Shown: piece by piece, positions 1 through 64,000 of the stretch | Position numbering within the stretch: the first letter of the stretch is position 1 | How the letters are laid out: each line of letters begins with the position of its first letter | Source: Paludibacteraceae bacterium | GTDB taxonomy: Bacteria; Bacteroidota; Bacteroidia; Bacteroidales; Paludibacteraceae | DNA length: 64,000 bases | Assembly (NCBI GenBank): GCA_017464025.1 | Contig: JAFUEI010000052.1 | Location: forward strand, 55,336-119,335 | Direction of reading: 5' to 3' | Notes under the pieces: generated by a model | Database searches by the model: none | Seen by the model: the letters and a program-made list of their open reading frames with translations, nothing else | Told to the model about the DNA's origin: nothing | Made by a program: the position numbers and the translations under genes

Positions 1-2
1 AT

Positions 3-194
3 TTTCTGGGTATCACGCCCGACTGGGAACGGGAAGATGCCGTGCTCCAGCAGCTCGCTGACGGCGAATCGCCCGTGCTCTCCCGCCCGCAACGCCAGCA
101 GTTGCTCGACCGTCTCTGCCGCTATTATGCCGCACAAATCGACGGTTTCCAGACACCCGCCTCCCTTGCCGTTCTCGAAGAACTGTACGACTGA
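3..194 (+). CDS. recO: DNA repair protein RecO, C-terminal fragment (5' end outside window)
   Basis: The open frame runs in from the left edge and gives 63 residues ending in ...LAVLEELYD. The pattern of a YY-containing helix (LCRYYAAQIDGF) followed by SLAVLEELY closely resembles the C-terminus of Bacteroidales RecO, which loads RecA onto SSB-coated single-stranded DNA in the RecFOR pathway. Only the C-terminal tail is visible; the OB fold and zinc-binding part lie outside, so the call rests on the tail pattern. The gene converges on the outer-membrane protein gene at 209-1120, with 14 bp between the two stop codons. Confidence 0.7.
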   Translation, partial: FLGITPDWEREDAVLQQLADGESPVLSRPQRQQLLDRLCRYYAAQIDGFQTPASLAVLEELYD

Positions 195-208
195 TTCCGC
201 CTGCCTTT

Positions 209-1120
209 CTATTGGTCGAGTTCGCAGCGGCAGTGTTCCTGCCGGTGATATACATTCCACAAAACGGTCAGCCTTATGCCTGCCTCCCAACTGTTATATC
301 CGCCTGTCAGACGGGTATCTGTCAGACTGTTGATTCGCAATGTCCGGTGCAGGTTGTCTTCCGACTGGGTGAACGGATTCAGGTCAACGCCGGAATAATC
401 AGTCAGCGGCAGCTCCTGCCGGCTGCCGGCATGGATGCCGTAAACACCATACACGGCCGCACGCACCACCGTCTTCCGGCCGGCACCAAAAGACGCTCCC
501 AACTCCACAGTCGGAGCAATGCACAGCGGCCGCGAAGCAGACCTCCCTGACGTCTGGTACGCGCTTCGTTCGTAAAAGCCGTAATCCGGACGATTCGTGA
601 TATAGTCGGCGGCCCATCGCTCATACTGACCGGCCGTCTGCAAATCGGTACGGGTGGTATAGGAAGCAGACAAGGCATAGCGCAGCCGCATGCCGGCCAG
701 AAAGTAAAACGGACTGCCGCTCTGCCAGCCGGCCATTACTGACAGCTGCCCGCTGAGGCGCGAACCGCTTTCCCGTAGCGATGAATAGGTATATACATAA
801 TCGTGTCCCTCGCCGGTGATGTCCACCGCCGGACGGGAATCGGAATAGGTATCTATACCCAACCCGTACTGCTGCCAGGAGGCTCCCAAGCCCGCTTGAA
901 AGAGAAATCCTCGGTAGTTCAGGTCATACAGCAGCATCCCTTCTGCAGCGCCGCCAATAGCTGGACTCACGGCAGGGGCTTCCGACAGCTGCATACCGGA
1001 AACGCCACCTGCAACGGACAGACCTATATAATGGCCGGTGGGCGGAACAGCGGCAACCGTGGCGGATACAGAAAGCACCAGTATCACTGCCAAACAACGA
1101 ATATCCGACGTCCTTCTCAT
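209..1120 (-). CDS. Outer-membrane beta-barrel protein, function unknown
   Basis: 303 residues with a typical signal peptide (MRRTSDIRCLAVILVLSVSATVAAV) followed by alternating aromatic/polar strands such as YRGFLFQAGLGASWQQYG and SPFYFLAGMRLRYALSASY, as in small Bacteroidota porin-like barrels. No catalytic motif is visible. The start codon overlaps the stop of the upstream gene (1117-4158) by 4 bp, so the two are probably translationally coupled. It is the last gene of the surface-protein operon and may anchor or accompany the large secreted proteins encoded upstream; that role is inferred from position only. Confidence 0.75.
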   Translation of the reverse strand: MRRTSDIRCLAVILVLSVSATVAAVPPTGHYIGLSVAGGVSGMQLSEAPAVSPAIGGAAEGMLLYDLNYRGFLFQAGLGASWQQYGLGIDTYSDSRPAVDITGEGHDYVYTYSSLRESGSRLSGQLSVMAGWQSGSPFYFLAGMRLRYALSASYTTRTDLQTAGQYERWAADYITNRPDYGFYERSAYQTSGRSASRPLCIAPTVELGASFGAGRKTVVRAAVYGVYGIHAGSRQELPLTDYSGVDLNPFTQSEDNLHRTLRINSLTDTRLTGGYNSWEAGIRLTVLWNVYHRQEHCRCELDQ

Positions 1121-4100
1121 AGCTCTTGCAGTACATTAAGATTCACCTCCTGCCCTACCACATTGTACCAGCGCTCACCCTTGCGGATATACAGACACCC
1201 TTCATACACGACCTTGTTCAGGCAGTCCGATGCCTTCAGCACTTTCTCCGCCGTAGCGCCGTCAGCCACTATCGGGCATGAACGGATTCCCGTCGTCTCA
1301 CCCTCTCTAAGCAACGACACATAATAGCTGTGACCGGCATCCGAATTGTCAACGGGAATATAGGCCTGGTTGGCCCCCGCAACCGGAAGGCCGTCCCTAT
1401 ACCATTGATAACCCGTAAAACCGTATTCCTTGGCGGCATCGCCCAATACTCCTATCCAGCCGTTACCCTCTTTCCGCCCGAGAATCTGCACCGGATAGCC
1501 CACCTCAAGCACAACCGTGCGCTCCTCGGCCACACAGAACGGGGTGAGGAATTGCACCACAGCCGTATAATGCCCGGCTCTGATGCCTTCAGGCAGCGGG
1601 AGGATTACGTCTTCGTCCTTTGCAAAACGGTATTGCGCTTCCAGACCCGCCTGCTGTGCCGCCGCATCAGGCAGGATGCTTATGCTGTCCATCCGCCCGC
1701 TCTGCAGCACAACGTCAATGGCGGCGGACAGTCCGGCCGACGGACATACAAAGGCCGTATCCGGCAGCGCCACTTCCAACCGCGGCTCCACATAGAACTC
1801 CACCTCCGCTATACTGTCGCACGAGCAGTCCTCGCTGTAGCGATGCGGCCAACGCCCCGTATAAGTGCCCGAAGCGGTAATCGGTACCGTCTCCTTGCCG
1901 TTGAAGAACTGATAGGGCAGGTCGCGCGCACAAAGCGTGTCTTTTACGTACGATGTCTGCAGGTCGTGCACGTACAGATTGAATACGGCCACGCTGTCAC
2001 AACCGCCGCCCACCGTGTAGTGGGTCGTGTCGGAGAAGGTGTTGAAATAGGTCTTGCCGTTGTAAGTGAACTGCTGCCCTTCGCACAAATGCTTGTTGAA
2101 CACATATTCCTGAACGGAAATATCTTTCAGGTCAAGCCCTATAAGCAGCGAATCCTCACACTTGCGGTTGCCCATATAGGCGTATAGTTTCACGGTGTAC
2201 TGCCCCCCTGCCGTCGGGTACGTATGTTTCACGTAGCGGTCGGCTGACGCGAGAACGGTGCCGTCGCCGAAGTCCCATACGAAGTCTTCCAGCTTCTGGG
2301 CCGTGACAATATCCTGGTTTACGCTCCGCTGGTCGTTATGCATCCGTACATAGCTCCGGTTTTCAAACGTAACCAAATGCTCGCAATTCACTGGCACGTC
2401 CGTATAGGCGGCCTGGGCTACGGGGAACCGGGGCAGACCGATGGCCTCCAGCTGGTAGTAACACTCCTTGTCCTCCGAAGGTTTTATCGGATTGATGACA
2501 TCACATATATACAAGAACGTATCCGTCGGCTCGATGTTGAACGTCTGCTTGCGCGACAGTATGCTGCCTGGATTGTCCGCCCTGTACCAGCGGTATTCAA
2601 AGTTGTCAGGAGCCGTGAACTGGGTGTTGGCCTCCCCGCAGGTCAGGCCCTGCAGTTCGCCCGACTCACAGCCGAGCGTAAAATAGGCATAACCGTAGTG
2701 GCCGCCCTGCGCACAGTCCGTAGTGGTCAGTCGGATGGTGATGTCCTGTCCGATATAGTTGCGCAGGCTCACCGATATCTCGGTCCACTCCTTCCACAGT
2801 ACATGCTCGTTGTCGCTGATGATTTCTTCCGACCAGCCTGTCATGTCGCCATACCCGCACGAAAAGTCGGCACTGCTGCACTCCTTGTCCAGCTGCGTGT
2901 TGTTCACCAGTATGTCTAACGAGAAGTGCGCCTGCTGCACCTCGGGGTGATACTGGGCCGGCGTGTTCATCACGATGGCATATTTTATCTTCAATATGTC
3001 GCTCTCCCCCTCTTCTACGTGCAGTTTGTATTCTATACGCTCCGTTTCGTTGTTGATGTCCCAGTTGCCAAGCCTTACCGATGCCAGCTCCCCGGGAGGT
3101 ATCGTTTTCAGCTTGTAGTTTGTTCGCGGGTCGTATTCGTTCTGCATGTAATGAATCGTATGCCGGCTGACGATGCTGGCATAGCCGTTGTCCACATAGT
3201 TGTTGCTGTATGTCTTGCTCGGAAGCGTTGTCGTCAGGCAATTCCGCTTGTTCAGGGTCATGTAGTCTATGCAACGCACCCCTTCAAAAACGATGAACGG
3301 CGTATAGACGGCATAGGCACTCATGTCCTCCCCGCAATGCGAACGGATATAGAACGTCTGTACCCCCTCCGACATATTGTGAATCTCTAAACTCTTTTCG
3401 GTCACATGCTCATAGAAGTGCCACTTCTGCTCGTTGGCATCATAGCTGCGGACCGTATAGTAATCCGCACTGCCGTTCCAGCTCAGCGTCACCACCCCGG
3501 CGCGGGAAGTATGGCTGATGCCGCTCGGCTGCTTGCAGTCGTTGAACTCATGAATCTCTATGTTGTCCACACATCCGGAAGGAGGATAATGCTCGCCCGC
3601 ACCATTGAACCATACAATCACTAATTTGGCCGGCTTTCCGTCGCTCTCGAACTGCCGCGTCGCATATTGCCACGACATGGCCTGCGTCAGGGGGATACTG
3701 TCTATCTGATAGTCCTTCAGATAGGCCGGCAGACCCGCACCGTTGCCCGAATTAAGTGTCCTGCCATCGGCGTCAGGTATCCAGAATAGATACAGCGCGT
3801 CCGAACCGGTGGGCTTGCCCAGTGCCTGCCAGTCAAAATAGAGGTTGTACTTCCCTTTGCCGAGTGTCAGCGCCCGGTAGGCCATCACCCACATTGCTTT
3901 CTCTGCATTATAGTCGGACGTTCCGCCACCATCTGCCGAGACATACAGGCCGTAATGACCGGAGGCGCTGTAGTTGCCCGGCTCCCCGATATACCACAGG
4001 TTGTTCAACTCTGCCTTGCGCTGTGCATTGGCAGCGGGGTTCAACACCCATTGCTCGCGCTCGGCTGCATCCTCAAAATCGCATACATATACCGGCCCGC

Positions 4101-4158
4101 CCGCCGTCAGCATCGCTGCTGCTGCAGACAGTAAGATACATATAAAGGTCCTCTTCAT
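1117..4158 (-). CDS. Large secreted multi-domain protein with PKD domain and GCDS repeats
   Basis: 1013 residues. A signal peptide is followed by an adhesin-type (choice-of-anchor J-like) domain (VCDFEDAAEREQWVLNP) and an Fn3-like segment (GVVTLSWNGSADYYTVRSYD). A conserved central block contains IPPGELASVRLGNW. Then come a PKD domain (FVWDFGDGTVLAS...TVKLYAYMG) and two GCDS-type repeats (GGCDSVAVFNLYV, CSCDSIAEVEFYV). The C-terminus carries the motif LYIRKGERWYNVVGQEV, shared with the proteins encoded at 6025-9048 and 9127-17586. It is clearly paralogous to the 6025-9048 product. No enzyme domain is visible, so surface adhesion or a structural role is likely. It lies 13 bp after the OmpA-family gene and overlaps the barrel gene. 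Confidence 0.8.
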   Translation of the reverse strand: MKRTFICILLSAAAAMLTAGGPVYVCDFEDAAEREQWVLNPAANAQRKAELNNLWYIGEPGNYSASGHYGLYVSADGGGTSDYNAEKAMWVMAYRALTLGKGKYNLYFDWQALGKPTGSDALYLFWIPDADGRTLNSGNGAGLPAYLKDYQIDSIPLTQAMSWQYATRQFESDGKPAKLVIVWFNGAGEHYPPSGCVDNIEIHEFNDCKQPSGISHTSRAGVVTLSWNGSADYYTVRSYDANEQKWHFYEHVTEKSLEIHNMSEGVQTFYIRSHCGEDMSAYAVYTPFIVFEGVRCIDYMTLNKRNCLTTTLPSKTYSNNYVDNGYASIVSRHTIHYMQNEYDPRTNYKLKTIPPGELASVRLGNWDINNETERIEYKLHVEEGESDILKIKYAIVMNTPAQYHPEVQQAHFSLDILVNNTQLDKECSSADFSCGYGDMTGWSEEIISDNEHVLWKEWTEISVSLRNYIGQDITIRLTTTDCAQGGHYGYAYFTLGCESGELQGLTCGEANTQFTAPDNFEYRWYRADNPGSILSRKQTFNIEPTDTFLYICDVINPIKPSEDKECYYQLEAIGLPRFPVAQAAYTDVPVNCEHLVTFENRSYVRMHNDQRSVNQDIVTAQKLEDFVWDFGDGTVLASADRYVKHTYPTAGGQYTVKLYAYMGNRKCEDSLLIGLDLKDISVQEYVFNKHLCEGQQFTYNGKTYFNTFSDTTHYTVGGGCDSVAVFNLYVHDLQTSYVKDTLCARDLPYQFFNGKETVPITASGTYTGRWPHRYSEDCSCDSIAEVEFYVEPRLEVALPDTAFVCPSAGLSAAIDVVLQSGRMDSISILPDAAAQQAGLEAQYRFAKDEDVILPLPEGIRAGHYTAVVQFLTPFCVAEERTVVLEVGYPVQILGRKEGNGWIGVLGDAAKEYGFTGYQWYRDGLPVAGANQAYIPVDNSDAGHSYYVSLLREGETTGIRSCPIVADGATAEKVLKASDCLNKVVYEGCLYIRKGERWYNVVGQEVNLNVLQEL

Positions 4159-4171
4159 AGTCCGTTCGCTC

Positions 4172-6028
4172 TTAAAGGATTACTAATTCCACACGACGGT
4201 TGCGTGCGCGTCCCTCCTCCGTATCGTTCGTGTCAATAGGCTCCTTTTCGCCTCGTCCCTCTGCCTCTATGCGATCGGCATGTATGCCGCGGCGCACCAT
4301 CTCGTCCTTCACACTGCCCGCACGGCCTTCCGACAGGCGCTGGTTGTCCTCGTCCGAACCCACCGAGTCGGTATGACCGATGATACGGATGCGCAACTCC
4401 TGATTCTCGTTCAGCAAATCGTACAGGTCCTGCAGGCCGGCTTCCGACTCAGGCAGTATCACCACCGAATTGGTGGCAAAATACAAATCATGCAGTATGA
4501 TGGCCCGCTTCCGCACTATCGGCTCCAGCGTGAAGCGCTCCTCGCTGTCTGTATCCGCTATGTCAGCCGTATAGGACAGGTAGTCGGGGGCTGTGATATG
4601 TATCCGCCACGCGCCGTCCGTCGGCAGCTTTACGCTCCCGCTGCCGGCCACCGTATCGGTCTTCACCGTAGCCACGGCTTTGTCCCCTTCCCGAGGCAGA
4701 AATTCCGCCTGCGCCGCCACAAAACGGCCCGTCTTGCTGTCGCACACCACAAAACGATACACCGGCACCGGCCGCAAGCCGATGCGCACCGTGTCGTTGT
4801 CCTCTCCATGATAATGCTGTATGCCATGCTGCGGCAGATAACCGCTCTTCGAGGCATCCACCGTATATTCGCCCTCAGGCTGCCGTTTGCTAAATACCCC
4901 CCTGCCGTTGGTGCTCTTCTTGAGCGGACGGCCGCTTTCCCCCTGAATGGCCAATGCCACTCCCGACAAGGCCTTCTGCTGCTTGCTGTCATACGTATAA
5001 ACCGCCATGTAGCCGTTCTGCTTCTTGGCGGCCCTCACCTTGTTCATCTGGAGTAAGGCCGTGAACTTCACGCCTACCAGCAGACTGTTCATCCTCCCGG
5101 GGGCCCAGTCCGACTGCAACAGTGAGCGTGTCTCTATCTTTTCTTCCGTCGTAGTGGCAAACACGCCCGTCTCGCCCGTCTGCCAGTTCGGCAGGCCATA
5201 GTCGGCAAACAGCGCTATACGCATACGCCACGGGCGCGCACGGTCCTCGTTCTGGTTTACCCAGTCCTGCGAAAGCAACTGGTCAAGCAGGATGCCTATC
5301 TCGGCCGAGATAGTGCCGTCCAACCCAAAACGGTTCACGCCTGTCAGACGATAGGGAGCCTCCGTGGCGCCGTGCCCCGGAATGTTCGCCCATTCATCAG
5401 CCCACGCATCAGGGTCGGTAATGGTGGTATATACGTCTCCCTCCTGACTGAACGGTGTATAGACTGTCCAGCCTATCTTGCCGCCGGCCTTGAAGTACCA
5501 TTTGTCAAAACGCGCACCCAGCATCAGCGGCAGCATCACCTGCATCGGGAGCTGCTGCTCTTGCATATTGCGCAGATAATAGTTCTTCGTCTGGTTGTAT
5601 TCCGACAGAGGTTGCTCATAGGGCTCCGTGAAGTTCAGTCTGTCGGCTGAAGAGAACAGGCGGAACTCCGGCCCTGCCGACAGCAGAAACTTCTTGTAGT
5701 TGTACTCATAGCCCGCGCCCAACAGCATGCCGCCGCCCCCTGTAAATTGCGAACTGCCCGTCTGCGTGCCGCCGGTCGTGAAACGGCTCCCGCTGTTTAC
5801 AAGCCCCGAATAGCCTGCACCGCCGTAGAAATATACGTTATGAATGTCAAACCGCCGGGCGTTGTAGCGCTTCAGTTCCTTGGCCGTCATTGCCTTCTTT
5901 TTGCCGGACTGACGGCTGCTCTTTTGCACGCTCTTGGCGGGTGATTTCTTCTGGGTCGCGCCCTCAGCCGGCATACCGGTGCCGCACAGCAGCAACACCG
6001 TCAATAGTATGTATTTAAGGTTTCTCAT
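4172..6028 (-). CDS. OmpA-family outer-membrane protein with N-terminal barrel
   Basis: 618 residues. After the signal peptide and a lysine-rich segment there is a barrel-like region (FYGGAGYSGLVNSGSRF...GYEYNYKKFLLSAGPEFRLF). A carboxypeptidase-regulatory-like domain follows at about residues 340-420 (SGVALAIQGESGRPLKKSTNGRGVFS). The C-terminal OmpA/MotB peptidoglycan-binding domain reads HDLYFATNSVVILPES...IIGHTDSVGSDEDNQRLSEGRA...EAEGRGEKEP...NRRVEL. It is expected in the outer membrane with the OmpA domain bound to peptidoglycan. The start overlaps the stop of the 6025-9048 gene by 4 bp (ATGA). The arrangement suggests it may help surface-display or anchor the neighbouring secreted proteins; that is inference. 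Confidence 0.85.
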   Translation of the reverse strand: MRNLKYILLTVLLLCGTGMPAEGATQKKSPAKSVQKSSRQSGKKKAMTAKELKRYNARRFDIHNVYFYGGAGYSGLVNSGSRFTTGGTQTGSSQFTGGGGMLLGAGYEYNYKKFLLSAGPEFRLFSSADRLNFTEPYEQPLSEYNQTKNYYLRNMQEQQLPMQVMLPLMLGARFDKWYFKAGGKIGWTVYTPFSQEGDVYTTITDPDAWADEWANIPGHGATEAPYRLTGVNRFGLDGTISAEIGILLDQLLSQDWVNQNEDRARPWRMRIALFADYGLPNWQTGETGVFATTTEEKIETRSLLQSDWAPGRMNSLLVGVKFTALLQMNKVRAAKKQNGYMAVYTYDSKQQKALSGVALAIQGESGRPLKKSTNGRGVFSKRQPEGEYTVDASKSGYLPQHGIQHYHGEDNDTVRIGLRPVPVYRFVVCDSKTGRFVAAQAEFLPREGDKAVATVKTDTVAGSGSVKLPTDGAWRIHITAPDYLSYTADIADTDSEERFTLEPIVRKRAIILHDLYFATNSVVILPESEAGLQDLYDLLNENQELRIRIIGHTDSVGSDEDNQRLSEGRAGSVKDEMVRRGIHADRIEAEGRGEKEPIDTNDTEEGRARNRRVELVIL

Positions 6029-9000
6029 TGTATCCGTATTCCTTGCGCGTTATACTTTGTTTCGCCAACGATGATTACCAGTTGCTGGTTCTCTATCATC
6101 TTGCGGGCACCGGCTGTGGCCGGCTTCTGATAAGGAGTCGGCACAAACGGACACGACTCCGTTTCCTCACCGTCAGTCGTGCTGACCACTACGCTGTATT
6201 GTGCCGACAGGTCCAGACCGCCCGCCTCATAGTAATACGACAGCGTTGCCCCGTCTATAGGCTGCCCGTTCTTCTGCCATTGGAACGTCTGCAACTGCAA
6301 ACCGTCTAATTTGTCGGCCTTATATACCGACAGCACGTCCCCCCAACGCTGGAATATCATGTTGCGGCACGGACGCGTCATCTCTTCCGTATGCGTCACC
6401 ACACAGCCGTAGTCATTGTAGAAGTCAAATACGAAGGTTCCGCCGTTCAGACCCGTCAGCAGGGTGTCGGCGGTCGCATGACGCTCGCCGTTCAGCATGT
6501 AATAGTCATACCCCGTTCCCGAAACACGGAACTCGCCCGTATATTCCGCATCCCCCACAATGTCTTTCATCACCACCACCGGCAGCAGGCTGTCCAGCAC
6601 CGTCACCGGTATCCATATCGTGGAGTCGCAACCGAAACGGTTGGTCTTGAAACGCACGAAGTTGCCCGATGTGGTGTATTTGTAGCAGTCCCCGTCAATG
6701 CAAAGCGGCTCTTCCGCACATACCGTCGTATCCGGTAGATACACCTTGTCCTGCGGATGCAGATGCAGCGTCCAGGTGTAGGCGCTGTCGCAACCGGCCT
6801 GACTCTTCCACGCTACATGATAACTGCGCTCCTCCGCCGCATAGAATATGCTGTCCGAGTATTTGTCGCCTATCTGTATGTAGCCCCCTTGGCAGATGGT
6901 GGTGTCTATCAGGGTGTGGGTGTCGCCTATCTGCGGCACGTCAAAAAACAGGGTCGTATCGCCGTGACAGGCCCCGTCGGCAATATACGCCTGCAGCGTC
7001 GCCCAATAGCGCCCGCCCGCCTCAGGAAGTTCCAAAAGCGGATTTTCGTCGTCATAACGCAGGGTATCCGCACCGCCTAAACGGCATATCGTCCACTCGT
7101 AGTTCTCGCACTTCTCGTCATAGTGGTGCTCGCTCTTGCCGTTATATTGAGTAAAGATATGGCTGTGGTTGATTAGGCGCACCCTGTTGCGGCATTCCGA
7201 CGGTTCATAACGGTACTCCGCCTCTGCCACAGGAGTACGCGGATAATTGGCCGTCGAGAGCGAGAACTGACAGTCAGGACTCTCCGTCGAGGTCAGTACA
7301 CAGGTGTATGTCGTCGTGTCCGAAGGGGCAAGGGTCAGGGTCAGCGATTTGCCCCCCTGCTCCTCGGCAAGAGGTTGCATCCGGTTGTTGTACCACTGGT
7401 AGCTGAAACCTTCCGGCGCATTGATTTTTATCTCACTCTCCTCGGCACAACTGTTCGAATATATTTTGGCCGCCGCACAGCCTAACGTAAAGTAAGCATA
7501 CCCGTAGTGACCGCTCTGGGCGCAGTCATAGGTGGTCAGACGGATGATGATGTCCTCCCCGTCAAACTCCTCCAGATTCAGACCTACCGTGGTCCACTCT
7601 TTCCAGCAGACAGGTATCTTCCCGCGGGTGTTTTTTCCTTCATACGTATGCCAGCCCGGAGTGGTGGCGTCGCGGTCTGCGGCAAAATACACGTAACCGC
7701 AAGTGGGGTCCACCAATTCATCGCCACGCATTATCTCCAGCTTGAAATGGGGTTGCTCTGCCTCCCTGTGCCCGGGGTCTTCCATCACGATGGCATATTT
7801 GAGCAGCAGGATGGCCGCATTGTCGGCATCCACATGAAACTTGTAGCTGATAGCCTCTGCCTCTGCACCTATGTTCCAGTTGCCTAATCTTACCGAAGCC
7901 AGCTCGCCCGGTGGTATCAGCGGAAGGGCATAGCCCGTGCGCGCATCATACATGTCGGTCTCCCAGTTCACCGAATGACGGCTGTACTGGTCGCTGTACC
8001 CGTTGTCTATCACACCTTCATACGAATACGGGTTGTTGAAACTCCCGAACTGGCACAGTGTGGTGAGTGTGTCCTCCAGATCCACATAGTCCAGGCAGTG
8101 CTTCTCCGGACAGAACACCACAAAATTGTTCAGGTAGCGCCACGCGCTCTCCACCGTATCGTTGCATATTCCCCGCACCCTGAACGTATACATGCCTTCG
8201 CTCAGGTTCTCTATTATCAGGTTCTGGCGCGTGATGTGCGTCCGGCTTATCCAACGCTCGTTGCCCGTGCGCTTGTATTCCAAGGCATATTCGGCCGCCG
8301 TCCCTGTCCAGCGCAACTCCAAGCTGTCACAGTTGATGACCGAGGCCTCCAGACTGCTCGGTATGCCGCAGTCGGCCGATGTTATCTGTATATTGTCTAT
8401 GCAGGCACTCAGCGGCACCTGCAGCGTGGTGTCTGTGTTGGCGGAAGCCCAGATAAAGAACAAACGGAGCGGACGACTGCCGTTCGATGAGATGAACTGC
8501 GCACTCGACCCCGACGAGGTGATAATCTGGTTGCGCCAGCGGGTGGCATCGCTCATCGACATACACTCCGGTATGATGTATTTGCTCAGCTCCCCCGTAA
8601 CGACGCTCTTCCCCGGGGCGGCCTCCATCGCCGGAAGCACGCTCACAGGGGCTATGCCGGCCCACAATCCCGCATTGCCGGTATCGCCGCCTTTGCAACG
8701 CCAGTCAAAACTGATTACGTAATAGCCTTTGGGCAGCACCATGTCCCGATAGGCGTACTGTATGTTCGGCTTCGAGCCGAAACGGGCTTCCTCACCGCCG
8801 TTGCAGCTGATGTAGAGCGCACGCTTGCCGCCGTTGTTGGTTGCTTCTCCAACCACCCATTGGTCCGTACACTCCGAAGCCTGCGCACCGGGGTTCAGCA
8901 CCCAGTTGCTTATCTCGGCGGCCTCGCTCTCTTCAAAACCCAATTGGTAGGGAATACTGATGCTCTGTGCCGACAACAGCCACGTACTGCACAGCGCAAC

Positions 9001-9048
9001 CGACAGTACGCACACCTTCCCTATGATGCCTGATATGATGTTTTTCAT
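6025..9048 (-). CDS. Large secreted multi-domain protein, paralogue of the 1117-4158 product
   Basis: 1007 residues with a signal peptide, an N-terminal adhesin-like domain (LGFEESEAAEISNWVLNPG), an Fn3-like segment (SLELRWTGTAAEYALEYK), the conserved block IPPGELASVRLGNWNIG, an Ig/PKD-like region and GCDS repeats (AGCDSAYTWTLHLHP, FGCDSTIWIPVTV). The C-terminus is LVIIVGETKYNAQGIRI, aligning with the tails of its two large neighbours. The paralogy to the 1117-4158 product is seen throughout, for example SRHSVNW versus SRHTIHY and KYAIVMEDP versus KYAIVMNTP. Function is unknown; a surface or matrix protein is likely. A hairpin at 9077-9114 separates it from the giant gene upstream. Confidence 0.8.
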   Translation of the reverse strand: MKNIISGIIGKVCVLSVALCSTWLLSAQSISIPYQLGFEESEAAEISNWVLNPGAQASECTDQWVVGEATNNGGKRALYISCNGGEEARFGSKPNIQYAYRDMVLPKGYYVISFDWRCKGGDTGNAGLWAGIAPVSVLPAMEAAPGKSVVTGELSKYIIPECMSMSDATRWRNQIITSSGSSAQFISSNGSRPLRLFFIWASANTDTTLQVPLSACIDNIQITSADCGIPSSLEASVINCDSLELRWTGTAAEYALEYKRTGNERWISRTHITRQNLIIENLSEGMYTFRVRGICNDTVESAWRYLNNFVVFCPEKHCLDYVDLEDTLTTLCQFGSFNNPYSYEGVIDNGYSDQYSRHSVNWETDMYDARTGYALPLIPPGELASVRLGNWNIGAEAEAISYKFHVDADNAAILLLKYAIVMEDPGHREAEQPHFKLEIMRGDELVDPTCGYVYFAADRDATTPGWHTYEGKNTRGKIPVCWKEWTTVGLNLEEFDGEDIIIRLTTYDCAQSGHYGYAYFTLGCAAAKIYSNSCAEESEIKINAPEGFSYQWYNNRMQPLAEEQGGKSLTLTLAPSDTTTYTCVLTSTESPDCQFSLSTANYPRTPVAEAEYRYEPSECRNRVRLINHSHIFTQYNGKSEHHYDEKCENYEWTICRLGGADTLRYDDENPLLELPEAGGRYWATLQAYIADGACHGDTTLFFDVPQIGDTHTLIDTTICQGGYIQIGDKYSDSIFYAAEERSYHVAWKSQAGCDSAYTWTLHLHPQDKVYLPDTTVCAEEPLCIDGDCYKYTTSGNFVRFKTNRFGCDSTIWIPVTVLDSLLPVVVMKDIVGDAEYTGEFRVSGTGYDYYMLNGERHATADTLLTGLNGGTFVFDFYNDYGCVVTHTEEMTRPCRNMIFQRWGDVLSVYKADKLDGLQLQTFQWQKNGQPIDGATLSYYYEAGGLDLSAQYSVVVSTTDGEETESCPFVPTPYQKPATAGARKMIENQQLVIIVGETKYNAQGIRIQ

Positions 9049-9076
9049 AGATTATTCATAGTATAATGATATTGCA

Positions 9077-9114
9077 AGAAGCCGGCCCCCGCCCTTCGGC
9101 AAGGGCCGGCTTCT
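9077..9114 (-). terminator. Intercistronic hairpin after the giant adhesin gene
   Basis: A perfect 12-bp inverted repeat (AGAAGCCGGCCC and its complement) flanks a 14-nt loop in the 78-bp gap between the stop of the 2819-residue gene and the start of the next gene. Read on the minus strand it is followed by TGCAATATC, without a clean U run. It could be a partial terminator or an RNA-stabilising structure setting the ratio of the giant protein to downstream products. Confidence 0.6.
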
Positions 9115-9126
9115 GTCGTAGTCCGC

Positions 9127-12100
9127 TTAACGGACCGATGCAGCCTGCTGCACTTTCTGACCTACCACATCGTACCACTCGCCATTGCGGATGATGTAGA
9201 TGTGCTCGTCAATCAGCACTTTGTCGGCTCCGTTGCCGTTGTCGCGTACAGTGCCTATGCCGGTAGGCTCGCCTACGGTTACTACCACCGTCACTTCGCC
9301 GCACGGCAGCAGCGTTATCTTCTCTTCATAGACGCCTTCTTCCGTACCTTCCGGCAGCACCTCCGTATCGTTCAGCACGAAGGGCAGCTCGTCTGTACCT
9401 ATCTTGGCTTCTATCTCACCGTCGGCATTGGCTACATACAGGTTCAGCGTTATCGTGCTGTCGCAGCCGTATTCCGTCTGGCGAATCACGGTATAGGTGC
9501 CCTGACGGCTCATGCCCTCGAAGATACCGTCACCGTAGGTCTCGCCGTAGCAGATGGCAACCTGACGCACTTCCGTGCCCGCTGTCGCGTTATGTACGGT
9601 CAGTGTGGCTACGCTGTCGCAACCGATGGCCGTCTTCAGCGTGTCGGTATATACGCCGCCTTCCGTAATCTCTCCCCACTTGCCGAAGTTAACGCTCGTG
9701 CCCGGGCAGAGCCATACCTCGTCTTCCCCACGCAGCATCGGGTTCACTGTCAGCAGCAGCGTGGCGATACTGTCACAGCCGTTGGCGGCCGCAATGGTGT
9801 CCGAATAGCTGCCCGAAGTGTAGTACTGCTTGTTGCAGAACTCGAAGTAGGCACCCTGGCAGATTGTAGCCTCCGTCATCGATACGGCCGAAGGCACTAC
9901 CGTCAGACTCAGTACCACCGTGCTGTCGCAACCGTTTGCACCGGTCAGCTTGCGCTTGTACTCACGGCTTGCCGCAGCGGCGATGTTGAAGTTATACTGG
10001 TCATATACGCGGCCTTCGCATACCTCACCCGTCAGACGCGTTTCGGCTGCCGGCTCTACCGTCAGCGCCATCGTTACCAAACGGTCGGTTCCATCGGCCT
10101 TGTCAGCCTTCTTGAAGGCTTCATACTCCTTGGTTCCTACGCTCAGCTCGTCGGCATCAAACTGGAAGTCCTCGTTCTCGAAGTCAACATACTGGCAGAT
10201 GCTGCTGCTGTATATGTCCGTCTTGTAGCGGTTGATGCGCACGTCGCTCAAGTGCAGTTTGTTCGAACTGCCGGTCTGCGGCGACATCGTGACGAAGCAT
10301 ATCTGTATCAGCTTGCCGTTGTACGGGGTCAGTTCCACTGCGTACCGGCGGCCGCCCTTCACGTACGGTATCTCGTTATACACATACTTGCCGTCGCCCT
10401 TGTTCGACCATTTGGTCGTGTTCTCCTCTTTCCAGGTCTGTCCGCCGTCTTCACTGATCACTACGGCAAAGAAGTCCTCCTGATTGTCCGTCAGATTCGG
10501 AGCCTCATAGCCAAGCTCAGTGCCTGTCTGCTGTGCACTCAGGGCCAGGTCAAACGAGAGCAGGATGCTGTCGCTCACGCCGGCAAGGTCGATGTTGGGC
10601 GAATTCAGGAAGAAGGGAGCATAGCTGTTGTCGCCGAGGATGGCTGCTATGTCGGCCGGCATGCCGGGAGGATAAGGAGTCGAGGTGTTGGCCGTCATGG
10701 CGTTCTTGCCGCCCGCCAGCACATCGTTCTTTGTCAGCTGCCAGCTGCCCGAATAGCTGTCACCGCTCTCCGTAATCAGTTGGCCCTCATACAGAGCCTT
10801 GATGGTTGTTCCCAAGCCCGTGTCGCCGCTGCGGCGCTTCCAGCCTTCCGCATTGTAGCCCTTTGCACGGCTGAAGTCCTCGTTGTAGGCCAACTGGTAG
10901 GCCGTCGTCAGTTCCGCGGCTATCCAGTCGCTTATCTTGCTCTCCGAGCACAGGTGCCGTACACGGTAATAATACGTCTTGGCAGGCTCTAAGTTGGTCA
11001 ACTCTATCCGGCTTTCGTTCACAGTCTTGCTCACTACCGGATTGTCGAACGTGTCGTTCAGCGCCACCTCTACTTCAAAGCTCTGCACACCCGAACTCTG
11101 CCAGCTCACAGTTGCTGACGTCGAAGTCACATCCGTTGCTCTCACACCGGTGGGACTTACGCAGAAGTCGGACGGCACAATGGCAATATCGTCTATCGAC
11201 AAATAACCTGTGGCCGGTGAATTCATCGCATATACCAGCACAAGGCGTGCATCCTTTGCCGGATAGTTCTTCAGCTCGATGGTGAACTCGTCCCAATAGT
11301 TGTCCGTCCGGTCGGCCACAACCGTCGTATTGGTCACGTTTGCCGACAGGTCAACATACACCGTATCCATCGCAACAAACGTGCTGATGTCGTCGTTCGT
11401 CACGTAGCCTATGGTGATGTCGTGCGGATAGGCAGCTGTTGCGCCCGGGAATTTGCCCGATGCGTTCTCATAGTAGTGCCGTGCATAGAAGTGCAGGGCC
11501 ATCGTGTCAATGCCGAAGTCCAAAGCAGGCAGCATCGACCACAAGCCGTAAACCGTGGTGCTGCTCTGCATGTACAGCGCCCATCCTTGGGTCACGTCGT
11601 CAGGATAATTGCGCGAGTAACGGTAAGCATTCGTGTTCTGCTTCGCCTGAGGCGGATAGTTGGCGGCAATCGCGAAGCGGCTGCTACCCTTCAACACACC
11701 CGTCTTCCAGCACGATGGACGGTAGTAGCGCGTCGTACCGCTCAGATAGAACTGCTCATAGTCGCTCTCTATATCCCACGATGCGGCTTCTACGCCTACC
11801 GGCTGGCAGGGCGTGGTGAACGAAATGCTCCTCCACTCGCTGCCCGTATCGCCTGAACGCGTCTGAATGTTGAAGCTGTACTCCGTATTCGGCTGCAGAC
11901 CCGTTGCTTTGTACGATGTCTCGTTCACGGTGTCGCGCAACAGCACGTCATTGCCCAACTGCACTTCCACTATCCACTCGCTCTTGCTGCTCTTCCACGT
12001 CAGCACGGCCTCCGTAGGCTTCAGTTGCCCCTTGTCGGCACGGACATACGTCGGAGCCGGCACAGCGCCCTCGCGCTCTATCACCACATCATCTATATAC

Positions 12101-15100
12101 GCCATCGTCTTGGCATTGTCCACATTGAAGGCGATATACTTGTTCTGGGTGCCGTACAGCGATACCACCACTTCTTCCCACCAGTTGCCGTCCACAAGCG
12201 TGGTCTGCGTGTTCACGGCCACCTGATGTGTGGCTATCGGGTCAAACGTCTCCGGCTCGTAGGGCGAATCCATCGTACCTATCTTGAAGTTGCGGTCGTA
12301 TGTGGCAGCTGCGTAGGTTACGGTATATTTGGTCTCGGCTCCGCCCTTTGTGGTGGTCGTTCCATATACCATACGCGTCTTGAAGCGCAGCTGCAACGTG
12401 TCCTGGTCGGCATTCACCTTCGGCAGTACTGCATACGCGCCGCTCGCTGCCGTTCCGCCGATACGGAGCGAATAGTCGCCCGAATAGGCATAGCGGATGG
12501 TATTGGTGTTCGTGATGGTGTAAGGATTGTTCGTGTTCGACGCACCTAACGTGTTGCCTACCATCCAGCACGGCGTCATCTTGTTGCTTGAACCCTCAAA
12601 GTTGGCCACCTTCTCCGAGGCATCCTCGTCAAAGTCCCAACGGGCACCTTCTATCTCCACCAGACACAGCGTCTGCTCCATCATCGGACCTACCCATACC
12701 GACTGGCTCTCGCCACAGTCCGACTGCACCTCAAACTCGTAGGCCGTGCTCGGGGTCAGTCCCTCTATCGTTACCGTTGTGCTTGTCGCTGTCAGCGTGG
12801 TCTTCTCTTCTTTGCCGCTTTCGCGATAGCGGACGTTCCACTTCTCGCCGAAATCGTCTTTCCAGCGGATGGTGATGCTGTTCGTCGTGGCTCTAACGCC
12901 CGTCAGCATATCAGGTTTCACGCAGTCGGGCATCTTCTCTACCATGATGTTGTCGATATAGATGTAGCCTGCGGTTGCTAACTTGCCGCCGATACCGTCT
13001 ATCGAACCTAATACTAAGTGACGGCCCGTACCCGTATAGCCGGCAAACGAAAGCAGATACGACTTCCAGCTGTCGTCATCCGACCATACAACGGTATCTA
13101 ACCACGTAACTGACTGCATGAAGTCCTCATAGGGCTCCACTACGTCCGTCACACCTACTACCATCGTACGCGAACCCGTTGCATTGGCGGCTTTGTAGTT
13201 GAAACTCAACAGACCATTCAGCATCTCGTCGCTCAGCGACGGACCTATCACGTAGTTGCAGTTGTTCGTACTGCTTATCGAACCTATCTGCAAGCCCGCA
13301 CCCGATGTTCCGTATTTGGCACTTGCGTAGGCTATACCCGCCATATCGGTTGTCAACGCCACAGCCGTCGTATGCGTGTTGTAATAGCGTGTCCAGCACT
13401 CCGGTGCCTGGAAGTTGGGAGGTGTCGTGCCCGACAATTTGCAGTCGTCAAAGTTATAGCTCCACGGCAACTTCGCGGATAGCGGGCAGTCGGTCGTGAA
13501 GAAACGGCCGTTCGACCATACCGACGCCTCATCGCCGTTGATGGCGCGCACGTAGTACCAGTACTTCGTCAGCGACGTCAGCCCTCCTATCGTTATCTCG
13601 TTGGACGTTGTCGTGAACGTGCCCTTTCCGTCAGCCGTTGCAGGGTCAATAGCGGTCTCTGCTATCTTCACCTCATACTTCGTGGCTTTCAGGTCTTCCC
13701 AGCCGATGGTCACAGCCGTGTCAAGCACACCCTTTACTTCCATCTCAATAGGCTCTGCCACAGCACCCGTCTTGCTGAAACTCAGGTTCTTTATGTAGGC
13801 ATACTCTATCACGCCGCCGGCCTCGGTCAGGAACACAAGCCGGTTGCCGTAGTTGCCGTTATAGTCGCCGTCATACGTGTTGAAACGCACCGTATAGCGC
13901 AGAGCCTCATTGAAGCCGTAACCGGTGGCGGCAGTGAGGCCACTCACGTTCTCCAACGCAAACTTCTTCAGTATCACGGCTGTGGACAGGTCGTTCACGT
14001 CGCTCACAAGGCCTACCGAAATGGTCTTTGCTGCTGTGGCGTTCGTTCCGGCATGAGCGTCAAAACTGGCCTGATAGCCCGTCACATCGGTCTCGTTCTC
14101 GCCGAAGTTAATGGCCGGAGCAATGGCATATACGTTGTCCGATGCCGCTACGTGATAGATATACAAGCATTTATATGTTGACTGCCGCTGAATAGTCGAA
14201 CTTGTGCCTACCAGCCGGCCTGTCTCCCAGCAGCTCAGAGCCGTCGTGGCCGAAAAGTCTTCCGTCCCGTATTCATCGGGGGTAACGGCGTTGCAAGCGG
14301 TCTTGAAGCTCACCATCAGCGACCATTCGCCGCGCTGTGTCTCCGAGCATACGCTCCTCACGGCTGCATAGTACGTCTGGTTGACGGCCATCCGGTCGTC
14401 ATACAGCGCTATCCGGTAGTCTTCTACAATGCTGTCGATAACGATGTTCTTGTTTTGGGCAAAAGCCTGCTCTACGGTCAGGTCGTTGCCACTCAGGATA
14501 ACCACTTCATATTTGCTCACCTCAAGGTTCGACCAGCTCAGTGTCGCACCGTTGGTCTGCAGCTTCTCGGCACGCAGACGCTGCACCTTGCCGCACTCGG
14601 CTAAATACTTCACCTCCACGTTGTCCACCGTGAACACATCGGCCGTCAGCGAGCGCGTCACGGCTATGTATTTGCCGCTGCCCTCATAACCCTTGAAGTT
14701 GGTGATAATCTCCTGCCAGGCCGTGGTCAGCGCATAGGCGGCCACCGTCTTGAAGGTCGAGAGGTCCTCCGGATCCGTCATGACGCCCACATACAGCGAG
14801 TCAGCCTCGTTCTTCGTGTCGGTCTTGGCCATCAGCGTCAGCTCCAGCTCTTTCAGGTTGGAGGTCTCAAACTCCGGCAATGCAAAGTAAGGAGCTGTCT
14901 CTTTCCGGAAGAAATACAGGCCGTTGCCTTCGTAGCCCGAACTGCTTACGTAGGGCGTGAACGCGTTCGAACCGCTCTTCTCAAGCGGCATGATCCAGCA
15001 GTTGGGCACGATGCCCGCTGTCGTCCGCGTCACATAGCTTTCAAACGTCTCTTTGTAGGGCAGTGCCTCCTTTTCGCTGCAAGCGGTCTTCAGCAGCTGA

Positions 15101-17586
15101 GGCAGCGCATTCAGCGGCTCGTCACCGCACATCGAGGCTATCGTATAATAATATTCGGTATGAGGCTGCAAGCCCGTCAGCTCCAACTTGTTGGTCTCCA
15201 CTTTCTGGTCGTAGAATACACCCGTCAGCGTGTTGCCGCTTTTGCCCGTGCCTACCTTCACCTGCCACTCGCGGATGCCCGGAGCCGACCAGCTCAGCTC
15301 GGCCGTCTTGTCCGTCACCTTGCTCTCGAAGCCGTAGGCCTCCGTGCAGTTGCCCAGGGTGTCTATCTGCAGATAGTCTATATAGTACAGACCCTGCTCC
15401 GTAGTGGCCTCTGCATCCACCTGACGCATCGCTATCATGCGTCCTTTGCCCTTGTAGTTGCTCAGGCTCGTGAAGCAGCGGTCCCAGGTGGACGTGCTGG
15501 CGCCTACCTCAAAGCGGCCTAACACCTCAAACGTCGAAGCATCGTCCGGGTCGGTCATCACACCTATCTCAAGCGTCTTGCCGGCCATGCCCGCATTCCA
15601 CGGGGAGATGTAGCAGCTGATGCTTATCTTGTTGAAATCCTTCTCCGGCACCATCGGCAATACCCAGTACATATTGCTCTCCACGTTGCCTTTGTATGTC
15701 CCGTGATATACCGATATCGTGGTTGTCGTCACGCGCAGCGGACGACGCCACATCGGACGCGGCGTGTAGATGCCCACCGGCACCTCATAGTCAATATGGG
15801 CGTTCGTAAAGGCTATCACCGAGTCCGCCTTGTACTGTGGCTCCGTGTCCATCTCAAAGTCAAGCGTGTAGGGGTAGGTGCTCACAAGCTCTGGCAGACG
15901 CACGCGCAGAGGTGCCGACAGCTCGCTCTTCACGCCGCCTTTCGTACTCTGCACATATATCGTCAGGAAGCGGCCCGGAGCCTTGTCAAACTTGATGGTG
16001 TTCGTCTTCCCAGTCAGCTTCTCAAAGCGGGCGAACTCCTTCTTCGGCACCGTGTTCTTCTTGGTCACGTTCACTGCATCCGATGCAATAATCACATCCC
16101 AGCTGTCCGCATCGTGCGTCTCTGCCGTGATGTCAAACGATAACGGTGTGATGTTGCTCAGCTCAATGCCGCAGGGACGTGTCGTCGCGTCAGGACGATA
16201 TATCTTCACATCATCTATCGACAGATAGTTGTTCTCGTCAAAACGGCTCAGGAAAGCAATAAATTTGCCGTTGCCCGTATAGTTCTTCAGGTTCACCGTC
16301 AGATAGGAGAACGCGTAGGTGGCCGGTTCATACACCGTGTCCACCGGCACAAAGGTCTCTATGTTGGCCGGATCCGTCATCACACCTACGATGATGCCGC
16401 CTATGCCCTGGTTCAGGCGCCCTACATAATAGCCGCCCGTTGCCCAGAAGCTCACCTCCACACCCTGCAGCGTGGGCTCGTCTATCTCAGGCGTCGCGGC
16501 ATACACCCAGTTCTCGCCCGGTATAACGGTTGAGATACCACCAGCACGTCCGCTGAAGATAAGAGATGTCGTGTTGTCCATGCTGTAATTGCCAAGCGAA
16601 CTCGTACTCGTTCCCTGGTTGATGAACGGCAACGCCTGCATCTCCTTGTTCGTGTACAGGTCTGTCCCGCAGGTCCATCCTTTCGGTTGAGGCCATGCCG
16701 AAGCCTGATACTCAACGTTGAAATTCTCCTCGTAGGGCAGTTTCACCAAACTCGAAGTCGCAAACGCAGCCTCCGTCCAGTCGGTTATCTGCTCGCCGCA
16801 ATAGCTCCTGATGTAGGCATAATACTCCGTCCCTAACGTCAGACCTGTCACCTGCTGACGGAAGTCGTCCGATACGGCCGCAAACACCACGCCCTCTGCA
16901 TCGGCTGACACCTCGGCCAACTGCACCTGCGACACCACGATGTCAAACGAGTCCGCATCAAACGAACCCGTCCAGGTCAGCAACGCCTTCTCCTGCGACA
17001 CTTCGCTCACCGTGATATTGGCAGGCTGGTCGCATGTCGGCAGCGAACGCACGCGGATGGCATCCAATACCACACCGTAGCCCAGGTTGTCCGAGGCCTC
17101 AAACGCTATCTGGAAAAAACTGCTCGTCGTCGAAGAGAAATACACCGTATCCTCTTTCCAACGCGTAATCTTCTCCGTATATTCCTTTGCCAACTTCCAG
17201 GCATCACCTTCCTTGTCACGGTAATACACTTTCAGCGTTTCAAAGTCGCCTGTACGCTGGGCCTGTGCATGCTTGAACACCAGTATAGGCTGGAATACGC
17301 CGCGAAGGTCTATCGCCTTCGTCACCAAACGGGTGGTGAAACCGATGGTCACATCTGTCGCATTGCGCAACGCTACACGATACTGACCGTCAGCCGCACC
17401 AACGGGATTCTTCAGGTCGCCGCTCTCCACTACCCAACTCTGTTGACCGGACACATACTCCTGTGTCCAGCCCTCAGGGAGCTGACCCGACTCAAAACTC
17501 TCGTTGAGCTTGTAGTCCGTAAACTCAACGGCAAATGCTGTTGAAGCCAATATACCCAACAGCAAAAGAAGAAATTGTCTTCTCAT
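9127..17586 (-). CDS. Giant secreted adhesin-like protein with repeated adhesin-J and fibronectin III units
   Basis: 2819 residues. The signal peptide is MRRQFLLLLLGILASTAFA. About nine units follow, most consisting of a jelly-roll adhesin-like domain (starts such as LPYEENFN, LPYKETFES, LPWSYNFDD; ends like YIDDVVIER or YIDNIMVEK) and an Fn3 domain (pattern LxW...TxYYYxIRSxCGE...W). The last ~500 residues hold four repeats ending in GCDSxxxLxLxV (NGCDSTVVLSLTV, NGCDSIATLLLTV, IGCDSVATLTV, YGCDSTITLNLYV). The tail IYIIRNGEWYDVVGQKV matches the tails of two other proteins in the operon. No protease or glycosidase motif was noticed. It is probably an exported filamentous surface protein. A good Bacteroidota promoter lies about 220 bp upstream. 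Confidence 0.85.
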   Translation of the reverse strand: MRRQFLLLLLGILASTAFAVEFTDYKLNESFESGQLPEGWTQEYVSGQQSWVVESGDLKNPVGAADGQYRVALRNATDVTIGFTTRLVTKAIDLRGVFQPILVFKHAQAQRTGDFETLKVYYRDKEGDAWKLAKEYTEKITRWKEDTVYFSSTTSSFFQIAFEASDNLGYGVVLDAIRVRSLPTCDQPANITVSEVSQEKALLTWTGSFDADSFDIVVSQVQLAEVSADAEGVVFAAVSDDFRQQVTGLTLGTEYYAYIRSYCGEQITDWTEAAFATSSLVKLPYEENFNVEYQASAWPQPKGWTCGTDLYTNKEMQALPFINQGTSTSSLGNYSMDNTTSLIFSGRAGGISTVIPGENWVYAATPEIDEPTLQGVEVSFWATGGYYVGRLNQGIGGIIVGVMTDPANIETFVPVDTVYEPATYAFSYLTVNLKNYTGNGKFIAFLSRFDENNYLSIDDVKIYRPDATTRPCGIELSNITPLSFDITAETHDADSWDVIIASDAVNVTKKNTVPKKEFARFEKLTGKTNTIKFDKAPGRFLTIYVQSTKGGVKSELSAPLRVRLPELVSTYPYTLDFEMDTEPQYKADSVIAFTNAHIDYEVPVGIYTPRPMWRRPLRVTTTTISVYHGTYKGNVESNMYWVLPMVPEKDFNKISISCYISPWNAGMAGKTLEIGVMTDPDDASTFEVLGRFEVGASTSTWDRCFTSLSNYKGKGRMIAMRQVDAEATTEQGLYYIDYLQIDTLGNCTEAYGFESKVTDKTAELSWSAPGIREWQVKVGTGKSGNTLTGVFYDQKVETNKLELTGLQPHTEYYYTIASMCGDEPLNALPQLLKTACSEKEALPYKETFESYVTRTTAGIVPNCWIMPLEKSGSNAFTPYVSSSGYEGNGLYFFRKETAPYFALPEFETSNLKELELTLMAKTDTKNEADSLYVGVMTDPEDLSTFKTVAAYALTTAWQEIITNFKGYEGSGKYIAVTRSLTADVFTVDNVEVKYLAECGKVQRLRAEKLQTNGATLSWSNLEVSKYEVVILSGNDLTVEQAFAQNKNIVIDSIVEDYRIALYDDRMAVNQTYYAAVRSVCSETQRGEWSLMVSFKTACNAVTPDEYGTEDFSATTALSCWETGRLVGTSSTIQRQSTYKCLYIYHVAASDNVYAIAPAINFGENETDVTGYQASFDAHAGTNATAAKTISVGLVSDVNDLSTAVILKKFALENVSGLTAATGYGFNEALRYTVRFNTYDGDYNGNYGNRLVFLTEAGGVIEYAYIKNLSFSKTGAVAEPIEMEVKGVLDTAVTIGWEDLKATKYEVKIAETAIDPATADGKGTFTTTSNEITIGGLTSLTKYWYYVRAINGDEASVWSNGRFFTTDCPLSAKLPWSYNFDDCKLSGTTPPNFQAPECWTRYYNTHTTAVALTTDMAGIAYASAKYGTSGAGLQIGSISSTNNCNYVIGPSLSDEMLNGLLSFNYKAANATGSRTMVVGVTDVVEPYEDFMQSVTWLDTVVWSDDDSWKSYLLSFAGYTGTGRHLVLGSIDGIGGKLATAGYIYIDNIMVEKMPDCVKPDMLTGVRATTNSITIRWKDDFGEKWNVRYRESGKEEKTTLTATSTTVTIEGLTPSTAYEFEVQSDCGESQSVWVGPMMEQTLCLVEIEGARWDFDEDASEKVANFEGSSNKMTPCWMVGNTLGASNTNNPYTITNTNTIRYAYSGDYSLRIGGTAASGAYAVLPKVNADQDTLQLRFKTRMVYGTTTTKGGAETKYTVTYAAATYDRNFKIGTMDSPYEPETFDPIATHQVAVNTQTTLVDGNWWEEVVVSLYGTQNKYIAFNVDNAKTMAYIDDVVIEREGAVPAPTYVRADKGQLKPTEAVLTWKSSKSEWIVEVQLGNDVLLRDTVNETSYKATGLQPNTEYSFNIQTRSGDTGSEWRSISFTTPCQPVGVEAASWDIESDYEQFYLSGTTRYYRPSCWKTGVLKGSSRFAIAANYPPQAKQNTNAYRYSRNYPDDVTQGWALYMQSSTTVYGLWSMLPALDFGIDTMALHFYARHYYENASGKFPGATAAYPHDITIGYVTNDDISTFVAMDTVYVDLSANVTNTTVVADRTDNYWDEFTIELKNYPAKDARLVLVYAMNSPATGYLSIDDIAIVPSDFCVSPTGVRATDVTSTSATVSWQSSGVQSFEVEVALNDTFDNPVVSKTVNESRIELTNLEPAKTYYYRVRHLCSESKISDWIAAELTTAYQLAYNEDFSRAKGYNAEGWKRRSGDTGLGTTIKALYEGQLITESGDSYSGSWQLTKNDVLAGGKNAMTANTSTPYPPGMPADIAAILGDNSYAPFFLNSPNIDLAGVSDSILLSFDLALSAQQTGTELGYEAPNLTDNQEDFFAVVISEDGGQTWKEENTTKWSNKGDGKYVYNEIPYVKGGRRYAVELTPYNGKLIQICFVTMSPQTGSSNKLHLSDVRINRYKTDIYSSSICQYVDFENEDFQFDADELSVGTKEYEAFKKADKADGTDRLVTMALTVEPAAETRLTGEVCEGRVYDQYNFNIAAAASREYKRKLTGANGCDSTVVLSLTVVPSAVSMTEATICQGAYFEFCNKQYYTSGSYSDTIAAANGCDSIATLLLTVNPMLRGEDEVWLCPGTSVNFGKWGEITEGGVYTDTLKTAIGCDSVATLTVHNATAGTEVRQVAICYGETYGDGIFEGMSRQGTYTVIRQTEYGCDSTITLNLYVANADGEIEAKIGTDELPFVLNDTEVLPEGTEEGVYEEKITLLPCGEVTVVVTVGEPTGIGTVRDNGNGADKVLIDEHIYIIRNGEWYDVVGQKVQQAASVR

Positions 17587-17804
17587 ACTTGCTTTCTTTT
17601 ATGTTTATAATTAGGGTTAGTTGTTCCGACTGGCTGCTAAATAGCGTCCGTTTGTTTACTACATGTTCCGGCATGCAGCTTTTTTATTTATACAGGGGGC
17701 ACTGCTCTTTTTTTATGCCTTTTGCTTCTCCCAACGCCGCATTCTGACGGACGCTGGCTCACACTACTTCGGACCTCAAGAACGGAAAAATCAGAATCTC
17801 CGCG

Positions 17805-17838
17805 CAAAAGTAATGCTTTCCCGCGGAATACACAACAA
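17805..17838 (-). promoter_or_regulatory. Promoter of the giant-adhesin operon
   Basis: On the minus strand TACTTTTG (17812-17805) matches the Bacteroidota -7 element TAnnTTTG. The doubled TTG at 17838-17833 gives a -33 element 20 bp upstream. Transcription would start near 17798, leaving a leader of about 210 nt before the ATG at 17586. Nothing coding is seen in the rest of the 17587-17986 gap apart from the 25-bp repeats. Confidence 0.6.
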
Positions 17839-17905
17839 TGTGCTGTTATTTGCACGTTTTTTTTGACAAAAAAAGACAATCCGTAGAGATGTGCCACCGG
17901 CGCGT

Positions 17906-17955
17906 CTCACACCCGCATGGTCTAATTCCCCTCACACCCGCATGGTGTAATCCTC
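17906..17955. repeat. Tandem pair of a 25-bp dispersed element
   Basis: Two adjacent 25-bp copies begin CTCACACCCGCATGGT and diverge slightly at their ends (CTAATTCCC versus GTAATCCTC). Read on the minus strand they lie just 3' of the phosphoesterase gene, preceded by GCGGAGG. A third copy lies at 21124-21148, also 3' of a minus-strand gene. The second copy contains a short inverted repeat ACACC-CGCAT-GGTGT. Confidence 0.6.
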
Positions 17956-17986
17956 CGCCCGAATACTGCCCCCGCCGAACGGCCTT

Positions 17987-19210
17987 TTAATTTTTACTTT
18001 CCCCCTCCCTCCGGAGCGTCAATCGGTCGGCCGTTGAGTCGCTCACCGCCATGCGGGTCTCCACCGTCAGACTGTCTTCCGACACCTTTATATATTCATA
18101 GAAACGCTGACCGCTGATGAACACCTCTGCACGCACCGTATCCTTGGGTGCATACGTCTTCTCCGATGCATTGGTCAGCACATAGACGGGCTCATGCCGC
18201 CCTTTGCTGTCGCGCCCCGTACCGCGACGCATATAGTTGTGGTCGTGACCGCAGAACACCACATCCGCCTCGCGGAGCGTGCCGCGGAAGGTCAGCCATA
18301 TCAGCGGGTTGTCGCGGCCCTTGCCTGCGCTATACACAGGATGGTGCATCATCACCACCCTCCAGCGCTCCCCTGCCTCACGCAAGGCGGCGGCCAACCA
18401 TGTCTGCACCTGCGTATAGTCGGAGAACAGCGTCAAGCCGTCCGTATCTATCACTATCAGACGAAAGGCAGGAAAATCAATATAGAAACTGCGCCCCTGA
18501 AAGCGCTTCGGTCCGTTGTCCGGATTCGGGAATACGGCGGTCCACCGCGGGTCAAGCTCCTTGCGCACTCCTTTCAGATATTCATGATTGCCGGTGGCCG
18601 ACACCACGGGATAGCAGGCTGTGCGCCCGTGCATCGAACGCAACCACACTTGCCAGTACATATCGGTCGGACGCTCTATCACATCGCCCGCAAAGGCCGC
18701 AAAATCCACATCGGGATGTCGCAGGAAGGCTTGGTCGAACAGCGCAGCCGAAGCGCGGCCTGTCAGGTCCTGCACGTCGCCGAACAGGAGGAAACGCGTC
18801 GTATCGGAAGCACTGACCGTCATGTTGTACCAGTCGGAGTATTCCGCACCGCTGCGGCAACGGTAAATCCATCTGCCTGCCTGCATCCAAGGCAGCACCG
18901 CCCGATAGTACACCGCCTTGCCTGCCCGCGATTCCACCATCCTGCCCACGGCCGGTACCCGCAACGTGTCGGCGGCTATACGTATCTCCACCTCCGACGG
19001 CTGCAACAGCGTGTCACAACGCCAGCTCACCACACGCTCACCCGCCGCCTTGGCACCGTAGGTCAACACCACATTGTGGGGCCGCACTGCCACAGCATAG
19101 TCCTGCTCCGGAGGATTGCCGAACCACGCTTGCCAGCGTATGATGCAGACCGTTGCCCCGCCCGCGAGCAGGACAACAGCCAGCACCATATAGATGATTT
19201 TCCGACGCAC
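17987..19210 (-). CDS. Purple-acid-phosphatase-like metallophosphoesterase, membrane-anchored
   Basis: 407 residues with an N-terminal hydrophobic anchor (IIYMVLAVVLLAGGATVCII), a PAP-type Fn3-like domain at about residues 40-130, and a calcineurin-like phosphoesterase domain. Metal-binding motifs are visible in order: GDVQD, GDVIERP, GNHEY, VVMMHHP and CGHDHNYMR. It should hydrolyse a phosphate ester or anhydride outside the cytoplasm; the substrate cannot be read from the sequence. It follows the DUF3127 gene by 35 bp and probably belongs to the pgk transcript. Confidence 0.85.
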   Translation of the reverse strand: MRRKIIYMVLAVVLLAGGATVCIIRWQAWFGNPPEQDYAVAVRPHNVVLTYGAKAAGERVVSWRCDTLLQPSEVEIRIAADTLRVPAVGRMVESRAGKAVYYRAVLPWMQAGRWIYRCRSGAEYSDWYNMTVSASDTTRFLLFGDVQDLTGRASAALFDQAFLRHPDVDFAAFAGDVIERPTDMYWQVWLRSMHGRTACYPVVSATGNHEYLKGVRKELDPRWTAVFPNPDNGPKRFQGRSFYIDFPAFRLIVIDTDGLTLFSDYTQVQTWLAAALREAGERWRVVMMHHPVYSAGKGRDNPLIWLTFRGTLREADVVFCGHDHNYMRRGTGRDSKGRHEPVYVLTNASEKTYAPKDTVRAEVFISGQRFYEYIKVSEDSLTVETRMAVSDSTADRLTLRREGESKN

Positions 19211-19245
19211 CGTCTTATCGGGCTACGGGTGAGAAAAAAAACAGA

Positions 19246-19659
19246 TTAGAAGGGCAGGTCCGTACCGTCATCAGTTGCAGCGGCAGCTGCCTGATCGAAA
19301 GTCTGCACATTACCCACGGCCGGCTGGGCAGCGGCTACCGGTGCGGCGGCCGGCTGGGCGGCCGTCATCGGATTCTGAACGGCTACCACACCCTGCTGAA
19401 CCTTCCAGGCACGAACACTGGTGTACCAACGGCCGTTGAACTCACGACTCTCAATGTCGAAGCTCACCGTCACAATCTGGTCCATCCCTACGGGGTTGGC
19501 CTTGATGCGGTCCTCGCCGAACATCTCGATGCACACTTTGCGCGGATACTGCTCCTGCGTCTCAATAATGAAACTCTGAATCTGCCAGGGGTTGCCTGTG
19601 CGGGCGCTTGTCCCCTGCTGAAGAGGAAGTATCTGGATTACTTTTCCTACTATTTCCAT
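19246..19659 (-). CDS. DUF3127 protein with SSB-like acidic C-terminal tip
   Basis: 137 residues. The first ~95 form an OB-fold-like domain (MEIVGKVIQILPLQQGTSA, QSFIIETQEQYPRKVCIEMFG, VTVSFDIESREFNGRWYTSVRAWKV) typical of the Bacteroidota DUF3127 family. An Ala/Pro/Gln-rich linker follows and the protein ends DDGTDLPF. That architecture of OB fold, flexible linker and acidic tip ending in PF is the one single-stranded DNA-binding proteins use to recruit partners. The molecular role of DUF3127 is, to my knowledge, not established. It lies 47 bp after pgk. Confidence 0.8.
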   Translation of the reverse strand: MEIVGKVIQILPLQQGTSARTGNPWQIQSFIIETQEQYPRKVCIEMFGEDRIKANPVGMDQIVTVSFDIESREFNGRWYTSVRAWKVQQGVVAVQNPMTAAQPAAAPVAAAQPAVGNVQTFDQAAAAATDDGTDLPF

Positions 19660-19706
19660 AAAAACAATTGTCTAAACGATTACTATTCTATTTCCTGTTC
19701 TCCGCC

Positions 19707-20957
19707 TTATCCTTTGATAGCGGCTACGCCGGGGAGCACCTTCCCCTCGATAGCCTCTAACAGTGCGCCGCCGCCGGTGGAGATATAGCTTACACGGTCG
19801 GCCATGCCGAACTTGTTGATGCAAGCTACGGAGTCGCCGCCGCCTATCAGCGAATAAGCGCCCTCATCGGTAGCCTTGGCGATTGCCTCAGCTATGGCAC
19901 GGCTGCCGTCGGTGAAGTTGTCAAATTCAAACACGCCTGCAGGACCATTCCACAAGATGGTCTTGGCGCCGTCAATAGCCTCGGCGAAAGCCTTGCGTGT
20001 CTCGGGGCCGGCATCCATGCCTTCCCAGCCATCGGGGATATTGTTGGCCGGCACTACCTGCGTATGAGCGCTGTTGGAGAAGTCGTCTGCAGCCACGCAG
20101 TCGGTGCCAAGCACCAGGTTGACACCCTTCTCTTTGGCCTGACGGATGATATCAAGTGCCAGCTCTAACTTGTCGTCCTCACAGATGGAGTTGCCTATCT
20201 TGCCTCCCTGCGCCTTGGCAAACGTATAGGTCATGCCGCCGCACAGAATCAGGTTATCTACTTTGTCCATCAGGTTCTCGATGATACCTATCTTGGTGCT
20301 CACCTTCGAGCCGCCCATGATGGCGGTGAACGGACGGCGGATGTTGCTCAGGATGTTGTCCACAGCCTGCACTTCCTTCTCCATCAGGTAGCCGAGCATT
20401 TTGTTGTCGGCATCGAAGTAGTCGGCTATCACAGCGGTGGAAGCGTGTTTGCGGTGAGCGGTGCCGAAGGCATCGTTCACGTAGCAGTCGGCATAACTTG
20501 CCAGCGTCTTGGCAAACTCTTTCTGGCTGGCCTTCATGGCCTTCTTGGCCTCTTCGTAAGCGGGGTCTTCCTTGTCGATACCTACGGGCTTGCCTTCCTC
20601 CTCTGCATAGAAGCGCAGGTTCTCAAGCAGCAGCACCTCACCCGGCTTCAGGGCTGCGGCAGCCTCCTGGGCCTTGGCGCAGTCGGGAGCAAACTGTACG
20701 GGAGCACCCAATGCCTTGCCGACGGCCTCCTTGATCTGGCCGAGCGACATCTTCATGTTCACTTTGCCCTTCGGCTTGCCCATGTGGCTCATGATGATGA
20801 GCGCACCGCCGTCGGCGAGAATTTTCTTGAGTGTGGGCAGCGCACCGCGGATACGGGTATCATCGGTGATATTGCCGTTTTCGTCAAGCGGGACATTGAA
20901 GTCCACGCGTACAATCGCCTTCTTTCCGGCGAATTTGTAGTTGTCAATTGTCATCAT
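19707..20957 (-). CDS. pgk: Phosphoglycerate kinase
   Basis: 416 residues, normal for the family. It transfers phosphate from 1,3-bisphosphoglycerate to ADP in cytosolic glycolysis. N-terminal substrate motifs [10 protein letters not shown] and SHMGKPKG, the central KVSTKIGII and the C-terminal nucleotide-binding GGGDSVACI are all intact. Two adjacent Met codons (MM) make the exact start uncertain by one residue. It has its own promoter at 21072-21103 and heads a likely pgk-DUF3127-phosphoesterase operon. Confidence 0.97.
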
Positions 20958-21071
20958 ATCAGTAGTGTTTTATGTTGATGTCAGTTTCGGACAATGCCGC
21001 GTCAGTAGCATACTTTATCGGTGGCAAACCGCATTTTTCCCTTGCTCGGAAGCCCCTATTCCGTCCACCTG

Positions 21072-21103
21072 CAAAATTACGGCAAGATTTCCAATTATGC
21101 AAA
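21072..21103 (-). promoter_or_regulatory. pgk promoter
   Basis: Minus-strand TAATTTTG (21079-21072) matches TAnnTTTG and TTTG (21103-21100) lies exactly 20 bp upstream. The predicted start near 21066 gives a leader of roughly 110 nt. Confidence 0.75.
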
Positions 21104-21123
21104 TTTAATTTTCCTTGGAACAA

Positions 21124-21148
21124 CTCACATCCGCATAGTGCAATCTCC
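21124..21148. repeat. Single copy of the dispersed 25-bp element
   Basis: Begins CTCACATCCGCATAGTGCAA and matches the 17906-17955 copies at most positions. It sits between the radical SAM stop codon and the pgk promoter, so it is again just 3' of a minus-strand gene and again preceded on that strand by GCGGAGG. Confidence 0.55.
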
Positions 21149-21159
21149 CCTCCGCACGC

Positions 21160-22158
21160 TCATTCCGTACAATTCTTGCACATCTCCACTGCCTCCCGCC
21201 GCTGCACGATTGTCTTACGGAAGCGGTCAGCCTCCTCACCAAACCAAATATCCCGAAACGACTGCTCCTCAATCCGACCCAACACAAGCTCCCGCCGCTT
21301 GTCGAAGCAGCAGGGCAACACCTGCCCTTCGGCATCCACCACACAACCGCTCCACAGCCGTGCGCAACGGTTGCGGTAGGCTTTCTTGCGATGCCACTCT
21401 CCGTCCTTTCCTATGCGGTAACGCACATAGCGGCTGTCGGAAGGCAGAAGGTCGCTACCGGAGCGGAAGTCGATTATTTGGGCCGTTTTCATCGACAATT
21501 TCGTAGCCCCAAGCCGGCGGTATTCACGGCGGAAACGCTCCCACTCGTGCTCGTTGCTGCGCAGGCGAAGACACTGAAGTTCTATCTCCACGCGGCTCCC
21601 TGTACGCTCCCGCGCATCGGCCACAGCCCGCAACCCTGCCAATGCCCGCTCCAAGCTGCCGCCTGCACGGTAAACCTCATACGACGACTGCGTCAGACCG
21701 TCGATGGAAACGATGATTTTGTTTAGTCCTGCACGCAGCAGTTGCTCTGCCAGCTGAGGGGTGAGCAATTGCGCGTTAGTGGAGACGATGCTGACGATTC
21801 CACGCTCGGCCGCTTCCGCTATCAGTTCGGGCAGTTGCCGGCAGAGCAACGGCTCGCCTTGAAAGAAAAACTGCACCGTATGGAGCCTGTCGCCGGTCTG
21901 GTCAAGCAAACGGCGGAAAAGGCCGGGGCTGAGAGTATGCCGCGCCCGCCCGCCGGATGCTTGCCCGACAGGGCATTCCGCACAGCGCAGCATGCACCAG
22001 TCTGCCGGCTCCACCGATATAAACTCAGGCAGATGGCGCACCCGCACGATACCCGCACAGCTCAAGGCATAACTCAAGCGGCAACGCAGCAGATTCACTA
22101 TCCGCCGCCATGTGGCATTATGCAGGTAGGCGCGTATCAGCATTATGCAGGTTGGCAC
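21160..22158 (-). CDS. Radical SAM/SPASM-domain protein
   Basis: 332 residues if read from GTG at 22158. The radical SAM cluster motif is CMLRCAEC (CxxxCxxC), followed by FFFQGEPLL and by IIVSIDGLTQSSYEVYR. The C-terminal part has SPASM-type cysteines (CARLWSGCVV...VLPCCFDKR...CKNC). The substrate is unknown; it resembles Bacteroidota radical SAM proteins of uncertain role rather than a named maturase. The N-terminus is built from a 25-bp tandem duplication, and an ATG at 22143 (MLIRAYLHNATW) is a plausible alternative start. Its start abuts the stop of rpiB, suggesting one transcript. Confidence 0.85.
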   Translation of the reverse strand: MPTCIMLIRAYLHNATWRRIVNLLRCRLSYALSCAGIVRVRHLPEFISVEPADWCMLRCAECPVGQASGGRARHTLSPGLFRRLLDQTGDRLHTVQFFFQGEPLLCRQLPELIAEAAERGIVSIVSTNAQLLTPQLAEQLLRAGLNKIIVSIDGLTQSSYEVYRAGGSLERALAGLRAVADARERTGSRVEIELQCLRLRSNEHEWERFRREYRRLGATKLSMKTAQIIDFRSGSDLLPSDSRYVRYRIGKDGEWHRKKAYRNRCARLWSGCVVDAEGQVLPCCFDKRRELVLGRIEEQSFRDIWFGEEADRFRKTIVQRREAVEMCKNCTE

Positions 22159-22165
22159 ATATCAC
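22116..22165. repeat. 25-bp tandem duplication over the radical SAM start
   Basis: Two imperfect 25-bp copies begin CATTATGCAGGTAGGC and CATTATGCAGGTTGGC. They cover the end of rpiB and the first codons of the radical SAM gene. Because 25 is not a multiple of three, the copies are read in different frames (PTCIMLI and RAYLHNA). The core CATTATGCAGGT resembles, on the opposite strand, the CACCATGCGGGT core of the element at 17906. Confidence 0.6.
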
Positions 22166-22611
22166 CGGCAGGGTATCTTGCTCACGCGCCGCTCGTGCCG
22201 GCCTCCCTCAAAGTCGGTGCTGAAGAATGTATCCACCATCTGCAGTGCCAACTGCGGACTAACGAAGTTGGCCGGCAGACCTAATACGTTCGCATTGTTG
22301 TGCTGACGCGCCAACTGAGCGATAGGCATGTCCCAGCATAGTGCGGCACGGATGCCCTGGTGCTTGTTGGCCGTCATACAGATGCCGTTGCCGGTCGAGC
22401 AGATGGTGATACCGAAGTCATACTCACCCTGCTCTACTGCCGACGCCATCGGGTGAGCGAAATCAGGATAGTCGCAACTCTCGGTGGAGTAGCAGCCGAA
22501 GTCGTGCAACGTAGCGCCTTGCGCCTGCAAGTGCGCCATTACCTGCTGTTTGAGGTTGTAGCCAGCATGATCCGATGCCAAGGCAATACGCAATTCTGAA
22601 ATAGCTTTCAT
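22162..22611 (-). CDS. rpiB: Ribose-5-phosphate isomerase B
   Basis: 149 residues, normal for RpiB/LacAB isomerases. It interconverts ribose 5-phosphate and ribulose 5-phosphate in the pentose phosphate pathway. Motifs are ALASDHAGYNLK near the N-terminus, GCYSTESCDYPDFA, the catalytic-Cys loop ICSTGNGICMTANK, and NNANVLGLPANFV. It is followed within a few bases by the radical SAM gene. An 11-bp tandem repeat array separates it from queG's stop rather than from its own ORF. Confidence 0.96.
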   Translation of the reverse strand: MKAISELRIALASDHAGYNLKQQVMAHLQAQGATLHDFGCYSTESCDYPDFAHPMASAVEQGEYDFGITICSTGNGICMTANKHQGIRAALCWDMPIAQLARQHNNANVLGLPANFVSPQLALQMVDTFFSTDFEGGRHERRVSKIPCR

Positions 22612-22623
22612 ATAGGTAACAAT

Positions 22624-22678
22624 CTTATGTGATTCGTATGTGGTTAGTATGTGATTAGTATGCGATTAGTATGTGATT
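22624..22678. repeat. Five-copy 11-bp tandem repeat
   Basis: Five head-to-tail 11-bp units (consensus AGTATGTGATT, with variants CTTATGTGATT, CGTATGTGGTT and AGTATGCGATT) fill the space between the queG stop and the rpiB start. Unit length and copy number match the array at 42244-42298. It acts as the rpiB leader if queG and rpiB are cotranscribed. Confidence 0.85.
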
Positions 22679-23595
22679 CAGGTGTCTTGACCGTGTTCTC
22701 CCCCTGCGTTGTCGCGTCGTGCCAAACGATGCAACAGCTTGATCTGCTGGCGGCGGGAGGTATGGCTCCAGTCGTCGGCTGTCATGCCGAGCAACTGCGG
22801 ATTGGCTGCTAATTCTTCGTGGTCGCGCTGCTCGGGAGCTGTATTGTAAGGACAAGCGCGGGCACAGATATCGCAACCGTAAAGCACACCTCGTACAGCA
22901 GGGAGATACTGCTCCTCAAGCGGCTCCTTGCGCTCGATGGTGAGATAGCTCACGCACTTGCGGGCATCAAACGGATCGCTGCGCAGCGCCCCTGTAGGGC
23001 ATTGTCTGACGCAACGGTCGCAGTCCGCACAGCCCTCTGCCACGTAAGGCTCACTATAGTCTGCAAGAGTTGCCTGCATGAGCAGAATGCCGATATGCAC
23101 ATACGAGCCCAAGCGGGGATGTATCAACTGCCTGTTACGCCCTATCCAGCCTAATCCGGCGCGCTGTGCCCAGCGCCGCTCAAGGATAGGGGCAGAATCG
23201 CAGAAGAGGTGCTGATGCTCCTGTGAGAAGGCAGAAAGGCCTGTTTCATCGGTAATCCGACGCTCCAACATGAGCAAATGCCGCTTCATTACGTCGTGGT
23301 AGTCGTTCTGCGAAAGCCCGCTCATGGCAATGCGGGGAGCACCTTCCGGCTGGCTGCACTGCTTATAGTAACTCATCACACATACTACCACCGTCTTGCA
23401 ATCCGGCACTAATGCCTGCGGGTTTACCCGCTTCTCCACATTGTCGGCCATATACTGCATAGAGCCGTTGCAGCCCGCCTGCAGCCAACGCTGCAGATAG
23501 GCAGCGTCCGTATCGAGCCTCACAGCTTGGGCCGCTCCACAATCGTCGAAGCCGGCTTCCGCCGCCCACTGCCGAAGACAATTCAGCGCAAGCAT
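22678..23595 (-). CDS. queG: Epoxyqueuosine reductase QueG
   Basis: 305 residues. QueG reduces epoxyqueuosine to queuosine in tRNA, using cobalamin and two [4Fe-4S] clusters. Visible features are the substrate/cofactor region VVVCVMSYYK, the DSAPILERRWAQRAGLGWIGRN block with the expected catalytic Asp, and the two ferredoxin-like cysteine sets CADCDRCVRQCPTGAL and CDICARACPYN. The start overlaps the end of the upstream thioredoxin-fold gene by 13 bp, indicating coupling. Confidence 0.95.
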   Translation of the reverse strand: MLALNCLRQWAAEAGFDDCGAAQAVRLDTDAAYLQRWLQAGCNGSMQYMADNVEKRVNPQALVPDCKTVVVCVMSYYKQCSQPEGAPRIAMSGLSQNDYHDVMKRHLLMLERRITDETGLSAFSQEHQHLFCDSAPILERRWAQRAGLGWIGRNRQLIHPRLGSYVHIGILLMQATLADYSEPYVAEGCADCDRCVRQCPTGALRSDPFDARKCVSYLTIERKEPLEEQYLPAVRGVLYGCDICARACPYNTAPEQRDHEELAANPQLLGMTADDWSHTSRRQQIKLLHRLARRDNAGGEHGQDT

Positions 23596-24662
23596 TGCCC
23601 GATGGCCTGCGGGAGAGCTTCAAAGTCGTTGTAGCGACCTACGACCTCGCCCTGGCGGTTGAAGAGAAAGAGTGTAGGAAGTGCCTGCACGTTGTAGGTG
23701 CGGAAGACATTGTCATAAGGACCGTCATCGGGATAGACCGTTGTCCACGGCAGAGAGGCCACGCCGTCTTCCCATAGCAGACGGTTGCGGTCACCCGACA
23801 CGCTGTATATCTCTAATCCGCGGGCATGGTAGGTGTTCCATAGTTCGCGCAGAGAGAACACATAGGCGGACGACTGCTCCATCCCGATGGCCGAGAAGTC
23901 AAGCAGAATGACACGCCCGCGCAGGTCGGACAGTTTGCGGTTTATACCCGTCTCATCGGGGAAATCGATATCAAGGAAGGCCGAAGGGGCGTCTTGAATA
24001 AACTGCTGCATACGTGCCCGGCTCTCGGTACGGCGCTCATCGCGGATGATGCCGGTCATAAGGTTATATACGGCCTTGCTGCGCTCATGGTCGGGCCTGA
24101 AAGCGTGCCAAGCGGTAGCCACAGCGGCGAAGCAGGGACGGTCGGCCGCGTCGTAAGGATTGAAGAGGAAGAGTCCGTCGTGCTGCTGGAAGAGGGCATA
24201 GTATGCCGCAAGCGAGCGAGGGTCGGACAAGATGAGGCGGCGAGCCTCGTCCTTATGCCGCATCAGGCCTTCGGGTGTAGTGCCGTTGTCGCGAAGCGAG
24301 CGGCGCAAAGCCGTCACAGCCGCGGTAGATGCAGAGCCCTCCACAGAGGCATAAGGCAGACTGTCAAGACAGGTGCGGAGCGTCAGCTCCTGGGCCGAGT
24401 CCACGGCCAACACTATCTGTCGCCGACCGAGACGCAAGCGGTAGAGTTCGGGGCAAGGCGCAGCCGGTGCTTTCAGGCAGAAGCGGCCTTCGCCCTTGAG
24501 ACGCACCGAGTCAAGCCTTTCCGTTCCATTCAGGCCAAGCCGCTCAAGACACAGGGTTGAGCCTTCAGCACCCTCTACGAAGCCCTCCACGCGGAACTGC
24601 GGCTCGCGCGTACAGCCTGCCGTCACGGCAACCAGCAAAAGAGCGAACAGAAACTTCTTCAT
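23583..24662 (-). CDS. Thioredoxin-fold lipoprotein lacking the CXXC motif (DUF4369/TlpA-like)
   Basis: 359 residues. The signal peptide ends in lipobox TAGC (Cys17), so a lipoprotein is expected. A DUF4369-like domain (RVEGFVEGAEGSTLCLERL) is followed by helices and a C-terminal thioredoxin fold: GRVILLDFSAIGMEQSSAYVFSLRELWNTYHARGLEIYSVSGD, then the cis-Pro segment VQALPTLFLFNRQGEVVGRY. Where redox-active TlpA/ResA proteins carry CXXC, this one has AIGMEQSS (about residues 258-265), so disulfide exchange through that motif is not possible. It lies between the MarC-family gene and queG on the same strand. Confidence 0.85.
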   Translation of the reverse strand: MKKFLFALLLVAVTAGCTREPQFRVEGFVEGAEGSTLCLERLGLNGTERLDSVRLKGEGRFCLKAPAAPCPELYRLRLGRRQIVLAVDSAQELTLRTCLDSLPYASVEGSASTAAVTALRRSLRDNGTTPEGLMRHKDEARRLILSDPRSLAAYYALFQQHDGLFLFNPYDAADRPCFAAVATAWHAFRPDHERSKAVYNLMTGIIRDERRTESRARMQQFIQDAPSAFLDIDFPDETGINRKLSDLRGRVILLDFSAIGMEQSSAYVFSLRELWNTYHARGLEIYSVSGDRNRLLWEDGVASLPWTTVYPDDGPYDNVFRTYNVQALPTLFLFNRQGEVVGRYNDFEALPQAIGQCLR

Positions 24663-24705
24663 AATCGGTTGGATGTTAGGTATGAGAGAATGGGAATATT
24701 ATATG

Positions 24706-25305
24706 TCAGCTCAGGCGGACAAGACTGGCAATGTTTTCGGCAAAGAGCTTCACGGCAATGGCGAGCAGCACGATGCCGAAGAACTTGCGGATGATGTAGA
24801 TACCGTTGTCACCGAGTACACGATGAATCCAATTGGTGCACTTGAGCTCCACATAGAGGAAAATCATAAGCAACGCCACGGCAATGAGCATCTCCAGCGT
24901 GGTGTATTCCACCTGGAAAGCCACTAATGCGGTGAACACGCCCGGGCCGGCAAACAGAGGGAAGGCTAACGGCACGATGGAGGCACTGCCTTCGGGGCCG
25001 GTGTTCTTGAAAATCTCAATGTCGCAGACCATCTCCATCGCCATCAGGAAAAGCACGATGGCACCGGCTGCGGCAAACGACTTGATGTCCACACCGAGGA
25101 AGGAGAGTATCCACTCGCCGGCAAAGAGGAAACCCACCATGATGGCAAAAGCGACAAGAACCACTTTGCCTGCCTGAATCTTCTGCCCCTTGGCCTCGAG
25201 ATTGAGGATGATAGGCAGACTTCCCAACGGGTCGATAATCGGGAAAAACACAATGAAAGCGCTCAACACTTTCATCAGACTGACATCCCAGCAATAGTTT
25301 GACAT
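24706..25305 (-). CDS. MarC-family integral membrane protein
   Basis: 199 residues with six predicted membrane spans. N-terminal FFPIIDPLGSLPIILNL and the later PLAFPLFAGPGVFTALV are the two characteristic inverted half-repeats of the MarC/YchE family (NAAT family transporters). The transported substrate is not known for most members. The gene has its own strong promoter at 25353-25383 and probably heads the MarC-thioredoxin fold-queG transcript. Confidence 0.92.
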   Translation of the reverse strand: MSNYCWDVSLMKVLSAFIVFFPIIDPLGSLPIILNLEAKGQKIQAGKVVLVAFAIMVGFLFAGEWILSFLGVDIKSFAAAGAIVLFLMAMEMVCDIEIFKNTGPEGSASIVPLAFPLFAGPGVFTALVAFQVEYTTLEMLIAVALLMIFLYVELKCTNWIHRVLGDNGIYIIRKFFGIVLLAIAVKLFAENIASLVRLS

Positions 25306-25352
25306 AACGGATAGATGTGTTTATAAGTTAGACATAAGGTCCATTCCGCCTG

Positions 25353-25383
25353 CAAAGATACTCCTTTTTGCATAATTATGCAA
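25353..25383 (-). promoter_or_regulatory. MarC-gene promoter
   Basis: Minus-strand TATCTTTG (25360-25353) is a consensus -7 element, and TTG at 25383-25381 lies 20 bp upstream. The leader is about 40 nt. The site lies just downstream of the CoA-transferase hairpin. Confidence 0.75.
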
Positions 25384-25431
25384 CAATCGGAGAAAAACGC
25401 GTGCCGCCCTGCACAGACAGAGGGAACAACA

Positions 25432-25466
25432 TCCGCGGACAGCTTCTGATGAAGGCTGTCCGCGGA
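25432..25466 (-). terminator. Hairpin downstream of the CoA-transferase gene
   Basis: A 12-bp perfect inverted repeat (TCCGCGGACAGC and its complement) with an 11-nt loop starts 25 bp after the CoA-transferase stop. There is no long U run, so termination efficiency is uncertain. Position between two same-strand transcription units supports a terminator. Confidence 0.65.
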
Positions 25467-25490
25467 CGAATGCCGGCAGGAAGAATCTGT

Positions 25491-26984
25491 TTACCGCAGA
25501 TAGTTCTCCCAGCGCGTGTTGCGCATGTCGCCGCTCTTGAGGAATTCCTCGTGCATAGCCGTGGCCAAGGCCAGGTTGTGAGAGGTATGGGAGCGTTTGC
25601 AGTGCTCAAGATAAGAGCGGAGCATCGGCCGGTATTCCGGCGAGACGCAGTTCTCGATGATAGTATGGGCCCTCTGAACGGGGCTCTTGCCGCGCAGGTC
25701 GGCAATACCCTGCTCCGTAATGATGACCTTCACGGAGTGCTCGGAGTGGTCAAGGTGGCTGACCATCGGCACGAAGCTGGAGATGGCGCCGCCCTTGGCG
25801 GTGGAGGGCGTTGTGAAGATGCTGATATAGGCGTTGCGCGTGAAGTCGCCGCTGCCGCCGATACCGTTCATCATCTTCGTTCCGCAGACGTGGGTGGAAT
25901 TGATATTACCATATATATCGGCCTCAAGAGCGGTGTTGATGGTAATGAGTCCGAGACGGCGTGCCACCTCGGGGTTGTTGCTGATCTCCTGAGGCCGGAG
26001 CACGATGCGGCGGCGGAAGAAGTCCATGTGGTCGATGATATCCTGTAGTTTGTCGGCGCCGATGGTGAGCGAGCATCCGCTGGCAAAGGTGACCCTTCCT
26101 TCTTTCATGAGTTGCACCACGGAGTCCTGTATAACTTCGGTGTACATGGTGAAAGGCGGGATGTGCTTGTTCTCGCCTAAGGCGGCCAGCACGGCGTTGG
26201 CGATGTTGCCTACACCCGACTGGATGGGGAGGAAGGTCTTGGGGATACGCCCAGCATGCATCTCCTCTTCGAGGAAACTTGCCACGTTGGCACCGATTTT
26301 CTCGGTCGTTTCGTCCAAAGGCGAAAATTTGCCCACCTCGTTAGGGCGGTTGGTCTTGACGATGGCGACAATCTTCTTGGGGTCCACCTTGATGCAGTCG
26401 GTGCCGATGCGGTCGCCGACATGGTAAACTGGAATCTCGCGGCGCATGGGCGGGTCGGCGGGCTCGTAGATGTCGTGGATGCCACGCATGATGGGTGGCA
26501 TGGCCTCGTTGAGTTCCACGATGATGTGGTCGGCCAGTCGGCAGATGGTTGGCATGATGCCCACGCCGGCGGTGGGGATGATTTCGCCGAGTTCGGTTAC
26601 ATCGCAGGCCTCAATGATGGCAAACTTGGGCTTGGGCAGGAAGCCGTAGCGCAACTCCTGGGCCAGCTGGCTGAGGTGCATGTCGAAATAGTGGGCATCC
26701 TGGTTGTTTAGTTCAGTGCGGAGGTCTTTGTTGCTCTGGTAGGGAGCACGGAAAGCAATAGCATGGGCGCGTGCCAGCATACCGTCGCAGCTGTCGCCCG
26801 TGCTGGCACCCGTATAGATGCCTATCTTAAACTCTTCTCCGCGTGCATGGGCCTCTTCAGCCCTCCGCGCAATGGCTGTCGGGACGTCTTTGGGAGCACC
26901 GGCGGGCGTAAAACCGCCCATACCCACTACGTCGCCGTTCTGAATGAACTTTGCAGCCTCGTCGGCTGTCATGTAGTTGTACAT
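25491..26984 (-). CDS. Acetyl-CoA hydrolase/succinate CoA-transferase family protein
   Basis: 497 residues, the usual length for class I CoA-transferases of the Cat1/Ach1 type. N-terminal GDVVGMGGFTPAGAPKDVP binds CoA. The segment FTMYTEVIQDSVVQL contains the candidate catalytic glutamate. The C-terminal VKVIITEQGIADLRGKSPVQRA is diagnostic for the family. In fermentative Bacteroidales such enzymes move CoA among succinyl-, acetyl- and propionyl-CoA during succinate/propionate formation; the exact acceptor cannot be assigned. It has its own promoter and is divergent from mnmG. Confidence 0.9.
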   Translation of the reverse strand: MYNYMTADEAAKFIQNGDVVGMGGFTPAGAPKDVPTAIARRAEEAHARGEEFKIGIYTGASTGDSCDGMLARAHAIAFRAPYQSNKDLRTELNNQDAHYFDMHLSQLAQELRYGFLPKPKFAIIEACDVTELGEIIPTAGVGIMPTICRLADHIIVELNEAMPPIMRGIHDIYEPADPPMRREIPVYHVGDRIGTDCIKVDPKKIVAIVKTNRPNEVGKFSPLDETTEKIGANVASFLEEEMHAGRIPKTFLPIQSGVGNIANAVLAALGENKHIPPFTMYTEVIQDSVVQLMKEGRVTFASGCSLTIGADKLQDIIDHMDFFRRRIVLRPQEISNNPEVARRLGLITINTALEADIYGNINSTHVCGTKMMNGIGGSGDFTRNAYISIFTTPSTAKGGAISSFVPMVSHLDHSEHSVKVIITEQGIADLRGKSPVQRAHTIIENCVSPEYRPMLRSYLEHCKRSHTSHNLALATAMHEEFLKSGDMRNTRWENYLR

Positions 26985-27028
26985 AGTATGAAGATTTTAT
27001 GAGTTGATAGCTTTGCTCTTTGTGGCTG

Positions 27029-27059
27029 CAAAGGTACGGCTATTTTCCCGAATGGCAAA
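27029..27059 (-). promoter_or_regulatory. CoA-transferase promoter
   Basis: Minus-strand TACCTTTG (27036-27029) and TTTG (27059-27056) with a 19-bp spacer. Predicted leader of about 38 nt. It is divergent from, and does not overlap, the mnmG promoter. Confidence 0.75.
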
Positions 27060-27095
27060 ATACAGCCGCATCTTGTTTCCCGCCTTGCATTTCGG

Positions 27096-27127
27096 TTTGC
27101 GTGATTGCGCTTTTTGTTGTAATTTTG
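27096..27127 (+). promoter_or_regulatory. mnmG promoter, near-leaderless
   Basis: TTTG (27096-27099), a 20-bp spacer and TAATTTTG (27120-27127). Transcription should start around 27133, only about 8-10 nt before the chosen mnmG ATG at 27142. This supports that ATG over the upstream in-frame start at 27004, which lies before the promoter. Confidence 0.75.
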
Positions 27128-27141
27128 CGCCTTGTTTCCGT

Positions 27142-29016
27142 ATGGACTTCAGGTATGACGTCATAGTGGTGGGAGCCGGCCATGCCGGTTGCGAGGCGGC
27201 CTGCACGGCCGCCCGATTGGGCAGCAAGACCCTACTTATCACTATGGATATGAATAAGATAGCGCAGATGAGCTGCAATCCGGCCATCGGCGGTATTGCC
27301 AAAGGGCAGATTGTCCGCGAGATAGATGCCCTTGGCGGACAGACGGGTATAGTGACCGACCGCTCGGCCATCCAGTTCAGGATGCTCAACCGTTCCAAGG
27401 GCCCCGCGATGTGGAGCCCCCGCAGCCAGTCGGACAGGAAACAATACATTGAACAGTGGACCCGCACACTGACCACTACAGAGCATCTTTACATCTGGCA
27501 AGACACTGTTACAGAACTCATTATCAGCAATAAACATGTTTGCGGTGTGCGCACTGCCCTCGGTGTGGAGATGCGGGCGCAGGCGGTTGTGCTGACCAAC
27601 GGCACCTTCCTTGGCGGCTTGCTCCACTTCGGACCGGTGCAGCTGGCAGGCGGGCGTATAGCCGAGCCGGCCTCTTACGGTCTAACTGAACAGTTGAAAT
27701 CGTACGGTTTCACCGCCGACCGCATGAAGACAGGGACCCCCTGCCGCCTTGACAAGCGGAGCATTGACTTTGCCCGTATGACCCCTCAGCCCGGGGACAG
27801 CGATAATCACCATTTCAGCTACCTGCCCGAGGTAAGAAGAACGCTCAAGCAGATGCCTTGCTGGATTACCTACACCAACGTGCAGACCCATGAGGTGCTG
27901 CGCAGTGGGTTGGACCGCAGTCCGCTGTACAACGGCCAAATCAGAAGCATCGGTCCGCGCTACTGCCCCAGCATAGAGACGAAGATTGTCACCTTTGCCG
28001 ACAAGGAGCGTCACCAGCTCTTCATCGAGCCCGAGGGCGTTGACAGCAACGAGTACTACGTAAACGGCTTTTCGTCATCGCTACCGATAGACGTGCAGCT
28101 GAAGGCCCTGCATACCGTGCAGGGGCTGGAACATGCGGTGCTGTACCGTCCGGGCTATGCCATCGAGTACGACTTCTTCCACCCCACGCAGCTCCACCCT
28201 ACCTTAGAGACAAAACTGATAGGCGGGCTCTTCTTTGCCGGACAGATAAACGGCACTACAGGCTATGAAGAGGCCGCGGGGCAGGGCATCGTAGCCGGCA
28301 TCAACGCCCACCTGAGCTGCAACGGCACAGACCGCTTCACCCTTGCCCGCGACGAAGCCTATATAGGCGTACTCATTGACGACTTGGTAAACAAAGGCGT
28401 GGACGAGCCCTACCGGATGTTCACCTCGCGGGCGGAATACCGCATCCTGCTCCGGCAAGACAATGCCGACGTGCGCCTCACGCCGCGCAGCTATGCTATA
28501 GGGCTTGCTGGTAGTACCCGCCACGCCCTGCTGCAGACCAAGTTGCAGGCCGAAGCGGAATTGGAGGCATGGCTGGCAGCCGAGAGCGCCGTGCCGGCCC
28601 AAGTGAATAGCTGGTTGGAACATATCGGCTCGCAGCCACTCCAGCAGAAGACGCGCCTGACCGACGTACTGCTGCGTCCGGGCGTCACGTTGCAAGGGCT
28701 GGCCGAAACGGTGCCTGCCGTGGCCGAGCGCATAGCCAGCCTGCCCTGCCCTGCCGACGAGATAGCGGAGAGCACCGAAATAAACATCAAGTACAGAGGC
28801 TATATAGAGCGGGAGAAACTGGAGGCAGACAAGCTTCACAGGCTTGACGGCATTGGCATCCCTGCCGACTTCCGCTACGAAGAACTGCAATCGCTTTCTA
28901 CCGAGGCCAGGCAGAAGCTCGGCCGCATACGGCCTGCCACCATCGGCCAGGCCAGCCGCATACCAGGTGTGTCGCCCAACGACATCAGTGTGCTGCTCGT
29001 GCTGATGGGAAGATAG
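27142..29016 (+). CDS. mnmG: tRNA uridine-5-carboxymethylaminomethyl modification enzyme MnmG (GidA)
   Basis: 624 residues from ATG at 27142, the family's usual length. With MnmE it installs the carboxymethylaminomethyl group at wobble U34 of tRNA. The FAD-binding motif is DVIVVGAGHAGCEAA. Downstream blocks MSCNPAIGGIAKGQIVREIDALGG, KTGTPCRLD, LFFAGQINGTTGYEEAAGQG and the C-terminal GIPADFRYEELQSLSTEARQKL are intact. The start was chosen by the FAD motif and the promoter at 27096-27127. A parS-like sequence follows the stop by 9 bp. Confidence 0.96.
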   Translation: MDFRYDVIVVGAGHAGCEAACTAARLGSKTLLITMDMNKIAQMSCNPAIGGIAKGQIVREIDALGGQTGIVTDRSAIQFRMLNRSKGPAMWSPRSQSDRKQYIEQWTRTLTTTEHLYIWQDTVTELIISNKHVCGVRTALGVEMRAQAVVLTNGTFLGGLLHFGPVQLAGGRIAEPASYGLTEQLKSYGFTADRMKTGTPCRLDKRSIDFARMTPQPGDSDNHHFSYLPEVRRTLKQMPCWITYTNVQTHEVLRSGLDRSPLYNGQIRSIGPRYCPSIETKIVTFADKERHQLFIEPEGVDSNEYYVNGFSSSLPIDVQLKALHTVQGLEHAVLYRPGYAIEYDFFHPTQLHPTLETKLIGGLFFAGQINGTTGYEEAAGQGIVAGINAHLSCNGTDRFTLARDEAYIGVLIDDLVNKGVDEPYRMFTSRAEYRILLRQDNADVRLTPRSYAIGLAGSTRHALLQTKLQAEAELEAWLAAESAVPAQVNSWLEHIGSQPLQQKTRLTDVLLRPGVTLQGLAETVPAVAERIASLPCPADEIAESTEINIKYRGYIEREKLEADKLHRLDGIGIPADFRYEELQSLSTEARQKLGRIRPATIGQASRIPGVSPNDISVLLVLMGR

Positions 29017-29025
29017 CGCGCAAAT

Positions 29026-29041
29026 TGTTCCACGTGAAACA
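29026..29041. promoter_or_regulatory. parS: parS centromere-like ParB binding site
   Basis: The 16 bases TGTTCCACGTGAAACA are identical to the Bacillus subtilis parS consensus recognised by ParB/Spo0J. The site lies in the 42-bp gap between mnmG and apt. parS sites normally cluster around the chromosome origin, which fits the oriC candidate about 22 kb away. Confidence 0.85.
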
Positions 29042-29058
29042 ATCAACATTTATCATAC

Positions 29059-29583
29059 ATGACACAGCAGGAAATAAAGGGGATCATCCGCAACGTGCCG
29101 GACTTTCCGCAGAAGGGAATTCAGTTCAAGGACCTCACCACGGCGTTTGTGCGCCCCGATTGTCTGAACTGGTTTCAGACCGAACTCACAAAAGCCTATC
29201 AAGACAAAGGAATCACAAAAGTTCTGGGTATAGAGTCGCGCGGCTTTATCATCGCACCTACTGTGGCGATGGCCCTCGGAGCAGGATTCGTACCGGTACG
29301 GAAGAAAGGCAAACTGCCAGCAGAAGTAGTGCAGCAAAGCTACCTGAAAGAGTACGGTACGGACACGATAGAGATACACAAAGACGCCCTGTCTCCGGAC
29401 GATGTAGTTATGATTCACGATGACCTTTTAGCCACGGGCGGCACCATAGAGGCTGCCATCAACCTTGTCCGCAAGTTCGGCGTAAAGAAAATATATGCCA
29501 GTTTCCTGGTAGAGCTTGATGCTTTGGAAGGGCGCAAGGCTATCGGAGAAGGCGTTGAGGTGTATTCTCTAATTCACTATTAA
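29059..29583 (+). CDS. apt: Adenine phosphoribosyltransferase
   Basis: 174 residues, typical. It converts adenine and PRPP to AMP in cytosolic purine salvage. The N-terminal IRNVPDFPQKGIQFKDLT, the ESRGFIIAPTVAMALGAGFVPVRKKGKLP block and the PRPP loop VVMIHDDLLATGGTI are intact. It lies 42 bp after mnmG across the parS site and 11 bp before uvrC. Confidence 0.96.
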   Translation: MTQQEIKGIIRNVPDFPQKGIQFKDLTTAFVRPDCLNWFQTELTKAYQDKGITKVLGIESRGFIIAPTVAMALGAGFVPVRKKGKLPAEVVQQSYLKEYGTDTIEIHKDALSPDDVVMIHDDLLATGGTIEAAINLVRKFGVKKIYASFLVELDALEGRKAIGEGVEVYSLIHY

Positions 29584-29594
29584 GCACTCCGGCG

Positions 29595-31412
29595 ATGCCT
29601 GTCTCAGCCCACATACAGCAGATTCTTTCCGCACTGCCGGAAAAGCCCGGCGTGTATCAGCACCTGAACAAGGAGGGAGAGATTATCTATGTAGGAAAGG
29701 CAAAGAACCTGAAACGGCGCGTAAGCAGCTATTTCCAGAAAGAGCACGACTCGTTCAAGACACGCCAGCTGGTGCGCCACATAGCCGACATACGCTACAT
29801 CGTAGTGGACTCCGAACAGGACGCGTTTCTTTTGGAAAACAACCTCATCAAGAAGCATCAGCCCCGCTACAACATTCTGCTGAAAGACGGAAAGAGTTAT
29901 CCGAGCATCTGCATCACGCGGGAGCCATACCCCCGCGTATTCAAAACGCGCAAAATCGTGAAGAGTGCAGGGGAATATTACGGGCCCTACAGTTTCGGCA
30001 ACACCGTTGACCTTGTGCTGGAACTGGTGCACGAGCTCTACCCGCTGCGCACCTGCCGACTGCCACTGACCGAGGCCGGCGTCGAAGCCGGAAAATACAA
30101 ACTCTGCCTGAAATATCACATTCACAGGTGTTGCGGCGTATGCGAGGCCATGAAGAGCCGCGAAGAATATCTGCAATATATTGACGAGGTAAGACAAATC
30201 ATACGCGGCGATGCTCATGAGATAAGCCGCATGCTGCTGGCCAAGATGCAGCAGCTGGCCGCAGAGATGCGTTTTGAGGAGGCACAGGAACTAAAAAGGA
30301 AATATGACCTCATCGAGCGATTCAAGAGCAAGACGGTTATCACAAACACAAGTATCCGCGATACCGATGTATTCGGCTATCTGGAAGACGAGGACAACGT
30401 ATATGTATCGCTCCTGCGTCTGCACAACGGCAGCATCGTGCAGGGTCAGACCATCGAATACAAACGGATGGTGGAAGAAGAAAAGGAGGAGACGCTGGGG
30501 CGTGCCGTAATGGAACTGCGGGAACAATTAGGCAGCACAACAACCGACATCATTGTGCCCTTCCAGCCCGATTTCATCGGCAAGGACATTCACGTGAGCC
30601 TGCCCACGCAGGGCGACCGCAAGCGTCTGCTGGACCTGGCGATGCAGAATGTGCACCAATACAGGCACGACCGCCTGAAGCAGTCAGACAAGCTGAATCC
30701 CGACCAGCGGGCCACCCGGATTCTAAGCGCTCTGCAGCGGGCCCTGACGCTGCCTAAAATGCCCGTTGTCATCGAAAGTTTCGACAACTCGAACCTGCAG
30801 GGCACGGCGGCCGTAGCGGGTTGTGTGGTATTCCGTATGGCGAAACCCAGCAAGAAAGACTACAAGCGTTTCAACATAAAGACCGTAGAGGGTCAGGACG
30901 ACTATGCCTCAATGCGGGAGGTGGTGTATCGCCATTACAAGCGATTAGCCGATGAAAACGGCGAAATGCCGGATCTTATCATTGCCGACGGCGGCATTGG
31001 TCAGATGCATGCCATCCGCGAGGCTGTGGAGGACCAGTTGGGGCTCCATATTCCGATAGCGGGTCTGGTGAAAGACGACCGCCACCGCACGTCGTCGCTG
31101 CTGTACGGCTTTCCCCCGCAGGAGGTGCAACTGCGTCCGACCGACGAGTTGTTCCATTTCCTGACGCGCATACAGGATGAAGTGCACCGTTTTGCCATCA
31201 GTTTCCACCGCCAGCAGCGCAGCCGCCAGCAGACGCATAGCGAATTAGATGATATCGAGGGCATTGGCCCGAAATCGAAGGAAGCGCTGCTGAAAGAGTT
31301 CAAGAGCGTGGCGCGCCTGAAAGCAGCCGCTGTGGAAGAGATGGCGGCTGTAGTAGGAAACACCAGAGCAACAGCCGTTTACGAGCATTTTCACAGTAAA
31401 ATAACCCCTTGA
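29595..31412 (+). CDS. uvrC: UvrABC excinuclease subunit C
   Basis: 605 residues, full length. UvrC makes both incisions in nucleotide excision repair. Domains in order are: GIY-YIG nuclease (KPGVYQHLNKEGEIIYVGKAKNLKRRVSSYF, about residues 15-50); a Cys cluster (RCCGVCEAM); UVR motif near residues 210-240 (MQQLAAEMRFEEAQELKRKYDL); RNase-H-like nuclease (ESFDNSNLQGT, LIIADGGIGQ); and C-terminal helix-hairpin-helix (DIEGIGPKSKEALLKEF). It is probably cotranscribed with apt. Confidence 0.97.
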   Translation: MPVSAHIQQILSALPEKPGVYQHLNKEGEIIYVGKAKNLKRRVSSYFQKEHDSFKTRQLVRHIADIRYIVVDSEQDAFLLENNLIKKHQPRYNILLKDGKSYPSICITREPYPRVFKTRKIVKSAGEYYGPYSFGNTVDLVLELVHELYPLRTCRLPLTEAGVEAGKYKLCLKYHIHRCCGVCEAMKSREEYLQYIDEVRQIIRGDAHEISRMLLAKMQQLAAEMRFEEAQELKRKYDLIERFKSKTVITNTSIRDTDVFGYLEDEDNVYVSLLRLHNGSIVQGQTIEYKRMVEEEKEETLGRAVMELREQLGSTTTDIIVPFQPDFIGKDIHVSLPTQGDRKRLLDLAMQNVHQYRHDRLKQSDKLNPDQRATRILSALQRALTLPKMPVVIESFDNSNLQGTAAVAGCVVFRMAKPSKKDYKRFNIKTVEGQDDYASMREVVYRHYKRLADENGEMPDLIIADGGIGQMHAIREAVEDQLGLHIPIAGLVKDDRHRTSSLLYGFPPQEVQLRPTDELFHFLTRIQDEVHRFAISFHRQQRSRQQTHSELDDIEGIGPKSKEALLKEFKSVARLKAAAVEEMAAVVGNTRATAVYEHFHSKITP

Positions 31413-31532
31413 GAATCGGATATTCGGACCGCCAATGTACCCAAACGGCGGAAAATCCGACCGCTGCCAGAGCTGTTTTTTTCAGAAAGCCCTGCCGTAC
31501 GAAAGAGAGAACAGGTGCAATGGCGGCCGCCA

Positions 31533-31655
31533 TCAACGGATAGGCTGTCCGAGCAGCGTGAAAAGCCGCCGGTCTCCGGTAAGGACAAACAGCTGTCCGT
31601 TGTGCAGCAGGCGCAACACCCTGTACATTCCGCCAATACGCTGTTTCATAAGCAT
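31533..31655 (-). pseudogene. 40-codon ORF resembling the C-terminal tail of the operon's secreted proteins
   Basis: Read on the minus strand this short ORF starts MLMKQRIGGMYRVLRLL and ends LFVLTGDRRLFTLLGQPIR. Its end aligns with the tails IYIIRNGEWYDVVGQKV, LYIRKGERWYNVVGQEV and LVIIVGETKYNAQGIRI of the three large secreted proteins encoded at 1117-17586. It is preceded by an in-frame TAG and has no convincing promoter, so it is most simply the surviving 3' end of a lost secreted-protein gene; a functional micropeptide is possible but less likely. It occupies part of the 432-bp uvrC/rubrerythrin gap. Confidence 0.45.
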
Positions 31656-31751
31656 TTGTACGCTATGCTACAAATATTGATTTCGCAACCTTTCGTAAGT
31701 GTGGCAGTGCAGTATATAGCGACAAACAAGGATGACATTCAGTCAATACCA

Positions 31752-31788
31752 AAGCAGCACCCTGCCGGATGCCGGCACAGTGCTGCTT
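31752..31788. terminator. Bidirectional terminator hairpin between uvrC and rubrerythrin
   Basis: A two-part stem: outer arms AAGCAGCAC/GTGCTGCTT, a two-base internal mismatch on each side, inner arms TGCCGG/CCGGCA and loop ATG. The hairpin separates two convergent genes, so it can serve both strands. The U tract is short. Confidence 0.7.
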
Positions 31789-31844
31789 AACGTGTACGTA
31801 TTCCGCCTGTCTGCCGTTTAGCCGGAGAGACAACGGGGGAATAG

Positions 31845-32393
31845 TTACTTGCCAAAGTAGCGTTTGAAGAGACCCTCGAAGCCGCGACCGTGGCGCGCCT
31901 CGTCTTTCGCCATCTCATGAACGGTGTCGTGAATGGCATCCAGGTTCAGGGCTTTGGCCCGTTTGGCGATGCGGAACTTGTCGGCGCAGGCTCCCTGTTC
32001 AGCCATCATACGCTTCTCCAGATTGGTCTTGGTGTCCCATACGATGTCGCCTAATAGTTCGGCAAACTTGGCGGCATGCTCGGCTTCCTCGAAGGCATAC
32101 TGGCGGAAAGCGGCCGCTATCTCGGGATAACCCTCGCGGTCGGCCTGCCGTGACATGGCCAGATACATACCCACTTCGGAGCATTCGCCCGTGAAGTGCG
32201 CATTGAGGTCATGAATCATCTCTTCGTCGCAGCCTTTGGCCACGCCGACCACGTGTTCAGTGTCAAACTGAAGCTGGTCGCTTTTCACTTCCACGAATTT
32301 CTCGCGGGGCTGCTTGCACTGCGGACAACGCTCCGGGGGCTCCGGACCTTCGTGTACGTATCCGCACACGCTGCACATCCATTTCTTTTGCAT
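31845..32393 (-). CDS. rbr: Reverse rubrerythrin (N-terminal rubredoxin, C-terminal ferritin-like diiron domain)
   Basis: 182 residues. The N-terminal rubredoxin-like iron site ([23 protein letters not shown]) precedes a four-helix diiron domain with Glu-rich motifs ([49 protein letters not shown]). This domain order is reversed relative to classical rubrerythrin, as in NADH-peroxidase-type reverse rubrerythrins. It is expected to reduce hydrogen peroxide in the cytoplasm of an anaerobe. Its promoter is back-to-back with that of the TPR gene. Confidence 0.93.
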
Positions 32394-32427
32394 AATAGTA
32401 CCTGTTTTATGGTTATTGTTTCGGGGG

Positions 32428-32459
32428 CAAAGATACGGCTATTCCGCCGAATATGCAAA
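32428..32459 (-). promoter_or_regulatory. Rubrerythrin promoter
   Basis: Minus-strand TATCTTTG (32435-32428) and TTTG (32459-32456) with exactly 20 bp between them. Predicted leader of about 28 nt. Confidence 0.78.
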
Positions 32460-32463
32460 TCTA

Positions 32464-32495
32464 TTTGTGCAATTGGCAGGAATGTTGTAACTTTG
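32464..32495 (+). promoter_or_regulatory. Promoter of the TPR/outer-membrane-barrel operon
   Basis: TTTG (32464-32467), a 20-bp spacer and TAACTTTG (32488-32495). The leader to the ATG at 32568 is about 67 nt. Its -33 element is only 4 bp from the -33 of the divergent rubrerythrin promoter. Confidence 0.78.
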
Positions 32496-32567
32496 TCGGC
32501 TAAAAGGTGAATTAGGGCGCATTGGGCGGCTTTGCCCGGCCGAAACGTCAGCCCGTTCGTCACGAAT

Positions 32568-35500
32568 ATGAAACGCTACAACATACTTCTTTTTTTCTGT
32601 CTGCTGTGTACAGCCCCGTTGCGGGCCCAGTACACAGGTTTGTACAGTTCGCCCGATGCCAAATATGCAGAGGGCGTGGAACTGTACATGCAGGGCCACT
32701 ATGCGGCGTCAGCCCGCGTACTGGGCGAGTATAAAGGTCATACTTACCGTGAGCAGACCTCGTTTTATCTGGCAGCCGACGCCTTCGAGTTGCGCCGCAA
32801 GGATGCCCAGAAAAGTCTGCAGGCCTATCTCAAACAGAACACCTACACCCCTTATGCGTCGGAGGTGCACTTCATGCTGGGTGTGCTTCAGACCGAGCGC
32901 GGCAAGAACAAGCAGGCCGTCAAAGAGTTTGAGCAGGTGAACGAGAAAGACCTCTTCCGCCCGCATCAGGCCGATTACTTGTTTCATCGTGGCTACGCCC
33001 ACCTCAAGCTCAACGAGCCGCAGCGGGCGGCAGGATGCTTCGCCCGCCTGAAAGGCATGAAGAGCCGCTACACCCTGCAGGCGCGCTACTACTACGCATT
33101 CACGCAGTACACGCTGCAGAACTACGGCAAAGCGCTGCCCGAGTTCTTGGCCATCGAGCACACGGAGGCTTACAAAGACATCGTGCCGTACTACATCATC
33201 CAAATATACTACAGCGAGGGACAGTTTGACGAGGTGTATGAGCGGGCGGAGTATCTGCTGAGCAACAACCCCGACAACCCGAACAATGCCGAGTTGCACC
33301 GTATGCTGGGCGAGATCTACTACCGCGAGGGCGAATATGACAAGACCATCGCCCACCTGAGCACCTACGAGCAGGACCAGAGCCGGCAGAAGCTGGAGCT
33401 TGTGCGCAACGACATGTATCTGCTGGGTATGGCCTACTACCAGACGGGAGAGATGCCGGGCGCGATACGCTATCTCACAAAGGTGCGCAAAGACAACGAC
33501 GTCTTGTCACAGAACACGTGCTACCACTTAGGCAACGCCTACGTCCGGTCCGGACAGACGGAGCAGGCCAAGATGGCCTACAGTGCCGCAATGCGCTACC
33601 GCTTCGACGAGCGTCTGCGCGAAGAGGCAATGTACAACTACGCGCTGACCACCTACCGCTCTTCCACGGCTCTCGGCGAGAGCGTGACAGCCTTTACCGA
33701 TTTCTTGGAACAATATCCCGAATCGAAATACAAAGAAACGGTGTACAACCTGCTGTGCGAGGCCTTCATGAACTCGAAGAACTATGCTTCCGCTCTGGAG
33801 GCATTGCAGCGCATCGGACGGCCGGACAAGAAGACGGAAGAGACCAAGCAGTACTTGCGCTACCAGTTGGGCTGCGACGCCTACATGCAGGGCAAGAGCG
33901 ACAAAGCCGTCGAGTGGTTCAGCCAGGTGATAGACAGCGTGCCCCCCTCGCAGCAGACGAGCGCCGCCGTACAGCAGTATGTGGCAGAGAGCCGTTTCCT
34001 CAGGGCGGAGAGCGAATACCGCTTAGGCCAGTACGACAAGGCGAAAGCCGACTTAGAGGCGTTTGCAGCTCTTCCAGCCGCCGCCAAGAGCCCCAACCGC
34101 GTGCAGGCCGACTATTCGGCTGGATACGTATGTTTTGCCCAGAAAAACTACAAGGGAGCGCTCGATTATTTCCTCAAATACACCCGACAGGCCACCGAGC
34201 AGGAAGCCTCTTACAGCGATGCGCTCAACCGCATAGGCGACTGCTATTTCAACGACCGCGACTTCGTAAAGGCCGAGGCCTACTATGCTAAGGTCATCGC
34301 CCTCGGAGGTGCCGGCGCTGACTACGCGACCTTCCAGCGCGGCTACGCATTAGGACTGCTCAAGCGCTACGGCGACAAGATAAACACCCTGGAGAAGTTA
34401 GTGAAGAACTTTCCGAAATCGGACTATGCCGACGATGCGCTGTACGAGATAGCGCGTGCGGAACTGCAGCGCGACAACGACGGCGGGGCTATTGACGCCT
34501 ACGAGCGCCTGCTGAAGAGTTATCCGCATTCCGGAATGGCCCGCAAGGCCGCCCTCGAGAAAGGCATGATATACTACAACCGGAAAGACTATACCCATGC
34601 CATTGAGGCCTACAAAGCCGTGATAAAGAACTATCCCGGCAGCGAAGAAGCCTATTCGGCGCTGGACGGACTGGAGGCTGCCTACGTGGAGACCGACAAC
34701 GTAAGCGAATATCTGGCCTACACGAAGAGTCTGGGCCGCATCAACATGAAGACCGACAGCCGCGAGGACTCGCTGACCTATGTTGCCGCCGAGCGGCAGT
34801 ATATGCTGGGCAACCATACACAGGCCGTGGCAGGTCTGAGCAAATACCTGTCGCAGTATTGTCCGGGCGGGCGCTACTGCACCATGGCGCAATACTACGT
34901 TGCCGACAGCTACTACCGGCTCGGAAAGAAGCCGGAGGCCAAGGCGGAGTTTGTCAAACTGGCCGGCATTGCAGGCAACCCGTATATGGAAGAAGCCCTG
35001 ATGCGCGTGGCGGAAATCAGCTACGACGAGCAGGACTACACGACCGCACTGCAGTACTTCAAGCGGCTGCAGGTGCTCGCCGGTACGATGGAGAAGATGA
35101 ACATTGCCCGGTTAGGTGTGCTTCGCTGCAGCTACGAACTGGGCGACCATGCGGGCACTGTAAACGTAGCCTCGCAGATAATAGAAGACACGGGGTCATC
35201 GCCCGCTGTAATAGCCGAAGCGCGCTACAACCGCGCCAAAGCACTGTTTGCGCTGAAAGACTATGATGCCGCTATAGGAGACCTGCAGCATACTTCCGCC
35301 GAAGTGCGCACCGCGCAGGGAGCCGAAGCCAAATATCTGTTGGCACAGTCGTGGTTCGAATTGGGCGAGCTGGACAAGGCCGAAGCCGAAGTGATGGGTT
35401 TCGCGGGCATGAACACGCAGCACCAGTACTGGCTGGCCCGCAGTTTTGTGCTATTGAGCGATATCTATGTGCGCCGCGGCGACGACTTCCAGGCAAAGCA

Positions 35501-35633
35501 GTATCTGCTCTCACTGCAGAGCAACTACCGTGTGGAAGACGACATACAAACCACTGTTAGACAACGGTTGCAGCAAATCGACGAACGCGAGAACGAGAAA
35601 CTGAAGAACGAGGAAGACGATGATGAAGACTGA
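32568..35633 (+). CDS. Large periplasmic/outer-membrane-associated TPR protein
   Basis: 1021 residues from ATG 32568, where a clear signal peptide begins (MKRYNILLFFCLLCTAPLRAQ). The whole mature protein is built of tetratricopeptide repeats, for example YYAFTQYTLQNYGKALPEFLAIE, YRLGQYDKAKADLEAFAALP and YYRLGKKPEAKAEFVKLAG, ending in an acidic tail (NEEDDDED). An upstream in-frame start at 32532 would bury the signal peptide and is rejected. The next gene starts inside its 3' end (14-bp overlap), so the TPR protein and the barrel are produced together and may form one envelope complex; that is inferred. Confidence 0.88.
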   Translation: MKRYNILLFFCLLCTAPLRAQYTGLYSSPDAKYAEGVELYMQGHYAASARVLGEYKGHTYREQTSFYLAADAFELRRKDAQKSLQAYLKQNTYTPYASEVHFMLGVLQTERGKNKQAVKEFEQVNEKDLFRPHQADYLFHRGYAHLKLNEPQRAAGCFARLKGMKSRYTLQARYYYAFTQYTLQNYGKALPEFLAIEHTEAYKDIVPYYIIQIYYSEGQFDEVYERAEYLLSNNPDNPNNAELHRMLGEIYYREGEYDKTIAHLSTYEQDQSRQKLELVRNDMYLLGMAYYQTGEMPGAIRYLTKVRKDNDVLSQNTCYHLGNAYVRSGQTEQAKMAYSAAMRYRFDERLREEAMYNYALTTYRSSTALGESVTAFTDFLEQYPESKYKETVYNLLCEAFMNSKNYASALEALQRIGRPDKKTEETKQYLRYQLGCDAYMQGKSDKAVEWFSQVIDSVPPSQQTSAAVQQYVAESRFLRAESEYRLGQYDKAKADLEAFAALPAAAKSPNRVQADYSAGYVCFAQKNYKGALDYFLKYTRQATEQEASYSDALNRIGDCYFNDRDFVKAEAYYAKVIALGGAGADYATFQRGYALGLLKRYGDKINTLEKLVKNFPKSDYADDALYEIARAELQRDNDGGAIDAYERLLKSYPHSGMARKAALEKGMIYYNRKDYTHAIEAYKAVIKNYPGSEEAYSALDGLEAAYVETDNVSEYLAYTKSLGRINMKTDSREDSLTYVAAERQYMLGNHTQAVAGLSKYLSQYCPGGRYCTMAQYYVADSYYRLGKKPEAKAEFVKLAGIAGNPYMEEALMRVAEISYDEQDYTTALQYFKRLQVLAGTMEKMNIARLGVLRCSYELGDHAGTVNVASQIIEDTGSSPAVIAEARYNRAKALFALKDYDAAIGDLQHTSAEVRTAQGAEAKYLLAQSWFELGELDKAEAEVMGFAGMNTQHQYWLARSFVLLSDIYVRRGDDFQAKQYLLSLQSNYRVEDDIQTTVRQRLQQIDERENEKLKNEEDDDED

Positions 35634-37362
35634 ACGCATATTATCACTGGCCCTGTCCGGCATATTGTGCCTGACGGCTGCCGCCCAAACCGACTCCACC
35701 ACCATCGACCGCACCGTGACGGTCGAGCGTGAGTTCAAACCCGTGATACAAAGTGCGGGCAAACTGAGTGTGAAACCGGAGGTGTACGAGCCCAAGCTCA
35801 CGCCTATGGAAGTCAACTATTCCGACTACTCAGAACCTGCACAGACCGACTACAGCCTCTATCCCTTAGGCTGGTCCGAAACAACGTTCACGCAGCCCCG
35901 CCCGATGAAAGGCTTTGTGCGCGGAGGCTTCGGACATACGGCCACGCAGCTCGACTTCTACTACACGATGACCGAACGGCGCAACCTGCAACTTGACCTC
36001 CATGTCTCGCATCTGGGACAATGGGGACGCAAGACACTGGCCCGCTCTGCCCTTGGCCTCGACCTCACCAAGCGCTTCGGCAGCGGGGAATTCTATTTCG
36101 GTGTGGATGCCGCCAACATCTATCTCACGCGCTACGGACGCTATTTCCAATACACTGACCTGCAGCGCATGCAGGGCGAGTTCAAGAATCTTGACAGCTA
36201 TAGCCGGTTCAGTGCCGAAGACAAGAATGCCCAGTGGGAAATCGACACCCGCATCGGCGTGCGTTCGCTGCCAGGAGCGGAACTGCAATACAAGGTGCAA
36301 ACAGGCTATGAGGCCTTTGTGGCAAAAGCCAACACGGTGGAGCACACCATTCATACGGAAGGCATGTTCGAGTGGCAGCGAGAGGAGCATCATGTAGGTG
36401 CCAACCTGCTGGTGGAGAACCATCTGTACTCGTTCGACCGGGCTGCCTTTGAAACTTTCTACCTCACCCACGACAAGACGATGCGGAGCCTTGACAGCAC
36501 AGCCTACCACGCCGTGAAGTTGGAACCCTATTATGCCTACGAGGGACGGCGCTTCCGCATTCATGCTGGCGTCAACCTGGACGTATGTGCCGGCAAGGGC
36601 AAAGTGTTTCTGCCTTCGCCGAAGGTGGACTTCGAGGCCAAGCTGACCAAGGACTGGTTGGCGCTGTACGGAGGAGCCGTCGGACAGTATGCCACCTCCT
36701 CCACGCGCGAGCACTTCGGCTATCTGCGCTATCTGCACGCCGAAAACGAGTTCACAACGCTGTACAACCGCACCTATACACCCGTGCAGGCCTTCCTCGG
36801 CTTCAAGCTGCGCCCGCAGCGAACACTGCTGGTGGATATCTACGCCCGCTACAGATATACCAAATATGACGTATTCTTCAGGCCCGAAGCCGTAGGAGGC
36901 CAACAGACAGGCTATTTCAACCTCGTATCCAAACCCTACCAGCAGTGGCAGATTGGCGCCCGATTCAGCTACCACTATCAGGATATCGTCAGCATCGCCC
37001 TCAACGGCTTCTACAACATCTGGAAGATGGACGACTACGCTTCCTTCAATCTGCCTGTCAACCATATCCTCGACCGCCCTACATGGGGAATCAACTTCCG
37101 CGTGGACGGCAAGATTGACAGCAAGTGGTCGCTCTATTCCGACAACCGGTTCGGCGGAGGACGCTATGCACTCGACTACTCGGGGCAGGCGGTGGCTCTG
37201 AAACCGACCATCGACCTCAACCTCGGTGTGCAATACAATGTCAACCGCTGGCTGGCATGCTATTTCCAACTGAACAACTATCTGCACCGCAAGCACGACG
37301 TGTTCTACGGCTACCAGTCGCAGGGCATCAACTTCATGCTCGGCGTAAGTTACACCTTCTGA
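35620..37362 (+). CDS. Outer-membrane beta-barrel protein paired with the TPR protein
   Basis: 580 residues. A signal peptide (ILSLALSGILCLTAAAQ) is followed by a short conserved periplasmic segment (RTVTVEREFKPVIQSAGKLSVKPEVYEP) and a long run of amphipathic strands ending in the aromatic terminal strand INFMLGVSYTF, the form recognised by the BAM machinery. It resembles TonB-dependent-receptor barrels but lacks an evident full plug domain. It overlaps the upstream TPR gene. The cargo or role is unknown. Confidence 0.82.
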   Translation: MMKTERILSLALSGILCLTAAAQTDSTTIDRTVTVEREFKPVIQSAGKLSVKPEVYEPKLTPMEVNYSDYSEPAQTDYSLYPLGWSETTFTQPRPMKGFVRGGFGHTATQLDFYYTMTERRNLQLDLHVSHLGQWGRKTLARSALGLDLTKRFGSGEFYFGVDAANIYLTRYGRYFQYTDLQRMQGEFKNLDSYSRFSAEDKNAQWEIDTRIGVRSLPGAELQYKVQTGYEAFVAKANTVEHTIHTEGMFEWQREEHHVGANLLVENHLYSFDRAAFETFYLTHDKTMRSLDSTAYHAVKLEPYYAYEGRRFRIHAGVNLDVCAGKGKVFLPSPKVDFEAKLTKDWLALYGGAVGQYATSSTREHFGYLRYLHAENEFTTLYNRTYTPVQAFLGFKLRPQRTLLVDIYARYRYTKYDVFFRPEAVGGQQTGYFNLVSKPYQQWQIGARFSYHYQDIVSIALNGFYNIWKMDDYASFNLPVNHILDRPTWGINFRVDGKIDSKWSLYSDNRFGGGRYALDYSGQAVALKPTIDLNLGVQYNVNRWLACYFQLNNYLHRKHDVFYGYQSQGINFMLGVSYTF

Positions 37363-37393
37363 TTTTTCCGAATCCCTAACACCCCCCTACCCT

Positions 37394-37939
37394 ATGAAAC
37401 ACATTGCATTCCGGTTTCTCTCCCGCATGAATATGCTGCTCGCCTCGCTGATAGCGGCACTCGGCATCGGCGGCTGCAAACAGCAAAAGACTGTTGCACC
37501 TAACAACACAACGGACGACACCAACGCACGTCCCGTGGTAAAAGCCGCAGAGGACGATGCACCGGTATGCATGTACGGGGTCCCAAATGCCCGTTTCGAG
37601 GTGAGCGGACGCGTGGAGGACACCAACCACAAGCCGCTGCAGACCCGTGTGGGCATCGGCACGATGAAAGGCGAAATCCAATATATCGTGGAGACTCAAG
37701 CCGACGGAACGTTCCGCACGGAGTTCAGCGGTTTCCCTGTACACATAGTGTATTTCACGGTGATGCTGCCCGAAGGCGAATACACGTTTGCGAAACAGCT
37801 TACCTATGGCGAACCCGTGAGTACATGGGACAGAGGTACGGCATCGGCCGACACCGTGCTGGTGGTGCCTGCCCGACGGAAAAGCGAACCGGAGATAAAA
37901 GTGAAATACGGCGTGCCTGCTACACGCTATACCGAATGA
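37394..37939 (+). CDS. Radical SAM-associated putative lipoprotein (TIGR04134-like)
   Basis: 181 residues with signal peptide and lipobox IGGC. The mature part is a small beta-rich domain (RFEVSGRVEDTNHKPLQTRVGI) bracketed by two related motifs, CMYGVPNARFEV near residue 59 and KYGVPATRYTE at the C-terminus. The stop overlaps the start of the downstream radical SAM gene (ATGA). From memory this pairing matches the TIGR04134 lipoprotein/TIGR04133 radical SAM families, in which the lipoprotein is suspected to be the substrate or partner. The modification is unknown. Confidence 0.78.
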   Translation: MKHIAFRFLSRMNMLLASLIAALGIGGCKQQKTVAPNNTTDDTNARPVVKAAEDDAPVCMYGVPNARFEVSGRVEDTNHKPLQTRVGIGTMKGEIQYIVETQADGTFRTEFSGFPVHIVYFTVMLPEGEYTFAKQLTYGEPVSTWDRGTASADTVLVVPARRKSEPEIKVKYGVPATRYTE

Positions 37940-39000
37940 GGACACGGCTGAAGATAGCATTGGAGTTGGAGCGTCTGCGCCGACGCAACCTGAAGGTGCT
38001 GCACCCGTTGCGGCAACTCTTCTGGGAGAGCACGCTGCGCTGCAACGTCAGTTGCCGCCACTGTGGCAGCGACTGCCGCTCGGCCGTCACCACACCCGAC
38101 ATGCCCAAAGAAGACTTCCTGCACGTCATAGACACGGAGATTCTCCCCCATACGGACCCGCATCACCTGATGATCATCATCTCCGGCGGCGAACCCACCA
38201 TGCGGCACGACCTCGAAGAGGTGGGCCGTGAGCTGCAAAAACGCGAGTTCCCGTGGGGCATGGTCACCAACGGTCTGGCCCTCACGCCGGAGCGCTTCCG
38301 TGCGTTACGGCAGGCCGGTCTGCTCTCGCTGACGGTCTCGCTGGACGGTTTTGAAGAAGACCACAATTGGATGCGCGGCAACAAACTTTCGTTCGAGAAA
38401 GCCGTGCAGGCCATACGGCTTGCCGCCGCCGACAAACGGCTGACATGGGATGTAGTCACCTGCGTCAACCGCCGCAACATCGCCTATCTGCCCCGGCTGC
38501 GCGAGTTCCTGTGGGAAACAGGCGTGCGCAACTGGCGCTTGTTCGGCATCGACCCTATGGGGCGTGCCAAGAGCGACCCCGAATTGTTGCTCACCGACGG
38601 GCAGTTCACCCGGATGCTTGATTTCATTGCGGCCGAACGCGAGGCTGGACGCCACGTAAGCTACAGCTGCGAGGGGTTCCTCGGCGATTATGAAGGCCGT
38701 GTGCGCGACCACCTGTACCAATGCGCAGCCGGCATCAGTGTGGCCTCCATTCTGATTGACGGCAGCATCTCGGCATGCACCTCCATACGCGGCAAATACT
38801 ATCAAGGCAATATCTATCGCGACAGCTTCTGGCAGGTGTGGGAGAACGGGTTCCGCAACTACCGCAACCGCTCATGGATGAGGCGCATGGAGCCCTGCAA
38901 CACCTGCAAGATGTGGCGCTGGTGCGAAGGCAACGGCATGCACCTGCGCGAACAGGACGGCGAACTGATGCTCTGCCATCTGCACAGGATAGTTCATTAG
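37936..39000 (+). CDS. Radical SAM/SPASM protein paired with the lipoprotein (TIGR04133-like)
   Basis: 354 residues from ATG 37936. The radical SAM motif CNVSCRHCGSDC (CxxxCxxC) lies near residue 36. It is followed by IIISGGEPTMR, LTVSLDGFEEDHNWMRG and the C-terminal SPASM cysteines (ISACTSIRG...CNTCKMWRWCEGNGMHLR...LCH). SPASM proteins usually act on peptides, and the tight overlap with the lipoprotein gene makes that protein the best candidate target. An upstream in-frame extension from 37567 merely overlaps the lipoprotein and is rejected. Confidence 0.88.
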   Translation: MRTRLKIALELERLRRRNLKVLHPLRQLFWESTLRCNVSCRHCGSDCRSAVTTPDMPKEDFLHVIDTEILPHTDPHHLMIIISGGEPTMRHDLEEVGRELQKREFPWGMVTNGLALTPERFRALRQAGLLSLTVSLDGFEEDHNWMRGNKLSFEKAVQAIRLAAADKRLTWDVVTCVNRRNIAYLPRLREFLWETGVRNWRLFGIDPMGRAKSDPELLLTDGQFTRMLDFIAAEREAGRHVSYSCEGFLGDYEGRVRDHLYQCAAGISVASILIDGSISACTSIRGKYYQGNIYRDSFWQVWENGFRNYRNRSWMRRMEPCNTCKMWRWCEGNGMHLREQDGELMLCHLHRIVH

Positions 39001-39020
39001 CTTTTTTGAAAGGATTCAAC

Positions 39021-39842
39021 ATGATGGAACCTGTTCGATTGGATGTAGAGAGTGCCGTAAGGCAGAAGCTGAAGGGGCGTTATGTACCGCGCTTCTTCAT
39101 CCGCTGGCTGCGCCATATCGTGCATGAGGACACGTTCAACGACTTCTTCAAGGCGCACCCCGGCCTTACCGGCTACGATTTTATAGAAGAAGTCATCGGT
39201 CCCAACCTGCTCAACGTGACCGTTGATGTGCGCGGGCTGGACCGCCTGCCGCAGGACAGCAGTCCGCTCGTCTTTGTGAGCAACCACCCGCTCGGCGGGC
39301 TTGACGGCATGATTCTGGCCCGTATGCTGGGCGAGCACCGCCACTGGAACGTGCGCGTCATCGTCAACGACCTGCTCATGCACCTCACGCCGCTGCAGGG
39401 CATCTTCATACCCGTGAACATCTACGGGGCGCAGAGCCGTGAGGCAGCACGCTATATGGAGCAAATCTATGCCTCCGACTACGATATCCTCACCTTCCCC
39501 GCCGGCGCCTGCTCGCGCAAGATTGACGGCCGCGTGCAGGACTTGTCCTGGAAGAAGAGCTTTGTGCAGAAAGCCGTCGAGTCGGGGCGGACCGTGGTGC
39601 CTGTCCGTTTCGAAGGGCAGAACTCCCGCTTCTTCTACAACCTGGCCCTCTGGCGCAAGCGCCTCGGCATCCGATTCAATCTGGAACTGCTCTTCCTCGC
39701 CGACGAGATGTTCAAGGCCGCCGGAAGCCATTACACCGTGCATATCGGCCAACCGCTTCCTCCCTCCACCTTCGACCGCAGCCGCACCCCCCTGCAATGG
39801 GCGCAATGGGTGCGCGGCCATGTATATAACCTGAAAGACTGA
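39021..39842 (+). CDS. glsA: Lysophospholipid/aminolipid O-acyltransferase (GlsA/PlsC-like)
   Basis: 273 residues from the ATG at 39021 (or 39024, MM). The acyltransferase block I is NHPLGGLDG (HX5D form found in the hemolysin-like subfamily), followed by NDLLMHLTPLQGIFIPVN and the FPAGACSRK block. With the next gene, an N-acyltransferase, it forms the two-enzyme arrangement known from Bacteroides glycine lipid synthesis (GlsB N-acylates glycine, GlsA adds the second acyl chain) and from ornithine lipid synthesis elsewhere. The amino acid head group cannot be told from sequence. It acts at the cytoplasmic membrane. Confidence 0.78.
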   Translation: MMEPVRLDVESAVRQKLKGRYVPRFFIRWLRHIVHEDTFNDFFKAHPGLTGYDFIEEVIGPNLLNVTVDVRGLDRLPQDSSPLVFVSNHPLGGLDGMILARMLGEHRHWNVRVIVNDLLMHLTPLQGIFIPVNIYGAQSREAARYMEQIYASDYDILTFPAGACSRKIDGRVQDLSWKKSFVQKAVESGRTVVPVRFEGQNSRFFYNLALWRKRLGIRFNLELLFLADEMFKAAGSHYTVHIGQPLPPSTFDRSRTPLQWAQWVRGHVYNLKD

Positions 39843-39856
39843 GCTTTATAACAGAT

Positions 39857-40882
39857 ATGAAAGAACTGATACCTCCTGTGGAAAAGAGTCTTATCAAAAA
39901 AGAACTCACCAAACTCAATTTCATTAGGCCCACCAACAAGGCCGGCAATGAGATTTACGACATCACCGCCCACGAGGCCCCCAACACCATGCGGGAAATA
40001 GCCCGCCTGCGCGAACTGTCCTATCGGGCCGCCGGCGGAAGCAAGGGCGAAGAGATGGATATCGATGAGATGGATACCATGCCCGTACCTTACCACCAGC
40101 TTATAGTCTGGGACCCTGAGCACGAAGAAATTGTGGGCGGCTACCGCTATCTGTGGCTGCGCGATGCCACCTTGTTCGAAAACGGACAGCCCTTCATCAC
40201 ATCGGCCTACCTCTTCCGCTATACCGACTACTTCATGAAGCACTATATGCCCTACACCGTCGAACTGGGACGCGCCTTCGTGCAGCCGCAGTATCAGACC
40301 CGCGAGATGGGTGTGAAGGCTATCTTCGCCCTCGACAACCTGTGGGACGGCCTCGGGGCCATCGTATATAATCATCCGGAGGTGCGCTACCTGATAGGCA
40401 AGGTGACCATTTACCCCGACTACGATCCCCTGTCGCGCGACCTGCTATATGCCTATATGCGCCGCTATTGCTTCGACCGCAAAGGACTTTTCATGCCCTA
40501 CGAAGCGGTTGACATCAGCTGCGAGGCACAGGAGATGGCCGACGAGCTTTTCGACGGAATCGACCCCGTGAGCAACTTCCATATCCTGCAGAAAGCCGTC
40601 AGAGCCCGCGGCACTATCATACCGCCCATGTTTTCAGCCTACCTCAACCTGACGCCCAAGCTCCACTATTTCGGCACCTCCAAAGAGCCGACGTTCTCCA
40701 ATGTGTACGACTCGGGCATCATGGTCAAACTCAAAGATATATACGACGAGAAACGCAGCCGCTATATAGGTGCCTATATCGACTACATCGGCAACTTCCT
40801 TGCTGCACGCCGCAACCGCAACCGCCTGCTGCGAAAAGAACGGCAGGAGCGCGAGAAACGCGAAAAGAACGGTGAACAATAA
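39857..40882 (+). CDS. glsB: GNAT-type N-acyltransferase (GlsB/OlsB-like)
   Basis: 341 residues. The region IARLRELSYRAAGGSKGEEMDIDEMD followed by HEEIVGGYRYLWLRDA and YTVELGRAFVQPQYQ is typical of the hemolysin/OlsB-like GNAT acyltransferases that N-acylate an amino acid using acyl-ACP. The C-terminus is a charged tail (RKERQEREKREKNGEQ). It follows glsA by 14 bp. Together they probably make glycine lipids or a related aminolipid of the Bacteroidales envelope. Confidence 0.8.
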   Translation: MKELIPPVEKSLIKKELTKLNFIRPTNKAGNEIYDITAHEAPNTMREIARLRELSYRAAGGSKGEEMDIDEMDTMPVPYHQLIVWDPEHEEIVGGYRYLWLRDATLFENGQPFITSAYLFRYTDYFMKHYMPYTVELGRAFVQPQYQTREMGVKAIFALDNLWDGLGAIVYNHPEVRYLIGKVTIYPDYDPLSRDLLYAYMRRYCFDRKGLFMPYEAVDISCEAQEMADELFDGIDPVSNFHILQKAVRARGTIIPPMFSAYLNLTPKLHYFGTSKEPTFSNVYDSGIMVKLKDIYDEKRSRYIGAYIDYIGNFLAARRNRNRLLRKERQEREKREKNGEQ

Positions 40883-40915
40883 AACTGCAGCCATCCGCAA
40901 AACAACTGAAACATC

Positions 40916-41785
40916 ATGCATATCCGTATCCTCTCTCCTTCAGGTGCCATCGAGCCGCACTATATCGACCGTGCAGCGGAAGTATTGGGCCGGTGGGGAC
41001 ACAGCGTAACTGTCGCCCCGCACGCCAAGGCCCGCTACGGCCGTTTCGCCGGAACGGAGAACGAGCGGCTGGAGGACCTCAATGCCGCCATTGCTGACTC
41101 CGCAGTGGATGCCGTGCTCTGCTCGCGGGGAGGCTACGGACTGGCACAGATCATCGACCGCATCGACTTGCCGCAAGGCTGCCGGAAGCTCTTTATCGGC
41201 TTTTCCGACATCACATGCCTGCACAACCTGTGCGCTACACGCGGCATACCGTCCGTGCACAGCATCATGTGCAAGCATCTGGCCACGCTGCCCGAAACGT
41301 CCCGCCCGGTGCAGCAGCTTAAGGCCCTGCTGGGCGGCGCACCGCTCCACTATACGATGCCTGCGCATCCGCTCTCGCAGCAGGGTAGGGCGGAGGGTAT
41401 GCTCCGCGGAGGCAACCTCTCCGTGCTCTACGGACTGCAGGCCACTCCCTATGCCGCCATCCCCAATGGAAGCATCCTCTTTATAGAAGATATCGGCGAA
41501 AGGCACTACCACATCGACCGTATGATGCAAAACCTGCGCCTATCCGGCGTGCTGGCCGGGCTCAACGGACTGGTGGTCGGACAGTTTGCCGACTGCGACG
41601 ACGACCCGCTCATGCAGCAGACCCTCCTGCAGACCATACTGGCGGCCGTAAGCGGCTACCGCTATCCCGTGCTCTTCGGATTCCCCGCAGGACATGTGGA
41701 GCACAATATGCCCTTGCTGCTCAATCATCCATGCACGATACAAACAACCGGCGATACTGCCGTTTTTACACAACCACCCTTATGA
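40916..41785 (+). CDS. LD-carboxypeptidase (S66 family)
   Basis: 289 residues. S66 enzymes cleave the L,D-peptide bond that releases the terminal D-Ala from tetrapeptides during peptidoglycan recycling. Key segments are CSRGGYGLAQIIDRID, the nucleophile loop GFSDITCLHNL, the GGNLSVLYGL block, EDIGERHYHIDRMM with the expected catalytic Glu, and GFPAGHVEHNMPLL with the catalytic His. No signal peptide is seen, so it is cytoplasmic. The stop overlaps the DUF2147 start by 4 bp. Confidence 0.92.
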   Translation: MHIRILSPSGAIEPHYIDRAAEVLGRWGHSVTVAPHAKARYGRFAGTENERLEDLNAAIADSAVDAVLCSRGGYGLAQIIDRIDLPQGCRKLFIGFSDITCLHNLCATRGIPSVHSIMCKHLATLPETSRPVQQLKALLGGAPLHYTMPAHPLSQQGRAEGMLRGGNLSVLYGLQATPYAAIPNGSILFIEDIGERHYHIDRMMQNLRLSGVLAGLNGLVVGQFADCDDDPLMQQTLLQTILAAVSGYRYPVLFGFPAGHVEHNMPLLLNHPCTIQTTGDTAVFTQPPL

Positions 41786-42210
41786 GACATCTCTTTCTGA
41801 CGCTTCTGCTTTCCGCTTCCTGCCTGCTGCAGGCCCAGGTGAGCGACATCCTCGGCGACTGGCTTACGGTGGACGACGCCACGGGCGACAACTATGCCGT
41901 CGTACGCATCTATCAGGCCGACAACGGCAAATACTACGGCCGCATTATAGAAATGCTCTTTCCGGATACGGAGGACATGCGCTGTGCTGCCTGCAAGGAG
42001 GCCGACCACGACCAGCCCATTCTCGGCATGGTCATCATACGCGATATGGAGGCCAAGGGCGACTGCCTCACTGGCGGACGCGTCCTCGACCCCAACAACG
42101 GCAAGTTCTACCATGGCCGCATCACCTGCGAGAAGGGCCGGCTCTGTCTGCGCGGCTCGCTCGACCGCGCCGGACTGCTCGGCCGAAACCAGTATTGGAA
42201 ACGCCGCTGA
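41782..42210 (+). CDS. DUF2147 family secreted protein
   Basis: 142 residues from ATG 41782, which begins a signal peptide (MRHLFLTLLLSASCLLQAQ). The mature domain starts DILGDWLTVDDATGDNYAVVRIY and includes GKYYGRIIEML, MRCAACKEAD and FYHGRITCEKGRLCLRGSLD, the common DUF2147 pattern of a small beta-barrel. Function is unknown. The start at 41731 would precede the signal peptide and is rejected. Confidence 0.88.
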   Translation: MRHLFLTLLLSASCLLQAQVSDILGDWLTVDDATGDNYAVVRIYQADNGKYYGRIIEMLFPDTEDMRCAACKEADHDQPILGMVIIRDMEAKGDCLTGGRVLDPNNGKFYHGRITCEKGRLCLRGSLDRAGLLGRNQYWKRR

Positions 42211-42232
42211 CAAACCGCGAAAAACAGCCGCC

Positions 42233-42298
42233 AATTACGATACATACACGATAGATATACGATAGATACACGATAGATACACGATAGATACACGATAG
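42233..42298. repeat. 11-bp tandem repeat array upstream of recJ
   Basis: Five near-identical 11-bp units (ATACACGATAG, one reading ATATACGATAG) at 42244-42298, plus a degenerate unit at 42233-42243, occupy most of the 99-bp gap between the DUF2147 gene and recJ. The last unit ends 11 bp before the recJ ATG. Confidence 0.9.
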
Positions 42299-42309
42299 AT
42301 AAAGCTACT

Positions 42310-44085
42310 ATGGTGCAGCCACGATGGGACATACAGCAATTGACAGGCGAGCATGAGAGCGTGCGTGACCGGTTAGCCGGACAGTTGCACATCAGCAAGG
42401 TCTCTGCTTCGCTGCTTGTGCAGCGCGGACTGACCACACCCGAAGCGGCACGTGCCTTCATCGCACCGCGGTTGGAGGCGCTGCACGACCCCTTCCTGAT
42501 GCGTGACATGGACAAAGCCGTCAGCCGTCTGCGCCGGGCCGTGGAAAATGGCGAGCGCATCCTTGTCTATGGTGACTACGACGTGGACGGCACCACAGCC
42601 GTAGCCCTCGTATTCTCCTTCCTGAGCCGGCTGCCTGAATATGCCGACGGCCGGGCCGCGGCTCTGCTGGACTACTACATCCCCGACCGCTATCAGGAAG
42701 GTTACGGCATTTCGTTCCGCGGCGTGGATTATGCGGCTGAAACGGGCTCCACGCTCATTATTGCCCTTGACTGCGGCATCCGCAGCGTGGACAAAGTGGA
42801 TTACGCCCGCAGCAAAGGCATCGACTTCATCATCTGCGACCACCACCTGCCGGGAGCCGATATACCGTCAGCCGTTGCCGTACTGGATGCCAAACGTGCT
42901 GACAGCACTTACCCGTATGCCGAATTATGCGGATGCGGCGTGGGCTTCAAGCTCGTACAGGCCTACATACAGCAATGCGGTCTGCCCTCCTCGCTGCTGG
43001 AGCCCCTGTTAGAGCCGGTGGCCATGGCCATTGCTTCGGATATAGTACCTGTCACGGGCGAGAACCGCATTCTGGCCTACTATGGGCTGAAGCGTATCAA
43101 TCGCGCGCCCTCCGTCGGCTTGGAGAGCCTGCTGCGCGTGGCCGGCATTGAGCAGGGCAAGGTGGGCATGGGCGACCTTGTGTACAAGATAGGTCCCCGC
43201 ATCAATGCCTGCGGCCGGCTCAAATCAGGACGCGATGCCGTGCGGCTGCTGGTCACGACCGACCCCGAGGAAGCACAGCAGATGAGCAGCAGCATCAACG
43301 AAAACAACCAGGCCCGCAAAGACCTTGACCACGACATCACCGAGGCTGCTGTGGCCCAACTGAAAGCCGACCCGCACAACGAAGAACGCAAGACGACCGT
43401 TGTATGTGGAAAGGACTGGCACAAGGGCGTGGTAGGCATCGTGGCTTCCAGGCTGACCGAACAATGGTATCGTCCCACCATCGTCCTGACCGAGACCGAC
43501 GGCATTGCCAGCGGGTCGGCCCGCTCGGTGGGCGGATTCGACATCTATAGCGCCATCGACTCGTGCAGCGACCTGCTGACCAACTTCGGCGGTCATGTGT
43601 TCGCCGCCGGCTTATCCATGAAATCGGAGAACGTCCCTCTCTTCAAAGAACGCTTCGAAGCCTACGTAGCCGCCCATATCCTGCCCGAGCAACTTCAACC
43701 CGTCATCCGTGTGGAGGCAGAAATATGCTTTGCCGACATCACAGCGCAGTTCTTCAATATCCTGCGCCATCTGGAGCCGTTCGGACCGGGCAACCCCTGT
43801 CCCGTATTCGTTACGCGCAACGTGTGCAACTATCGCTACACCAAGCGTGTAGGCAAGCAGGGCGAGCACCTGCGCTTAGACGTGACCGACCGCACGGGCG
43901 CCCTTTCGGGCATCGCCTTTGGGCGCGGCAACCTGGCTATTGACCTGATGAACGGCCGCAATGCTGACCTATGCTACGAGTTGCACCCCAACACCTTCAA
44001 CGGCAACACCACTATCCAAATGATGGTGCAGGACATCGTGATGCTGCCTGAATCTTCCGCCTCCTGCACCCCTACCGCCCCATGA
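42310..44085 (+). CDS. recJ: Single-stranded-DNA-specific exonuclease RecJ
   Basis: 591 residues, full length. RecJ degrades single-stranded DNA 5' to 3' in recombination and repair. DHH-superfamily motifs are present: VYGDYDVDGTTAVAL, ALDCGIRSVD, ICDHHLPG, and the DHHA1 segment ASGSARSVGGFDIYSAID followed by FGGHVFAAGLSM. A C-terminal OB-like region (HLRLDVTDRTGALSGIAFG) is also present. The stop overlaps the next start (ATGATGA). Confidence 0.96.
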   Translation: MVQPRWDIQQLTGEHESVRDRLAGQLHISKVSASLLVQRGLTTPEAARAFIAPRLEALHDPFLMRDMDKAVSRLRRAVENGERILVYGDYDVDGTTAVALVFSFLSRLPEYADGRAAALLDYYIPDRYQEGYGISFRGVDYAAETGSTLIIALDCGIRSVDKVDYARSKGIDFIICDHHLPGADIPSAVAVLDAKRADSTYPYAELCGCGVGFKLVQAYIQQCGLPSSLLEPLLEPVAMAIASDIVPVTGENRILAYYGLKRINRAPSVGLESLLRVAGIEQGKVGMGDLVYKIGPRINACGRLKSGRDAVRLLVTTDPEEAQQMSSSINENNQARKDLDHDITEAAVAQLKADPHNEERKTTVVCGKDWHKGVVGIVASRLTEQWYRPTIVLTETDGIASGSARSVGGFDIYSAIDSCSDLLTNFGGHVFAAGLSMKSENVPLFKERFEAYVAAHILPEQLQPVIRVEAEICFADITAQFFNILRHLEPFGPGNPCPVFVTRNVCNYRYTKRVGKQGEHLRLDVTDRTGALSGIAFGRGNLAIDLMNGRNADLCYELHPNTFNGNTTIQMMVQDIVMLPESSASCTPTAP

Positions 44086-45860
44086 TGAAGACCCACACCT
44101 ATATCCTCTTATTGACAGTCACTATGCTGGCAGCCTGCGGCACCCATGCCGAAAAACGCGAGCAGCGCTGGCTGGCAGCCGAACAACCCGAAGTGACGCT
44201 CTACGAACGTCAGACCGTGAACGGAAAGAAACTCAAGGAAGAGCGTTTAGCCGCTGTAGCCACAGCCCTGCGCGGTAGCGAAGTGACTGCCTTTCCCTCT
44301 GAACGGCTGAAACTGGGCGACCTGCGCTATATACAGATTCGCTATGGCAAGAAGCGCTATTATGTGCTGACATCGCAACTGACCGACGACCCGCAACAGG
44401 CTGTGCAGGAACGGTTCATGTACTGCCGCACCCCTGCCAGCGTGGTTGACGATACGCTTACATCGCATATCTGCTTGCTCGCGCAGAAGGGCGAAGCCTA
44501 TCCTGTTGCCGGCTACGACCGCATGCTGCCCGACGGCCGCGTAAACCGATATCGCATACGCATTGCCGACACGTGCGGGTATGTCTATGCCAAGTATATG
44601 GTACGCACCGAGGACGAAGCGCTGGCCCGCTATATGCCGGAACTATACGATAGCATACACAGCCGCGTTCGCAACACCTTCGGCGGCGGTGAGGCCATAG
44701 GCTGCGACTTCTACCCTGTGGACAAACCCCATTTTGCCGACAATCCGATGCCGGAAGCCGTATATAGCCTGTATCTCAACATCTCGCCTGCCGTCATCAG
44801 CCGCATTGACTCATTCATTGACCTGGCCCGTCAGACGCATATCAACGCCTTCGTACTTGACATGAAGGATAACGAATGTCCTGCCTACAAGGCGGAGACT
44901 TTCGAGCGCTATTCGCCCACCAACTATAAATGGGGCGGGGCAGGCAAACTGCAGATGTATGAGTACGCTGTACGACGTCTGAAACAAGAGGGTTTCTACG
45001 TGATAGGCCGTATCACCTGCTTCAAAGACACCTATTTCGTACGTGACCATCCCGAATGTGCCATCACGGAGCGCAGTTCCGGCCAGCCTTTCTTCCACAA
45101 CAAGGCCCACTGGCCCAGCGCTTACGACCGCCGCGTATGGCAGTTCAATGTAGAACTGGCCAAAGAGTGTGTCCGGCGGTTCGGACTCAACGAAATCAAC
45201 TTCGACTACGTGCGTTTCCCTGACAAGATGCAGAGCGTGGAGTCCGCCATCGACTACCACAACACCTACGGCGAAAGCAAGGTGCAGGCTATCCAGCGTT
45301 TCGTACAATACGCCTGCGACGAGATACACGCCCTGGGTGCCTATGTGTCCATCGATGTGTTCGGCGAGACCACCAACAAGGGTTACACCACTCCCTACGG
45401 ACAATACTGGCCTGCGTTGAGCAATGTCGCCGACGTGATGTGCGGCATGCCCTATCCCGACCATTTTGCCAACGGCTATGGCGGCATTCAGAAGCCCTGG
45501 AACAACCCGTACCGCACACTGAACACATGGGGGCGCAATGCACAGTCGCGCCAGCAGGAATGTCCTACACCTGCTGTAGTACGCACGTGGGTACAGGCCT
45601 ACCACGTCATGCATTTTGTGGACCCAAACGGCATTGACTATAACGGCGAAAACATAGCACGGGAGATACGCGGGTTATACGATGCAGGATGCACAGGCGG
45701 TTATATCACCTGGCTGAGCAACTCGTCGCTGGCACACTACCGCAAGAAGGCCGATGCTTTCCGGCCGGACTATTTAGAGGAGTGGAAAGCCCGTCAGGAC
45801 AGCATCCGTCAGGCCGCCGTTTTGGAGAATCAGGAAAAAGCAGTACCTTTGCAGCAATGA
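44082..45860 (+). CDS. DUF4015 putative glycoside hydrolase lipoprotein
   Basis: 592 residues with lipobox LAAC. An N-terminal ~210-residue region of unknown fold is followed by a TIM-barrel domain of the GHL/DUF4015 type: HINAFVLDMKDNECPAYKAE, EGFYVIGRITCFKDTYF, INFDYVRFPDK (candidate acidic residue), YVSIDVFGETTNKGYT and YGGIQKPWNNPYRTLNTWG. It probably acts on a polysaccharide or on peptidoglycan in the periplasm or at the surface; no activity can be assigned. The end of this gene contains the tsaB promoter, and its stop overlaps the tsaB start. Confidence 0.85.
   Translation: MMKTHTYILLLTVTMLAACGTHAEKREQRWLAAEQPEVTLYERQTVNGKKLKEERLAAVATALRGSEVTAFPSERLKLGDLRYIQIRYGKKRYYVLTSQLTDDPQQAVQERFMYCRTPASVVDDTLTSHICLLAQKGEAYPVAGYDRMLPDGRVNRYRIRIADTCGYVYAKYMVRTEDEALARYMPELYDSIHSRVRNTFGGGEAIGCDFYPVDKPHFADNPMPEAVYSLYLNISPAVISRIDSFIDLARQTHINAFVLDMKDNECPAYKAETFERYSPTNYKWGGAGKLQMYEYAVRRLKQEGFYVIGRITCFKDTYFVRDHPECAITERSSGQPFFHNKAHWPSAYDRRVWQFNVELAKECVRRFGLNEINFDYVRFPDKMQSVESAIDYHNTYGESKVQAIQRFVQYACDEIHALGAYVSIDVFGETTNKGYTTPYGQYWPALSNVADVMCGMPYPDHFANGYGGIQKPWNNPYRTLNTWGRNAQSRQQECPTPAVVRTWVQAYHVMHFVDPNGIDYNGENIAREIRGLYDAGCTGGYITWLSNSSLAHYRKKADAFRPDYLEEWKARQDSIRQAAVLENQEKAVPLQQ
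45821..45851 (+). promoter_or_regulatory. tsaB promoter inside the upstream gene, apparently leaderless
   Basis: TTTG (45821-45824), a 19-bp spacer and TACCTTTG (45844-45851), all within the last codons of the DUF4015 gene. The tsaB ATG begins at 45857, six bases after the -7 element, where transcription itself should begin. Confidence 0.7.
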
Positions 45861-46549
45861 TAAGTCTGAATATAGAAACATCTACCGATGTCTGCTCGGC
45901 GGCGCTGACAGAAGACGGAAACGTACTGGCAGCCCACTTCAGCAAGGACGGCAACCATGCACGGCAGTTGCCTGTGTTTATAGATGACATTCTTGCTTTT
46001 GCACGCAGGGAAAAACTGATGCCCGAAGCAGTAGCCATCAGCGAAGGTCCGGGCAGTTATACCGGTCTGCGTATCGGAACCGCCACCGCCAAAGGATTGT
46101 GCTACGGTTTGGGAATTCCCCTCATTGCACTGCCTACTCTTCGGGTGCTCTGCGAGGCTGTACCCGCCGAAGCCGGGACACTACGCTGTCCGATGATTGA
46201 TGCCCGCCGCATGGAGGTTTATTGCGCCCTTTTCGCTGACAACGGGGATATACTGGCCGGCACAGAAGCCAAGGTAATAGATTCCACTTCTTTTGCCGAC
46301 CGGCTGGCCCGCGGACCTGTCGTATTCTTCGGCAACGGTGCCGCCAAATGCAAGACACTTATCACCTCGGAAAATGCCCGTTTTATAGATGACATCCTGC
46401 CTGATGCCGCCAATATGGGCAAACTTGCCGCCGAAGCTTTTGCCAAAGGCCGGTTTGCCGACATAGCCTATTTTGACCCCTTCTATCTAAAAGAATTTCA
46501 GGCTACGGTAAGCCATAAAGCACAAGATGTGCTCAACCGCCCCCGATGA
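45857..46549 (+). CDS. tsaB: tRNA threonylcarbamoyladenosine biosynthesis protein TsaB
   Basis: 230 residues. TsaB binds TsaD and TsaE in the complex that makes t6A37 in ANN-decoding tRNAs. Motifs are the actin-like fold start LNIETSTDVCSAAL, the conserved EGPGSYTGLRIGTATAKGL, and the DARRMEVYCALF segment. The ATG was chosen because it overlaps the upstream stop (ATGA) and begins the conserved N-terminus. tsaE lies at the other end of the window. Confidence 0.94.
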   Translation: MISLNIETSTDVCSAALTEDGNVLAAHFSKDGNHARQLPVFIDDILAFARREKLMPEAVAISEGPGSYTGLRIGTATAKGLCYGLGIPLIALPTLRVLCEAVPAEAGTLRCPMIDARRMEVYCALFADNGDILAGTEAKVIDSTSFADRLARGPVVFFGNGAAKCKTLITSENARFIDDILPDAANMGKLAAEAFAKGRFADIAYFDPFYLKEFQATVSHKAQDVLNRPR

Positions 46550-49254
46550 AGTCCTTCTGCCCCATATGCCCATTGCTTGCGACGTTGCTGCCGATCCTGC
46601 TGCTCTCCTGCTCCACACAGAAGAACACACGGGCTACGCGTGCCTACCACGCCATGACGACACGCTATAACATCTATTTCAACGGAAACAATGCGTTTCA
46701 AGAAGGCCTCAACGCCATCAATCAGGCTAATCAGGATGATTATTCGACCGTGCTGCCGCTCTATCCCGTCAGCAACCACGAGGCAGCTAAGGCATCCGGC
46801 TCACAGATGGACCGCACCATTGAGAAATGCCGCAAATGTATAAAACTCCATTCTATAAAGAGCAAACCAAAACCCGACCCAAAACGCCGCAATGACCCGA
46901 AATACAAGCTTTTCATGCAGCAGGAAGAATATAATCCCCGTATGGGCGATGCCTGGCTGCTACTGGGCAAGGCCGAGTTCCATAAAGGCGATTTTCTGGG
47001 TTCGGTAGGTACTTTCAATTACATCATCCGACACTATCAGACCGACAAGGATATGGTGGCACAGTGTCAGCTATGGGTAGTGCGTGCCTATGCCGAGATG
47101 GAATGGCTCTATGAAGCGGAAGAACTGCTTCAAAAAGTAAATCAGGACGATCTTTCGCGCCGGCATGCAGCCCTTTATTCCGCTACGACAGCCGACCTGC
47201 GGCTGAAAAACGGCCAATATCGCGAGGCACTGCCTTTTGTAAAACTGGCACTTTCCGATGAGAAAGGCGTTCAGAAGACGCGGTTTCACTATATTATAGG
47301 CCAACTGGCGGAACTGCAGGCCGACCGTGATGGCGCTCTGGCAGCCTACAAGCGCGTCAACAACCTCAACCCGTCTGCCGAGATGGACTTCAATGCCCGT
47401 CTGAGGCGCACCATCCTTTCCTCCGACACGCGTTCCCTGAAAAAGATGGCACGCCAGTACAAAAACAAAGACCGTTTAGACTATATTTACGGCGCTCTCG
47501 GCGACATTGCCCTTCAGAAAGGGGATACAGCCGCTGCATTGGAAAATTATGCCTTAGCGGCCGAAAAAAGCACACAGGGCGGTATGCAGAAGGCCGCCGT
47601 ACTGGTCCGTGCCGGTGATATCCGCTATGAACGATGCGACTACGCCGGTGCTTCGCCTTGCTATACAGAAGCATCTTCCATACTGCCCGCCACCCATGCC
47701 GACTACCCGCGTGTAAAACGCCGTGCAGAGACCTTGGACCTGCTGATTGCCGAAACCGGAACCATCAACTTGCAGGACAGTCTGCAACGACTTAGCTACA
47801 TGACGGAGGAAGAGCAGTTAGCCGTAGCAGAGAAAATTATCGCCGATTTGGAGAAAGCGGAAAAAGAAGCAGCCGAGAAGGCCGCACAAGCTGCACGTGA
47901 TGCAGCCAACGACCAAGGACTGCAAAGCGTCAACACACAGAACATGATAGGCGGAACCGGAGGCAACGGCGAGTGGTATTTCTACAATCCGCAACTCATC
48001 CGCCAGGGCCGCCAGGACTTCAACCGTCGCTGGGGCCAGCGCACGCTGGAAGACAACTGGCGCCGTGCCATCAAAAGTGTCAGTTCTTCCTTTGGCGGAG
48101 CTCTTGCACCGGACGAAGCCAGTGCAGATTCGTTAGCTACTGATTCAGTGGGGAGCAACGCCGTGCAACTGGTTACTGATGTAAAAAATCCACAATACTA
48201 TCTTCAGCAGATTCCACGCACGGAAGCTGAACTTGCGGCATCAGACTCGCTGATTGCGACAGCACTTTACAACCTTGTATTCATTTATCATGACAAAGTG
48301 GAAGATCCGGCTCTGACAGCTGAAACCATCAGCGAAATGGAGCGACGTTTCCCCACAGACCAGCGACTGGCAGAAGTGTGGTTTATGCAGTATCTAACCT
48401 GCCTCAAGCAGGAAAACACGAAAGGTGCGGAACTATGGAGACGGAAGATTCTGCAGAACTTCCCAAACAGCCGTCAGGCACAAATTGTAGGCGACCCTAA
48501 CTATTTTGAACGTCTCGGCCGCATGCAACAGGAACAGGACTCACTTTACGAAGCCGCCTATACAGCTTATCGCCATAGCGATTTTTCTACGGTAAAACAA
48601 GCACGCAGTTATGCCGAAGAGGCTTTCCCTCTCAGTCCGCTCATGCCCCGTTTTCTTTTCCTTGACGCCGTGGCGGCAGCGCGTACAGAGAATCAGGAAG
48701 CCTTTATAAACCGCTTGCGCGGGCTTGTGGAACGTTATCCGGAAAGCGAACCTGGTGCGATGGCAAAAGATATGCTAGCCATGATGAATCAGGGAATGGA
48801 GAGCCAGACAGGCGACAATTCATCTTTGCTAGACAAGAGGGCTCAACAGCAGGAAGATATAGACAGTACATTGCTGGAAAAAAACTTCTCCGCCGACCGA
48901 ACACAACGTACTTTTGTCATGCTGGCTGTCAAAAGCAACGAACAGACACTCAACAAGCTGCTCTATGAAGTGGCGCTCTTCAACTTTTCCCAGTTTCTCA
49001 TCAAGGATTTCGACCTGAAAATTATGCCGCAGTTCTATCTCGGTACGGGAGCTTTGCAGGTGTCGGGATTTGAGACCTATGACGAAGCCTTGTGGTATAG
49101 TTCCCTAATGAAAGACGATGCCGGACTGCAACGGCTTTTTTCAGAACTCGGCGTGGACGTGATACGCATTAGCGAAGATAATTTGCCTCTGCTGAACACC
49201 CGCTTTACGTTGGAAGAATACCGTAGTTTTCAGAAGGAGAATAATCTGGAATAA
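46546..49254 (+). CDS. porW: PorW/SprE-like TPR lipoprotein (type IX secretion/gliding associated)
   Basis: 902 residues with lipobox LLSC. The mature start NTRATRAYHAMTTRYNIYFNGNNAFQEGL is characteristic of PorW of Porphyromonas and SprE of Flavobacterium, which support type IX secretion. TPR repeats follow (GDAWLLLGKAEFHKGDFLGSVGTF, LEWLYEAEELLQ-type helices). A low-complexity Ala/Glu-rich segment (EKAEKEAAEKAAQAARDAA) occurs near residue 440. The start overlaps tsaB by 4 bp. It ends directly against the stop codon of the convergent GldB-like gene. Homologues also occur in species without a known T9SS, so function is not certain. Confidence 0.8.
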   Translation: MKSFCPICPLLATLLPILLLSCSTQKNTRATRAYHAMTTRYNIYFNGNNAFQEGLNAINQANQDDYSTVLPLYPVSNHEAAKASGSQMDRTIEKCRKCIKLHSIKSKPKPDPKRRNDPKYKLFMQQEEYNPRMGDAWLLLGKAEFHKGDFLGSVGTFNYIIRHYQTDKDMVAQCQLWVVRAYAEMEWLYEAEELLQKVNQDDLSRRHAALYSATTADLRLKNGQYREALPFVKLALSDEKGVQKTRFHYIIGQLAELQADRDGALAAYKRVNNLNPSAEMDFNARLRRTILSSDTRSLKKMARQYKNKDRLDYIYGALGDIALQKGDTAAALENYALAAEKSTQGGMQKAAVLVRAGDIRYERCDYAGASPCYTEASSILPATHADYPRVKRRAETLDLLIAETGTINLQDSLQRLSYMTEEEQLAVAEKIIADLEKAEKEAAEKAAQAARDAANDQGLQSVNTQNMIGGTGGNGEWYFYNPQLIRQGRQDFNRRWGQRTLEDNWRRAIKSVSSSFGGALAPDEASADSLATDSVGSNAVQLVTDVKNPQYYLQQIPRTEAELAASDSLIATALYNLVFIYHDKVEDPALTAETISEMERRFPTDQRLAEVWFMQYLTCLKQENTKGAELWRRKILQNFPNSRQAQIVGDPNYFERLGRMQQEQDSLYEAAYTAYRHSDFSTVKQARSYAEEAFPLSPLMPRFLFLDAVAAARTENQEAFINRLRGLVERYPESEPGAMAKDMLAMMNQGMESQTGDNSSLLDKRAQQQEDIDSTLLEKNFSADRTQRTFVMLAVKSNEQTLNKLLYEVALFNFSQFLIKDFDLKIMPQFYLGTGALQVSGFETYDEALWYSSLMKDDAGLQRLFSELGVDVIRISEDNLPLLNTRFTLEEYRSFQKENNLE

Positions 49255-50259
49255 TCAAGGATGATAGAACGACTGCTCCAAAATGAGTTGTGCATCGGGT
49301 TCGGCCATCAGTTGGCAGAGTGTAACTTCAGGATTATGGTTCATATAACTTTCAGCTATACGCCAACCTATCCACGTACCAAGACGTGCAGGAGCCTCCT
49401 GCGAAATCTCTGACGTAAAAGGTCCATCGTTAAGATAGGAGGTAAGTACAGGACTATCGGTCTTGAAAAGATCGTGCTTATCGACCATCATTCTCCACAC
49501 GGCTGCCTCATTGCGTTCAGCCCATTGCCATTGCTCCTGCGTATATCCCATCACTTCCCAAGCCGGTTCGTCTGGCAGCAGGAGTGAAAGCAGAAACATG
49601 ATTTTTCCGCGGTAAAGCATATTCTCGAGCAGACGGCTTTGCGTACTCGTATAAGGCAGATAGCGGAACAGACAAGCCGATATTACGTCGGCCGGAATAC
49701 ATTCCGGCCTCATGGTCTGCATCTGATAGCGGTGAACAACTCCGTTGTAAAGCGGATAATCACTTCCAAGATACATATCGGTACCCACAGCCACACGGTT
49801 ATCATCCCAGAAAAAGAGTGATGCATTGAAACCGGTGACAACAAAAGTAATTTCCGGTACGGGAAAGTCGGCATAAAGATATTTCATTCTGCCGAAAGCC
49901 TGCGCCAATTCATTACGAATGGGATCAATATCTGCAAACGTTCGCATCACACAATCGTTCGTCTGTCTGAAGCCGTATGTTGTATCACCCAGAAAAGCCT
50001 GCACAGCTTCACAAAGCAATGCTGTATCAGCAATGGGAATACCTATTATATCATCTGAAAAGACAGACATAAAATCGGGATACTGCACAAACAAGTGGCT
50101 TATACCCGAACAATCAGCCTCATATGAGAGTGATATAAGAGCACTGTCAAAACGCACGATAGAAGGCATCTGAGGCGTTATATCAGCCGGAAAATAACGT
50201 CTGCCGCTATGACAGCCGGCCAACAAGACAACAGACAATATGAGCAGAAAGCGTTTCAT
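49255..50259 (-). CDS. gldB: GldB-like gliding-motility-related lipoprotein
   Basis: 334 residues with lipobox LAGC. The sequence pattern (IVRFDSALI, YPDFMSVFSDDIIGIP, VPEITFVVTGFNASLFFWDDNRVAVGTDMYLGSDYPLY, ERNEAAVWRMMVDKHDLFKT, APARLGTWIGWRIAESYM) matches the GldB family. GldB is needed for gliding in Flavobacterium; in non-gliding Bacteroidales its role is unclear. Its stop touches that of the PorW-like gene, and it overlaps nadA upstream by one base, so it is cotranscribed with nadA. Confidence 0.82.
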   Translation of the reverse strand: MKRFLLILSVVLLAGCHSGRRYFPADITPQMPSIVRFDSALISLSYEADCSGISHLFVQYPDFMSVFSDDIIGIPIADTALLCEAVQAFLGDTTYGFRQTNDCVMRTFADIDPIRNELAQAFGRMKYLYADFPVPEITFVVTGFNASLFFWDDNRVAVGTDMYLGSDYPLYNGVVHRYQMQTMRPECIPADVISACLFRYLPYTSTQSRLLENMLYRGKIMFLLSLLLPDEPAWEVMGYTQEQWQWAERNEAAVWRMMVDKHDLFKTDSPVLTSYLNDGPFTSEISQEAPARLGTWIGWRIAESYMNHNPEVTLCQLMAEPDAQLILEQSFYHP

Positions 50260-51218
50260 TAACTCATCTGCAGCATACGCTGTATGGGCAACAAGGCAAG
50301 ACGCGCTGTATCTTCATCAACCATTATTTCGTTGGTTTCATCCTTCAGACAGCGGTATAGTTTTTCAAGCGTATTAAGCCGCATATATTCACACTCGTTG
50401 CAAGCACAAGGCAACGGAGTACCATTTTCAGTAAGTTCGGAAGCCTCAGGCGGAACAGGAATAAACTGTTTTTCCGGACAAGCCTGCTGCATTTTGTGCA
50501 GAATACCCGACTCCGTAGCAATAATAAATGTATTCTGCTCAGGATGATTCTTTACATATCCTAATAGAGCCTGCGTAGAACCCACTACATCGGCTAATTG
50601 GAGTAATACTTGTTTGCATTCCGGATGAGCAAGCACCTTCGCATCAGAATACTTATTTTTCAGTGATATAAGCGCCTCAACAGAGAAACGGCTATGAACA
50701 TGGCAAGCACCGTTCCACAGTTCCATCTGCCGGCCTGTGATGCTGTTGATATAGTTGCCGAGATTACGGTCGGGTCCGAACAGCAGCTTCTCGTTTTCAG
50801 GCAGTTTGTTTACAATCTTCAACGCATTTCCAGAGGTAACGACTATATCGGTAAGAGCCTTCACAGCGGCAGAAGTGTTTACATAACTTATTACTTTATA
50901 ATCAGGATGTTCTTTCTTCCATAGAGTAAGATCCTCCGCTTTGCAGGAATCAGCCAGCGAACAGCCTGCATTCATGTCGGGAACCAGCACCTTCTTGTCG
51001 GGACAAATTATTTTGGCTGTTTCTCCCATAAAATGAACACCACAGAGAACTATTACCGATGCATCGGTCTGCGCCGCCTGCCGGGCCAACGCAAGACTAT
51101 CGCCGATAAAATCGGCTATGTCCTGTATATCGGGTATTTGATAATAGTGCGCCATGATGACAGCGTTCTTTTCACGACGCAAACGGTTGATTTCGGAGAT
51201 GAGTTGTTCTTTTTCCAT
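50259..51218 (-). CDS. nadA: Quinolinate synthase NadA
   Basis: 319 residues from ATG 51218 (MEKEQLISEINRL); an earlier in-frame start at 51230 adds only four residues. NadA condenses iminoaspartate with dihydroxyacetone phosphate to form quinolinate in de novo NAD synthesis and uses a [4Fe-4S] cluster. Visible motifs are NAVIMAHYYQIPDIQDIADFIGDSLALA, VIVLCGVHFMGETAKI, DMNAGCSLADSC, VVTSGNALKIV, HPECKQVLLQLADVVGSTQAL and the C-terminal Cys segment CACNECEYMRLNTLEKL. nadB and nadC are not in the window. Confidence 0.95.
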   Translation of the reverse strand: MEKEQLISEINRLRREKNAVIMAHYYQIPDIQDIADFIGDSLALARQAAQTDASVIVLCGVHFMGETAKIICPDKKVLVPDMNAGCSLADSCKAEDLTLWKKEHPDYKVISYVNTSAAVKALTDIVVTSGNALKIVNKLPENEKLLFGPDRNLGNYINSITGRQMELWNGACHVHSRFSVEALISLKNKYSDAKVLAHPECKQVLLQLADVVGSTQALLGYVKNHPEQNTFIIATESGILHKMQQACPEKQFIPVPPEASELTENGTPLPCACNECEYMRLNTLEKLYRCLKDETNEIMVDEDTARLALLPIQRMLQMS

Positions 51219-51230
51219 AGATAGAAACAA

Positions 51231-51452
51231 TTCGGCAGATAACCGATATTTATATAATAGTTAATTTATAGAAAAATATATTGATTATATAGAGTTCATT
51301 TTGTGGATAACTTAATGAAGATGCTATTCAACAGCGTATTGCATGTGTTGATAATTATATTAAAAAGACAGGTTGCTGTGGAAGAATTTTAAGATTGCAC
51401 AATACGTAAAAAGTTATCAACATATTTAACGGAAGTTATCAACAGGAGACGT
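51231..51452. other. oriC: Candidate chromosomal replication origin oriC
   Basis: The gap between nadA and corA holds four DnaA-box sequences: TGTGGATAA (51302-51310, i.e. TTATCCACA on the minus strand), TGTTGATAA (51346-51354), TTATCAACA (51414-51422) and TTATCAACA (51436-51444), two in each orientation. Next to them 51241-51300 is 85 percent A+T (51 of 60), as expected of a DNA unwinding element. On the plus strand, hand counts give G 63/C 66 for 300 nt inside nadA but G 67/C 36 for 240 nt inside corA, although both genes are on the same strand. No ORF is seen in the gap. Confidence 0.8.
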
Positions 51453-52403
51453 TTATAGCCATTTCTTAAGTCGGAAGATGAGCAGGACGAGGAGGGTGAA
51501 AATAATCATAAGACCGATGGCAAACGGATAACCAAGGGTCCAATGAAGTTCGGGCATGAAATCGAAGTTCATGCCGTACATAGATGCAATAAGGGTAGGG
51601 GGAAGGAAGATTACGTTGACAACTGTAAATATCTTGATTATTTTGTTTTGTTCGATATTTACAAGACCGAGGAAAGTGTCTTGCAGATAGTCAAGACGGT
51701 CGAAGCCGAACCGTGTATATTCGAAGAGTGAATTAATATCCTTGATAATCATGGTCAGGCGTGGTTGGAGGTCTTTCGGGAAGAAATCGCATTTGAGGAC
51801 ATTGCTTATAACGCGCTGTTTATCCATGATGTTTTGACGGATGATAGTTACTTTTTCCTGCAGGTCCTTGATTTGAATAAGAATATCTTCATCCACGTGA
51901 TCGCTGGCATTATTGATTTCGGTAGATAGTTGTGTGATGAGGTCAGTAGTATCCTCAATCATATCGGCATCATATTCTACACGGGTTTCCATAAGGGCTA
52001 CAAAAACATGGTAGCCACTTGGAAAGTTGCGCGTATTGACGAACATCTTCTTTACGGTATCGTTGAACGTACCAAGTTCGTCGTCACGCACGGTAACGAG
52101 TACGCCGTTCTTTATAATGAAGTTGACAGGACAAGTTTCGAATGTATCTTTCAGGAAGTTGGAGTTGGCTACAATACTGTCATCAGTCTGCATATAGCGG
52201 CTTGACATCTCGATTTCCTCCATTTCTTCGTCTTCCTGGATATATATCTTGAGGAATTGCTCAAGTTCGGTTTCGACCTCTTCCTTTACATCCATGAGGT
52301 CAATCCAGATGATGTCTTTCTTCTCAATTTTCTGCAGGATATCCAGGTTTTTGGCTATTTTTACCTTTTCGCTTTCTTTATAGAATATTCTCAGTTCTGA
52401 CAT
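51453..52403 (-). CDS. corA: CorA-family magnesium/divalent cation transporter
   Basis: 316 residues. A soluble N-terminal domain rich in Glu/Asp and coiled coil is followed by two C-terminal membrane spans. The selectivity motif YGMNFDFMPEL lies between them. The C-terminus ends in the basic RLKKWL. It overlaps rsmA upstream by 13 bp and is the last gene before the oriC candidate. Confidence 0.94.
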   Translation of the reverse strand: MSELRIFYKESEKVKIAKNLDILQKIEKKDIIWIDLMDVKEEVETELEQFLKIYIQEDEEMEEIEMSSRYMQTDDSIVANSNFLKDTFETCPVNFIIKNGVLVTVRDDELGTFNDTVKKMFVNTRNFPSGYHVFVALMETRVEYDADMIEDTTDLITQLSTEINNASDHVDEDILIQIKDLQEKVTIIRQNIMDKQRVISNVLKCDFFPKDLQPRLTMIIKDINSLFEYTRFGFDRLDYLQDTFLGLVNIEQNKIIKIFTVVNVIFLPPTLIASMYGMNFDFMPELHWTLGYPFAIGLMIIFTLLVLLIFRLKKWL

Positions 52404-53179
52404 AGGTTTTGCTCTATTAAGTTTGTTAGACTTGTAAATTCCTCCACGCTTAGTTGTTCTGGCCGTTTTTTGAAGAGTTCGGTTTCTAACAGCGGATTGC
52501 CTTTTCCGAGTAGTGGCATAAGCGAATTTCGCATTTGCTTGCGGCGCTGGTTGAAGGCTGTTTTGACCACTTGGCGGAAGAGCGTTTCATTGCACGGAAG
52601 TTGTGTACGCTTGTTACGGGTAAAACGCACTACCGCCGATTTGACTTTTGGAGGAGGGTCGAAAACATGTTCGTGAACAGTGAAGAGATATTCTATATTA
52701 TACCAAGCCTGCATAAGGACAGACAATATTCCGTAGGCTTTCGATTCGGGACGTGCGGCAAGACGCTCTGCCACTTCTTTCTGAATCATGCCGGAGCAAC
52801 AGGGAATACGGTCTTTATAATCAAGTACTTTAAAGAATATCTGCGATGAGATATTATAGGGATAATTTCCAATAATGCAGAATTCACCCTGCGGATAAAG
52901 CACATTCAAATCGAGGCGGAGAAAATCACCTTGGATGAGATGCAGTTCAGGAAAATTGACAATAAGATAGTCAACCGACTCACGGTCCAACTCGACTGCT
53001 GTAAGTTCTATATGCGGATTGCGGAGCAGAAACTGTGTAAGAACACCTGTTCCCGGTCCTACTTCAAGCACCCGCATCCTATCGGATGAGAATACGAGAC
53101 TGTCGGCTATTTGTTGGGCAACACCCAGATCCCGCAGGAAGTGCTGACCCAGCGCTTTCTTGGCTCGAACTTGTTGCAT
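52391..53179 (-). CDS. rsmA: 16S rRNA dimethyladenosine transferase RsmA (KsgA)
   Basis: 262 residues from ATG 53179, the conserved N-terminus VRAKKALGQHFLRDLGVAQQI. It dimethylates the two adjacent adenosines near the 3' end of 16S rRNA. SAM-binding motifs are VLEVGPGTGVLTQFLL and VELDRESV, and the catalytic motif IIGNYPYNISSQIFF is intact. A 308-residue reading from 53317 passes over the promoter region and is rejected. It is cotranscribed with corA. Confidence 0.96.
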   Translation of the reverse strand: MQQVRAKKALGQHFLRDLGVAQQIADSLVFSSDRMRVLEVGPGTGVLTQFLLRNPHIELTAVELDRESVDYLIVNFPELHLIQGDFLRLDLNVLYPQGEFCIIGNYPYNISSQIFFKVLDYKDRIPCCSGMIQKEVAERLAARPESKAYGILSVLMQAWYNIEYLFTVHEHVFDPPPKVKSAVVRFTRNKRTQLPCNETLFRQVVKTAFNQRRKQMRNSLMPLLGKGNPLLETELFKKRPEQLSVEEFTSLTNLIEQNLCQN

Positions 53180-53219
53180 CCGCGTGATAGTCCATATATA
53201 AATAGATTGGTTTGACTTT

Positions 53220-53251
53220 TTTGCATACTTACGGAAAAAGCCGTAACTTTG
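53220..53251 (+). promoter_or_regulatory. Promoter of the GtrA/flippase-like genes
   Basis: TTTG (53220-53223), a 20-bp spacer and TAACTTTG (53244-53251). Predicted start near 53257, 26 nt before the GTG of the GtrA-like gene. It faces the rsmA promoter. Confidence 0.75.
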
Positions 53252-53257
53252 CAGCTG

Positions 53258-53289
53258 CAAAAGTAGTATAAATATTTGACTTGTGCAAA
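53258..53289 (-). promoter_or_regulatory. rsmA-corA promoter, face-to-face with the GtrA promoter
   Basis: Minus-strand TACTTTTG (53265-53258) and TTTG (53289-53286) with a 20-bp spacer. The -7 elements of this and the opposing promoter form the near-palindrome TAACTTTGCAG/CTGCAAAAGTA. The -33 element lies within the first codons of the GtrA-like gene. Confidence 0.75.
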
Positions 53290-53771
53290 CATTAGCTCGT
53301 TTTATAAGAAACATCACCGATTTTCTGTATCCGCCGTTCCGCCGTTTGTGTACACCTGAATTCTTCCGATACGGAGTATGCGGTGCCGGAAATCTGCTAC
53401 TTGGTACACTGGTTTATTTTTTGTTCTATAATTTCGTAATAGGGCATGAATTGGTGTATTTTACGCTTTTCGGACGTGAATGGTGTATTACACCCCATAT
53501 TGCCACACTATGCATTCAGTTTCCAGTGACACTGCTGACAGGATTCTGGCTGAACCGTTACGTTACGTTTACAGAGTCGTCGGTAAAAGGGCGCAAACAG
53601 TTTGTCCGCTATGTGTTTATTTTTTTATTCAATGTAGCATTCAACTATTTCGGTATAAAACTGCTGGTAGAGTTTTTTCACGTATATCCGACACCGTCGC
53701 AGATGATAATATCGGTGGCCTCCGTAGCGATATCATATTTCTATAACAAGTACTTTTCTTTTCGCAAATAG
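53283..53771 (+). CDS. GtrA-like membrane protein
   Basis: 162 residues with four membrane spans. Conserved GtrA features are FFRYGVCGAGNLLLGTLVYFLFY near the N-terminus, LTGFWLNRYVTF in the middle and SVAISYFYNKYFSFRK at the C-terminus. GtrA-like proteins are thought to move lipid-linked sugars across the inner membrane. The start is GTG at 53283, since no in-frame ATG lies nearby. The flippase-like gene follows by 10 bp. Confidence 0.88.
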   Translation: MQTLARFIRNITDFLYPPFRRLCTPEFFRYGVCGAGNLLLGTLVYFLFYNFVIGHELVYFTLFGREWCITPHIATLCIQFPVTLLTGFWLNRYVTFTESSVKGRKQFVRYVFIFLFNVAFNYFGIKLLVEFFHVYPTPSQMIISVASVAISYFYNKYFSFRK

Positions 53772-53781
53772 GCTGGTAACG

Positions 53782-54714
53782 ATGAAATACCGTAATGTCC
53801 TCCGTATTGCGCAGTGGCTGCTTATGGCGGCCGCCTATGGTTGGCTGTTATGGAAATTGCTTACATATGACGATTGGGAAGGTTTTTGTGAGCGGTTTGC
53901 CATGGCAGGAGGGCGGCAATACGGGGCACTTTTCATCGTCTTGTTGCTTTGCGGGGCCAATGTAACTGCAGAAGCTTTGAAGTGGCGTGTGCTGCTTCGT
54001 GGTGTTGTACAGCTTTCATTTATAGAGGCTTTTCAGCAAACGTTGTATGGAAATGTAGGTGGATTTTTTACACCTTCACGAATAGGCGACTATCCGATGC
54101 GGGCGTTGCTATTAAGGAATAAAGATCAATGGCTGGCAGCCGTCAGTTTGGGATTTGTAGGGTCAGCAGCCTTGACACTTGTGCTGCTGTTGGCCGGTTT
54201 TCCTTCCGCCGTGATATTGCTTGAGCGTCAAGGGGGCTTTCGTATGGCAGAAACAATATGTGCAGGCGTATTCATACTATTGGCAGCATCAGTTGCAGTA
54301 TATCGCCCGTTAGCGACATGGTTGTTACATCGGAAGATACACTATCCTGAGAAGATAAGAAATGTGCTGGCAGCACTATCGGTGTTTCCGTACAGCCGGT
54401 TTATGTTAGTAATACTTTTTTCAGCATTGCGCTATGCGGTATGGTGCATACAATTGTGGCTGCTGCTATATTTCTGCGGGATACGATTGCCGCTTGTTGA
54501 TGCCTTGACGGCTATTCCGGCTTATTACATGCTGGTGACTGTCACACCATCGATACCTGCAGCCGATGCAGCGGTGCGTGGAAGTTGGGCTGTAGTAGTA
54601 TTCGGTGTGCTGACGCACGATATTGCTGCCGTAGCTGTGGCAGCAGTACTGATGTGGCTGATTAACGGCGTATTGCCTATGATAGCAGGCAGTATGATGA
54701 AAGAGCGGGTGTAG
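53782..54714 (+). CDS. Flippase-like membrane protein (lysylphosphatidylglycerol synthase TM-domain family)
   Basis: 310 residues and about eight hydrophobic spans. The pattern NVTAEALKWRVLLRG, FQQTLYGNVGGFFTPSRIGDYPMRALLL and VTPSIPAADAAVRGSWAVVVFG corresponds to the UPF0104/LPG-synthase TM family, which includes proteins suspected of lipid or glycolipid flipping. It is cotranscribed with the GtrA-like gene, suggesting a shared role in lipid-linked sugar transport. It ends 10 bp from the convergent tsaE stop. Confidence 0.82.
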   Translation: MKYRNVLRIAQWLLMAAAYGWLLWKLLTYDDWEGFCERFAMAGGRQYGALFIVLLLCGANVTAEALKWRVLLRGVVQLSFIEAFQQTLYGNVGGFFTPSRIGDYPMRALLLRNKDQWLAAVSLGFVGSAALTLVLLLAGFPSAVILLERQGGFRMAETICAGVFILLAASVAVYRPLATWLLHRKIHYPEKIRNVLAALSVFPYSRFMLVILFSALRYAVWCIQLWLLLYFCGIRLPLVDALTAIPAYYMLVTVTPSIPAADAAVRGSWAVVVFGVLTHDIAAVAVAAVLMWLINGVLPMIAGSMMKERV

Positions 54715-54724
54715 AGAGAAAACG

Positions 54725-55177
54725 TCATATCCTTCGGCTGACCGTCAGAAGACGGTTGCCGTCCTGCAGGGGCAAGATGGTTACGTCCACATGGTCTTCA
54801 GGCAGCAAGTCATCTATCATCTCTGGCCATTCTATAAAGCAGAGGCAGCCAGAATAGAGATATTCTTCCGCGCCAAGGTCAAGGGCTTCCCGGATATTCT
54901 TTAGCCGATAGCAGTCGAAATGGTAGATGTCATCGCCATTGGTATCCTGATATACGTTGACGATGGCAAATGTAGGCGAATTGACCACATCGGTGACACC
55001 CAGTGTGCTGCACAGATTTTTTATAAACGTTGTCTTTCCTGCTCCCATGCTTCCACGGAAGGCATATACACGGCTTTCGGGAAAGATTTGCAGTATATCG
55101 GAAGCCTTGCAAGGTGTACCGTCAGGCGTTTTTATGAGCAGGCCGTTTTCCGTGAGAGTGAGGATATATTCTTGCAT
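54725..55177 (-). CDS. tsaE: tRNA threonylcarbamoyladenosine biosynthesis ATPase TsaE
   Basis: 150 residues, typical. TsaE is the ATPase that drives turnover of the TsaBD complex in t6A synthesis. The Walker A motif is FRGSMGAGKTTFIKNL, followed by SPTFAIVNVY, IYHFDCYRL and the conserved FIEWPEMIDDLLP. It is the last gene of the rod-shape operon, 5 bp after rodA. Confidence 0.95.
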   Translation of the reverse strand: MQEYILTLTENGLLIKTPDGTPCKASDILQIFPESRVYAFRGSMGAGKTTFIKNLCSTLGVTDVVNSPTFAIVNVYQDTNGDDIYHFDCYRLKNIREALDLGAEEYLYSGCLCFIEWPEMIDDLLPEDHVDVTILPLQDGNRLLTVSRRI

Positions 55178-55182
55178 ACGTA

Positions 55183-56670
55183 TCAGTTGTTATCCGATTG
55201 GTTGAAGCGTGAGGCATCCATTTTCAGGAAGATAAAGAGTAGAATGGTAAATCCCCATAGCTGGGAACCACCATAGCTGAACAAGGGTAGGGGAATACCT
55301 ATTACCGGCAGCAGGCCGAGCACCATGCCGATATTGATTGTAAGATGCAGCAAGAAAATGGCAGCCACGGAATAGCCGTAGATGCGACAGAACCGTTCGC
55401 GCTGTCGTTCAGCCAGATATATCAGTCTGAGAATAAAAATCAAATAAGTTATAAGTACCATTGAGCAGCCAAGAAAACCCCATTCTTCACCAACGGTACA
55501 GAAGATGAAGTCGGTGGCCTGTTCAGGTACAAACTGCAACTTGGTTTGTGTGCCCTGATGGAAGCCTTTGCCAAGAAATCGGCCTGACCCAATGGCTATC
55601 TTGGACTGGTTTACGTTGTAGCCCACTCCAGCAGGGTCGTCTTTCAAGCCGAGCAGCACTTCTATACGGGAACGCTGGTGATCCTGTAAAATATGTTCAA
55701 AGGCATAGTCACAACTATAGCAATAAGCCATGGAGCCCAACGAGAAGAGCATGATGAACAATATCTCTTTATGCCGCCAGCGGAGAGCCAGAAAACCAAG
55801 ATAGATTGTGGAAGCGGCCACAAGGCTCGTAGTCACCCATTCAAAGGGAACGGGTATCCATATATTGACAATAAGGGCTATTCCAAACGTGAGGACAGCG
55901 GTTGCTGCAATACCCAATGCCGACCAACGTATCATTGGACCACCTTGAGAACGGTCGTTGAAGAGGAAGAGCAGAAAAAATACTTCTATGATTAGTATAA
56001 TCAACATACACACTACAATACCCCAACTACCCGTTCCCAAAGGAAGCGGAACAACGCCAAGGCGTATAACCAATATGAAGAACGCCACTGCAGCCGCACC
56101 AATAAGCAGGATATAGCCTGTCATGCCTTCGCGGTAAAACATAAGCAGGAAGGCGGCGAACACAAGGGCAGAGCCGGTTTCTTTCTGCAAGACCATGATG
56201 ATGAACATGGGTACTGCCATCAATAGGAAAGGCACTATAAAGTCTCTCAGGTCACGCACCTTGAATTCATAACGGCTCATCCATTTAGCCAGTGCCAGAG
56301 CTGTGAAGCACTTGGCAAACTCGGCGGGCTGCAAACTAACGGGGCCAAGGTTAATCCATGACAACGAGCCTTTTGTATCTCTTGCAACCAATGGCGTAAC
56401 CAGCAGTACAAGCAGCCAGAAAGCATAAATGATGTAGGCCAGTATGTCGTAGGTTCGGCTGTCAATAAGCAGAATGATTCCGCCTGCCACAAGGGCCGTC
56501 AGAATCCAGACAAACTGTTTGCCAGCCCGGTTGCCGAAATCGAACATCGTGGTTTGCTCATAGGTGTAGGTGGCGCCATAGATGTTCATCCAGCCAAAGA
56601 GGGCCAGCATTAGCCACAGAACTATGGTAAACCAATCAATTTGCCGTAATATGTTACCGTTTCTTGACAT
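55183..56670 (-). CDS. rodA: Rod-shape-determining peptidoglycan glycosyltransferase RodA (SEDS)
   Basis: 495 residues, longer than the roughly 370-400 of proteobacterial RodA, mainly because of a hydrophilic/membrane insertion in the middle. SEDS motifs visible are GRFLGKGFHQGTQTKLQFVPEQATDFIFCTVGEEWGF and the C-terminal INIGMVLGLLPVIGIPLPLFSYGGS. RodA polymerises lipid II with PBP2 during elongation. It overlaps mrdA by 17 bp. Confidence 0.94.
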   Translation of the reverse strand: MSRNGNILRQIDWFTIVLWLMLALFGWMNIYGATYTYEQTTMFDFGNRAGKQFVWILTALVAGGIILLIDSRTYDILAYIIYAFWLLVLLVTPLVARDTKGSLSWINLGPVSLQPAEFAKCFTALALAKWMSRYEFKVRDLRDFIVPFLLMAVPMFIIMVLQKETGSALVFAAFLLMFYREGMTGYILLIGAAAVAFFILVIRLGVVPLPLGTGSWGIVVCMLIILIIEVFFLLFLFNDRSQGGPMIRWSALGIAATAVLTFGIALIVNIWIPVPFEWVTTSLVAASTIYLGFLALRWRHKEILFIMLFSLGSMAYCYSCDYAFEHILQDHQRSRIEVLLGLKDDPAGVGYNVNQSKIAIGSGRFLGKGFHQGTQTKLQFVPEQATDFIFCTVGEEWGFLGCSMVLITYLIFILRLIYLAERQRERFCRIYGYSVAAIFLLHLTINIGMVLGLLPVIGIPLPLFSYGGSQLWGFTILLFIFLKMDASRFNQSDNN

Positions 56671-58492
56671 CGGTGTTGAGAACAGAACTGCTTATATGTG
56701 TTTTTAATTCCTTTCGCCGGATACCGCCCGTAAGATATTGTTCCATCATCAGACTGGCCACCGGAGCTGCCCATGTAGCACCAAAACCGGCATTTTCCAC
56801 AATGACAGCTACCGCTATTTTCGGGTTGTCAATAGGTGCAATGCCGATGAATATGGCATGGTCCTTCCTTCCCTTGCCGGCTTGAGCGGTACCTGTTTTT
56901 CCACCGGAGGCTATACTGTCAAGGGCATACCATCGGCCTGTGCCATTCGTCATTACACGTGCCATTCCGTCTTTGACGATATGAAAATAGCGTTCATCAA
57001 TGCCTGTCTCGTGGCGGTGAGTGAGCATGGAATCGGTTTTGTTGAGATGTGGTGTGATGTACCAGCCGTTGTTAGCTATCGTAGCCGCCATATTGCATAG
57101 TTGCAAGGGTGTAAGCAACACTTCGCCCTGACCGATGCTGAGCGAGCGGATAGTGAGAGCTTTCCAGCCGGTCTTGCCGTAATAACGGTCGTAGAACTTG
57201 GTGGAAGGTATGCTGCCGGGTGATTGTTCGGAGAGGTCACTATCGGCAAAACGCTGTCCGATACCGAAGCGCATCACATCTTCGCGCCATTGCTCAAACC
57301 GCCGGCGGAAGTTTTGGTTGCCATTGTCGTAAGGATGGCTGTCCTGTTCCAGAAAATCGCGGAAGGCGTACCAGAAATACGGATTGCAGCTTTGTTCAAG
57401 CGCTCCGCCAAGCGTGACAGGCGAGCCATGGTGGTGAGTGCATTTGATAGGTGTGGAGCCGGGGCCAGAGCAAGGATAGAGGGTAGTTGATTTCAGCGGA
57501 CCATCCTGCATGCACACAAGCGTCTGCAATGTTTTGAAGGTGGAGCCGGGCGGATATTGTGCCTGTGTGGCACGGTTGTAAAGCGGTCGTGTAGGATCAG
57601 CCGCCAGTTCCTGATAGTTTTTTGAACGCTGACGTCCTACCAGAAGGGATGGATTCCATGTGGGGTTGCTGGCAAGTGCAAGTATTTCGCCTGTTTCGGG
57701 TTCTATGGCCACCGCACTTCCTATCTTTCCTTGCAGCAACTCTTCTGCCAGCAACTGCAGGCGGATATCAAGTGTAAGAGTAAGGTCTTCGCCGGCCTTG
57801 GCATCACGGTCGAGTTCTCCGTCTTTATAGCTGCCTTGTATGCGTCCATGGGCATCGCGCATGAGGCAGGTCACGCCTTTTTCGCCGCGAAGTACCGTTT
57901 CATAGGTTTTCTCAATGCCGTCACGGCCTGCATAGTCGCCGGGAGCATAGTAGTTATCACGATCCAAATCTTTCTGTGACACTTCTCCTACGCTACCTAA
58001 CACTTGTGCTGCCGTGGCATACCGGTAGTCGCGAAGCGTACGTTTGCGTATTCCGATACCCGGAAAGCGGTAAAGCGACTCCTGCAACACGGCGATGTCC
58101 TCTTTGCGTAATTGGGAGAGAAACACTTGAGGCGTATAGTAACTATAGCCACGTGTCTTGCGCATTTCCGTCACGCGCTCTTTGTATTGCTCTTCTGTCA
58201 GTTGCATGACCTGACAGAAGCCAAGCGTGTCAAATCCGTCGCTTTGTTCGCGCATAATCATCGTTACGTCGTAGATAGGCTGGTTGAATACCAACAATTC
58301 ACCATTCCGGTCGTATATCAATCCTCTTGGCGGATAGACCGTTTGGCGTACGACCGCATTGCTTTCCGCCTTGTCGATAGTGGAAGAATCCACCACCTGA
58401 AGCACAAACAAACGGATGATATAGACCACCACAACGGCTATAGCGATAGCCGTGATGACGAAGCGTCTCTTATAGTAGCGGTCGTTAATCAT
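56654..58492 (-). CDS. mrdA: Penicillin-binding protein 2 (elongation transpeptidase)
   Basis: 612 residues. A single N-terminal membrane span (FVITAIAIAVVVVYIIRLFVLQ) precedes the PBP dimerisation domain (TVYPPRGLIYDRNGELLVFN). The transpeptidase domain has the SxxK motif STFK (Ser317), the SxN motif SCN (368-370) and KTGT (532-535), all intact. It crosslinks new peptidoglycan with RodA at the side wall. Its stop overlaps the rodA start region, and mreD precedes it by 24 bp. Confidence 0.96.
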   Translation of the reverse strand: MINDRYYKRRFVITAIAIAVVVVYIIRLFVLQVVDSSTIDKAESNAVVRQTVYPPRGLIYDRNGELLVFNQPIYDVTMIMREQSDGFDTLGFCQVMQLTEEQYKERVTEMRKTRGYSYYTPQVFLSQLRKEDIAVLQESLYRFPGIGIRKRTLRDYRYATAAQVLGSVGEVSQKDLDRDNYYAPGDYAGRDGIEKTYETVLRGEKGVTCLMRDAHGRIQGSYKDGELDRDAKAGEDLTLTLDIRLQLLAEELLQGKIGSAVAIEPETGEILALASNPTWNPSLLVGRQRSKNYQELAADPTRPLYNRATQAQYPPGSTFKTLQTLVCMQDGPLKSTTLYPCSGPGSTPIKCTHHHGSPVTLGGALEQSCNPYFWYAFRDFLEQDSHPYDNGNQNFRRRFEQWREDVMRFGIGQRFADSDLSEQSPGSIPSTKFYDRYYGKTGWKALTIRSLSIGQGEVLLTPLQLCNMAATIANNGWYITPHLNKTDSMLTHRHETGIDERYFHIVKDGMARVMTNGTGRWYALDSIASGGKTGTAQAGKGRKDHAIFIGIAPIDNPKIAVAVIVENAGFGATWAAPVASLMMEQYLTGGIRRKELKTHISSSVLNTDVKKR

Positions 58493-58516
58493 GAGGCTTC
58501 AACCAATGTAAAAGGT

Positions 58517-59017
58517 TTAGCGGTGGATAAGCAAGTCCCAGCCCAAAATAAGGGCTATGCTGACGGCTGTGCTGAACACTATCTGCAACAGGGTGAGCCA
58601 CCAGTTGTGCCAGCTGAAGGCCAGCAGCGAGAAAAGCACTATATGGTGTATGGCTGTCAGAAGGGCCACATAGCGGGCATAGGTAGCTATACCGAGACTG
58701 TCGCCGTCAGGTGTACCCGTGAGGCGGTCGTTGTCCTGCACCAGCCTGCTTATCAGCAACGGACGGATATAGCTTATAAGTGTGCAAGCGGCAGTATGTG
58801 CTCCGAGCGAATCGCAGAATATGTCCATCACCAGACCCGTTGCGAAACCTATAAGCAGTTCTGCCCAGCGTGGTAGTGTTACGGGCAGAGCCAGCAGTGC
58901 CAGTATATAGATGCAGGGGTTGCAGATACCGAGGAACTGCATGTTGTTAACCAGCAGCACTTGCAGCAGAATCACCACTACGAACCGAATGATATTTTCT
59001 ATGGGCAAACTCTTCAT
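58517..59017 (-). CDS. mreD: Rod shape-determining protein MreD
   Basis: 166 residues with five or six membrane spans and little soluble sequence. It starts LPIENIIRFVVVILLQVLLVNNM and has the conserved GFATGLVMDIFCDSLGAHTAACTLISYIRP segment. The start overlaps the mreC stop by 4 bp. Identification rests on topology plus operon position. Confidence 0.93.
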   Translation of the reverse strand: MKSLPIENIIRFVVVILLQVLLVNNMQFLGICNPCIYILALLALPVTLPRWAELLIGFATGLVMDIFCDSLGAHTAACTLISYIRPLLISRLVQDNDRLTGTPDGDSLGIATYARYVALLTAIHHIVLFSLLAFSWHNWWLTLLQIVFSTAVSIALILGWDLLIHR

Positions 59018-59853
59018 CGTTCGTCTTTTTTTCGAGCGGCTTCCAGAGTCGTCAGTTCGTCAGCATGCCGTTGTCGGATGATGGTTACATAATGAAGCCG
59101 GCGGAAGTTGGTGGCAAGTCTTACCCGAATACGGTAGTATGCATCATTTTCGGTAAGAACGGCTTTCTCCACCACTCCTACAGGCAGTTCGGGCGGAAAG
59201 ACCGCCGAATAGCCGCTGGTGACCAATGTATCGCCTTCCTGCACGTCGATATGACGTGCAATATCAGGCAGTTCGGCAAAACGATAGTCGCGTCCGTCCC
59301 ATCGAAGAGCTCCTATCTCACCGTTCTTCTTGAACTTGCAGTTGATGGAGATACCCGGGTTGAGTACGGGTATGACGGTGGCAAAATGTTCGGAAACCAT
59401 GCTCACGATGCCTACCACGCCGTCCGGTCCGATGACCCCCATACCGCTGTCCACACTGTCTCGGCGGCCACAGTTGAGGGTGATATAATTACGCTGCCGG
59501 TCGGTAGTGAGGTTGATGACGCGTGCCGGTATAAAGACGATGTTGCGATCGGCAGTAAGGATATTCATCGCACAAGCACCGGCCGTATCCGTCGGGTTTT
59601 CCATACGGTTGAGCCTGTCACGCAGCCGTGTGTTCTCAGCCTGCAGGATGTCGTTGGTTTGCCGGAGTCGGAAATAATCACGGATATTGCTGCCGACAGA
59701 GTAGATGCTTGCCGCAGCGGCATTGGAGGACGACAGCAAGGCATTGCGCTGATAGGCATTGTTGCGTACCAACAGCACTATGGCCACCGTCTCCAGAGCC
59801 ACAAACAGCAAAACGATACTGTAACGCGCCAGAAATTGCAGCAACGTCTTCAT
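59014..59853 (-). CDS. mreC: Rod shape-determining protein MreC
   Basis: 279 residues. One N-terminal membrane span, a coiled coil (DYFRLRQTNDILQAENTRLRDRLNRMEN) and the double beta-barrel domain (ARVINLTTDRQRNYITLNCG, GMGVIGPDGVVGIVSMVSEHFATVIPVLNP, GDTLVTSGYSAVFPPELPVGVVEK) are in the usual order. MreC links MreB to the wall-synthesis enzymes in the periplasm. It follows mreB by 36 bp. Confidence 0.95.
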   Translation of the reverse strand: MKTLLQFLARYSIVLLFVALETVAIVLLVRNNAYQRNALLSSSNAAAASIYSVGSNIRDYFRLRQTNDILQAENTRLRDRLNRMENPTDTAGACAMNILTADRNIVFIPARVINLTTDRQRNYITLNCGRRDSVDSGMGVIGPDGVVGIVSMVSEHFATVIPVLNPGISINCKFKKNGEIGALRWDGRDYRFAELPDIARHIDVQEGDTLVTSGYSAVFPPELPVGVVEKAVLTENDAYYRIRVRLATNFRRLHYVTIIRQRHADELTTLEAARKKDER

Positions 59854-59889
59854 GAAAGAAAGGTGTGCGCTCCTGAACAGCCAAGGCGG

Positions 59890-60909
59890 TTAGCGTATCA
59901 GGAAGTTGAAGTTATTTACGTTCTTCAGCGCAACGCCCGTGCCACGTGCCACTGCGTGAAGCGGGTCATCGGCTACATGGAAGGGGATGGTTATTTTGTC
60001 GGTAAATCGCTTCGACAGTCCGTGCAGCAATGCACCGCCGCCGGCCAGGAAGATGCCATTCTTGACGATGTCTGCATAAAGTTCGGGCGGTGTCTGCTCA
60101 AGCGCTTGCAGGATAGCGTTCTCTATCTTCGAGATGCTTTTTTCGAGGCAGTGGGCAATCTCCTGATAGCTTACGGGCACTTGCATAGGCAGCGCGGTGA
60201 CCTTGTTAGGTCCGATTACCATAAAGTCCTCAGGGGGATTGTCCAGTTCGGTGAGTGCAGAGCCTACCTGTAATTTGATACGTTCGGCAGTAGGCTCATC
60301 GATGCGCAGGTTGTGCATACGGCCCATGTACTCCATGATGTCGTTGTTCAAGTCGTCACCGGCAATTTTGATACTCTTGTTGCTTACGATGCCGCCCAGC
60401 GAGATGACGGCAATCTCTGTAGTGCCACCTCCTATATCCACAATCATGCAGCCCTCGGGGCTTTCCACGTCGATGCCCATACCGATGGCAGCTGCCATCG
60501 GTTCGTATATCATATAGACATCGCGTCCGCCAGCATGTTCCGACGAGTCGCGTACGGCACGGATTTCCACTTCCGTGGAACCCGAAGGGATGCAGACCAC
60601 CATCCGGATGCTGGGGGTGAAGAGACGATTGCGTTGCGGAATCATCTTAATCATGCCTCGAATCATCATCTCGCAGGCATAGAAGTCGGCAATTACACCG
60701 TCTTTGAGGGGCCGGACCGTCCGTATCATGTTGCCGCCCTTTCCAATCATCTGCTGTGCCTTGCGGCCGACAGCGACCATCTTATTGTCGGCCATTGATA
60801 TTGCCACTACCGAAGGTTCATCCACCACCACTTTGTCATCACAGATGATGATGGTGTTGGCCGTACCGAGGTCGATAGCTATCTCCTGTGTGAAGGAAAA
60901 GAAACCCAT
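59890..60909 (-). CDS. mreB: Rod shape-determining actin-like protein MreB
   Basis: 339 residues, full length. Actin-fold motifs are IAIDLGTANTIIICDDKVVVDEPSVVA (phosphate 1), MIVDIGGGTTEIAVISLGG (phosphate 2) and IFLAGGGALLHGL (adenosine). It polymerises along the inner membrane to guide side-wall synthesis. It heads the mreBCD-mrdA-rodA-tsaE operon, with a promoter at 61034-61064 and a terminator-like hairpin in the leader. Confidence 0.97.
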   Translation of the reverse strand: MGFFSFTQEIAIDLGTANTIIICDDKVVVDEPSVVAISMADNKMVAVGRKAQQMIGKGGNMIRTVRPLKDGVIADFYACEMMIRGMIKMIPQRNRLFTPSIRMVVCIPSGSTEVEIRAVRDSSEHAGGRDVYMIYEPMAAAIGMGIDVESPEGCMIVDIGGGTTEIAVISLGGIVSNKSIKIAGDDLNNDIMEYMGRMHNLRIDEPTAERIKLQVGSALTELDNPPEDFMVIGPNKVTALPMQVPVSYQEIAHCLEKSISKIENAILQALEQTPPELYADIVKNGIFLAGGGALLHGLSKRFTDKITIPFHVADDPLHAVARGTGVALKNVNNFNFLIR

Positions 60910-61004
60910 TGTCTGTTGTTTTTATGAGGTTAATATTCTATTTCTGTTTGTTTAAGGGAAGACGTAACAGCCACTTTTACAGCTGGTAATATATACGCCA
61001 AAAA

Positions 61005-61020
61005 GGGGCCTACAGGCCCT
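61005..61020 (-). terminator. Terminator-like hairpin in the mreB leader
   Basis: Read on the minus strand: GGGCC-TGTA-GGCCC followed by C and TTTTT. It begins only a few bases after the predicted transcription start of the mreB promoter and about 95 nt before the ATG. It may act as an attenuator or as a 5' stabilising stem. Confidence 0.5.
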
Positions 61021-61033
61021 GCCTTACCACCTG

Positions 61034-61064
61034 CAAAACTACTAAAAAAACTCCACGCTGACAA
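61034..61064 (-). promoter_or_regulatory. mreB operon promoter
   Basis: Minus-strand TAGTTTTG (61041-61034) and TTG (61064-61062) with a 20-bp spacer. Predicted leader of about 118 nt. The rest of 61065-61185 shows nothing I can assign. Confidence 0.7.
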
Positions 61065-61307
61065 GTAGGGAATTACATTTTTCAGAAAAAACTTTTAATG
61101 CACGCTGAATAAACGACTTGAGTGTGCTCCACGCCGAGGCGTCCGCCGTTGGTCAGACTGTGCCGGCCGGTTGGAGGCGGCAAGGGTGAAAATTGGTAAA
61201 CTTGAGGAAAATTCTTCACACGGGCTTCCCATTACAAACACCCTATCTTCTCCCTATGTCGGTTTATGGCAACTGGCAGAGAATGAGACAAATGAATCTT
61301 TACCAAT

Positions 61308-61336
61308 AGCACTGCGCTGATTATCAGCGCAGTGCT
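61308..61336. terminator. Strong hairpin in the mreB/phosphatase gap
   Basis: A perfect 13-bp stem (AGCACTGCGCTGA and its complement) with loop TTA. On the plus strand it is followed by GGGTTTTAT, so a plus-strand terminator is the better reading, although no intact plus-strand gene precedes it. It may be left from a decayed gene. Confidence 0.6.
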
Positions 61337-61602
61337 GGGTTTTATACGGTATGAGGGTCAGTGCCGGATGGCGGATGTTTTCTTTTATGGTCAGAGAGGT
61401 GCCGGATGATTTCTTTACGGTCAGTTGCTGAACAAAGGGAGTGCTGATGTTGCCCTTGCGGTCATTATTCAAAAGGGGGAAGATATCGGGAGCCTCGAAG
61501 ATATTCTTGTAATGACAGGAATAGTAGCGGAGCGTGATCCATGGTCCGTTGTTTTGCCGAGTATCTTCCGTTGTATCGTTCGGTGAGCAGATAAAGAAGA
61601 AA

Positions 61603-61758
61603 AACAATCCGTCCGGCGGCGACAATGTGTTCATCTTCACCAACAAACGCAAGCCGCATGAACTCATCATCGGCACCAAAGAGCAGAATCAGAGTTCAAT
61701 GGTTGTCATCATCGGCAACTTCACCAAAGAGGACGTCAGCAAATTCCTTAATCAGTAA
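61603..61758 (+). pseudogene. 3' remnant of a DUF4252-like gene
   Basis: The open frame ends DNVFIFTNKRKPHELII...SSMVVIIGNFTKEDVSKFL, which resembles the C-terminal part of Bacteroidota DUF4252 proteins. No signal peptide or N-terminal domain is found upstream in any frame, and there is no start codon with a promoter. I read it as the last ~45 codons of a lost gene. The surrounding 60910-61813 gap otherwise contains only the mreB leader and the 61308 hairpin. Confidence 0.4.
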
Positions 61759-61813
61759 GGTTCTGACCGTTATCGTCGGGACCTTTCTGCCTTGAACCGG
61801 AGTTTCTATAATT

Positions 61814-62953
61814 CTACTTGCCTGTTTCGGTCAGTGCTTGTATCAGCGCATCCAATTGCTGCCGTGTCATGCCGTGCTCGAGCATAAATGCGGCAAAAGC
61901 CTCAGCAAAGTTGACATCAGGCAGCAGAGCCTCATTGTCAATGCCGGCATAATACATCAGACACGGGTTGAGCCGCAAGGTCAGCAAGGTCCGGCACACG
62001 TCCGGAGAGTCCGCGGGAGTGATGAAGTAATAGTTCTCATAGGTCTTCAGGTAATCATCCACCATCTCTTGATACGTGGCGCCGCATAGTCCTTCGAGCA
62101 ATGCGCAGACGTAACCGGTACGGTCTTTTCCCTCTATGCAATGCACCACATACGGACCCGGACGCGAAGACATGTCTATCAGGGCGGCTATCAGCGGCGT
62201 ATTGAACGCATCGACCGTCGGATCAGCTTTCAGCGGACAGAGGATGACATTCCCGCTTTCCCATAGCTGACGGCTGTAGGCAGGCATATCGTAAGAAGCC
62301 ATCTTGGCTTGGTTATCCGTGAGATTAAGCACCGTCACAACCCCTTGTTGCTCCAAATAATCAGCCACATACTGCGCACGACTTATTTCATTGCTGAACG
62401 GCGAAGATGAACGATGCAGTCTCCCTTCTGCAATATTGCCCGCCCTCACTGAGCGCGCGTTGGCAAACGCCTCGTCCGACGGGTATTCGTTGCGGACGTA
62501 CTTGTATTTCATGCCCAAGGCAGTCTGCACATCGAGCCTGCCGCCTTTCTCTTTCATCTTTACGGCAACTGCCTCTCCTTCCCTGCCCATAAAAATCGAA
62601 GGCAGACCGGTGTTGTTTGCCGTGAAGCAGACAGACGGGTATCCGGGATAACCGACACAGATGTATTCACCCGTGGCAGAATAAAAACCGTCGTAATAAG
62701 GCATGACAAGTTCCGTGTCCTTGAGAGCTATGGCAACAACGTCGCCGAGACTGAAACCCGCCTTCGTCATATCTTCTTCTGTAAAACTGAGCATAGCGGC
62801 GCCAAACTCATTGTACGAAACTATTTTGCCGTTCAGCACCTCATGGGGAGTCTTATCTCCGCAAGAAGAAACGAGCGTCAAGACGGCAAAAAGAGCCAAG
62901 CCGATAGCAATGTTTTTACGGCATCGCAAGACAGATAAGCATTTCATATTCAC
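61814..62953 (-). CDS. Tyrosine-protein-phosphatase-like lipoprotein
   Basis: 379 residues with lipobox VSSC (Cys31). The N-terminal half (IVSYNEFGAAMLSFTEEDMTKAGFSLGDVVAIAL...GREGEAVAVKMKEKGG) resembles the C-terminal domain of SAM hydroxide adenosyltransferases. The C-terminal half is a Y_phosphatase3-type domain with the P-loop HCIEGKDRTG (271-280), holding catalytic Cys272 and Arg278. It is probably exported and lipid-anchored. The substrate is unknown; related fold members act on phosphotyrosine or phosphoinositides. It stands alone on its strand. Confidence 0.85.
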   Translation of the reverse strand: MNMKCLSVLRCRKNIAIGLALFAVLTLVSSCGDKTPHEVLNGKIVSYNEFGAAMLSFTEEDMTKAGFSLGDVVAIALKDTELVMPYYDGFYSATGEYICVGYPGYPSVCFTANNTGLPSIFMGREGEAVAVKMKEKGGRLDVQTALGMKYKYVRNEYPSDEAFANARSVRAGNIAEGRLHRSSSPFSNEISRAQYVADYLEQQGVVTVLNLTDNQAKMASYDMPAYSRQLWESGNVILCPLKADPTVDAFNTPLIAALIDMSSRPGPYVVHCIEGKDRTGYVCALLEGLCGATYQEMVDDYLKTYENYYFITPADSPDVCRTLLTLRLNPCLMYYAGIDNEALLPDVNFAEAFAAFMLEHGMTRQQLDALIQALTETGK

Positions 62954-63070
62954 TTATTTTAATGTATTGACCATATCACTGTTGTTCGTCCGCCACGAAT
63001 GTCTAAAGATAGTTACTAACGGATAATTATCCAGTTCATCAGTTTGGAACTTTATATCACGCTTGAGCGT

Positions 63071-63169
63071 TTAAAAGAAACTCTCAAAAATCTCCTGCTT
63101 ATGAGTAATAGAATGTACAACATCTACCTTTTTCAGTTCCTCATCTAACAAATCAGGGGCTAATTGATG
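63071..63169 (-). pseudogene. Possible 3' remnant of an unidentified gene
   Basis: A 32-codon open stretch (LAPDLLDEELKKVDVVHS then ITHKQEIFESFF and stop) has protein-like composition but is preceded by an in-frame TAG and lacks a start codon. It lies between the phosphatase gene and the broken rloB and may be debris of a lost accessory gene. A perfect palindrome GGATAATTATCC occurs nearby at 63021-63032. I recognise no family. Confidence 0.25.
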
Positions 63170-63220
63170 CTACCTTTTGAACTCATACGCAAAGGTGTGA
63201 AAAAGTGCCATAATATTTTA

Positions 63221-63821
63221 TTATTTAGTATATAACAGTTTGAAAAGTCTGTATAGTTCGCTGTATGATATGGTATCATCGGGTGTTTTGTTGTCGGCAA
63301 AAGTTTCAGCACGCTCGCAGGCAATGGCGAGTCGGTTGTCCTCAAGCAAGAGACGCACCCATTGGTTTTTTTTCGAGGAACTGGGCGTTTTTGTCAAAAT
63401 CAGGGATGTATTTGCGTAGTGCATTCATTGCCTCACGAGAGGTTGCCATAAAACGATTGGTATTTTCGAAATAAAGCAAGAACCAATATTCAATAGATGG
63501 CATGCTATCACATAGTAGCACATCAGAATTTTTGCCATATTGCTCAATCAAATCTTGCTTGCGCTGTTTCTCGACATTATCCCAGCGAGTTGTGTCCATG
63601 TCAAATACGCACGCAGCCTTTCCTCCCATTGATAAAACAGACTCAACCAACTTTTGCATATCATGCGCCGTATCTGAACCAAAGTATTTTGGCTTAACCT
63701 CTATCTTTAGCCCACATAAATCTTTTAGATGGCGGAAGTAGTATTTTTCAGTTATTCCTGCTCCAATAATAGTGAGTAGCGGTTCGCGCATTTTGCGCGT
63801 TGGGTTCATCTTGCGTGCCAT
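63221..63821 (-). pseudogene. rloB: RloB-family Toprim-like protein, frameshifted at an A8 run
   Basis: Read from ATG 63821 the frame gives 159 residues with LLTIIGAGITEKYYFRHLKDLCGLKIEVK, the acidic pair CVFDMDT and PSIEYWFLLYFENT, as in RloB proteins. It then stops soon after an eight-base A run (T8 on the plus strand, 63366-63373). Shifting frame at that run restores NQWVRLLLEDNRLAIACERAETF and continues to a stop at 63221, giving about 200 residues, the family's normal size. The upstream rloA ends 4 bp before the start. The cause may be phase variation, programmed slippage, true decay or a sequencing error. Confidence 0.8.
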
Positions 63822-63825
63822 AACA

Positions 63826-64000
63826 TCAATCTATATTAGGAGTTGCCCCAAAGCGTCCGCCTCGGTAAGCACGCTGGAGTGAACGAATTTTATTTATCCC
63901 TGCAAATTCAGCCAATGAATATAATGATGTCGCACCATCATCGCCTTTTTCCGTAAACCACACGCAGTCGGTCCGAATTAAATCATTGACTAATTCCAAA
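63826..64000 (-). CDS. rloA: RloA-like AAA-family ATPase, C-terminal fragment (gene continues beyond window)
   Basis: The frame entering from the right edge encodes 57 residues: LELVNDLIRTDCVWFTEKGD and, further on, LYSLAEFAGINKIRSLQRAY to FGATPNID. This matches the C-terminal pattern of the OLD-like/AAA_21 ATPases encoded next to rloB (motifs VWFTEK and SLYSLAEF). Walker motifs lie outside the window. With rloB it would form an RloAB pair, a type associated with phage defence and often found in restriction-modification islands. Confidence 0.72.
   Translation of the reverse strand, partial: LELVNDLIRTDCVWFTEKGDDGATSLYSLAEFAGINKIRSLQRAYRGGRFGATPNID

Follow-up and report, generated by a model that had tools for sequence, protein, structure and literature searches.

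The replication origin of the Escherichia coli chromosome, oriC, has gidA and mioC as its neighbours and carries a TTATCCACA box (R1) beside an AT-rich unwinding element, with further boxes beyond. In Bacteroidetes oriC is commonly located far from dnaA, as stated in the consulted part of a report that also covers chromosome I of Prevotella intermedia, in which oriC was called by Ori-Finder at the skew transition and dnaA is not near (PMC4755523). Similarly, the sections drawn on from a second report place oriC of a Flavobacteriaceae genome near mnmG, where it was located with Ori-Finder 2022 and skew (PMC12843772). As far as the excerpted description of this software goes, Ori-Finder 2022 takes skew, DnaA boxes and lineage-specific indicator genes into its score, and not dnaA alone (PMC10225481).

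Here we analysed a stretch of 64,000 nucleotides from a Paludibacteraceae bacterium (hereafter the window), which forms the final 64 kb of the 119,335-bp contig C30 in a draft genome of 2.11 Mb (71 contigs, 89 percent complete). Judging from the sequence, we consider it very probable (about 93 percent) that the gap between nadA and corA is the chromosomal oriC, at which DnaA encoded elsewhere would bind four boxes, open the AT-rich stretch on the nadA side and give rise to two forks. A preliminary description of this DNA had proposed an origin at the same place, and this gap is indicated by its clustered boxes, by its AT-rich element, by the position of the contig's skew minimum and by the recurrence of the arrangement in related species.

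Organization of the nadA-corA intergenic region

The gap is part of the gene order porW/sprE, gldB, nadA, gap, corA, rsmA, and the identities previously assigned to nadA, corA and rsmA/ksgA were upheld by NCBIfam-type profile matches above cut-off (Table 1). As annotated, the gap spans 51231-51452 (222 bp) with nadA starting at TTG 51230; the start is probably the ATG at 51218 instead, and the gap may therefore be 234 bp long. Elsewhere in the window, positions 9127-17586 on the minus strand are taken up by one open reading frame encoding 2819 aa.

Table 1. Features of the predicted origin and its neighbouring genes (window positions)
Feature	Position	Strand	Remarks
Predicted chromosomal oriC, nadA-corA intergenic gap	51219..51452	.	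Clustered boxes; AT-rich element; contig skew minimum; position conserved in relatives
AT-rich stretch, predicted DNA unwinding element	51246..51305	.	52/60 A/T; opening is a prediction
DnaA box TTATCCACA, extended AAGTTATCCACA	51302..51310	-	Adjoins AT-rich stretch; ~141 bp from corA end
DnaA box TTATCAACA	51346..51354	-	
DnaA box TTATCAACA, extended AAGTTATCAACA	51414..51422	+	
DnaA box TTATCAACA, extended AAGTTATCAACA	51436..51444	+	
nadA, quinolinate synthase	50259..51230	-	NCBIfam TIGR00550, NF006878 above cut-off; transcribed away from origin; landmark in the order
corA, Mg/Co transporter	51453..52403	-	TIGR00383 above cut-off; 3' end abuts origin
rsmA/ksgA, 16S rRNA dimethyltransferase	52391..53317	-	TIGR00755 above cut-off

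The four perfect DnaA boxes that had been described within 143 bp, on both strands, were all recovered, and three of them share the longer form AAGTTATCMACA. These four are the only TTATCMACA sites in a scan of the 64-kb window, compared with a mean of 0.78 sites in shuffled windows, of which only 1 in 100 reached four sites anywhere. Dinucleotide shuffles of the gap itself gave a mean of 0.0097 boxes and never more than two in 20,000 trials, compared with the four observed. The genome-wide scan for boxes that had been suggested in the preliminary description yielded 43 TTATCMACA sites in the draft genome and 37 for the reversed control, so that single boxes mean little and only their clustering is special. 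In this respect the gap is unique in the draft genome as a cluster of strict boxes: outside it no two sites lie less than 1.6 kb apart, and it holds the only same-strand strict pair within 30 bp. The AT-rich stretch also proved to be as described and is the most AT-rich 60-mer of the 119-kb contig, on which no 60-mer elsewhere reaches 51/60. A terminator-like stem on the minus strand (51246-51232) is too weak to use, with one found and 0.3 expected. No Rfam family reached its gathering score within 50000-53000, and neither tRNA nor tmRNA genes were found in the 64-kb window.

GC skew, base composition and the position of dnaA

The proposed check of cumulative GC skew was run on the scale of the contig and placed the minimum at contig position 106439, which corresponds to window position 51104 and lies 127 bp from the gap. 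Since the contig continues for only ~12.6 kb beyond the locus, the far arm of the curve is short. The earlier statement that the sign of the skew is independent of the coding strand stood only in part. The coding strand matters too, and minus-strand genes at 80-95 kb of the contig have a skew of +0.294. However, with genes separated by strand, four-fold sites show a rise in skew across the locus in both classes, from -0.208 to +0.035 in plus-strand genes and from -0.051 to +0.157 in minus-strand genes, as calculated with a crude ORF caller that included spurious ORFs. The GC content falls from ~0.55-0.58 to 0.41 around the origin and then stays below 0.53 to the end of the contig (window 48000-64000); in the named relatives the dip is sharper and confined to the kilobase upstream of nadA.

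In agreement with the preliminary description, dnaA is not adjacent to the gap. The sole dnaA match of the draft genome (PF00308, E 3e-57) is found on contig C60, not on C30; the predicted origin is not dnaA-linked. The dnaA open frame comprises 468 aa and contains in its C-terminal part the motif NRNHATVMHA, which we take to resemble the box-binding motif of the E. coli protein; by its sequence, the gene in this genome encodes a DnaA whose DNA-binding end looks normal. One DnaA box (G000:C60, 10035) is located ~350 bp upstream of dnaA and could serve self-regulation. Because a large distance between dnaA and oriC has been published for Bacteroidetes, in the part of the report consulted (PMC4755523), the distance observed here is unsurprising in the phylum. 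It had also been claimed that an annotation seeking dnaA would miss this origin; this claim has to be softened, as current software such as Ori-Finder 2022 goes beyond dnaA, according to the excerpted description cited above.

The nadA-corA junction within the genus

Sixty relatives from the genus were searched with the nadA-gap-corA DNA, and the outcomes were counted by hand. Both gene parts were matched in 37 of them, with nadA and corA adjacent in 22, inverted but nearby in one and on different contigs in 14, while among the remaining relatives eight matched corA only, three nadA only, one a short piece only and 11 nothing. In these draft genomes the assessment of corA orthology used DNA similarity (76-79 percent identity) and not trees. 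The comparison of the nadA-corA-rsmA junction that had been recommended earlier showed that boxes recur in the gaps of the genus and that the junction is not a fixed unit, nadA and corA lying on different contigs in 14 of 37 cases.

The sample that was read comprised 20 of the 22 adjacent and 10 of the 14 different-contig members and left out the inverted one. In the latter (G244, C13:29513-31592), nadA is inverted relative to corA and ~1.5 kb away, and this genome is a possible intermediate in the loss of the link between nadA and the origin. Box positions refer to the best 9-mer at 90-190 bp from the corA end, which in the window is the box at 51346 (97 bp) and not the one at 51302; for this test corA ends were trimmed with a wider motif, or by a fixed 30-base cut where the motif failed. 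In 18 of the 20 adjacent gaps a minus-strand box with a match of at least 8/9 is located 97-161 bp from the corA end, 13 of these boxes lying at 128-137 bp, compared with a mean of 1.6 and a maximum of 5 for a box 90-190 bp before the corA end in shuffles. A tandem second box directly beside the first is present in 12 of the 20 gaps (shuffle mean 0.7, maximum 4). Strict boxes occur in 6 of 20, and most gaps carry degenerate forms such as TTATTAACA. For the shuffle, AT and strict-box work, four of 31 sequences had no corA end motif and were kept whole, and the incomplete genome-wide box lists of G258, G279, G211 and G221 were left out of the counts. In G235 the pair on the corA side is the only one with boxes less than 100 bp apart among the matches listed (100 of 115 sites).

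Where nadA and corA lie on different contigs, the 1 kb read on each side contained strict boxes by corA in 5 of 10 genomes and by nadA in none of 10, and a box with a match of at least 8/9 was located 128-139 bp from the corA end in 8 of 10. No box was found on the corA side in G210 and G204; since the nadA side of G210 is AT-rich and carries three degenerate boxes, the origin of this genome may have stayed with nadA. The positions of the boxes suggest that in this genus it is usually corA that retains the origin and nadA that relocates.

nadA as a probable origin landmark across the Bacteroidales

Across 80 further genomes from the order, 55 boxes were counted in the final 500 bp ahead of nadA, compared with one for the reversed control, and in 100 nadA loci (80 named and 20 others, with at least two genomes counted twice, L065/L090 and L071/L123) the 500 bp upstream of nadA contained 97 boxes, compared with two for the reversed controls. 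When counted per locus, leaving out two with less than 1 kb upstream, a box was present within 1 kb upstream of nadA in 67 of 98 and a strict box was absent in 31 of 98. The loci from the order were taken in sets of 20 and 60, together 80 of the 168 genomes with a nadA match among the matches listed. The first set consisted of the 14 closest by NadA, G151 as a member of the same family, G143 and G195 for their long contigs, and G096, G029 and G182, which were chosen since boxes had been seen near nadA, so that this set is inflated and the second one is fairer. The second set (50-64 percent NadA identity) was hand-picked from roughly every second or third further match row and is not random; it contained 31 boxes in the 500 bp before nadA, compared with none for the reversed control, and had a box within 1 kb upstream of nadA in 24 of 57 loci and none strict in 33 of 57, three of the 60 being left out.

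An upward step in GC skew at nadA is present in 18 of 19 loci in the first of these sets and in 45 of 51 in the second (63 of the 70 that were measurable, with 1 of 20 and 9 of 60 left out) and, with genes of both strands, in 50 of the 59 named loci with enough flank, 21 of the 80 being left out for short flanks. The corresponding figure for ordinary gene starts in four genomes is 267 of 481. When the named loci are pooled (54 to 80 per bin), each 1-kb bin over the 10 kb upstream has a skew of -0.036 to -0.057 and nine of ten bins downstream are positive, with the switch at the nadA start, and the GC content dips to 0.384 just upstream of nadA.

On longer contigs the picture is less uniform. 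In G151, skew along a contig of 354 kb is negative in 11 of 11 20-kb bins up to 220 kb and positive in the following 7 of 7, which places a switch of sign around nadA (213,458-214,369); however, the minimum (221,685) lies 7-8 kb past nadA and the close-in skew runs the opposite way. In Bacteroides ihuae (G165), the sampled stretches have negative skew in 14 of 15 cases ahead of nadA and positive skew in 5 of 5 past it, and in the complete genome G195 the sampled skew was noisy and did not pinpoint nadA. A strict pair of boxes with a gap of at most 30 bp is present in 62 of 198 genomes of the order and lies less than 4 kb from nadA in at least six of those 62 (the window's genome included), as determined by hand comparison among the matches listed; elsewhere in the order the strict pair is a poor marker. 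Among complete genomes, the sole pair of G288 is located 4.7 kb upstream of nadA, the relaxed pairs of G258 lie ~194 kb from nadA, and G133 has its relaxed pair nearest to nadA at ~118 kb and a four-box cluster ~1.1 Mb away. The link to nadA across the order is a strong average and not an exceptionless rule.

Several further arrangements of boxes were observed in the order. G133 has a tight box-like cluster at C1:2988656-2988739 and lacks any strict box in the 1 kb preceding nadA (L279), and perhaps either the origin or nadA has moved in this genome. In G109 a pair of DnaA boxes (C12, ~49266-49294; L050) adjoins an ORF with a ParA-like start, and boxes are also found upstream of nadA on another contig (L075). 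G181 (C20 and C39) and G077 (C261 and C288) each carry two near-identical compact arrays of DnaA boxes, perhaps because the genome has two replicons, carries a duplication or was binned from more than one strain.

Discussion

We observed a cluster of boxes in an intergenic gap, an adjacent AT-rich element, a minus-to-plus switch in skew on the contig scale, a position that recurs in relatives (with G133, G258, G210 and G204 as exceptions) and, in the same genome, a dnaA gene whose product has a predicted box-binding domain. From this layout we infer that DnaA binds the gap, at which site the duplex opens, and that firing proceeds in both directions. DnaA would fill the four boxes, and its assembly, with the TTATCCACA box lying against the AT-rich stretch, would open this stretch on the nadA side, where the helicase would be loaded and two forks would depart in opposite directions. 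In this case nadA would be read along with the leftward fork, while corA and rsmA would be read against the rightward fork, toward the origin.

Alternatively, the boxes might represent a site for DnaA titration or reactivation (datA- or DARS-like) or a DnaA-controlled nadA promoter rather than an origin, which we regard as very unlikely. DnaA can regulate genes, the boxes are located just upstream of nadA in many genomes, and a promoter-like match toward nadA overlaps the region, but with four matches compared with 2.9 by chance it is nothing special. Moreover, such functions leave unexplained both the AT maximum and the coincident switch in skew, which is seen in many genomes, and where nadA and corA are on different contigs the boxes are found at the 3' end of corA, the nadA sides having strict boxes in 0 of 10 (three degenerate ones in G210). 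The retention of boxes at corA in genomes with nadA elsewhere, together with the skew switch, was the main reason to reject a promoter element of nadA or a site of DnaA titration. It is even less probable that the gap is a former or secondary origin and that the working one lies elsewhere, in the gaps of the draft. With 89 percent completeness in 71 contigs about a tenth of the genome is unseen, and some relatives have box clusters away from nadA (G133, and G109 beside the ParA-like ORF); however, the sequenced 2.11 Mb contain no other strict boxes within 1.6 kb of each other, and the boxes in the gap have remained perfect, with the skew minimum of the contig falling at the same site. Chance clustering combined with a change in coding-strand composition has a negligible probability, since the coding strand does affect skew on the contig but shuffling never produced four boxes and the pattern recurs across the order.

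With the gap read as oriC, we consider it likely that the origin and nadA have been neighbours from an early stage of Bacteroidales history, so that nadA can serve generally as an origin landmark in draft genomes, and that in this genus the link is breaking, nadA having departed in several species and the origin remaining with corA. A published link between nadA and oriC in Bacteroidales was not found in the literature searched, which covered few subscription papers. nadA may already be among the lineage-specific indicator genes of Ori-Finder 2022; its use as a comparative landmark may be new, while origins distant from dnaA are already known in the phylum. If our interpretation is true, the origin would act as a stationary point that neighbouring genes leave, and the genus would supply natural cases of a gene parting from its origin. 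Growth-rate estimates from metagenomes and studies of strand bias need the position of the origin, which dnaA often fails to mark in Bacteroidales, and nadA in combination with boxes and a step in skew could allow origins to be located in numerous draft genomes.

As far as can be told from the DNA, the origin would work in the ordinary way. The gap appears analogous to oriC of E. coli, with a TTATCCACA box adjoining the AT-rich stretch in the same orientation as R1, whereas the neighbours are nadA and corA instead of gidA and mioC. With the basal unwinding system of Bacillus subtilis, as presented in the consulted parts of two reports (PMC8287927, PMC6669920), 12 of the 20 genus relatives share tandem 9-bp boxes beside an AT-rich stretch, whereas the window's own gap is without a clear tandem second box. 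DnaA-trios, which in the basal unwinding system follow tandem boxes as at least three NAN trinucleotides, were found in 15 of 20, compared with a shuffle mean of 11 and a maximum of 17, and are not above the AT-rich background. Similar to the Flavobacteriaceae genome, going by the sections of that report drawn on, the gap would be a Bacteroidota origin named by a gene other than dnaA, which is mnmG there and nadA/corA here (PMC12843772). Likewise, the predicted oriC of Prevotella intermedia chromosome I, in the part of the report consulted, and the nadA-corA gap both have multiple DnaA boxes at a GC-skew transition, with dnaA at a distance (PMC4755523).
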